Shown: positions 1-38,690 of the stretch, piece after piece
Numbering within the stretch: position 1 is the first letter of the stretch
How the letters are laid out: each line of letters opens with the position of its first letter
NCBI GenBank assembly: GCA_020853615.1
Contig: JADYYO010000049.1
Location: 1 to 38,690 of the forward strand
Direction of reading: 5' to 3'
Length of the DNA stretch: 38,690 bases
DNA from: Thermomicrobiales bacterium
GTDB lineage: Bacteria > Chloroflexota > Chloroflexia > Thermomicrobiales > UBA6265
Translations under genes and position numbers: made by a program
The notes under the pieces: model-generated
Databases searched by the model: none
The model's input: the letters and a program-made list of their open reading frames with translations, nothing else
Told to the model about the DNA's origin: nothing

Positions 1-78
1 CAGGCGCTCGCGATCTACAGCCTGATCGCCCTCTTCATCTTCGGGCTCGCCGTGCGCGGCATGATGACCGGCCACTGA
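1..78 (+). CDS. C-terminal fragment of a membrane protein (gene cut by window edge)
   Basis: Frame 1 reads 25 codons to a TGA at 76-78. Third positions are almost all G or C, as in the other coding regions, so this is probably a real gene end. The peptide is one hydrophobic segment (QALAIYSLIALFIFGLAVRG) followed by a short polar tail ending in His. It looks like the last transmembrane helix of an integral membrane protein. The phrase ALAIYSLI is reminiscent of the final helix of ATP synthase c/K proteolipid subunits, but 25 residues are too few to name it. Confidence 0.5.
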   Translation, partial: QALAIYSLIALFIFGLAVRGMMTGH

Positions 79-219
79 GCGTCGACCCGGGCGGCGCCCT
101 GCACGCGGCATCCTCAGAATCTCTCGTTGACGACGTGTCACCGACACCGCACATTCAAAGGGTGCGCGCCGCAATATTCCACCAACGGTACCGGTTTCCC
201 CGCTCAGGACAGTTGGCCG

Positions 220-248
220 TTGACCCTCTTAAGGGCCGAGCGTACACT
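220..248 (+). promoter_or_regulatory. Sigma-A type promoter of the helix-turn-helix gene
   Basis: TTGACC (220-225) and TACACT (243-248) are separated by exactly 17 bp, close to the primary-sigma consensus. Transcription would start near 255, giving a leader of about 58 nt before the GTG at 313. The rest of the 79-312 gap shows no gene. This is one of only three promoters in the window where both hexamers look good. Confidence 0.65.
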
Positions 249-312
249 CTGACCGTACTCGTTACGATTTCGCTGATAAGCCGGTTTTGCCGCACGGACG
301 AAAGGAGAACCC

Positions 313-843
313 GTGGACTCAGGGCTACCGGACTATCAGGCCGCGATCGATGATGCCCTGCAGCTCGTTTATAGCCAGCACCACCGCATGATCGGCCAGC
401 TACACCCGGACTCCTTCAGGGAGCTAACGCTCGAAGATTTGCGCGGTGGCCCGCTCGGCCGCGATCTGCAGCGCCTCGCCGACCTCGCGCGCGGCGAGGT
501 GCGCGAGCAGAAGGATCTCGTGCTTTCGGCGATCGACTCGGTGCTGCAGGTCCTCTTCTGGCCGGCCGCCGCCGAGGATTACACGGTTCCCCGCTCGTTC
601 TGGGACACTGAGCTCGGGCGCATGCTCGCCCTGGCGAAGTATCGCGCGTATGACCCTACCGAGTTGGTCAGCATCGGCAACGCCGCGCAACAACTCGGCG
701 TGACGCGCCCAACGATTTATCGCTGGATGGACGACCGCACCCTCAATTACGTGCGTGATGACATGAGCGGCCGCACGTTCGTTGTCCGGCGTGACATCGA
801 CAACCTGAAACGCGTAGCCGCCGGCCTCTCTGCCGAGGGTTGA
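313..843 (+). CDS. Helix-turn-helix (MerR/excisionase-like) DNA-binding protein
   Basis: The start is GTG at 313, preceded by an AAAGGAGA ribosome site at 301-308. The product has 176 aa. Residues 1-110 are mostly helical, with no family I recognise. Residues about 118-165 form a helix-turn-helix with a following wing: the GNAAQQLGVTRPTIYRWMDD segment is the pattern of MerR/excisionase-type domains that bind DNA. The C-terminal position is typical of small Chloroflexota and actinobacterial regulators that fuse such a domain to an unknown helical partner. It has its own promoter and ends 6 bp from the end of alr, which is transcribed toward it. The target genes cannot be read from the sequence. 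Confidence 0.85.
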   Translation: MDSGLPDYQAAIDDALQLVYSQHHRMIGQLHPDSFRELTLEDLRGGPLGRDLQRLADLARGEVREQKDLVLSAIDSVLQVLFWPAAAEDYTVPRSFWDTELGRMLALAKYRAYDPTELVSIGNAAQQLGVTRPTIYRWMDDRTLNYVRDDMSGRTFVVRRDIDNLKRVAAGLSAEG

Positions 844-849
844 TTTCCA

Positions 850-2055
850 TCACCCGTCGTCAGTGCCTGGCTCTCCCCATGATCCGGCCGGAAGATATTC
901 CCCGCCCCGAAGATAGACGCGCGGGATGCGGCGCCTGAACCCGACGAGGGTTTCGTAGGCGTTCGTGCCCATCATGCCGGCCAGGTCGTGGATGCTCGGC
1001 GCGCCCGATGCCGGGTCGTCGGCTGCAAGCACCACCCGATGACCCGGGCGCACGGTGAGCCCTTCCGGAACCTCGGCCACGATCTGATCCATCGAGACCC
1101 GGCCGAGAAGCGGCGCCTTGCGGCCTTCGATGCCAACCCAGGACGTCCCCGCCAGCGCCCGCCGGTAGCCATCGCCATAACCGATGGGGATCAGCATCGC
1201 GGACGTCGGGCGCTCGGCAATAAAGGCGCGGTTGTAGCCGACGCTATCGCCGGCCGCGATCGGGATCACGCGCATCACGCGGCTCTCCAGTCGGAACGCC
1301 TGCCGCATCCCCGGCGGCAACGACATCTCCTCCGACGGCGGTACGCCATAGAGCGAAATCCCCGCGCGGGCGATCTCGCAATCGCCGCTCCAGCCGCCGA
1401 GGATTCCCGCGCTGTTAGCGACGTGGCGGGCCTCCGGCGGCGCGCCGGCGCTCCGCATCGCCTCGATCGCCTGCGCGAACCGCTCCAGTTGGGTCGCCGT
1501 GAACGGCTCCTGCGGCTGGTCGGCCGAGGCAAAGTGCGTGAAGGCGCTGGCGAATCGGAGGAGCGGATCGCGCGCGATGGCGAGCGCGAGGTCGACCGCT
1601 TCGTCAGGGAGTACGCCGTAGCGGCGAAGCCCAGTGTCGACCTTGAGGTGCACCGGAATCGGGCCAGACATGCCGGGAGCGCGCGCGGCATCCTGCACCG
1701 CCCGCAGCAGGCGCTCGTCGGCGACGCTGACTTCGAGACCGAGCCGGCAGGCTCGTTGCGCCTCTATGGGATCGATCGAGCCGAGAATCATGGTCGGCGC
1801 GTCGATCCCCGCGTCCCGTAGCTCACTCCCTTCGTCGACCGTCGCCACCCCGAGCAGCGATGCGCCGGCATCGAGCGCCGCCCGCGCGATCCACGGCGCG
1901 CCATGTCCGTAGCCATTCCCCTTGACGACGGCCATGACCCGGGTCTGTTCGGGCAGCAGCCCCTTGAGCGCGCGGAGATTACCGGCGATCGCGTCGAGGT
2001 CGACGATCGCCCGGGTCGCGCGCAGCGGCTCTTCCTCTGTCGGCGTGCCGGCCAT
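850..2055 (-). CDS. alr: Alanine racemase
   Basis: This cytosolic PLP enzyme interconverts L- and D-alanine and supplies D-Ala for peptidoglycan. It has 401 aa, slightly longer than the usual 360-390 because of short N- and C-terminal tails. The PLP lysine is K45 in VVKGNGYGHG; the more common form is VKA(N/D)AYGHG, so the GNG variant is slightly unusual. The second catalytic residue, a tyrosine, is Y274 in SVGYNRAF. HLKVDTGLRRYG (136-147), HVANSAG (211-217) and GRVSMDQ (318-324) are family motifs. The start is ATG at 2055, 18 bp after the CBS gene stop. It is last in the minus-strand run tatB-tgt-acpS-nnrD-CBS-alr, and the nnrD/alr proximity recurs in many bacteria. Confidence 0.96.
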   Translation of the reverse strand: MAGTPTEEEPLRATRAIVDLDAIAGNLRALKGLLPEQTRVMAVVKGNGYGHGAPWIARAALDAGASLLGVATVDEGSELRDAGIDAPTMILGSIDPIEAQRACRLGLEVSVADERLLRAVQDAARAPGMSGPIPVHLKVDTGLRRYGVLPDEAVDLALAIARDPLLRFASAFTHFASADQPQEPFTATQLERFAQAIEAMRSAGAPPEARHVANSAGILGGWSGDCEIARAGISLYGVPPSEEMSLPPGMRQAFRLESRVMRVIPIAAGDSVGYNRAFIAERPTSAMLIPIGYGDGYRRALAGTSWVGIEGRKAPLLGRVSMDQIVAEVPEGLTVRPGHRVVLAADDPASGAPSIHDLAGMMGTNAYETLVGFRRRIPRVYLRGGEYLPAGSWGEPGTDDG

Positions 2056-2073
2056 GGCGATGTCTCGCTCGGC

Positions 2074-2571
2074 TCAGGTACCGGCCGGCCCGGCCGCGCC
2101 CGACTCGAGCCGAGCGATGATCTCCACGATTCCGGTTCGGGTCGCTAGCCCGACGATGTGGCGCGACTCGTCGATGACCGGGATCGGGTTGATTCGCTTC
2201 TGCAGCATCAGTGTCGCCAGTTCCGTCAGCGTCGCGATATCCCGAATGCTGATGACCGGCGACGACATCAGCTCACCGGCAGTCGTCGCGACCACCCGGC
2301 GCAGCTCCTCTTCGAACGGCGTGCCAGCATCGGCGACGATGATCGCGTCGAGGATGCTGATGACCGACGGCGCGTCGACTGTTGCCTCGCGCTGGATCAG
2401 ATCGGCTTCGGTCACGATGCCGATCAACTCGTCGTTGCGCAGGACTGGCACCCCGGGCACCCGATGCTCGACCATCATCCGCGCCAGCTCCGCGATGGTC
2501 GTATCGGGCGCGGCGACCGGCACTTCGCGCCGCATGACGTCTCGGACCGTGATCTCCCCGCGCTCCGTCAT
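2074..2571 (-). CDS. Two-CBS-domain protein
   Basis: The product has 165 aa and consists of a pair of CBS domains (about residues 12-60 and 98-155) joined by a 35-residue insert. Motifs are TVRDVMRREV then VPGVPVLRNDELIGIVTEADL in the first, and LMSSPVISI then PIPVIDESRHIVGLATR in the second. CBS pairs bind adenosine nucleotides and act as sensors. With no fused effector domain, the partner is unknown. Its ATG overlaps the TGA of nnrD (ATGA at 2568-2571), so translation is probably coupled. Because nnrD is ADP/ATP-dependent, an energy-sensing role is possible, but this is inference only. Confidence 0.92.
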   Translation of the reverse strand: MTERGEITVRDVMRREVPVAAPDTTIAELARMMVEHRVPGVPVLRNDELIGIVTEADLIQREATVDAPSVISILDAIIVADAGTPFEEELRRVVATTAGELMSSPVISIRDIATLTELATLMLQKRINPIPVIDESRHIVGLATRTGIVEIIARLESGAAGPAGT

Positions 2572-3557
2572 GACCGCGCCCCCTCCAGCGCGCCAAGCTC
2601 CTCGGCGATCGCGCGCGGGAGATCGCCAGCGACCACACCGAGCGTGCCATATCGTTCGCTCAGGCGCCGGGCCGCGCGAGCGCCGCTGTAGACCGCGAGC
2701 GAGGCCGCGTCGCGCGGCGAGAGCCCCTGCGCGAGGAAGGCGCCGATCGCCCCGCTAAGGACATCGCCACTCCCGGCTGTCGCTAGCGCCGGCGGCGTCT
2801 CGACGGCAGAGAGCGCCCCGTCGGGACTGGCGACAAGCGTCGGCGCGCCCTTCAGGACGACCGTCTGACCCCACCGTGCGGCCGCCTCGCTGGCGACCTT
2901 GGCCGCGTCGGCGGTGATCTCGCCCGCCTCGGCATCGACCAGCGATGCCATTTCGCCGGGATGCGGCGTCAGGACAAGCTGCTCGGGCGCGACACGCTCC
3001 CACCACTGCTCCTGCCCTGCCAGCCACCGGAGTGCGTCGGCATCGACCACAGCGGGCTTGCCCGAGCGGAATACCAAGCTCTGAACGGCCTCCGCTCCGC
3101 CCTTTCGCGGCGCACCGAATCCGATGCCACCCCGGGGCTTGCCGCCCCCGAAGAGCGCCGCAAGGAGCGCATGCGCGGCCTCATCGCTCCCCAACCCCGG
3201 GCCGATGACCATCGCCGTCGAGCGCTCGAGCCGCTCCGCGATCGCCTCGGCCGCTCGCGTGGCGACCGACGCGCTCTCCCCCTCGGGCAGGATGACGACG
3301 GTAATCTCCGGAACGAGCCCGACAATGATGGACGTCACGGAGCGGGGCAGCGCGGCGGAGACGATCCCCGCCCCGGATCGACCGGCGGCGGCGCAACAGA
3401 GGGCAGCCGCCCCCGCGTAGCCAGGCGAACCGGCGACGACGACGAGACCGCCGACGCCCCACTTGTGCGCGCCCGCCTCCCGTCGAGGCAGGACGCTTGC
3501 GGCCCATGCTTCCGTGATCTGCCGCGGCTCCGGTGAGCCGCCAATCTGGCGCGCCAA
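2568..3557 (-). CDS. nnrD: ADP-dependent (S)-NAD(P)H-hydrate dehydratase
   Basis: This enzyme repairs hydrated NADH/NADPH by dehydrating the S-epimer with ADP (or ATP), using a ribokinase-like fold. It has 329 aa and only the YjeF C-terminal domain; the epimerase (NnrE, YjeF N-terminal) domain often fused in bacteria is absent and must be elsewhere if present. Visible motifs are VIGPGLG (117-123), VVDADAL (170-176), LTPHPGE (196-202) and AGSGDVLSG (261-269), a variant of the canonical GTGDVL(A/S)G anion-hole motif. The start is TTG at 3557 with GAGGGAG just upstream, 10 bp after the acpS stop. It is part of the tatB-to-alr run. Confidence 0.92.
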   Translation of the reverse strand: MARQIGGSPEPRQITEAWAASVLPRREAGAHKWGVGGLVVVAGSPGYAGAAALCCAAAGRSGAGIVSAALPRSVTSIIVGLVPEITVVILPEGESASVATRAAEAIAERLERSTAMVIGPGLGSDEAAHALLAALFGGGKPRGGIGFGAPRKGGAEAVQSLVFRSGKPAVVDADALRWLAGQEQWWERVAPEQLVLTPHPGEMASLVDAEAGEITADAAKVASEAAARWGQTVVLKGAPTLVASPDGALSAVETPPALATAGSGDVLSGAIGAFLAQGLSPRDAASLAVYSGARAARRLSERYGTLGVVAGDLPRAIAEELGALEGARS

Positions 3558-3567
3558 GGACTCCCTC

Positions 3568-4005
3568 TCATTTCATCTCGCCGCGGTCTGCAGCGCTTGC
3601 ATCGCGCAACCCGACGACGAAGGCCATCGCGTCAGTGCGCGAATGGGTCAGCGACACGTCGAATGCGACGAGGCCGAGCAGCGCGGCGCGCTCGGCCGCG
3701 CCGCCATGGAGCACTAGGATCGGTTTCCCGCGCCGGTTGGAGAGGATCTCCATCTCGCGCCAGTGCATCCCGCGAATGCCGGTGCCCAATGCCTTCGAGG
3801 TCGCCTCCTTCGCCGCGAAGCGCGCCGCGAGCTCCGCAACCCGGGTGGCGTAGCGCTCGCGCTCCCGTTCCGTGTAGACACGACGCAGAAACCGGTCGCC
3901 GAAGTCGGCAAGCGCCCGTTCGATGCGCGCGATCTCGATGATGTCGACCCCGGTCACGATCTGCCCCGATCGCTCCGGATCGAGCTCGGGCTCATATCGG
4001 CGCAT
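3568..4005 (-). CDS. acpS: Holo-[acyl-carrier-protein] synthase
   Basis: It transfers 4'-phosphopantetheine from CoA to the serine of acyl carrier protein, activating fatty-acid synthesis. From ATG 4005 it has 145 aa (family usually 120-135). Mg-binding residues are visible as D21 (GVDIIEIARIERAL) and E67 (FAAKEATSKALGTG), and H121 lies in VSLTHS. The start at 4005 is chosen because GGGAGAGG precedes it (4009-4016). An in-frame TTG at 4089 overlapping the tgt stop would add 28 unconserved residues. The nnrD gene follows after 10 bp. Confidence 0.94.
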   Translation of the reverse strand: MRRYEPELDPERSGQIVTGVDIIEIARIERALADFGDRFLRRVYTERERERYATRVAELAARFAAKEATSKALGTGIRGMHWREMEILSNRRGKPILVLHGGAAERAALLGLVAFDVSLTHSRTDAMAFVVGLRDASAADRGEMK

Positions 4006-4085
4006 CGTCCTCTCCCGGGCGTCAGGACCGGATTGTACCGTCTGTCCTCTGCCCCTCCGATCCGTCTCGACGCCGCCGTAGCCGA

Positions 4086-5958
<1,873 letters not shown>

Positions 5959-6034
5959 TCAGGGGGCGCCCTCGCGTAGAAGACCAGAAATCAGGGGCGG
6001 CAGTTGGCTCCCGCCGTGGCAAAATCTGGCCGGG

Positions 6035-6040
6035 AGTATA
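6035..6040 (-). promoter_or_regulatory. Candidate -10 box (TATACT) for the tatB-tgt-acpS-nnrD-CBS-alr run
   Basis: Reading the minus strand, TATACT occurs here in the 126-bp divergent gap between the tatB-like gene and pth. No good -35 lies at 16-18 bp; TTGCGA is present but only 14 bp away. The same -10 hexamer recurs before yebC, lepA, tRNA-Arg, the first bactofilin and rpsB. Confidence 0.4.
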
Positions 6041-6084
6041 GCATCCGCGTCGGATCGCAACGTTTTCGGAGAGGCGCATTCCTT

Positions 6085-6732
6085 GTGAAAATCATCGCCG
6101 GATTGGGGAACCCGGGCCGCGAATACGCTAACACCCGTCACAACCTCGGCTTCATGGTCGTCGACGAAATCGCTCGTCGCCTGCCCCCGGTCGAACGGCG
6201 CAACCGGTTCCGGGCCGAGGTCCTCGAAATCTTCGCCTCGGGCGAGAAGATCATCCTCGTCAAACCGCAGACTTACATGAACCTCAGCGGCGCCTCGGTG
6301 CGGGAGGCGATGCGCTGGTACCGCGTCCCACTGGAGGAGACGCTCGTCATCGCCGACGATATCGATCTCCCCTTCGGCGCCATCCGCATGCGCGCCAGCG
6401 GCGGCTCGGGCGGCCACAACGGTCTCAAGTCGATCATCGCCGAGATCGGCGGCGATGCCTTTCCGCGGTTGCGCATGGGCATTGGCCGCGGCCGCGGGGA
6501 AGCCGTCCGGCAGGTCCTTGGCCGCTTCAACCCGGAGGAAGAGCGGCTCCTGCCGGAATTCGTGGGCGCCGCGGCCGACTGCGCGCTAGCCTGGTGCAGC
6601 GAAGGGATCGTGACAGCAATGAATCGCTGCAACCGTCGCCCTGAACCCGCGGGGGAGGCGGAGCCGGGGCGAGGCGCGACATCGACCGGCCCGGCCGAGT
6701 CTCGCCGCCCGCACGTACAATCCGGAGAATGA
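6085..6732 (+). CDS. pth: Peptidyl-tRNA hydrolase
   Basis: It cleaves peptidyl-tRNA released from stalled ribosomes, recycling tRNA. From GTG 6085 it has 215 aa; the start is set by the conserved VKIIAGLGNPG N-terminus and by GGAGAGG at 6068-6074. The catalytic His is H19 (NTRHNLGF). The other active-site positions are N10, N66 (YMNLSG), the acidic DDID segment at 91-94 and N112 (GGHNGL). About 25 residues at the C-terminus (GEAEPGRGATSTGPAESRRP) exceed the usual end and look disordered. It is read divergently from the tatB-like gene and followed after 34 bp by the dehydrogenase gene. Confidence 0.96.
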   Translation: MKIIAGLGNPGREYANTRHNLGFMVVDEIARRLPPVERRNRFRAEVLEIFASGEKIILVKPQTYMNLSGASVREAMRWYRVPLEETLVIADDIDLPFGAIRMRASGGSGGHNGLKSIIAEIGGDAFPRLRMGIGRGRGEAVRQVLGRFNPEEERLLPEFVGAAADCALAWCSEGIVTAMNRCNRRPEPAGEAEPGRGATSTGPAESRRPHVQSGE

Positions 6733-6766
6733 TGAGCGGGAGCAGGACGATGCGGGAGCCAGGAGC

Positions 6767-7633
6767 GTGACGGCGGCAACCGAAGCGGCGGCGATTTCGC
6801 GGGTGCTGATCGTCGGCGCGGGCACGATGGGGAGCGGCATCGCGCAGGTCATCGCCGAGGCGGGGATCACCGCGATCCTCTGCGACGTCGACCCCGGGAG
6901 CCTCGAGCGGGGCATCGACGCCGCGTCCGCCGCGTGGGATCGCGCCGTGGCGAAGGGCCGGCGCGGCGACGAGGAGATCGCGCGGTTCCGGGCGCACCTG
7001 GAGCCCGGCACACTCGCCGACGTTGCCGAGGCCGATCTGGTGATCGAAGCGATCGTCGAAAAGCTGGCGGCGAAATCCGCGCTCTTCGCCGAACTCTCGG
7101 CGGCCGCCCGGCCAGCGACGATCTTCGCCTCCAATACGTCGTCGATTTCGATCACCGCGCTCGCCACCGCCTCGGGCCGCCCGGACCGCTTCCTCGGCCT
7201 CCACTTCTTCAACCCCGCGCCGGTGCTGCCGCTGGTCGAGGTCGTGCGCGGCCTCGAGACATCGGACGAGACGGTCGAGGACGCCGTCGCGTTCGTCGCT
7301 ACCCTCGGCAAGACGCCTGTTGTCGTCCGCGACGCCCCTGGGTTCGTCGGCAACCGGATCCTCCTGCCGATGATCAACGAGGCGATCTTCGCGCTACAGG
7401 AGGGAGTGGCGAGCCGGGAGGCGATCGACGAGGTGATGAAGCTCGGCATGGCGCACCCCATCGGGCCGCTCGCCTTGGCCGACCTGATCGGCCTCGATGT
7501 CTGCCTCGATATCCTGGAGACGCTGCAGCGCGATTTCGGCGACGACAAGTACCGGCCGGCCGGCCTCCTCCGGACGATGGTCGCGGCGCGCAAGCTGGGA
7601 CGGAAGAGCGGCGAGGGCTTCTTTGTCTACTAA
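6767..7633 (+). CDS. 3-hydroxyacyl-CoA (3-hydroxybutyryl-CoA) dehydrogenase
   Basis: This NAD(P)-dependent enzyme oxidises 3-hydroxyacyl-CoA to 3-oxoacyl-CoA. It has 288 aa, the normal length of the single-domain Hbd/PaaH type. The Rossmann motif is VGAGTMGSG (residues 16-24). The catalytic pair is H146 (GLHFFNPAP) and E158 (LVEVV), with N196 in GFVGNR. The C-terminal helical domain ends [10 protein letters not shown], a family signature. The start is GTG at 6767 with GGGAG at 6754-6758. A TACAAT box at 6716-6721, inside the end of pth, could be a -10 element. The next two genes concern B12-dependent mutases, suggesting a shared acyl-CoA pathway, either butyrate/polyhydroxybutyrate or branched acyl-CoA breakdown. 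Confidence 0.92.
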
Positions 7634-7665
7634 ATGCGCCCCGCGATCGCGAAGGAGGGGTGCCT

Positions 7666-8103
7666 GTGGCTAGCCCGGCCTCGGACGCGTCGTCGCGCGC
7701 CCGCATTCGCGTCCTCATCGCCAAGCCGGGGCTCGACGGTCACGACCGGGGCGCAAAGGTGCTTGTGCGCGCCCTGCGCGACGCCGGCTTCGAAGTGGTC
7801 TACACGGGGCTCTTCCAGACGCCCGAGATGATCGCCTCGGCCGCGCTGCAGGAGGACGTGCAGGTCATCGGCCTCAGCATCCTCTCCGGCGCGCACATGT
7901 CGCTCTTCCCCCGGATCATGGACGAGATCCACGCGCGCGGGCTCGATGACGTCCTGGTGGTCGCCGGCGGCACCATACCGAAATCCGACATCGCGGAGAT
8001 CAAGGCGCTCGGCGTCACCGAGGTCTTCGGCCCCGGCACCCCCCTAAGCGCGATCGTCGATTTCATTCGGCGTCACGCGCACCCGCCCGCTGCGGCATGG
8101 TGA
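7666..8103 (+). CDS. mcmB: Cobalamin-binding subunit of an acyl-CoA mutase (methylmalonyl-CoA mutase small/C-terminal type)
   Basis: This is a stand-alone B12-binding domain of 145 aa. The base-off motif DGHDRG occupies residues 24-29, with H26 as the cobalt ligand. S71 and L73 (GLSILSG) and the GG pair at 101-102 contact the nucleotide tail. Such subunits pair with a separate large TIM-barrel subunit to isomerise methylmalonyl-CoA/succinyl-CoA or related acyl-CoAs. No large subunit is in the window. GTG 7666 is chosen over GTG 7660 because GGAGG at 7654-7658 is 7 nt away. The meaB start lies inside its end (7-bp overlap), which fits joint expression of mutase and chaperone. Confidence 0.9.
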
Positions 8104-9098
8104 ACGTCGAGGAGATGATCGCGCGGCTGCGCGGCGCGGACCCGCGAGCGCTGCCGCGCCTGGCGACGCTGGTCGAGAACGAAGACCCGCGCGGCCTCGC
8201 CCTCCTCGAGCGGCTCTACCCGATGACCGGACAGGCGCACGTCGTTGGCATCACCGGTCCTCCCGGCGCTGGCAAGAGCTCGCTGGTCGCGGCGCTGCTC
8301 GAGTCCATCCGGGCCTCCGGCCGGCGCGTGGCGGTGCTCGCGATCGACCCTTCGAGCACGCTGACCGGCGGCGCGGTCCTGGGCGACCGCATCCGCATGA
8401 TGGCCACGCATCGCGACGAGGGCGTCTTCGTGCGTAGCATGGCGAGTCGTGGCCGGCAGGGGGGGTTGGCCTGGGCCACGGCGAATCTCGTCCATCTGCT
8501 CGACGCGGCCGCCTTCCCCATCATCCTCGTCGAGACCGTCGGCGCCGGGCAGGATGGGACGGACATCGCCTCGCTCGCCGACACAGTGGTCGTCGTGGAG
8601 GCGCCCGGGCTCGGCGACGGGGTGCAGGCGATCAAGTCGGGCCTTCTCGAGGTCGGCGACATCATCGTCGTCAACAAGGCGGACAACCCGGAGGCCAACG
8701 TCACCCTGCGCACCTTGCGCTCAACCTTCGCGATGCAGCATCAGACCGGAGCACGCCGGACGCCGATTCTGCCGACCGTCGCCACGACTGGCTCCGGGGT
8801 AGCCGAACTCCTCGCGGCAATCGATGCGCACGCGGCCTGGCTCGGGGAGAGCGGAGAGCTCGCCGCGCGCCGGGAGCGGCGTGCCCGAGTCGAAGTCCTG
8901 ACCGGGCTCCGTGCAGCCGTCGAGCACCGTCTCAATGCCCCCGCGGCCCACGCGCCCGACCTCGCGGCATTGATCTCCCGAGTCGCCCGCCGCGAGGTGT
9001 CGCCGCGGGAGGCGATCGCGGCCGCGCTGGAGGCTCCGCTCGACTCAGCCCCTGCCACGCAGGGCGCCCGCGCGATTGGCGATGAGCGCGGCGGTTGA
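8097..9098 (+). CDS. meaB: Methylmalonyl-CoA mutase-associated GTPase (MeaB/ArgK family)
   Basis: This G3E-type P-loop GTPase gates cofactor loading and protects B12-dependent acyl-CoA mutases. It has 333 aa. Walker A is GPPGAGKS at 54-61. The DPSST segment, the [11 protein letters not shown] switch segment (the family usually has ETVGVGQ) and NKAD for guanine recognition are all visible. The C-terminal part is the usual dimerisation arm. The ATG at 8097 overlaps the end of the B12-binding subunit gene. Its last 54 bp overlap the end of larB on the other strand, so the two transcripts converge without an intergenic terminator. Confidence 0.95.
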
Positions 9099-9821
9099 GC
9101 CGGCGCCGATCCCGTTGTCGATGTTGACGACGACGAGGCCCGGCGCGCACGACTGCAGCATCGTCGTCATGGCGCCCACGCCTCCCGCGCCGAATCCATA
9201 GCCGACGGACGTTGGCAAACCGATCACGGGCACATCGACCAGCCCGGCGACGACCGACGGCAGCGCCCCGTCCATCCCCGCCGCCACGATGATGACGTCG
9301 ACGCCAGCGGAGGCGAACCGCTCCAGCGGCTCGACCAGCCTGTGCAGGCCCGCGACGCCGACATCCCACGCCTCGAGAACATCCGCGCCCATTTCGGCGG
9401 CCATCAGCGTCGCCTCGGCAGCAATCGGGATGTCGGAGGTTCCCGCGCTCAGGACCCCGACAACGCCTCCACTCGAGGGCCGCTCCCGGCCGGGAATCGC
9501 CACGACCAGGGATCGTGCTCTCGTGTGCTCCTCGACCAGCAGGTCCGGCTCGAGCAGGAGGCGGATCGCCTCCGCTTCGCCGGCAGGCACCCGGCTCGCC
9601 AGCGCGCGCCCGTTCGCCTCCGCCAGCCGCCGCAGCGCTGCCGCGACGTCGACGGCGTGCTTGCGCTCGGCGTGAACGACTTCCGGGATGCCGGCCCGCC
9701 GCTGGCGCCCGGGATCGCTGCGCACGGTCGCCGCATCGCTCACCCGGCGATTGGAGTCACGGCCCGCGGCGTCGAGCGCGGCGCGAAGATCGTCGAATGG
9801 CGAGCGTCGCGGATCGGTCAC
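9045..9821 (-). CDS. larB: Nickel-pincer cofactor biosynthesis protein LarB (AIR-carboxylase-like)
   Basis: LarB carboxylates and hydrolyses nicotinic acid adenine dinucleotide in the first step of the nickel-pincer cofactor used by lactate racemase and relatives. The 258 aa match the family. The PurE-like half shows LSAGTSD (124-130), [14 protein letters not shown] (180-193), [10 protein letters not shown] (205-214) and [10 protein letters not shown] (232-241). The start is GTG at 9821, overlapping the tlyA stop (GTGA, 9818-9821). No larA, larC or larE is present here. It is the last gene of the yebC-ruvC-tlyA-larB run and overlaps meaB tail to tail. Confidence 0.93.
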
Positions 9822-10621
9822 GCGGCTCCGCTTTCCGCAAGGACCCGGTCGATCGCCTCCGCGGCATGGATAGAGGTCTGCCCGGGTTGCATCAGCGCGA
9901 GGAACTCGACATTCCCGGCCGGCCCCAGCAAGGGCGAGCGTTCGAGACCGCGCACACCGAGGCCGAGCTCGCTCGCGGTGGCAAAGATCCCCGTGAGCAC
10001 GCGTCGGTGCGTCTCGATATCGCGCACCACCCCGCCGCGGCCCACCTCCCCTCGGCCAGCTTCGAACTGCGGTTTCACCAGGGCCACGATCCGACCATTA
10101 TCCCGGAGCACCCGCCTCGCCGCCGGGAGAACCAGCCGCAGGCCGATGAACGAGACATCGATCGTGACCAGATCGACCGGCTCAGGGAGCGACTCGAGAT
10201 GCCTCGCGTTGACGCGGTCGAGGACGACGACGCGATCGTCGGTGCGCAGTTTTTCGGCCAGTTGTCCATACCCGACATCGATCGCGTAGACTCGCGCCGC
10301 ACCGCGCTGCAGCAAGGCATCGGTGAATCCCCCAGTGCTCGCGCCGAAATCCGCCGCCGCGAGCCCTTCGACCTCGATGGAGAAGGCATCGAGCGCGTGG
10401 TCGAGCTTGTCTCCGCCTCGGCTGACGAATCGCGGCGGCGCCTTCAGCGCGATGACGTCTCCGTCATGAACGGCCGCCCCGGCCTTGAGGACGGGCGCCC
10501 CGTTGACCAGGACATCGCCGGCCAGAATGAGCGCCCGCGCCCGGGACCGGCTCTCGGCGATCCCGCGATCGACGAGCGCGTCGTCGAGGCGCAGTCGCGC
10601 CGGCGCCATCCCTTTCGCCAT
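9818..10621 (-). CDS. tlyA: TlyA family rRNA 2'-O-methyltransferase (S4 + FtsJ domains)
   Basis: Family members methylate ribose at 23S C1920 and in some species 16S C1409; loss gives capreomycin resistance. From ATG 10621 it has 267 aa. An S4 RNA-binding domain occupies about 9-62 ([19 protein letters not shown]), then [11 protein letters not shown], then a SAM-binding site [14 protein letters not shown] (91-104). IDVSFIGL (154-161) and LVKPQFEAG (181-189) carry catalytic Asp/Lys positions. The start is placed after the ruvC stop (4-bp gap); longer readings run through ruvC in the wrong frame. The presence of both domains and the position next to ruvC and yebC support the call. Confidence 0.94.
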
Positions 10622-10625
10622 GACG

Positions 10626-11114
10626 CTACGCGCCGATCCGCGAGCGGAACGGCGCGATCTGCACGTGGCAGATAGCCACCGCCAGCGCGTCGGCCGCGTC
10701 GTCGGGCGTCGGGAGCGACTCGAGGCCGAGCATGATGCGGACCATCTCCTGAATCTGGTGCTTGTCCGCCTTCCCGTAGCCGACAACGGCCTGCTTGATC
10801 TCGGATGGGGCGTACTCGGCGATCGGAATCGCCCGCTGCGCGGCCGCGAGCAGCACGATCCCGCGCGCCTGCCCCACGGTCATCGCCGTCGTGACGTTGC
10901 GCGCGAAGAAGAGCCGCTCGACCGCAACCGCGTCCGGCTGGAAACGATCGATCAGTTCGCCGACCGCCAGATAGATCGTCAGTAGCCGGTCGCCCATCTG
11001 CGCGTCGGCATCGGTGACGACGACGCCGTAGTCGATCGCCGTCGGATCGGGCTCGCTGGCGATGACCCCATAGCCGAGGCGGGCCGTGCCGGGATCGAAT
11101 CCGAGCGCGATCAC
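10626..11114 (-). CDS. ruvC: Holliday junction resolvase RuvC
   Basis: This endonuclease resolves Holliday junctions with RuvAB. It has 162 aa (typical 160-175). The four acidic active-site residues are visible: D7 ([13 protein letters not shown]), E66 (VERLFF), and D139 and D142 ([14 protein letters not shown]). The start is GTG at 11114, preceded by AAGAAGG at about 8 nt. It lies 24 bp after yebC, the common bacterial order yebC-ruvC. The ruvA and ruvB genes that usually follow are replaced here by tlyA and larB. Confidence 0.96.
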
Positions 11115-11138
11115 GACGGCGGCCTTCTTCGCAGACTC

Positions 11139-11885
11139 CTACATGGCGGAGGCGAGCACGTCGTCGTTGATATCGACGTTGGTGAAGACCTCCTGCACAT
11201 CATCCAGATCTTCCAGCTTCTCCACGAGCCTGATGACCTTTACGGCCGCTTCCGGCTCGGGCGCAACGAGCGTCTTCGGGCGCATTGTCAATTGCGCGGC
11301 ATCGATTTCGTGGCCGGCGGCGCTGATCGTCTCGCGGACGCGGTGCAGATCGGCCGGCTCCGTGTAGACCACCACCACCCCGTCCTCGACCTCGACATCG
11401 GCGGCGCCGGCGTCGATGGCGACGAGCGACAGCTCATCCGGATCGGCACCATCGCTTGGAATCTCGATGACGCCCATCTGGTCGAACATCCAGCCGACGC
11501 TGCCGCTCTCGCCGAGACTGCCACCGGCCCGGGTGAGGACCGCGCGCACCTCGCCGACCGTGCGATTGCGGTTGTCCGTCTGCGCCTGGATCATCAGCGC
11601 CGCGCCGCCCGGACCGTACCCCTCGTAGAAGATCTCCTCGTACTGGTCGCCCATGCCGGCGCCGGCCGCGCGCTGGATGGCGCGCTCGATGTTGTCCTTC
11701 GGCATATTGGCCGCCTTCGCCTTGTCGACCGCGAGCCGCAAGCGGGTGTTCGCGTCCGGATCGGGGAGACCCTGCCGGGCGGCAATCGAGATTTCGCGCG
11801 CCAACTTGGTGAAAAGCTGGCCGCGCTTGGCATCAGCGGCGCCCTTCTGCCGCTTGATAGTCGACCATTTTGAGTGTCCTGACAT
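11139..11885 (-). CDS. yebC: YebC/PmpR family protein (transcription/translation regulator)
   Basis: The product has 248 aa beginning MSGHSKWSTIKRQKGAADAK, the diagnostic N-terminus, which fixes the start at ATG 11885 with AGGAG upstream. The family has three domains and has been described as a DNA-binding regulator; some members relieve ribosome stalling at proline stretches. It includes the typical EGYGPGGAALMI and GGSLGESGSVGWMF segments. It heads the minus-strand run that continues into ruvC, tlyA and larB. Its promoter region is shared back to back with that of rpoD. Confidence 0.96.
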   Translation of the reverse strand: MSGHSKWSTIKRQKGAADAKRGQLFTKLAREISIAARQGLPDPDANTRLRLAVDKAKAANMPKDNIERAIQRAAGAGMGDQYEEIFYEGYGPGGAALMIQAQTDNRNRTVGEVRAVLTRAGGSLGESGSVGWMFDQMGVIEIPSDGADPDELSLVAIDAGAADVEVEDGVVVVYTEPADLHRVRETISAAGHEIDAAQLTMRPKTLVAPEPEAAVKVIRLVEKLEDLDDVQEVFTNVDINDDVLASAM

Positions 11886-11930
11886 CGTACTGCTCCTGGT
11901 GCTGGGGGCCAATGATCATCGCAACAGACG

Positions 11931-11936
11931 AGTATA
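11931..11936 (-). promoter_or_regulatory. Candidate -10 box (TATACT) for yebC-ruvC-tlyA-larB
   Basis: Minus-strand TATACT, 45 bp before the yebC ATG and preceded by GGC. There is no convincing -35 at 16-18 bp. It stands back to back with the rpoD promoter, with about 47 bp between them. Confidence 0.4.
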
Positions 11937-11983
11937 GCCGCTGGCCGGTGGTCGATTCGGAGATCGTTCGTCGCCCAAGCCTC

Positions 11984-12012
11984 TTGAAATATGGGCAAAG
12001 CTCCGCTAGACT
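11984..12012 (+). promoter_or_regulatory. Sigma-A type promoter upstream of rpoD
   Basis: TTGAAA (11984-11989) and TAGACT (12007-12012) are 17 bp apart, the best-spaced promoter of the 331-bp gap between yebC and rpoD. The predicted start near 12019 leaves a leader of about 200 nt before the sigma-factor start codon. Confidence 0.65.
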
Positions 12013-12018
12013 ATGGCA

Positions 12019-12154
12019 AGCAAGCGTCCATTCGCCAGAGTCGCCCGCGCAATCGTCGCGGAGTGAGCGGACAATGCCAGCCCGCACTGGTCGACATCCA
12101 CCTGTACCCGTGTAGCGCCGGGCCCTCCGCGCTCTTCGCGGCGGGCTTTCGTTT
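12019..12154 (+). ncRNA. Candidate structured leader or small RNA upstream of rpoD
   Basis: From the predicted start of transcription to the terminator-like hairpin there are about 136 nt. Visible nested pairings are TGGC with GCCA, GTCC with GGAC, and CCGCG with CGCGG around a CAATCGT loop (about 12044-12062). I do not recognise a known RNA family: no SRP RNA, tmRNA, RNase P or riboswitch motifs are present. It could be a separate small RNA or the 5' part of a regulated rpoD transcript. Confidence 0.35.
12122..12154 (+). terminator. Terminator-like hairpin in the rpoD leader
   Basis: GCCC (12122-12125) and CCGCG (12127-12131) pair with CGCGG (12137-12141) and GGGC (12143-12146), with one mismatch and a CTCTT loop. 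TTTCGTTT follows at 12147-12154. It stands on the plus strand between the rpoD promoter and the rpoD start, so it would attenuate rpoD or end a small RNA. The U tract is interrupted, so efficiency is uncertain. Confidence 0.45.
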
Positions 12155-12216
12155 GCCGTCCGCGCCATGCCCGCCCTCCCCTGTCGCGTCATACCGGGGC
12201 CGCGCGTCGTCTGGAA

Positions 12217-13377
<1,161 letters not shown>

Positions 13378-13400
13378 CTCGCGCACCTCGAGCGCCCGTC

Positions 13401-13426
13401 GGCCGTCCGGATGCATCCGGACGGCC
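13401..13426. terminator. Bidirectional terminator between rpoD and fabF
   Basis: A perfect 26-bp palindrome with half-site GGCCGTCCGGATG lies in the 59-bp gap between the converging rpoD and fabF genes. There is no long T run on either side, so it may act as a barrier or a weak Rho-independent terminator for both directions. Confidence 0.65.
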
Positions 13427-13436
13427 GCTGCCGTTC

Positions 13437-14708
13437 CTACTCTGCAACCCGCGAGAAGATCAGCGAGACATTGTGCCCGCCGAAGCCCATCGAGTTGCTC
13501 ATGGCGTGGTCGAAGCTGACGGCGCGAGCCACATTCGGCACGTAGTCGAGGTCGCAATCGGGGTCGGGCGTCGTCTGGTTGATCGTCGGCGGCACGATCC
13601 CATGCTGCATCGCCAGGATCACGATTGCCGCCTCGAGCGCCCCCGCCGCGCCGAGGAGGTGCCCGGTCATCGACTTGGTCGAGCTGATCGGCACGGTATG
13701 GGCTGCCTCGCCGAAGGCCGTCTTGATCGCCTGGGTCTCGAGCTTTTCGTTGACCTGGGTGGACGTGCCGTGCGCGTTGATGTAGCCGATCTCCGCCGGC
13801 TGCAACCCGGCCGATGCGAGCGCCAGCCGCATCGCTCTCGCCGCCCCGGCGCCGCCTGGCGCCGGCTGCACCATATGATTGGCATCGTCCGTCGTCGCGT
13901 ACCCGCTCAATTCCGCCAGGACGCGCGCGCCGCGGCGCGCGGCGTGCTCGGCCGTCTCGAGAATCAGCGTCGCCCCGCCCTCCCCGAGGACGAATCCGTC
14001 GCGCGCCGCGTCGAACGGCCGGCTGGCGCCGGCCGGGTCGTCGTTGCGGGTCGAGAGCGCGCCCATGGCATTGAAGCCGGCGACGACCATCCGCGCCATC
14101 GGCGCTTCGCTCCCCCCGGCGATCATGACATCGGCGTCGCCCCGGCGCAGGATCGCCGCGGCCTCGCCGATGGCGTGCCCCGAGCTGGCGCACGCCGAAA
14201 CGGGCGCGTAGTTCGGGCCGCGGGCGCCGGTGACGATCGCCACCGTCCCCGAGGCCATGTTCCCCAGAAACATCGGCATGAAGAATGGGCTGAGGCGGCC
14301 GGGGCCTTCAGTCAGCACCGTCTCCATCCCCGCGTCGAGCGTCTCCGCGCCGCCCATGCCCGAGCCCATCAGTACGCCGACGCGCTCGGCGTTCCGCTCG
14401 TCAATCGTCAGCCCGGCCTGCTCAAGCGCCTCGAGCGCCGAGGCGACCGCGTAGTGAGTGTAGCGATCCGTGCGCCGCGCGTCCTTGCGGCCGAGCCGCG
14501 CCACGGGGTCGAACGCCTTCACCTCGGCGGCGAAGCGGGTCTGAAATCCCTCGGGATCGAAGCGCGTGATCGGCGCCACACCCGACTGTCCGGCGACGAT
14601 CCCGGACCAGGTGCTCGGCGCATCGTGGCCTAGGGGAGAGACGACGCCGATCCCTGTCACCACCACGCGGGGTTCGGGGCCGGCGAGCGAGCGATTGTTT
14701 GTTGTCAT
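13437..14708 (-). CDS. fabF: 3-oxoacyl-[acyl-carrier-protein] synthase II (FabF)
   Basis: This is the condensing enzyme of type II fatty-acid elongation. From ATG 14708 (GAGGTG ribosome site at 5 nt) it has 423 aa, and longer readings to 15332 have no family similarity. The Cys-His-His triad is C173 (VSACASSGHAIG), H313 (NAHGTSTQVN) and H350 (STKSMTGHLLGAAGA), with K345. The C-terminal GFGGHN is conserved. ACASSGHA instead of the usual ACATGAHA is a mild variant. It stands alone, converging on rpoD; acpP and fabD/G are not adjacent. Confidence 0.95.
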   Translation of the reverse strand: MTTNNRSLAGPEPRVVVTGIGVVSPLGHDAPSTWSGIVAGQSGVAPITRFDPEGFQTRFAAEVKAFDPVARLGRKDARRTDRYTHYAVASALEALEQAGLTIDERNAERVGVLMGSGMGGAETLDAGMETVLTEGPGRLSPFFMPMFLGNMASGTVAIVTGARGPNYAPVSACASSGHAIGEAAAILRRGDADVMIAGGSEAPMARMVVAGFNAMGALSTRNDDPAGASRPFDAARDGFVLGEGGATLILETAEHAARRGARVLAELSGYATTDDANHMVQPAPGGAGAARAMRLALASAGLQPAEIGYINAHGTSTQVNEKLETQAIKTAFGEAAHTVPISSTKSMTGHLLGAAGALEAAIVILAMQHGIVPPTINQTTPDPDCDLDYVPNVARAVSFDHAMSNSMGFGGHNVSLIFSRVAE

Positions 14709-15049
14709 GCGCACCTCATCTGCATCGCCCCATCGTACGATACCGACTCCATCGCGTGAATTGGTCCCGTCGCGAGCGTCCGCCGCGCCGGTCCTCCCCT
14801 TGTCGCGCCGGGGCCTGAGTGGTACTACTCTCCGTCCGGCCGATCCTGCGGTGTTCGTGCTGCTTACGCAGTCTTGAGCCAACAGAAAACGAGTCGGGAG
14901 CCGCGCGCCGGGGCAAACATGCGTCGGCGTCGGGGCGCCCACCTGCGAAAGCAGGTTCAAGGCTCCGTTGCACACGGCACAGGCGGGTGAGGCCACCCTG
15001 CACCGCTCCCCGCACACACGGAAGAGGGCATGCCTCGGGCTGGCAGCCG
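14709..15049 (+). other. 341-bp fabF-holA gap with a structured segment
   Basis: No gene is seen here. Beyond the fabF promoter the plus strand holds several pairings. These are an ACCTGC-GAAA-GCAGGT hairpin with a GNRA-type loop (14941-14956), GGAGCC (14897-14902) pairing with GGCTCC (14961-14966), GCGCC (14905-14909) with GGCGC (14934-14938), and GGGTG-AGGC-CACCC. These nest into one folded region before holA. A weak promoter candidate is TTGTCG (14800-14805) with TACTAC (14823-14828), 17 bp apart. It matches no RNA family I know. Confidence 0.4.
14732..14760 (-). promoter_or_regulatory. Candidate fabF promoter
   Basis: On the minus strand, TTCACG (14755-14760) and TACGAT (14732-14737) are 17 bp apart, with the predicted start about 17 nt before the fabF ATG. 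The -35 matches the consensus in part only. The same -10 hexamer, TACGAT, is used before rpsT. Confidence 0.4.
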
Positions 15050-16078
15050 ATGATTCATCTGATTCTCGGGCCGGACCGCCTCCTGGCGCGCGATTCGGCG
15101 CGCGCGCTGGCGTCCGAACTCGATCCCACTGGAACAAACACCACCTGGCTCGACGGCCGCGAGACCACGCCCGAGCGAGTGATCTCGGCGGCCGGCACAA
15201 TCTCATTCTTCGGCGCGGCTCCAGTCGTCGTCGTTGCCGACCTCCTGGCGCGCTATGGCAAGCAGGCGGAGGATGATGACTCGGGCTCCGGCGGCACACC
15301 GCGGAAGCGGGAGACGTCACCGCTTGCCACAATCGCGGCAGCGGTTCCCGAGGCGCACCACCTCATCCTCCTGGAGCCGAGCCTGACCTCGACGCCCGCG
15401 GCCCTCAAATTGGCGAAGCCGCCGGCGCGGGTCATCGCCAACGAGCCGCCGCGCGGGCCGGCGCTCGTCGGCTGGATTGTCGATACGGCCTCGCGCGTCG
15501 GGTCGACCATCGACCGGCGGACGGCGCAGCGCCTCGCCGAAACGCTCTTTCCGCAGACGTGGGACCGCAAGCCGTCGAACCCCCGCTACGATCGGCCGCC
15601 CGACATGGCGCTGCTGACGCTCGAGATCGAGAAGCTAGCGCTGGCCGCGCACCCTGGCCCCATCACGCCAGAGACGCTCGCGGTGTTGACTTCCGGCAGC
15701 CCCGATCAGCGGGTCTTCCGCTTCCTCGACGCGGCGCTCGCCGGCGATCTGCGCACCGCGTATCTCGAACTGGAGCGGCTCGAGGCCGCCGGCGAAGAGC
15801 CGGCCATGCTCCTCGCCCAACTGCTCGGGCAGATCGAGCTCTCGAACGTGATCGCCACCGCGAGCGGCCGGGATGCGAACGCGGTTGCCAGGGATCTCGG
15901 CGCGATCGCCCCGTCGCGGGTCTCGGCCGTCATGAACTCGACGCGCCGGCTCCCGCGGGGGCGCCTGGCCCCGGCCACGACCGGTGCGGCGATCGACCGG
16001 GCGCTGAAGACCGGCCGCACCCGGCGCCCGATCGACGCGCTGCACGACGCCTTGCTCGCCCTGGCGCGAGATGCGTGA
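15050..16078 (+). CDS. holA: DNA polymerase III delta subunit
   Basis: Delta is the clamp-loader wrench that opens the beta sliding clamp. From ATG 15050 it has 342 aa, matching HolA length. The N-terminus MIHLILGPDRLLARDSARAL is the degenerate P-loop region of delta. PVVVVADLLARY is the typical strand after it, and the C-terminal third (AGDLRTAYLELERLEAAGEEP then LLAQLLGQIE) is the collar domain. The start is fixed by this N-terminus, although no clear ribosome site precedes it. HolA and rpsT are neighbours in many bacteria; here they face each other across a terminator. Confidence 0.92.
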   Translation: MIHLILGPDRLLARDSARALASELDPTGTNTTWLDGRETTPERVISAAGTISFFGAAPVVVVADLLARYGKQAEDDDSGSGGTPRKRETSPLATIAAAVPEAHHLILLEPSLTSTPAALKLAKPPARVIANEPPRGPALVGWIVDTASRVGSTIDRRTAQRLAETLFPQTWDRKPSNPRYDRPPDMALLTLEIEKLALAAHPGPITPETLAVLTSGSPDQRVFRFLDAALAGDLRTAYLELERLEAAGEEPAMLLAQLLGQIELSNVIATASGRDANAVARDLGAIAPSRVSAVMNSTRRLPRGRLAPATTGAAIDRALKTGRTRRPIDALHDALLALARDA

Positions 16079-16088
16079 GCACGCCAAA

Positions 16089-16113
16089 CCGACCGCCCAA
16101 TGCGGGCGGCCGG
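16089..16113. terminator. Bidirectional hairpin between holA and rpsT
   Basis: CCG-A-CCGCCC (16089-16098) pairs with GGGCGG-C-CGG (16104-16113) around an AATGC loop, in the 64-bp gap between converging genes. T runs are short, so this is a probable rather than certain terminator. Confidence 0.6.
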
Positions 16114-16142
16114 TGCATGCTGCCGATCGCGGACGAGCGGCG

Positions 16143-16418
16143 CTACGCGGACGCGGAGAGCAGGGCCTGGTACTTGGCGATCAGGCGGGACTTGCGCCGC
16201 GCGGCGTTGTTCTTGTGGATGACGCCCTTGCCCGCCACGCGATCGAGGACGCTCACGGCCTCGCGCATTGCCGCCTCGGCGGCGGCCGCATCACCGGCGG
16301 CGATGGCGACCTCGGCCTTCTTGACGAACGTGCGGGCTTCCGTGCGCAGCGGCTTGTTCCGCTCGCGACGGCGCTCCGCAACGCGGATTCGCTTTTCGGA
16401 TGACTTCGAGTTGGCCAA
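16143..16418 (-). CDS. rpsT: Small ribosomal subunit protein bS20
   Basis: The product has 91 aa, beginning [20 protein letters not shown], a typical S20 that binds 16S rRNA early in 30S assembly. The start codon is TTG at 16418, preceded by GGAGGAAC. E. coli rpsT also begins with UUG, and in that system the weak start is part of autoregulation by S20. The same choice here suggests conserved control, although this has not been shown for this lineage. A promoter with a 55-nt leader lies upstream. Confidence 0.96.
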
Positions 16419-16480
16419 GTCTCAGGTTCCTCCGCGGATTTATGGCACGATCAGGCAGGCGCACAAGCGCCGAAAGAGGT

Positions 16481-16509
16481 ATCGTACCAGAATACGGGCC
16501 GCAGCTCAA
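16481..16509 (-). promoter_or_regulatory. Promoter of rpsT
   Basis: On the minus strand, TTGAGC (16504-16509) and TACGAT (16481-16486) are separated by exactly 17 bp. The predicted start near 16474 gives a leader of about 55 nt. It lies upstream of the murJ start on the other strand, where third-position GC is low. Confidence 0.6.
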
Positions 16510-16531
16510 TCGACCGTCGGGCAATCGCGCA

Positions 16532-18235
16532 TTGACTGAGGTACAGGCCACCGCCGGAGACGGCCTCGGCACCAACCAGACCTGGCCGACCTGGCCGGCG
16601 CCCGGCGCTCCCGTAGCCGAGCGCGACTGGGGGCGCCGGCGACGCAAGGCGTCGCTCGCGCGTTCGGCGGGGATCGTCGCCGGCGCGTTCATTCTCAGCC
16701 GGCTGCTCGGCCTCGTGCGTGAGGTGGTGCTCGCGCGCCAGTTCGGCACCTCGGAAGATCTGAGCGCCTACATCTCCGCCTTTCGCATCCCCGACCTCCT
16801 CTTCCTGGTGATTATGGCCGGCGCCTTCGGTTCGGCGTTTATCCCCGTCTTCTCCGGCTTCCTCGGGAATGGCGAGGATGCCGCCGCCTGGAAGCTGGCG
16901 TCGGTGATTCTCAATCTCTCGACGGTGTCAGTCATCGTCGTCTCGGCGCTCGCCTGGGTCGCGGCGCCGCAACTCGTCCAATTCGTTGTCGCGCCGGATG
17001 CCAGCCCACACATGCAGGAGCTGACGACCGCCTGCATGCGCCTACTCCTCCTCTCGCCGATCTTCCTCGGCCTCGGCATCGCGGCGAAGGGGATTCTCGA
17101 AGGGCAGGATCTCTTCACGCTGCCGGCGATGGCACCGATCATCTACAACGCGGCGACGATCCTCGGCGCGATCTTCCTCGGCCCGCGGATCGGGGTCTAC
17201 GGCGTGGCGATCGGGGTGGTGGCGGGCGCCATCGGCTTCCTCCTCGTGCAGGTTCCCGGCATCGTCCGCAGCGGGATGCGCTACTCCCCCTCGTTTGATC
17301 CTCGCGTACCGGGCGTCGACGAGGTCGGCCGCCTGCTCGCCCCCCGCCTGATCGGGCAAGCGGCGTTCCAGATCAACTTCATCGCGGTGACGAATCTCGC
17401 GTGGCGCACCGGCGACCAGAGCGTCTCGGCGATCAACTACGCCTGGCAGCTCCTGATGCTGCCGCACGGCGTCCTCGCCCTCTCGATCTCAACCGTCATC
17501 CTGCCGACCCTCTCCCGCCTCTGGCAGCAGGGGGACGTCGGTGCATTTCGCACGACGCTCGGCAGCGCCCTGCGCCCGCTCATCTTCCTGTCGCTCCCGG
17601 CCGCGGTCATCCTCTTCGCCTTCCGCACCTCGATCGTGCAGACGCTCTTTCAGACCGGCGCCTTTTCGGCCGAATCGACCGCCCTCGTCGCCGCGCCACT
17701 CGCCTTCCTCGCCGCCGGGCTGGTCAGCTACGCGCTAGTGGAGGCGCTGACCCGCGCCTTCTACGCCATGCACGACACGCGCACCCCGGTCATCGCCGGG
17801 GTGGCGATCATCGCGCTCAACCTGGCGCTCGGCGTGGCGCTCATCGGCCGTTTCGGCTACGTCGCGCTCGCCTTCGCCCTGAGCGCCAGCACGACGGTCG
17901 AGGCCGTCATTCTCGCCGCGATCCTGCACCGGCGCCTCGGGGGTATCGACAAGGGCACGCGCATCTGGTTCGGGCGCCTCCTCGTCGCCACCGCCATCAC
18001 CGCGACGGTGTCGGCCCTGCTCGCGCCGTCGCTGGCCGAAGCGACAACGCCAGGCAACGCTCCGCGACTGCTCCAGCTCGTCCTCTTCGTCGCGACGCTC
18101 GGCCTCGTCGGCCTGGTCTACCTCGCCGTCACCTGGATCCTCCGCGTCCCGGAGCTCTCCACCATGCTCGCCCAGGTGGCGCGGCGTTTCCCCCCGCTCT
18201 CGCGCCTGGCCGCCGCGCTGGAACCCCGCTCCTGA
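16532..18235 (+). CDS. murJ: Lipid II flippase MurJ
   Basis: It moves lipid II across the membrane for peptidoglycan assembly (MOP superfamily, 14 helices). From TTG 16532 it has 567 aa. The N-terminal ARSAGIVAGAFILSRLLGLVREVVLARQFG and FRIPDLLF segments are diagnostic, and alternating hydrophobic segments continue to the end. The region before 16532 in the same frame has low third-position GC and holds the rpsT promoter, so I reject the earlier ATG at 16442. The first 35 residues (Thr/Pro/Trp-rich, then RRRRK) are a cytosolic lead before helix 1. A 92-bp gap separates it from lepA. Confidence 0.92.
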   Translation: MTEVQATAGDGLGTNQTWPTWPAPGAPVAERDWGRRRRKASLARSAGIVAGAFILSRLLGLVREVVLARQFGTSEDLSAYISAFRIPDLLFLVIMAGAFGSAFIPVFSGFLGNGEDAAAWKLASVILNLSTVSVIVVSALAWVAAPQLVQFVVAPDASPHMQELTTACMRLLLLSPIFLGLGIAAKGILEGQDLFTLPAMAPIIYNAATILGAIFLGPRIGVYGVAIGVVAGAIGFLLVQVPGIVRSGMRYSPSFDPRVPGVDEVGRLLAPRLIGQAAFQINFIAVTNLAWRTGDQSVSAINYAWQLLMLPHGVLALSISTVILPTLSRLWQQGDVGAFRTTLGSALRPLIFLSLPAAVILFAFRTSIVQTLFQTGAFSAESTALVAAPLAFLAAGLVSYALVEALTRAFYAMHDTRTPVIAGVAIIALNLALGVALIGRFGYVALAFALSASTTVEAVILAAILHRRLGGIDKGTRIWFGRLLVATAITATVSALLAPSLAEATTPGNAPRLLQLVLFVATLGLVGLVYLAVTWILRVPELSTMLAQVARRFPPLSRLAAALEPRS

Positions 18236-18284
18236 ACCGGCATCACCTCGCGCGTTCCAGCCGATTGCCCGGATGGGCGTCAGC

Positions 18285-18290
18285 TATACT
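18285..18290 (+). promoter_or_regulatory. Candidate -10 box (TATACT) for lepA-mazG-aspS
   Basis: TATACT stands 37 bp before the lepA ATG, preceded by AGC. TTGCCC is 14 bp upstream, too close for a normal -35; nothing better is present. Confidence 0.4.
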
Positions 18291-18327
18291 CCCCGACTGG
18301 CATTGACGACAGGACTATTGCGAGCGC

Positions 18328-20162
<1,835 letters not shown>

Positions 20163-20166
<4 letters not shown>

Positions 20167-21551
20167 ACGATGCCGAACCCCGCATCGTGATCGTCGGCGT
20201 CGGCCCCGGCGCCCGCGACCTGCGCACTATCGGCACGCAGAAGGCGCTCGACGCGGCCGATCGGATCATCCTGCGCACCCGAATCCACCCGGGGCTCGAT
20301 GATCTCCGCGGCGACCCCCGTGTCTCGGATTGCGACGATCTCTACCAGTCGGCGACGGCATTCGCCTCGCTCTATGACGCCGTTGCCGAGCGAGTGCTGG
20401 CGGGCGCGCGGGAGGGCGGCACGACCATCTTCGCGGTGCCTGGCCACCCGCGCTTCGCCGAGCGAACTGTCGCCCTGATCGAACGGCGCGCCGGCGCGCT
20501 GGGTATCCCGGTCGAGGTGCTCGACGCCGTCAGCTTCGTCGACACGGCAGTCAATGCCGCGGGCATCGACCCGGTGGCGGACGGCTTGCAGATCGTCGAT
20601 GCCGAGGAGCTGGCATCGGTCCTGGCGCGCGAGCCGTACGCCGCTGGCCTCATCGGCGTCAATCCGGCGCGCCCGCTCCTCGTCGCGCAGCTTTACAATC
20701 CGGAGATCGCCGCGGCCGTCAAGCTCGCCCTCTCCCGGCTCTACCCTGACGAGCAGCCGGTCACGCTCCTACGAGGCGCCGGCGCCGAAGAGGGCAGCGA
20801 CGCGCGACCACATCCCCTGCGTGAGCTCGACCGGCAGGCAGTCGACCATCTCACAACGCTCTGGGCGCCCCCGCTCGCGCCGTTGGAGGCGACGCGCTCG
20901 GCCGAGACGTTGCCCCGCATCGTCGCCCGCCTGCGAGCTCCCGGCGGATGCCCGTGGGACCGTGAGCAGACGCACGCCTCGCTGCGCGGCGCCCTCCTCG
21001 AGGAGGCCTACGAGACGGTCGACGCCATCGACCAGGGCGACGACGCCGGCCTGGCGGAGGAGCTCGGCGACCTCCTGCTGCTGGTCATGATGCACGCCCA
21101 GATCGCGGAGGAGGCGGGCGTCTTCCAGATCGAGGATGTCTACGAGGGGATCAACCGGAAGCTGGTGCGCCGCCACCCGCACGTCTTCGGCGACGTCACG
21201 GCGACGACGCCCGATGCCGTCGTGACGACCTGGGAGGGCGTCAAGGCGGCCGAGCGGGCCGAAAAGGGAGAGCCTGCCCCCGAGCGGAGTCGCTACGAGC
21301 GCTTGCCGCGCGCGATGCCGGCGCTGCGCAAAGCTGTCGAGCTCGTTGCGCCCCGGGAGACTCTGGGACCGGCGATGGATCCGGACGCCGGAGCGCCGCT
21401 GCTAGCGGCGGTGCTCGACCTGATCGGGCAAGGCTTCGATCCCGAATCGGTCCTCGAGGCCGCGCTGCGGCGGCACGCGGAGACAATAGTTCAACGCGAA
21501 TCGGCGCGACCAACGACTGGCAAGAGCGAACACGAGGAAGGGCGGGCGTGA
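20163..21551 (+). CDS. mazG: Tetrapyrrole-methylase-like/MazG fusion (YabN type) nucleotide pyrophosphohydrolase
   Basis: The product has 462 aa in two parts. Residues about 6-225 are a tetrapyrrole (corrin/porphyrin) methylase-like domain ([13 protein letters not shown] at 8-20 and [10 protein letters not shown] at 91-100). Residues about 245-455 are MazG, with [14 protein letters not shown] and metal-binding EE...E (280, 281, 284) and E...D (300, 303). The fusion is known as YabN in Bacillus. The MazG part hydrolyses NTPs to NMPs, probably removing damaged or excess nucleotides. The methylase part has no proven substrate in this family. The gene is coupled to lepA (ATGA) and aspS (GTGA). 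Confidence 0.93.
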
Positions 21552-23389
21552 CTGTTCCCCATGACGTCGAACCGGCAACGACCGGCAGGCTGACCTGCGG
21601 CTCCCTGCGCATCGACGATGTTGGCAAGGAGGTGGTCCTCCGCGGCTGGGTCAACCGGCGGCGCGACCTCGGCGGCCTGATCTTCATCGATTTGCGCGAC
21701 CGCTACGGCATGACGCAGGTCGTCTTCAATCCCGAGATCGCCGCGAAGGCGCACGAGATCGCCAGCGACGTCAGAAGCGAATACGTCCTGCAGATCAGCG
21801 GCGTCGTCCGGGAGCGGCCGGAAGGGACGCGCAATCCGAAGCTCGCCACCGGCGACATCGAGGTCGAGGCGCACGAGATCGAGATCCTCAACACGGCGAA
21901 GACGCCGCCATTCGAGATCTCGCAGGCGACCGACGTCGACGAGTCGGTGCGCCTCCGCTACCGCTATCTCGACCTGCGCCGCGCCCGCATGCAACGGAAC
22001 ATCATTCTTCGCCACGCGCTCGTGCGCGCGATGCGCGAGTATCTGTCGGAGCGGGGCTTCATCGAGGTCGAGACGCCGACCCTGATCAAGAGCACCCCCG
22101 AGGGCGCACGCGACTTCCTGGTGCCGAGCAGCGGGCACCCCGGCAACTTCTACGCGCTGCCGCAGTCGCCCCAGCAGATGAAGCAGTTGCTGATGGTGGC
22201 GGGGATCGATCGCTACTTCCAGATCGCGCGCTGCTTCCGCGACGAGCCGCAGCGCGCCGACCGGCAACCGGAGTTCACCCAGCTCGATATCGAGATGTCA
22301 TTCGTCGACCAGGACGACGTGATGCGCCTCATCGAGGAGCTGTATATCGAGCTCACGCGCGAATTCTCGGACAAGCGCATCCAGGAGATCCCCTTTCCGC
22401 GCCTCACCTACGTGGAGGCGATGGAGCGCTTCGGCAACGACCGCCCCGATCTTCGCTTCGGGCTCGAACTGCAGGATGTCTCTGCCGCATTCAGGGAGAC
22501 AGGGTTCCGCGCCTTCGCGCAGACGCTCGAGTCCGGCGGGCAGATCAAGGCGATCGTGATCCCCAGCTGCGCCGGCTACACCCGCAAGCAGATCGACGAG
22601 CTGACCGAGATCGCGACCCGCGCCGGCGCGCGCGGTTTGGCCACTTTCGCCGTGACCGCGGAGGGGATCCGCTCTTCCGTCGCCAAGTTCCTCGGCGAGT
22701 CCGAGATCGCGGCGATCACCTCCGGCATCGGCGCCGGGGAGGGCGATCTCGTCCTCGCTGTCGCCGACCAGCCGGCCGTCGTGGCGAAGGCGCTCTCCGC
22801 GCTGCGCGACGAGTTCGGGCAGCGCCTCGGTCTCGCCGACCCGAACGTGATGGCCTTCTGCTGGGTCTACGAGTTCCCGCTGCTGGAGTGGAACGAGGAA
22901 GAGGCGCGCTGGGAGGCGACCCACAACCCCTTCTCCGGCTATCTGGCCGAGGATGCGCACCTGCTGGAGAGCGAGCCGGGCGCGGTGCGCGCTAGGCAGT
23001 ACGACCTCGTCGGCAACGGCAACGAGCTCGGCGGCGGCAGCGTCCGCAACCACCGCCGAGAGGACCAGCAGCGTCTCTTCAGCCTGATGGGCTACTCGCC
23101 GGAAGACACGGCGATCCGCTTCGGCGCCCTCCTCGACGCGCTCGATTATGGCGCCCCGCCCCACGGCGGCATCGCGATGGGCGTCGACCGCTTCGCCATG
23201 CTCCTCGCCAATGAGGAGAACATCCGCGAGGTCATCGCGTTCCCCAAGAACCAGCGCGGCCTCGACCTCATGTTCCAGGCGCCGGACGCCGTCGGGCTCG
23301 ATCAGCTCGGCGATCTGGCGCTGACGCTCGACGAGAGCCGGCGCGTGCGGCTGTGGGAGTCCGCCGAGGAGCCGGAAGACGAATCCTGA
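21548..23389 (+). CDS. aspS: Aspartate-tRNA ligase
   Basis: This class II synthetase has 613 aa, the long bacterial form with a GAD insertion domain. The N-terminal anticodon-binding OB fold contains GWVNRRRDLGGLIFIDLRD; the Leu41 at this place is typical of discriminating enzymes, where non-discriminating ones often have His. Motif 1 is GFIEVETPTLIKSTPEGARD, motif 2 FRDEPQRADRQPEFTQLDIE, and motif 3 GIAMGVDRFAMLL. The start is GTG at 21548, overlapping the mazG stop, with AGGAAGGG before it. It converges with murE, only 9 bp apart, with no terminator visible. Confidence 0.96.
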   Translation: MTVPHDVEPATTGRLTCGSLRIDDVGKEVVLRGWVNRRRDLGGLIFIDLRDRYGMTQVVFNPEIAAKAHEIASDVRSEYVLQISGVVRERPEGTRNPKLATGDIEVEAHEIEILNTAKTPPFEISQATDVDESVRLRYRYLDLRRARMQRNIILRHALVRAMREYLSERGFIEVETPTLIKSTPEGARDFLVPSSGHPGNFYALPQSPQQMKQLLMVAGIDRYFQIARCFRDEPQRADRQPEFTQLDIEMSFVDQDDVMRLIEELYIELTREFSDKRIQEIPFPRLTYVEAMERFGNDRPDLRFGLELQDVSAAFRETGFRAFAQTLESGGQIKAIVIPSCAGYTRKQIDELTEIATRAGARGLATFAVTAEGIRSSVAKFLGESEIAAITSGIGAGEGDLVLAVADQPAVVAKALSALRDEFGQRLGLADPNVMAFCWVYEFPLLEWNEEEARWEATHNPFSGYLAEDAHLLESEPGAVRARQYDLVGNGNELGGGSVRNHRREDQQRLFSLMGYSPEDTAIRFGALLDALDYGAPPHGGIAMGVDRFAMLLANEENIREVIAFPKNQRGLDLMFQAPDAVGLDQLGDLALTLDESRRVRLWESAEEPEDES

Positions 23390-23398
23390 CGGAAAGGG

Positions 23399-24916
23399 TT
23401 ACGAGGAAGGCGCCTCGTAGCCGGCCTCCGCGAGAAGCTCGCGAGCGACGCCAGCTTCGTCCCAGGGACGCTTTTCGCGCCCCCAGATGATGCTCCCTTC
23501 GTGCCCCTTCCCGGCGAGGAGAACGCAGTCGCCGGGCCGCGCCAGGTCGAAGGCGAGCCGCAGTGCCTCGCGCCGCTCCGGCACCTGAAAGAGGTCTTCG
23601 CCGCGCGTCGCGCCCGCCTCTTCGGCGCCAGCCGCAATCTGCGCGATGATGGCGTCGGCATCTTCGTTGCGCGGGTCCTCGCTCGTCACGACCGTAATGT
23701 CGGCGAGCCGGGCGGAGACCGCGCCCTGCAGCGATCGCTTCTCCCGATCCCGCTCACCGGCGCTGCCGAAGACGGCGATGAGGCGGCCCGTGGGATGGAG
23801 CCCCCGCAGGAGGGTGAGCACCTTTCGCAGTGAATCGGGCGTATGGGCGTAGTCGACGACGACCGCAAACGGCTGCCCCGCGTCGACCCGCGCCATCCTG
23901 CCCGGGATCGGCGGGGCCATGGAGAGGGCCTCGGCGATGGTTGGGAGGTCGATTCCCGCCGCGAGGGCGACGCCCGCGGCGCAGAGCGCATTCGAGACGT
24001 TGAACGCGCCAATCAGCGGCAACTCAACCGCTGCCGCCCCATGCTCCCCCGATGCGATGCGGAACCGTGTGCCCGATGCGCTCGCCTGCACACCGACGGC
24101 CTGCAGATCGGCCCGGGCGTCCTGGGTGCTGTACCGCATGATCTCGGCTCCGGCCGCGAACGGCTCGATCGCCACCGCGCCGGGGTCGTCGGCATTGACG
24201 ACGACCACCCCCGATTCCGCCCCGACCCGCTCGCAAAGGATCGCCTTGGCTCGTCGGTAGCCCTCGACCGTCCCATGGAAATCGAGGTGCTCGTGAGTGA
24301 TGTTGGTGACCGCGCCGATGCGGAAGCGGACGGCATCGAGCCGGTGCATGGCCAGGCCGTGCGAGGTCGCTTCGAGAATGGCCCAGGAGACGCCATCGTC
24401 GGCCATCTGCCGCAGGTAGCGCTGGACGTCGCTCGATTCCGGCGTCGTCTGTCGCGAGGCGTGGCGATCTTCGCGCTCGCCGATGCGGATCGTCACCGTG
24501 CCGATCATCCCCGTCTTTTCACCGGCAGATCGCAGGATGTGGTCGACCAGGTAGGAGGTCGTCGTCTTGCCATCGGTCCCGGTAATGCCGATCACGCCGA
24601 GTTTGCGCGAAGGGTGTCCGAAAAACACGGCAGAGAGGGGCGCGAGCGCGGCCCGGCTGTCTGGCACGACGATCTGCGCCACCGGGAGGGGAGTCGGCTC
24701 CTCGACCAGCAGCGCCGCCGCGCCCCGGCGAACCGCGCCTTCGACAAAATCGTGGCCGTCGAAATCCGCGCCGCGCAGGGCGGCGAAGAGGTCGCCCGGA
24801 CCAACCTGGCGGGAGTCATAGGTGATCCCGGAGACGAGCGTGGCCGGGCTGCCAAGGAGCGAGGCGCCGGGAACCGCCTTGGCGAGCGCAGCGAGGCGGA
24901 CAGGCGAGACACTCAC
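23399..24916 (-). CDS. murE: UDP-MurNAc-tripeptide synthetase (MurE)
   Basis: It adds the third, diamino, residue of the peptidoglycan stem. The 505 aa have all three Mur-ligase domains: GITGTDGKTTTS (P-loop, 110-121), the carbamylated-lysine region YRRAKAIL with K224, GSAGERD (384-390), and LLAGKGHEG (467-474). The specificity segment is TSEDPRNED (411-419). DAP enzymes usually have DNPR and Lys enzymes DNPA, so EDPR keeps the Arg but does not settle the substrate; Lys, Orn and DAP all remain possible. The start is GTG at 24916, overlapping the FemAB-like stop (GTGA). The rest of the dcw cluster is not in the window. Confidence 0.94.
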   Translation of the reverse strand: MSVSPVRLAALAKAVPGASLLGSPATLVSGITYDSRQVGPGDLFAALRGADFDGHDFVEGAVRRGAAALLVEEPTPLPVAQIVVPDSRAALAPLSAVFFGHPSRKLGVIGITGTDGKTTTSYLVDHILRSAGEKTGMIGTVTIRIGEREDRHASRQTTPESSDVQRYLRQMADDGVSWAILEATSHGLAMHRLDAVRFRIGAVTNITHEHLDFHGTVEGYRRAKAILCERVGAESGVVVVNADDPGAVAIEPFAAGAEIMRYSTQDARADLQAVGVQASASGTRFRIASGEHGAAAVELPLIGAFNVSNALCAAGVALAAGIDLPTIAEALSMAPPIPGRMARVDAGQPFAVVVDYAHTPDSLRKVLTLLRGLHPTGRLIAVFGSAGERDREKRSLQGAVSARLADITVVTSEDPRNEDADAIIAQIAAGAEEAGATRGEDLFQVPERREALRLAFDLARPGDCVLLAGKGHEGSIIWGREKRPWDEAGVARELLAEAGYEAPSS

Positions 24917-25971
24917 GCCGCTCCCCCGCCCAGGGAGTAAACACGGCGCGCCAGAGAGGCAAGCAGCGGATGGTAGAGCCGCTCCAGTGGCGCCGGGTAG
25001 CGGAGGATCTCTCCGCCGAAGCGGGTCTTGAACTCGTACAGGCCGCGCCAGTCGCTGCCGCTCGTGCCGGCGATCCTCCCGCCATCCTCGACTCTGGTCG
25101 ATTCCGGATCTTCGGCGGGGATCCCCCAGAGATCGTAGGCGGCGCACCCGCGCTCTCGCGCCCAGCGCATCGCCTCGTACTGCAGGAGAAAGCCGGCGCC
25201 GTGCGCGCGATCCTTCGTCGACGAGGCGCCATACATGTAGATCGCCTCATCGCCAAATGCGACCGCCGCGACGGCCGCAACCGGCCTCCCCTCGATTTCG
25301 GCGAAGAGGAGAAGACCACGGTCCGCGAAGAGCCGCAGAAACTCGCCGTAGTAGTCGCGCGAGTGAATGCCGAATTCGTTGCGCGACGCCGTATCCTGCA
25401 TCAGGGCATAGAAGCCGTCGATCGAGGCGTCGTCGATGGCCGCCTCGCGGGTCAACACGCCCCGGCGCTGCGCCAGCCGAACGTTGTAGCGCGTCTTCTG
25501 GTGCATCTGCTTCAGCAGCTCATCGTCGCTGCCGAGCCGCACCTTGACCGTCCGTGCCGGCTGAATCGCCGCCGGACCCGGCGTCAGGCGCAGTCGCCGC
25601 GCAATGTCGTCATCGATTTCGGCGTCGTGCTCGACGATCACCGTCAGCGCCCGGCGACGGCGGGCAACGCGGTCGATCTCCCTCCAGAGCGCGACCGCCG
25701 CTTCCGGGTCGTTCTCGGGGAGTGCCGGGCCGCGCGGGATGTAGCCGATGCTGACGCCGGCTCGCGTGCGAAAGAGGATCTGGGCGAGCGCCGCGCCGCC
25801 CCTGGTCGCAACGGCGACGCGCTCGGGCTCCCAGCCGAAGCGCGATTTCAATGCGCCCCAATGCCACGACTGCAGAAGATGGCCGCCGGTTGCGCGGAGC
25901 GCGTCATCCCACGCCTCGGCATCGGCGGCCAGTCGGTCATCGGTGGCCTGCTCGCGGGCGCTCCTGATCAC
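24913..25971 (-). CDS. FemAB-like peptidoglycan interpeptide-bridge aminoacyltransferase (tRNA-dependent)
   Basis: The product has 352 aa and two tandem GNAT-like folds. The family hallmark is a Lys/Arg-rich segment, LLKQMHQKTRYNVRLAQRRG (152-171). GFLLQYEAMRWARERGCAAYDLWGIP and the C-terminal GLYEFKTRFGG are also typical. Relatives move an amino acid from aminoacyl-tRNA to the side chain of the third residue of lipid II. The start is GTG at 25971, overlapping the HEAT-gene stop (GTGA), and its end overlaps the start of murE. The coupling to murE supports a role on the same stem peptide. The amino acid added cannot be read from the sequence. Confidence 0.88.
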   Translation of the reverse strand: MIRSAREQATDDRLAADAEAWDDALRATGGHLLQSWHWGALKSRFGWEPERVAVATRGGAALAQILFRTRAGVSIGYIPRGPALPENDPEAAVALWREIDRVARRRRALTVIVEHDAEIDDDIARRLRLTPGPAAIQPARTVKVRLGSDDELLKQMHQKTRYNVRLAQRRGVLTREAAIDDASIDGFYALMQDTASRNEFGIHSRDYYGEFLRLFADRGLLLFAEIEGRPVAAVAAVAFGDEAIYMYGASSTKDRAHGAGFLLQYEAMRWARERGCAAYDLWGIPAEDPESTRVEDGGRIAGTSGSDWRGLYEFKTRFGGEILRYPAPLERLYHPLLASLARRVYSLGGGAA

Positions 25972-26915
25972 GCCGTCGTATCGAAGGGATCGAGCATGGT
26001 CTTCGCCTCGTCGAGCGAGGCCTCGATCAGCTCGAGATCGGCGTCGCCGGCGTCTTCGGCCAGCCGTTCGAGCGCCCGAATCGCGCCGCGGCCCCCAATC
26101 TGCCCAATCGCCGTGATTGCCGCGTGGCGGACCTCCGCGTCGTCGTCGAGGGCGGCATCCATCAGGGCCGGCAGGGCGTCTGCCGCTCCGAGCGCCCCGG
26201 CAGCGCGCGCCGCCTCGAACCGCATCTCGGCGTCGTCGGTCTCCAGTTCGGCCATGATCGTGGGCAACCAGTGGGATTGCAGACTGCGGCCCATCGCATA
26301 GATCGCGCTGCACTGCAGGCCGTGATCGCCTGAATCGAACGCGTCGTTGATCGCGGTCGAAATCTCCGGCTCGCCGCCGTAGGGGCCCAGCGCCTCGATC
26401 GCGCGCCGGTACACCGCATGGGCCGTATTCGGGTTCTGCACCACCCCGAGCAGGAGGACCCGCAAGGCATCGCCTGCCTCTCGATCGAGGCCGCCAGACG
26501 CCGCCATTTGCGAAAAACGCTCCAGCGCACTCGCGGCCTGCGCCCGCACATCGGGTGATGGATCCTCGACGAGGATCCGCCGCAAGCGATCGAGCAGGTC
26601 GGCCGACTCGTCCTCCCACAGACCGGCGACGGCGAGCTGCCGGACGACCGGAGACGCATCCTCGAGGGCGATGCGCAGGGCGCGGCGGAAGTTGACGTCG
26701 ACGCGCTCTTCCGAGAGCTCGTCGCAGCGACGCACGAGATCGGCGCGCGTCTCTTCCGGGATTGACGCCCAGGCCGCGGCAAGGGCCGCCGCCTCATCCC
26801 GGCTCAGGTCCGAGAGGCGCGAAACACGCGTGTGCGAGAGGTCGCCGTCGCGGAATGCCGCGATTGCGTCGACGAGCGACCGCGACGGCTCCTGAGGCTG
26901 GCGAGCGGGAGTCAC
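25968..26915 (-). CDS. HEAT-repeat protein
   Basis: The product has 315 aa, almost entirely helical repeats of the HEAT/PBS-lyase type. Examples are ALEDASPVVRQLAVAGLWED, ILVEDPSPDVRAQAASALER and ALDDDAEVRHAAITAIGQIG. The chain is very acidic. No signal peptide or membrane helix is present, so it is a cytosolic scaffold with no catalytic motif. The start is GTG at 26915 with GAGGAC upstream. It lies 11 bp after the 558-aa gene and overlaps the FemAB-like gene by GTGA, so it is probably made in step with both. Its partner is unknown. Confidence 0.9.
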   Translation of the reverse strand: MTPARQPQEPSRSLVDAIAAFRDGDLSHTRVSRLSDLSRDEAAALAAAWASIPEETRADLVRRCDELSEERVDVNFRRALRIALEDASPVVRQLAVAGLWEDESADLLDRLRRILVEDPSPDVRAQAASALERFSQMAASGGLDREAGDALRVLLLGVVQNPNTAHAVYRRAIEALGPYGGEPEISTAINDAFDSGDHGLQCSAIYAMGRSLQSHWLPTIMAELETDDAEMRFEAARAAGALGAADALPALMDAALDDDAEVRHAAITAIGQIGGRGAIRALERLAEDAGDADLELIEASLDEAKTMLDPFDTTA

Positions 26916-26926
26916 GTCTGTCCTCG

Positions 26927-28603
26927 CTACGGCGTCGAGCCCGGAACGTAGGTGTACGAATCGTCCGCATCCGGATCGCGGGAGAATGCCCCGGTGTCGT
27001 CGTAGTCGAGGATCGAGCGGAGCAGTGTCGGCGACATCGGTCGCTCAACGTTCACGCCGGCGAGCAGCGTTTCGAAATCGGCCGAGAAATTGCCCTCGCG
27101 CGCATCGCCGATCCGCTCGAAGACTGCCGCGACCACGGCCTCCGGGCGCCGGCGCGCCTTGTCGTCGAGCGGCTTCTCGTTCGCGAAGCCGCCGAAGCGG
27201 TCTTCTGTCAGGAGCTGCGACTCCTCGACCCCACAGGCGTAGGTCGTGGGGCGGAAGACGTAGCGCTGCGCGCGGCGCTCGTCCAACTCGAGAAGCTGCC
27301 CGCTCCGCGCCGCCTCCGGCAAATACTCGACCCGATAGTGGCCATCATTGTCGGTGCGCTCGATCGAGATGATCGCGCCGGGGACCAGGTTCTCGGTGTA
27401 GAAATCGTCGAGGCCGAGAATAAACCCGCCCCGGTTCGGCGTCGGGAAGCGCAGCTCGACCAGGTAGGTCGTGAACGACTGCGGGCACTCGAATGTCAAC
27501 ACTGCCGACTTCTGATTCGGCGTCACTGGCGCCGGCAGCAGCTCCTGCATCTGGGCGTCGTACGGCAGCAACCCGTGAATGAACTCATAGAAGGTCAGCG
27601 TATGATCGATCGATGACCGCGAGCGATGGGCTGGCTTCGCGGAGGTCTCATCGATGAGGAAGCGATAATCGGCGCCGATCTCGTTCAGCTTCCGGCGGGT
27701 GGTGCCGATCTGCGGCAGCCCGCTCGTGCTCCAGAAGCGCTGATTGGCCGTACCGACGAACTCGAACTCCCGGTGCTCGTTGGCAAGTCGGTAGTTGAGC
27801 GCGAAGCGCATCAGGTCGAAGTCGGGCGACCCCATGCGCACCCCGAGCACGTCCTGCACGAGGTCGTCGTCGGTGAGCGGCTGCTCCTTCTCCTGCATGT
27901 AGTCGCGGAGGCGGCGCAAATCGCCGCGGCTGAAGCGCGGGACGCGGTCCTCCATCAGCCACTGCTCGCCGAAGTTCGCCACCCGCGGGTCGGCGCCGAG
28001 GCGCTCGCGGATCGCCTGAGCAAGGTTGAGGTTATCGACCTCCGACACATCAGTCGGCGTGATCGCCTGTGTGACGATCGTTCGTGTAACCGCCGGCACG
28101 GCCTCTTCGACCAGCTCCGGCTCTGGCTCCGGCGCGACCTCGACTGCCGCTTCAGGGACCTCCAGCGCCTCCGGCTCGATGGCCACCTCCGCCAGCAAGT
28201 CGACCTCCGCCGGCTGCTGGCGCGGCCGCGGCCGGGTGGCAGGACGCTCCGGCTTTGGCATTGGCGTCAGGAATCGACTGGCAAACGAGTGTTTGTTTCC
28301 CGGCCGCACCGAGACCGGAGCGCGCCCCTCACGAGTCGTGCTGACCAACTGGTCTCCATCAACCGGCGTGACGCTGAAAATGTCCGGGTTCGCCGCAATC
28401 GCCGATTCCAGCTCGCCACGAACGTCCTTCTCGCCCTGGCTCTCGAAGAACGATGCCAACGACGACATCGACAGCGTGATGGGCGCGCTCAACGACATGA
28501 ACATCCCGCGCGCCAGCATCAGCGTGAGCACGCGCGACGCGAGCTCCTGCTGGCGTTGCGATCCGGATACCTTCGGGGCCATCGAAACCTGCTGCTCTAC
28601 CAC
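26927..28603 (-). CDS. Protein of unknown function with winged-helix-like repeats
   Basis: The product has 558 aa and no known family that I recognise. Two stretches share a pattern: residues about 35-92 (PITLSMSSLASFFES, then ANPDIFSVTPVDGDQLVSTT) and 224-294 (QPLTDDDLVQDVLG, then HREFEFVGTANQRFWSTSG). Each reads as helix, helix, then a strand hairpin, as in winged-helix folds. Between them (about 115-180) lies a Pro/Glu-rich linker. Residues 300-558 look like a mixed fold with many aromatic residues, without repeats. There is no signal peptide or membrane helix. The start is GTG at 28603 with GGGGAAGAG upstream; ATG 28582 is an alternative. It is the second gene of the minus run to murE. 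Confidence 0.8.
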   Translation of the reverse strand: MVEQQVSMAPKVSGSQRQQELASRVLTLMLARGMFMSLSAPITLSMSSLASFFESQGEKDVRGELESAIAANPDIFSVTPVDGDQLVSTTREGRAPVSVRPGNKHSFASRFLTPMPKPERPATRPRPRQQPAEVDLLAEVAIEPEALEVPEAAVEVAPEPEPELVEEAVPAVTRTIVTQAITPTDVSEVDNLNLAQAIRERLGADPRVANFGEQWLMEDRVPRFSRGDLRRLRDYMQEKEQPLTDDDLVQDVLGVRMGSPDFDLMRFALNYRLANEHREFEFVGTANQRFWSTSGLPQIGTTRRKLNEIGADYRFLIDETSAKPAHRSRSSIDHTLTFYEFIHGLLPYDAQMQELLPAPVTPNQKSAVLTFECPQSFTTYLVELRFPTPNRGGFILGLDDFYTENLVPGAIISIERTDNDGHYRVEYLPEAARSGQLLELDERRAQRYVFRPTTYACGVEESQLLTEDRFGGFANEKPLDDKARRRPEAVVAAVFERIGDAREGNFSADFETLLAGVNVERPMSPTLLRSILDYDDTGAFSRDPDADDSYTYVPGSTP

Positions 28604-28717
28604 TTCGCGCTCTTCCCCCGGGCAGTGTGATACCGCGAGTCATGCGGACTCTCGATCATCAAAACGACTGCTTCTTGCTCGTGCGCTCGCGCTTGCCGCG
28701 GCCCCGAGATCGCCGGC

Positions 28718-28903
28718 TCACGATGACGCTTCTGGTGCCCCTTCCAGCTCATGCGTCGGTGCCAACTGCCGCCGGAGCACATCGATCAACTGCTGTGTGG
28801 TGACCGGCTGCGGTGCATTGCGCAGAAAATTCATCAGATACGCGATATCTTCGTCATTGAGATGAACCTGTCCCGGTTCGCCGGTGGCCTCTGGCGGGGT
28901 CAT
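28718..28903 (-). CDS. Small protein (61 aa) related to part of its 558-aa neighbour
   Basis: From ATG 28903 it has 61 aa, beginning MTPPEATGEPGQ. GGAGG lies just before the start, slightly close at 4 nt. Residues about 15-48 (EDIAYLMNFLRNAPQPVTTQQ, then LIDVLRRQL) are a predicted pair of helices. They align without gaps, except one residue, with residues 224-257 of the 558-aa protein: the Asp, the QP.T pair and DVL are shared. It is upstream of that gene with a 114-bp gap on the same strand. Its own promoter is unclear; ATGATA/CGCCAA at 28965-28995 (TTGGCG-N19-TATCAT on the minus strand) is a weak candidate. Confidence 0.7.
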   Translation of the reverse strand: MTPPEATGEPGQVHLNDEDIAYLMNFLRNAPQPVTTQQLIDVLRRQLAPTHELEGAPEASS

Positions 28904-29056
28904 CCATCCTCCGATTTGCCAATACGTGACGCTGGATCTACGCGTCAAGCACGATAACCCGTAAATGATAGCGTCATCCACCGATATGACGCCAATCGGT
29001 CGGCATCCCGTACGCTGGCCGGTGAGCGGGGTGCCCCGTCGCCCGGGAAGATCGGG

Positions 29057-29062
29057 TATACT
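29057..29062 (+). promoter_or_regulatory. Candidate -10 box (TATACT) for tRNA-Arg
   Basis: TATACT ends 17 bp before the first base of the tRNA. No recognisable -35 lies 16-18 bp upstream. Spacing to the tRNA fits a short processed leader. Confidence 0.45.
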
Positions 29063-29079
29063 CTACCTCGGTGCAACAC

Positions 29080-29152
29080 GCGCCCGTAGCTCAGCGGATA
29101 GAGCGCTTGCCTCCGGAGCAAGAGGCCAGAGGTTCGAGTCCTCTCGGGCGTA
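29080..29152 (+). tRNA. tRNA-Arg (anticodon CCG)
   Basis: A complete cloverleaf of 73 nt is visible. The acceptor GCGCCCG pairs with CGGGCGT (the first pair is G-U) and the discriminator is A. The D arm is GCTC/GAGC, and the anticodon stem CTTGC/GCAAG holds the loop CTCCGGA with CCG. The T arm is AGAGG-TTCGAGT-CCTCT. It decodes CGG, a codon in common use in this high-GC genome. CCA is not encoded. It stands alone, directly followed by a strong terminator. Confidence 0.97.
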
Positions 29153-29181
29153 CCCCGTAGTCGTAGAGTCCGACATGGTGA

Positions 29182-29222
29182 GAGGCGGCAGTGTCATGCA
29201 TGACACTGCCGCCTCGATTTTG
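29182..29222 (+). terminator. Rho-independent terminator after tRNA-Arg
   Basis: GAGGCGGCAGTGTCATG (29182-29198) is followed directly by its exact reverse complement (29199-29215), a perfect 17-bp inverted repeat with no unpaired spacer. GATTTTG follows. The T run is short but the stem is very strong. The promoter of the first bactofilin begins only 4 bp downstream. Confidence 0.85.
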
Positions 29223-29225
29223 CCG

Positions 29226-29234
29226 TGATATACT
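29226..29234 (+). promoter_or_regulatory. Extended -10 promoter of the bactofilin genes
   Basis: TGATATACT has the TGn extension plus TATACT, which can replace a -35; the region 17 bp upstream is the tRNA terminator stem. A perfect 10-bp palindrome, TGTACGTACA (29234-29243), covers the expected start site and could be an operator. The leader to the GTG at 29413 is about 170 nt, without other features that I can name. Confidence 0.5.
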
Positions 29235-29412
29235 GTACGTACACGTTGTACGTTGACGCTTGACGGACATCCAGGCGTCGATTGGCAACACGAGCCGCGA
29301 CCATGCCCCACCGCCCTCCCTGCAAGCGGGTGCCGCGCTACCCCGACGTTTTCTGCTCCGGCCGCGCCGGCGCACCTACTGCTTGCCGCCGTGGAGTTCA
29401 GGAGGGTTACGG

Positions 29413-30045
29413 GTGGTCTTTCGAAAAGACAGTAAGGTCGATGCGTTCCAGCGCCAGATCAGCGCCCTTCGCCAGCAACTCGGTGGCGATCCGGGCGATT
29501 ATCCGTACGAGCCGGTCGAGCGCCCGCGCTCGCCGACATCGGACGATCCCTATCTGAAGGACCTCCCCGACCTCGATCTCATCCGCTCTGCGCCAGTAAC
29601 GCCGCGCGAACTGGAGGTCGTGCCAGAGCCGGCGCATCGGCCTGCATCGCCCGCTGTTCCCGCGGCCGATGCGCTTACCAGCGTCATCGCCCACACGACG
29701 ACCTGGAAGGGAAATCTCGAATCGAGCGGGTCACTCCACGTCCACGGCCACGTCGAGGGCTCGCTGACCGCGCGGGACGATGTTTACATCGCCGAGGAGG
29801 CGGAGATCGACGCGGCAATCACCGCCACGAACGTGACGATCGCCGGCCAGGTGCGCGGGTCGATCCGGTGTATGAGCCGCTTCGAGGTGCTGCCGCGTGG
29901 CCGCTTCTCCGGGGATGTGCAGGCGCCGGTGATCGTGGTGCACGACGGCGCCGTTCTCGCCGCCGATGTCTCCATGGCCCAGCCGGGTGACTCGCGCGCT
30001 CCGCTCCATACTCCCGCCGAACGCCTGGCCCGCGGTGGCGACTGA
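29413..30045 (+). CDS. Bactofilin-family protein (first copy)
   Basis: The product has 210 aa. Residues about 88-188 form the bactofilin (DUF583) beta-helix, with short repeats such as GSLHVHGHVEGSL, DDVYIAEEAEIDAAI and NVTIAGQVRGSI. Bactofilins polymerise without nucleotide and scaffold cell-shape or wall enzymes. The first 85 residues are a charged, Pro-rich arm starting VVFRKDSKVDAFQRQISAL, possibly for membrane or partner contact. The start is GTG at 29413 with GGAGGG at 29401-29406. A second bactofilin follows after 82 bp. Confidence 0.88.
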   Translation: MVFRKDSKVDAFQRQISALRQQLGGDPGDYPYEPVERPRSPTSDDPYLKDLPDLDLIRSAPVTPRELEVVPEPAHRPASPAVPAADALTSVIAHTTTWKGNLESSGSLHVHGHVEGSLTARDDVYIAEEAEIDAAITATNVTIAGQVRGSIRCMSRFEVLPRGRFSGDVQAPVIVVHDGAVLAADVSMAQPGDSRAPLHTPAERLARGGD

Positions 30046-30127
30046 ATCGATCTTCGCAATCGCCCCGCGACGACGGTATCAGGCGGCGGCCGCAACCCAA
30101 CGCGGCACGACGCGCGAGGAGACTCAC

Positions 30128-30694
30128 ATGCGCGATCTCTCGGCGAGCGAATTCGATTGGGACGGTGAAGCGGCGGCGTCCTTCGAGGCCGCGAGCCTCA
30201 TCGACCGGCACTCGGCATTCGACGGCAACTTTCAGTCCCAGAAGGATCTGCGGATCGAAGGCGACGTGAAAGGGACCATCTCCTGCGATGGCACGCTCTT
30301 CGTCGCCGAAGGGGCAACCGTCGCGGCGACTGTCGAGGCCGAGCATATCAGCGTCGCCGGCGATTTGACCGGCGAGGTTCGGTGCCGCGGCCGGCTGCAG
30401 ATCATGCCGAGCGGACGCGTTCGCGCCAGCGTCTCGACGGCAACACTCGTCATTCAGGAGGGAGCCATTTACGAGGGGCAACTCGAAATGGCCGGCATCG
30501 AGCGCATGACACCCCGCCCGCTTCGCGCTCGGCAGGGGGGGCCGGCGCCAGCGGTCGACGTGGCCGCGACGGAACGCGCATCCGGCACCAGCATGACGTT
30601 CATTCGTCGCCTCGGAAGTCCCGAAGCGCCATGGGAAGGGCCGGGAAACGGCGCCGAGGGGGGCGACGACGCTCCAGGCGATCCGGCGGGATAA
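30128..30694 (+). CDS. Bactofilin-family protein (second copy)
   Basis: The product has 188 aa. The beta-helix domain is about residues 24-125 (SQKDLRIEGDVKGTISCDGT, then HISVAGDLTGEVRCRGRLQI). The N-terminal arm is short and acidic, unlike the first copy. The C-terminal 60 residues are Pro/Gly/Glu-rich and disordered. GAGGAG at 30116-30121 sets ATG 30128. The two copies have different flanks, so they probably form a mixed polymer or have separate partners rather than being a recent duplication. Confidence 0.88.
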   Translation: MRDLSASEFDWDGEAAASFEAASLIDRHSAFDGNFQSQKDLRIEGDVKGTISCDGTLFVAEGATVAATVEAEHISVAGDLTGEVRCRGRLQIMPSGRVRASVSTATLVIQEGAIYEGQLEMAGIERMTPRPLRARQGGPAPAVDVAATERASGTSMTFIRRLGSPEAPWEGPGNGAEGGDDAPGDPAG

Positions 30695-30804
30695 CCGCAA
30701 AGGGCATGGACGCCAGCCGCGAGGTGTACAATCCTCCCCAGTCTTGCCGGTCATGACAACGAGGAGCGCCGGCAAGTGAGGCCCTGCCGAACAGGGAGGG
30801 TCCG

Positions 30805-31713
30805 GTGACCGCACGAGTTTGCGGAACGTGCCGATTTTATGAGCCGTCAGGAGTCTGGCGCCAGGGTTGGTGCCGCAACCCAAAGCTCTATGGACCGCAG
30901 GAAAGCCATCCGGTTCAGGTCGATGTTCTTGATTGCGAGAATCCGGCATCCCAGAGCTTCTGGCAACCCGTCGCGGAGGTTAGCGACCAGGGCGGCAGCC
31001 GGCCCCTACCGCGGAGCACGCATTCCGAGGCCACCGGCGGCCGGCTCGGCCAGGGCGCATTGACCTCTGGAGGTGAATCGATGTCCGCGGGGCCAGGCGG
31101 AACGGGATCGAGTGAGGAGCGGACAGTGAGCTACCAGCCCGAGGAGCGCTACTGGACCGACTATCTCCGCATTGCCCTGCCCGTGGTGGGCCTGTTGCTC
31201 CTGATCGGGCTCCTCTGGTACTGGGCCTCCGCCATCATCGGTGATCGGGGCAGCCAGCCGCCGCCGACGCCCGAGTTGGCGGTGATCACGACCCCGCCCG
31301 TCGAGGCGTCGACTCCGGCGCCGCCGACCGCGACGGCCGTGGTCATCGTGCCGACGCAAGGCCCGCCTCCGGAGCCGACGGCAACCCCCGTGCCGCCCGT
31401 GGCCGTGGCAACCCAGCCGCCCGCGCCAACGACCGCGCCCGCTGCCGTCGCGACCACCGAGCCCGAGAACCCCTGCTCCTCCCTTCCGGTCTATGCGGTA
31501 GGCGACCTCGTACAGACGACCGACCAGGTGAACTTGCGGGAGGGCCCGACGACTGACAGCGCCTCCGTCAAGGTTCTTCCAGTCGGTGATCAACTCCAGA
31601 TCACGGGCGAGTTCTCCGAAGCCGGGCAGTGTGATTGGTGGCCCGTGACGGAAACGGAGTCCGGGCTCTCCGGGTGGGTCATCGAGCAGTACCTGAGGCC
31701 AGTTTCAGGATAG
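30805..31713 (+). CDS. Membrane-anchored SH3-domain protein with N-terminal four-cysteine module
   Basis: The product has 302 aa. The N-terminus has C6-x2-C9, C23 and C44 (CGTCRFYEPSG, GWCRNPKLYG, LDCENP), a likely metal or Fe-S site. Residues 45-115 are loose; one transmembrane helix (about 122-145, LRIALPVVGLLLLIGLLWYW) follows. Then comes a Pro/Thr/Ala linker (150-225) and a bacterial SH3 domain (about 235-301, QVNLREGPTTDSASVKVLP). By topology, the Cys module should be inside and SH3 outside, at the wall. The start is GTG at 30805 with GGGAGGG upstream. A TACAAT box at 30727-30732 may be its -10. Confidence 0.88.
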   Translation: MTARVCGTCRFYEPSGVWRQGWCRNPKLYGPQESHPVQVDVLDCENPASQSFWQPVAEVSDQGGSRPLPRSTHSEATGGRLGQGALTSGGESMSAGPGGTGSSEERTVSYQPEERYWTDYLRIALPVVGLLLLIGLLWYWASAIIGDRGSQPPPTPELAVITTPPVEASTPAPPTATAVVIVPTQGPPPEPTATPVPPVAVATQPPAPTTAPAAVATTEPENPCSSLPVYAVGDLVQTTDQVNLREGPTTDSASVKVLPVGDQLQITGEFSEAGQCDWWPVTETESGLSGWVIEQYLRPVSG

Positions 31714-31741
31714 CCAATCACGCCAGAACGCGCGTATACGC

Positions 31742-31747
31742 TATACT
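31742..31747 (+). promoter_or_regulatory. Candidate -10 box (TATACT) for the rpsB cluster
   Basis: TATACT is preceded by CGC. Transcription would start at about 31754, exactly where the leader hairpin begins. No -35 is clear. This may drive rpsB-tsf and perhaps the genes up to dxr. Confidence 0.45.
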
Positions 31748-31752
31748 TTCCG

Positions 31753-31778
31753 GTGGCGCAGCCTCGCGGCTGCGCCGC
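31753..31778 (+). promoter_or_regulatory. 5'-terminal hairpin in the rpsB leader
   Basis: GGCGCAGCC (31755-31763) pairs with GGCTGCGCC (31768-31776) around TCGC, extended by a G-U and a G-C pair. It sits at or next to the predicted 5' end of the mRNA, 100 nt before rpsB. No T run follows, so it is not a terminator. It may stabilise the mRNA or bind S2, as leader structures do in E. coli. Confidence 0.5.
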
Positions 31779-31877
31779 ACTGTGTCACGCGTCTGGACTG
31801 ATGCGGGTGTGCCGGCGCGCGCCGGTCCCGCGTCGGATTGAAGGGCGCGGAAGGTTCAACAACGACCAGGAGGTCAC

Positions 31878-32714
31878 ATGCAAGCGGTTACGAGCGTGCA
31901 CGGGCAATCGCCCCGGGCCACACTGAAGGCGCTCCTCGAAGCTGGCGTCCACTTCGGACATCAGGCGAAGCGCTGGAATCCGAAGATGAAGCCGTACATC
32001 TTCGCCGAGCGCAACGGTATTCACATCATCGATCTCCAGCAGACGGTGCCGCTTCTGGCCGATGCGCACGCGTTCGTCGAAGACGTCACCTCGCGCGGCG
32101 GCAAGATCCTCTTCGTCGGCACCAAGAAGCAGGCGCAGGAGGTCGTCGAGCGGGAGGCGAAGCGCTCCGGCCAGTTCTATGTTAATCGGCGCTGGCTCGG
32201 CGGCACCCTGACCAACTTCGTGACGATCCGCAATCGCCTTCGCTACATGAAGCAGTTGCAGGCGGAGCAGGCGCGCGGCGCCTTCGATCTTCTGCCGAAG
32301 CAGGAGGCATCCGCCAAGCTGGCCGAGCTCGAGCGTCTCGAGCGGACGCTCGGCGGCATGCGCGACATGACCCAGCTTCCGGCCGCGCTCTTCGTCATCG
32401 ATCCGAAGCGGGAAAAGCTCGCCGTGCACGAGGCGCGCCGCCTCGGCATCCCGGTCATCGCGGTCACCGACACGAACTCCGACCCCGACGATGCCGACTT
32501 CCTCATCCCGGCCAACGACGACGCCATTCGGGCGGTCCGCCTGCTGACGGCAGGGATCGCCGATGCGGCGATCGAGGGGCAGACCCGGCACGACATCGAG
32601 ATGGCCGACCGGGAGATGGGCGGAAGCTCTCGCGCCGATGACCTCTTGAACGTCTTCGCTGCCGATATGGCGCAGGAAGCGCCTATGACCGAGACCGCAC
32701 AGGCCGAGGCATAG
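31878..32714 (+). CDS. rpsB: Small ribosomal subunit protein uS2
   Basis: The product has 278 aa; S2 joins late in 30S assembly and contacts S1 in many bacteria. [20 protein letters not shown] and [14 protein letters not shown] are diagnostic, as are GGTLTNF and [22 protein letters not shown]-terminal tail of about 40 residues goes beyond the core. The start is ATG at 31878 with AGGAGGT just before it. It is first in the rpsB-tsf-pyrH-frr-uppS-cdsA-dxr cluster, and a structured leader lies upstream. Confidence 0.97.
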
Positions 32715-32776
32715 CCTCACACGCAAGTTGCGAGCAGTCCGGCGTACGGGGCAAAACCGATCAGTACCGGGAATCA

Positions 32777-32818
32777 CGCTCGGATGGGCGACGATACAGT
32801 TCGTCGCCCATCCGAGCG
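32777..32818 (+). promoter_or_regulatory. Perfect 18-bp hairpin between rpsB and tsf
   Basis: CGCTCGGATGGGCGACGA (32777-32794) pairs perfectly with 32801-32818 around the loop TACAGT. It ends 12 nt before the tsf ribosome site. There is no T run, so full termination is unlikely. An attenuator, an RNase cut or protection site, or a regulator of tsf translation is more probable. Confidence 0.7.
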
Positions 32819-32841
32819 AGTTCGACGAACAGGAGCAATGG

Positions 32842-33402
32842 ATGGCCATTACGGCAGATCAGGTCAAGCAACTGCGGGAAAAGAGTGGCGCCGGAATCAT
32901 GGAGTGCAAGCGCGCGCTCGAACAGACCGGCGGCGACCTGGCGAAGGCGTCGGATCTGTTGAAGCAGCAGGGCTTGGCCAAGGCGGACAAAAAGTCCGGG
33001 CGGTCAGCCTCTCAAGGGCTGATCGAGCCCTACATCCACGGCGGCGGCCGAATCGGTTCGCTCGTCGAGGTCAATTGCGAAACCGATTTCGTCGCGCGAA
33101 CCCCGGACTTCCGGGAGCTGGCGCACGATCTCGCGATGCAGGTCGCGGCGACGTCGCCCCGCTACGTGAGTGTGGATGAGGTCCCGGACGAGGCATGGGA
33201 CGGCCTCGAGCGGGAATATGGTTCTCGCCAGCAGGCCGCCGCGGCGGTCGTCCTGCTCGAGCAGCCATTCATCAAGGATGCCAAGCTCGCGGTCCGGGAC
33301 CTGATCCGTGACCAGATCGCCAAGCTCGGGGAGAATATCGTTGTCAGCCGCTTCGCCAGGTTCGAGGTCGGCGCGAGAGACTCTGCCGAGGGCGAGGAGT
33401 AG
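32842..33402 (+). CDS. tsf: Elongation factor Ts (short form)
   Basis: EF-Ts is the nucleotide-exchange factor for EF-Tu. The product has 186 aa, far shorter than the E. coli form (283), close to the Thermus type, which has one core subdomain and works as a dimer. The N-terminal domain (VKQLREKSGAGIMECKRALE) and TDFVAR (81-86) that contacts EF-Tu are present. ATG 32842 with AGGAG at 32831-32835 is chosen; the long reading from 32728 runs through the hairpin. The gene is separated from rpsB by the hairpin and 127 bp in all. Confidence 0.95.
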   Translation: MAITADQVKQLREKSGAGIMECKRALEQTGGDLAKASDLLKQQGLAKADKKSGRSASQGLIEPYIHGGGRIGSLVEVNCETDFVARTPDFRELAHDLAMQVAATSPRYVSVDEVPDEAWDGLEREYGSRQQAAAAVVLLEQPFIKDAKLAVRDLIRDQIAKLGENIVVSRFARFEVGARDSAEGEE

Positions 33403-33465
33403 CGCGAGCCGCGCACATTCCGCGATCGCATGCATCCGCCGCGCGGACGTTAGGGAGGGTTCGTC

Positions 33466-34200
33466 GTGAGCAAACGGTTCCAGCGGGTCCTCCTGAAACT
33501 CAGCGGCGAGGCACTGGTTGGCGAGTCGCTCTACGGTATCGATCCGACAGTGGTCGAGCGGCTCGCCAGCCAGATCAAACGCGTCGCGGAACAGGAAATT
33601 CAGCTCGCTATCGTCATTGGCGGCGGCAACATCTGGCGGGGTCTCGCCGCAAGCAGCCAGGGGATGGACCGGGCGACCGCCGACTACATGGGGATGGTCG
33701 CCACGGTCCTCAACGCACTCGCGCTGCAGGATGCCCTTGAAAAACTGGACGTGCAGACGCGCGTGATGACCGCGATCGAAATGCACGAGGTCGCGGAACC
33801 CTACATCCGACGCCGCGCAATCCGGCATATGGAGAAGGGCCGCGTCGTCATCCTGGCCGCCGGCACCGGGAACCCCTATTTCACCACCGACACCGCCGCC
33901 GCGCTTCGCTCGCTCGAACTCGACGCCGATGTGCTGCTGATGGCCAAGAATCGCGTCGACGGCGTCTATTCAGCCGACCCCAGGCACGATGCGTCCGCCC
34001 GCCGCTATCGGCAGATCAGCCACCAGGAAGCGATCGAGCGCAACCTGAAGGTCATGGACATCCCGGCCCTTGCCCTGCTGCGGGACAATGCCCTCCCCAT
34101 CGTCGTCTTCGACGTCAGCCAGGAGTCGGCGATCGAAGATGCGGCTCTGGGTGAGCCGATCGGCACTCTCGTAGCGTCGGGCGCCGCTGAGCTCTTCTAG
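33466..34200 (+). CDS. pyrH: Uridylate kinase (UMP kinase)
   Basis: It phosphorylates UMP to UDP; the bacterial hexameric, amino-acid-kinase-fold type is GTP-activated and UTP-inhibited. The 244 aa match. [40 protein letters not shown] and [12 protein letters not shown] are family motifs. The start is GTG at 33466 with GGAGGG at 33454-33459. It occupies the standard position between tsf and frr. Confidence 0.97.
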
Positions 34201-34328
34201 CGCAGCGCGTCCGCGCTCAGACCCGTTTCGCGATCGCATCGTACAATCAGCAAACAATGTGCCGGGGCCTGGATCGACAGCCTGCTCCCCCTGTGATACG
34301 TCTGAATCCGTGTCGAGGAGACTGCCAG

Positions 34329-34886
34329 ATGATCAAGGACGTCGTTGACGACGCCGAGGTCCGCATGGGGAAAGCCATCGATGCGCTCCAGCGAGACCTG
34401 AACACCATTCGCACTGGGCGCGCCTCGCCCTCGCTCGTCGAGCGGCTGACCGTCGACTACTACGGGAGTTCGACGCCCCTCAACCAGCTCGCCGGGATCT
34501 CCGTTCCCGAGCCTCGACTGCTGGTCATCCAGCCATGGGACCGTGGCTCGATGGCGGCGATCGAGAAGGCGATCCTCAAGTCGGAGCTCGGTCTCAATCC
34601 GTCAAATGACGGTCAGATCATCCGGATCGCGATCCCGCCGTTGACCGAAGAGCGGCGCAAGCAGATGGTCAAGATGGTGCATGGCCAGGTCGAAGAGGGA
34701 AAGGTCGCCCTACGCAACATCCGCCGCGACGCAATGGCCAGCGTGAAGGAGCTCCTCGGAGAAAAACTGATCGGGGAAGACGATGAGCGTCGTGCCGAGC
34801 AGCAGGTGGACGACTTGACCAAGCGCTACGTCGCCGAGGCAGACAAGCTGGGGAAGGCCAAAGAGATGGAGGTCCTCGAGGTTTGA
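34329..34886 (+). CDS. frr: Ribosome-recycling factor
   Basis: It splits post-termination ribosomes with EF-G. The 185 aa match the family. The long three-helix domain starts at MIKDVVDDAEVRMGKAIDAL, and TIRTGRASPSLVERLTVDYYG is diagnostic; PLTEERRKQMVKMVHGQVEE lies in the second half. The start is ATG at 34329 with GAGGAG at 34315-34320. A TACAAT at 34242-34247 in the 128-bp gap after pyrH might be an internal -10 box, with no clear -35. Confidence 0.97.
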   Translation: MIKDVVDDAEVRMGKAIDALQRDLNTIRTGRASPSLVERLTVDYYGSSTPLNQLAGISVPEPRLLVIQPWDRGSMAAIEKAILKSELGLNPSNDGQIIRIAIPPLTEERRKQMVKMVHGQVEEGKVALRNIRRDAMASVKELLGEKLIGEDDERRAEQQVDDLTKRYVAEADKLGKAKEMEVLEV

Positions 34887-34940
34887 GCGACCTCGTGAAC
34901 GTTAACCAGCGTTGCCACCATCGCGTCGAAATCACGTCGC

Positions 34941-35732
34941 GTGACTGATGCCATGAACGAACGATCCTCACCAGCGCCGGCATTCGCCGCACGAGGGGCC
35001 GCCGACATTACGCGGATACCCCGGCATGTGGCGATCATCATGGATGGCAACGGCCGCTGGGCCGCGCAGCGTGGGCTGCCTCGACTCTCGGGCCATGACC
35101 GCGGCACGAGCAACATTCGGCGCATCACGACGGCCGCGGCGGAGCTCGGCATCGAATACCTGACCCTTTGGGCCTTCTCGACCGACAATTGGCGCCGACC
35201 ACAGGACGAGATCGATGGGATCCTGCGCATCCTCGCCGAGGTCATCGAGCGCGAGCTGGACGAGCTCGATCGGCAAGGCGCGAGACTGCGGCACATTGGC
35301 AGCCTTGAGGGGCTCGCTCCTGACCTGCAGACAGCGGTCAGGTCGGCCATCGAACGCACAAAGACGAACGACCGCCTGACGCTGACGCTGGCATTCAATT
35401 ACAGCGGGCGCCAGGAACTGCTGGCCGCCATCAAGAGCCTTGTCGAGAGCGGGGTATCCGCCGATGCGATCGACGAGGCGACGATTCAGAAGCACCTCTT
35501 CACGCACGATCTCCCCGACCCCGATCTCATCATTCGCACCTCCGGAGAGTGCCGGATCAGCAATTTTCTGCTCTGGCAATCCGCCTATTCCGAGCTTTTT
35601 TTCACCCCCACGCTCTGGCCCGATTTCGGTGCCGAGGGGCTTCTGGAGGCCGTGCGGGAATTCGGCCGGCGCGAGCGACGCTTCGGTGGCGTTCCAGAGA
35701 ACAGCTCGGGCGGCCCGCTCGGTGGCGGCTAG
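34941..35732 (+). CDS. uppS: Isoprenyl transferase (undecaprenyl diphosphate synthase type)
   Basis: It condenses isopentenyl diphosphate in the cis mode to make the C55 carrier for wall polymers. The 263 aa match the family. The catalytic Asp is D35 in AIIMDGNGRWA; AFSTDNWRRP and the C-terminal IIRTSGECRISNFLLWQSAY are diagnostic. The start is GTG 34941 or ATG 34953; neither has a clear ribosome site. The cdsA gene follows after 5 bp. Its substrate source, the MEP pathway, is represented by dxr two genes further on. Confidence 0.95.
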   Translation: MTDAMNERSSPAPAFAARGAADITRIPRHVAIIMDGNGRWAAQRGLPRLSGHDRGTSNIRRITTAAAELGIEYLTLWAFSTDNWRRPQDEIDGILRILAEVIERELDELDRQGARLRHIGSLEGLAPDLQTAVRSAIERTKTNDRLTLTLAFNYSGRQELLAAIKSLVESGVSADAIDEATIQKHLFTHDLPDPDLIIRTSGECRISNFLLWQSAYSELFFTPTLWPDFGAEGLLEAVREFGRRERRFGGVPENSSGGPLGGG

Positions 35733-35737
35733 CGCGC

Positions 35738-36616
35738 GTGCGCTCTCGGATTGTCGGATCGGTTCTGGTGGTCGCGGCGGGCCTGATTCCCGCGCTGATT
35801 GGCGGCCCGATCTTCGCCCTCTTCATGGTTGCGCTCGGAGTCGCTGCCTATCGTGAGTATCTCTCCCTCGCCGCGGGAGTCGGCTCCGACTCGACCTCGT
35901 CGGCCTTTACCATTGGCGCCGTTGTTCTCGCCGCCATGGGACTGGCGCCGCTCGTTTCGTCGGACGCCACGTTGGTGATCGGTCTCGTTTTTGCCGCCAC
36001 AGTGCTTCCCCTCGTCGCCCATTTTTCGTCGGCCCGGGAAGAGGGCGGGATGGTCCGCTGGAGCCTCGTCAGCGCCGGCATGATCTACATCGGCATCCCG
36101 GTCTACGCGGCGGTCGCGCTACGCTCGCTTCCATCGAACGCGATGCCGCACGATCTCGCCAGAATCGCCCAGGTGCTATCGCTCGGCTGGGAGCCGGCGC
36201 CTCGAGGGCTCGCCTGGGCATTGACGGTCATCCTCGCGACCTGGGTCGGTGATTCGGCGGCGTATCTAACGGGCAGGGCGTTTGGGCGAACGAAGCTTGC
36301 TCCGTCGCTCAGCCCGGGCAAGACCATCGAGGGCGCGATTGGCGGGTTGGCCGGATCCGTCATGGTCAGTATTGGGACGTTTCTCGGCTTTGGTATTGGA
36401 CCCTGGTGGGCGGGCGCGCTCGCGGGGCTGATCATCGGGGCCATGGGACAAGTCGGCGATCTGGCGGAATCGTTCCTCAAGAGGCAGGCCGGTGTGAAGG
36501 ACAGTGGGGCGGTCATCCCTGGGCACGGCGGAATCCTCGATCGTATTGACGCGCTCCTCTTCGCCTTTCCGGCTGGCCTCATCGTCGCATCCGGATTCGC
36601 AAGGCTGCAAGGCTGA
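35738..36616 (+). CDS. cdsA: Phosphatidate cytidylyltransferase (CDP-diacylglycerol synthase)
   Basis: This membrane enzyme makes CDP-diacylglycerol from CTP and phosphatidate, the root of phospholipid synthesis. From GTG 35738 it has 292 aa with several hydrophobic helices. The signature is complete: SPGKTIEGAIGG in the middle and SFLKRQAGVKDSGAVIPGHG with LDRID near the C-terminus. The upstream part of the frame overlaps uppS and is not conserved. Its stop overlaps the dxr start by one base (TGATG). Confidence 0.94.
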   Translation: MRSRIVGSVLVVAAGLIPALIGGPIFALFMVALGVAAYREYLSLAAGVGSDSTSSAFTIGAVVLAAMGLAPLVSSDATLVIGLVFAATVLPLVAHFSSAREEGGMVRWSLVSAGMIYIGIPVYAAVALRSLPSNAMPHDLARIAQVLSLGWEPAPRGLAWALTVILATWVGDSAAYLTGRAFGRTKLAPSLSPGKTIEGAIGGLAGSVMVSIGTFLGFGIGPWWAGALAGLIIGAMGQVGDLAESFLKRQAGVKDSGAVIPGHGGILDRIDALLFAFPAGLIVASGFARLQG

Positions 36617-37785
36617 TGATGGACGGGGAGAACGCCAATCGCATCGGTGTCGCAATTCTGGGATCGACCGGCTCCGTCGGGCGACAGGTGCTCGACGTCA
36701 TCGACGCGTTGCCGGATCGCTTCCGCGTCGTGGCCCTCGCCGCTCGTGGCCGCTCGCCGCTCTTTCAGCAGCAGGTGTCGCGCTATCGCCCCGAGGTCGC
36801 CGCGGTTGCCGATCAGGAGGGACCTGACCTCATTGGGGCTGGCGCGCTTGTCACCTCGACCGAGGGCCTCGTTGCAGCCGCGACGCATCCGGAAGTCGAT
36901 ATCGTCGTCGTCGCGACCTCGGGCCATGACGCAATCTCTCCGACAATTCGTGCGATCGAGTTGGGGAAAACCATCGCGTTGGCGAACAAGGAGACCCTCG
37001 TTTGCGCGGGAGAAATCATCATGCCGCTGGCGGCGGCGAGCAAAACTGTGATTCGCCCGGTCGATAGTGAACACAGTGCCATCTGGCAAGCCATTGGCAC
37101 GAGCTCTCCCGACGAGATCAGCCGCCTGCTCCTCACTGCCTCGGGTGGTCCGTTTCGGACAATGTCAATGGCCGAGATGGCCGGCGTGACGGCCCGGCAA
37201 GCCCTCGCCCATCCGACATGGTCGATGGGCGGGAAGATCACTGTCGACTCGGCGACGTTGATGAACAAGGGCCTCGAGGTTATCGAAGCGCATTGGCTCT
37301 TCGGGATGCCCTACGACAAGATCGATGTCGTCGTCCATCCAGACAGCGTTGTCCATTCCATCGTCGAGTTTGTGGATGGCAGCCAGATTGCGCAACTCGG
37401 GCTCCCGGACATGCGGGTGCCGATCCAATACGCTCTCACCTATCCCGAGCGGCTCCCCCGACAGGGAAAGCGCCTCGACCTCGCGACGATTGGCGCCCTG
37501 CGTTTCGAGCAACCAGACGAGGATCGCTTCCCCGCCCTGCGTCTCGCCCGGCAGGCGGGACTCGCCGGCGGCACCTACCCTACCGTCCTCAGCGCCGCCG
37601 ATGACGAGGCGGTGGCCGCTTTCCTCGAGGACGTCATCGCGTTCACCGATGTTGCGGGGATCGTTTCAGACGTCCTCGATCGCCACACTCCGTCAGGTCC
37701 GCTCACCCTCGACGCGATCTGCGCTGCGGATCAATGGGCGAGGGGCACCGCGCGCGACATCATCGACTCCCTTCCCCGATCATAG
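36616..37785 (+). CDS. dxr: 1-deoxy-D-xylulose 5-phosphate reductoisomerase
   Basis: It converts DXP to MEP, the committed step of non-mevalonate isoprenoid synthesis. The 389 aa match. The NADPH motif is GSTGSVG (16-22), then ANKETL (123-128) and the metal site VDSEHSAIWQ (149-158). GGPFR and MNKGLEVIEAHWLF are further family motifs. The start is ATG at 36616 or 36619. It is last in the rpsB cluster; the rseP-type protease gene that often follows is absent. The stop overlaps the comF stop by 6 bp, with no terminator. Confidence 0.97.
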   Translation: MMDGENANRIGVAILGSTGSVGRQVLDVIDALPDRFRVVALAARGRSPLFQQQVSRYRPEVAAVADQEGPDLIGAGALVTSTEGLVAAATHPEVDIVVVATSGHDAISPTIRAIELGKTIALANKETLVCAGEIIMPLAAASKTVIRPVDSEHSAIWQAIGTSSPDEISRLLLTASGGPFRTMSMAEMAGVTARQALAHPTWSMGGKITVDSATLMNKGLEVIEAHWLFGMPYDKIDVVVHPDSVVHSIVEFVDGSQIAQLGLPDMRVPIQYALTYPERLPRQGKRLDLATIGALRFEQPDEDRFPALRLARQAGLAGGTYPTVLSAADDEAVAAFLEDVIAFTDVAGIVSDVLDRHTPSGPLTLDAICAADQWARGTARDIIDSLPRS

Positions 37786-38484
37786 TGCGCTCGCGGTTTC
37801 TATCTCGCGCGCGAGGGTCGCAACGGATACCTCCCGCGCTCCCGCATCGCGGAGAACCTTTGCACATGCTGCAAGCGTCGAACCTGTCGTAATCACATCA
37901 TCGATCAGAACGAAATCCTGCCCCGCGATCGCTGCGTCGCGCCGGAGCGCGAAGGCGTCCTCCACATTCACCACGCGGGCCGCAGCACCTAACCGCGCTT
38001 GTGGATCTGTCATCCGCTGGCGAACGAGAAGGTCGCGGACATCGATATCGACGAGTCTTCCCACGTGCTCGGCGAGGAGACGTGACTGGTTGAAACCACG
38101 CTGCCGATAGCGCCGAGGGTGCAACGGGACCGGCACCAGACCGTGAGACGGCACAAGGTCCAGCACTACCTGGGCAAGCAGAGGCCCGAAATGCTCCGCC
38201 CGCGCCCACTCACCCTCGTACTTGAACCGAATAATGGCCTCGCGCAGCCAGCCCGCATACGGGCCGACCGAGCGGACTCTCGAGAGATCAGACGGCGTTG
38301 AGTCACATTGGCAACGCCTCAGCGCAGCAGGAACGCCGCAACCAGCACAGAGAGGAGGCGTGAACCCCGGTAAGTCGGCATCGCACGCCATGCACAGCCA
38401 GGTTCCGCGGCGTCGGCAGCCCGCACAGTGGCGCGGGTAGACGAGCTCAGTCGCAAAGTTCAAGACGTTCGACAATGACTTCAT
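37780..38484 (-). CDS. comF: ComF-family phosphoribosyltransferase-like protein
   Basis: The product has 234 aa. An N-terminal double zinc knuckle uses C20, C23, C31, C34, C46, C49, C58 and C60. The C-terminal phosphoribosyltransferase domain includes VPVPLHPRRYRQRGFNQS (117-134) and the PRPP loop LIDDVITTGST (193-203). In naturally competent bacteria ComF is needed for DNA uptake or handling; other members have unproven roles. The start is ATG at 38484 with no strong ribosome site. An ATTCTA at 38520-38525 (TAGAAT on the minus strand) may be a -10 box. No other competence gene is in the window. Confidence 0.92.
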   Translation of the reverse strand: MKSLSNVLNFATELVYPRHCAGCRRRGTWLCMACDADLPGFTPPLCAGCGVPAALRRCQCDSTPSDLSRVRSVGPYAGWLREAIIRFKYEGEWARAEHFGPLLAQVVLDLVPSHGLVPVPLHPRRYRQRGFNQSRLLAEHVGRLVDIDVRDLLVRQRMTDPQARLGAAARVVNVEDAFALRRDAAIAGQDFVLIDDVITTGSTLAACAKVLRDAGAREVSVATLAREIETASAL

Positions 38485-38559
38485 CGTCGTCCCGCCATAC
38501 CGATCTGCGACCCAGGATTATTCTAACGGCACGTTGTCTGCGGCTCTGGCAGAACAGCA

Positions 38560-38593
38560 CAAAAAAACACCGGCCCCTTTCGGTACCGGTGTT
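38560..38593 (-). terminator. Rho-independent terminator after tRNA-fMet
   Basis: On the minus strand, AACACCGG pairs with CCGGTGTT, with an inner CC-GAAA-GG cap, followed by a run of T (A run at 38561-38567 on the plus strand). It begins 3 bp after the encoded CCA end of the tRNA. Confidence 0.9.
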
Positions 38594-38596
38594 TTC

Positions 38597-38671
38597 TGGT
38601 AGCGGGGGGGGGATTCGAACCCCCGACCTTTGGGTTATGAGCCCAACGAGCTGCCGCTGCTCCACCCCGCG
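38597..38671 (-). tRNA. Initiator tRNA-fMet (anticodon CAT)
   Basis: The cloverleaf has 75 nt including an encoded CCA. Initiator marks are visible: three G-C pairs (GGG/CCC) next to the CTCATAA anticodon loop, and an unpaired first position. The mismatch here is C1-U72, where E. coli has C1-A72. The 5' part, CGCGGGGTGGAGCAG, is nearly identical to that of other bacterial initiators. The promoter lies beyond the window edge. Confidence 0.96.
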
Positions 38672-38690
38672 CCGGGCAGCAGAGGGGAGG

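Follow-up and report, generated by a model that had tools for sequence, protein, structure and literature searches.

A two-gene protein of Chloroflexota with a predicted B3-like domain, whose small member matches the N-terminus of a fused homologue

To our knowledge, the bacterial B3-like domains known so far come from restriction enzymes. Such a domain was described in BfiI (PMC4081073), and in CglI and NgoAVII the B3 domains were shown to bind the target DNA (PMC4267653). A large positive surface is characteristic of B3 domains, which have C-arm motifs such as WPNNKSR (PMC9391945). A transferred restriction enzyme has been suggested as a possible ancestor of the plant B3 domain, with no further evidence noted there (PMC2688026). 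In a literature search, no paper naming both Chloroflexi and a B3 domain was found. Here a pair of adjacent genes is analyzed in a 38,690-nt stretch of DNA (the window) from a Thermomicrobiales bacterium of the phylum Chloroflexota, the larger of which encodes a predicted B3-like fold flanked by winged helices.

The pair and the gene that follows it are arranged as listed here.
28718..28903, minus strand: small gene, 61 aa, a stand-alone N-terminal helical hairpin (alpha1-alpha2 of a predicted winged helix)
26927..28603, minus strand: large gene, 558 aa, a core protein of the class, assigned to no known family
25968..26915, minus strand: HEAT-repeat protein (PF13646, E 2.4e-24), 11 nt after the large gene and in the same direction

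An ORF check placed both genes of the pair on the minus strand at the positions given in the first-pass annotation; the interval 28603-28718, under which that annotation had filed its observation, is the gap between the two ORFs. Promoter- or terminator-like sites were sought near the pair and none was found. Downstream of the pair and in the same orientation lie HEAT-repeat, FemAB-like and murE genes (23399-26915). On the other side, a tRNA-Arg (CCG) gene (29080-29154) is divergent from the small gene and about 180 nt upstream of it, and two adjacent ORFs at 29260-30694 resemble tandem bactofilins by eye. A locus comparison found the HEAT-repeat gene beside the large gene elsewhere in the class too, at several loci (clusters 0 and 2). 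It had been suggested from the window alone that the pair forms a DNA-binding or adaptor system dedicated to cell-wall synthesis, and in the window, as in several families of its class, HEAT, FemAB and murE genes do come after the pair, but the pair-HEAT-(FemAB)-murE order is lost in L112, L113 and L116 and in the three second-class loci compared. The tie to wall synthesis is thus weak and a dedicated role in it very improbable, while the idea of DNA binding is still plausible, mainly because of the B3-like domain, which the first reading had not seen.

Within the window's class, the large protein was recovered from 148 of 158 genomes and from all 93 near-complete ones. A second class of the phylum has its homologues as one-piece proteins some 530 aa long, and this fused form was present in 98 of the 103 near-complete genomes sampled there; it was lacking from many other families in a search across the phylum. 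The small/large pair gave no significant match to Pfam, NCBIfam, PHROGs, PADLOC or PDB sequences, and no member of the large/fused family matched any Pfam family. No member was found in phage, plasmid or IMG/VR collections, and Foldseek against viral structures gave no match at E <= 0.001. A protein that is nearly universal in two large bacterial classes, and for which Pfam, NCBIfam, PHROGs and PADLOC have no entry, probably fills a gap in what is known of their basic biology.

Two genomes encode the entire module as the N-terminal portion of a DNA methyltransferase.
L147, 5775-11984, plus strand: 2070 aa, module with Eco57I (type IIG-like) and TaqI_C
L148, 8185-10824, minus strand: 880 aa, module with N6_Mtase

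L148 also carries another partial member (2178-3554), near specificity-subunit, methylase and DinG-like helicase genes. The two fusions, one to a type IIG-like and the other to a type I-like methyltransferase, would fit a part in restriction or phage defence, and in carrying the whole module at the N-terminus they are like type IIG restriction enzyme-methyltransferases. The window pair, in contrast, has no methyltransferase, target-recognition (TRD) or nuclease domain by Pfam, NCBIfam or PADLOC match. Proteins of the chromosomal form occur in almost all genomes of two classes, carry neither nuclease nor methyltransferase domains and were not found in the phage, plasmid and viral collections, so that a defence system is quite an improbable explanation.

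The small ORF lies directly ahead of the large gene, in the same direction, in all 62 genomes whose loci hold the upstream sequence, in agreement with the neighbourhood that the first-pass annotation had proposed to check. It was detected by profile in 60 of these (in L093 only at E 0.03) and by reading ORFs in L088 and L089; L013/L038, a single genome whose contig starts inside the gene, was left out of the count. When the class was searched with the window's small protein, none of the matches listed lay away from a large gene at E below 0.05. Many members show a 4-nt overlap of the two genes. Furthermore, pN/pS of the small gene is about 0.1-0.2 in close pairs, and the small ORF therefore encodes a protein under selection.

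Attention had been drawn to the pair by a shared pattern: the small protein contains EDIAYLMNFLRNAPQPVTTQQ followed by LIDVLRRQL, and the large protein has QPLTDDDLVQDVL at residues 241-253. Compared directly, the two proteins give a weak Smith-Waterman score of 40. Shuffled sequences reach it in 6.6% of cases when the target is the whole large protein and in 0.1% when it is the chosen segment, and such a comparison is too weak by itself to serve as proof. Profile comparison by hhalign, built on 54 small and 55 large homologues, placed the small family on residues 216-256 of the large protein and nowhere else in it (24.5% against the full profile, 65-71% against segments, pairwise E 4e-5 to 8e-4), with all other tiles and the reversed controls at 2% or less. 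A second copy that had been claimed near residues 35-92 showed no detectable similarity in pairwise or profile comparison (1.5-2%), although the structure model does contain a winged helix there. The claim of a repeat accordingly stands for residues 216-256 and fails for residues 35-92. The small protein is also no winged-helix copy: its conserved core of 38 residues, like the homologous part of the fused model, comprises only the first two helices of a winged helix and does not hold three helices and a beta wing in one chain.

The nearest relative of the small protein is the N-terminus of the fused homologue rather than a unit of its neighbor. The homologous stretch is located as follows.
28757..28870, minus strand: residues 12-49 of the small protein, homologous to residues 13-50 of the fused protein

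The small family matches the full fused profile at 87.7% (E 3.4e-6) and its N-terminal domain at 95.6% (pairwise E 1.2e-8) in hhalign, while the large protein matches the fused protein over its length at 100% (E 3.9e-46). In a separate comparison, residues 186-222 of the large protein match fused residues 138-183 at 98%. These profile comparisons demonstrate homology of the small protein with the fused N-terminus and of the large protein with the remainder. A tree built on the shared region groups every split form in one clade (100/99); the closest rows outside this clade, L153 and L154, are fused forms. Because the split forms make a single clade beside fused forms, one gene fission is the simplest reading and likely gave the split form. 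As judged from sequence, the small gene is the broken-off front end of the ancestral gene of its large neighbor. The pattern first noticed between the two proteins is real, and it is explained by a split gene and not by a small winged-helix copy; residues 216-256 were picked out because they are the first half of the neighboring winged helix 2, likely a tandem relative. An alternative would give the small protein no structural role and make it an independent regulator of the large gene or its leader peptide. This draws on the very short ORF just upstream, often overlapping the large gene's start by 4 nt, but it is improbable, since the small protein sequence is kept by selection and equals the N-terminus of the fused homologue, with the fission at that point.

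Confident structure models of the large and fused proteins were obtained, with mean pLDDT values of 87.3 and 89.1, respectively. The large protein is divided by its model and by profile comparisons into the parts listed here.
28319..28558, minus strand: winged helix 1, residues 16-95 (AF2 model, block pLDDT mostly 94-98)
28064..28297, minus strand: predicted disordered linker, residues ~103-180 (pLDDT ~37-52 over 101-180)
27938..28048, minus strand: orphan helix and beta hairpin, residues 186-222 (in the model H191-204, E208-211, E214-217)
27710..27937, minus strand: winged helix 2, residues 223-298 (model and profiles), whose first half is the segment of the first reading
27314..27628, minus strand: B3-like pseudobarrel, residues 326-430 (Foldseek on two independent models; weak plant B3 profile match)
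27413..27454, minus strand: conserved loop R(Y/F)PTxNRGG, residues 384-397, at the position of the DNA-contacting C-arm loop of B3
26936..27223, minus strand: C-terminal winged helix 3, residues 461-556 (AF2 model and profile comparison)

Winged-helix units, as the first reading had proposed in part, are thus predicted in the large protein (residues 16-89, 226-293 and 467-552 of the model), all three with the helix-strand-helix-helix-wing order. Their fold is like that of tandem winged-helix proteins such as ScpB, the Cdt1 C-terminal domain and RpoE, but they share no sequence membership with these, and one winged helix here appears to be split between two genes. Tandem winged helices, a HEAT neighbor and weak structural matches to ScpB could suggest a stand-in for this condensin subunit; however, a normal ScpB gene is present in 11 of the 12 genomes tested, the window's own included, and no member of the large/fused family matches PF04079 (ScpB). 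With a separate ScpB gene present, the stand-in is mostly refuted and hardly credible.

The fused model shows how the split winged helix may have been built. It contains helices like those of the small protein (H18-31, H37-62), then strands at 78-122, then H144-165, E169-172 and E175-178, and then a tail as in the large protein, so that two early helices and a later helix with hairpin give the winged-helix order with an insert. The insert appears SH3-like by eye, a label taken from the strands alone. A profile stitched from fused residues 12-50 and 150-183 was collinear with winged helix 2 over about 54-62 columns (84-94%), whereas in a control stitched in swapped order one half only aligned; the correct order does not always beat the swapped control, and because their scores overlap the support from stitching is moderate. 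Residues 186-222 of the large protein would then be a third helix and wing without a partner, and are proposed as the docking site of the small protein.

In Foldseek searches with both models, the best solved matches of this domain (residues 326-430 of the large protein) were the plant B3 domains FUS3, VAL1, NGA1 and TEM1 (probability 1.00, TM 0.61-0.70 by target), and the B3 domains of the restriction enzymes UbaLAI, LlaJI and NgoAVII ranked lower; the E-values are modest, the best being 1.8e-3. The predicted domain has the B3 pseudobarrel fold with two helices in both models. Four plant B3 sequences were weakly similar to the B3 profiles, at 60.5% (E 8e-5) to that of the fused form and, in the same register, with E 0.033 to that of the split form. 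Pfam B3 (PF02362) was over its cut-off in none of 18 genomes, and the domain is therefore called B3-like and not a PF02362 member. Residues R385, P387, N390, R391, G392, G393 and G397 of the loop are kept in 91-96% of 55 members.

The likeness to plant B3 domains (FUS3, VAL1, NGA1, TEM1, ARF1) lies in the predicted fold, with TM up to 0.70 by target and an rmsd of about 3 A, and in a conserved loop where the C-arm loop sits, whereas the window domain is bacterial, lies between winged helices, is acidic overall in the split form and has no Pfam B3 match. With the restriction-enzyme B3-like domains (UbaLAI, NgoAVII/CglI, LlaJI, BfiI, EcoRII) it shares a bacterial origin, the lower-ranked structural matches and the joining of two family members to DNA methyltransferases; unlike those, the window proteins have no nuclease and are encoded by a chromosomal core gene, not by a patchy defence gene. 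A B3-like protein that is chromosomal and not part of a restriction enzyme gives a further lead for the search into the origin of plant B3.

Based on these comparisons, a model is proposed in which the ancestral chain would have run from the hairpin (alpha1-alpha2) through the SH3-like insert, alpha3 plus wing, winged helix 2 and B3 to winged helix 3. In the window's lineage a break would have occurred after alpha2; the SH3-like insert would have disappeared, and the large gene would have gained a new winged helix and a linker at its front. The small subunit would dock on the orphan alpha3-wing (residues 186-222) and complete a winged helix in trans, and the assembled protein would read DNA through the B3 loop and the winged helices as a lineage-wide transcription or chromosome factor.

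The split-form B3-like domain has a median net charge of -6, which counts against DNA binding, with the loop at +2 and the fused-form domain at +5. A scaffold for proteins or RNA polymerase, in which the B3 and winged-helix folds were reused and DNA binding lost, would account for the acidity of most domains (median charge -36 for the whole protein, -6 for B3, -6 for winged helix 3) and for weak structural matches to polymerase-associated winged helices, e.g. RpoE-RpoC at probability 0.47. Yet one of the best conserved parts is the C-arm-like loop, in which two arginines and an asparagine are kept, the fused-form B3 is basic and relatives are fused to DNA methyltransferases, so a scaffold is considered possible but rather unlikely. 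The preferred reading, held with somewhat better than even confidence, is a two-gene, multidomain, probably DNA-binding protein whose small subunit completes a winged helix in trans and which acts as a lineage-wide factor; the pair would bind DNA and function as a global factor. More tentatively, it may represent an undescribed core DNA-binding factor of two Chloroflexota classes, with a B3-like domain outside restriction enzymes and a winged helix cut by fission and completed in trans by a subunit of about 45-60 aa. If so, the plant B3 domain would have a candidate bacterial relative in a housekeeping protein, and the small subunit would be a clean case of a domain split by gene fission.

Some families have only the front half of the fused protein (hairpin, SH3-like part and winged helix 2) as proteins of 251-297 aa, and the B3 part was not found near these four loci.
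L150, 3787-4677: front-half-only protein
L151, 4568-5404: front-half-only protein
L152, 4637-5389: front-half-only protein
L155, 4617-5414: front-half-only protein

In nearly all second-class loci inspected, a conserved gene of about 140 aa, assigned to no known family, follows the fused gene, as in the loci listed here and others.
L099, 3500-3940: ~140-aa gene
L156, 9615-10055: ~140-aa gene
L153, 3610-4035: ~140-aa gene

A derivation of winged helix 1 from this partner gene was considered and rejected, with no similarity at 1%. The partner carries the motif TPFHIDxxWW...IDWVDPxTAEV...NGNxPLT, often overlaps the fused gene by 4 nt and has weak HTH similarity.
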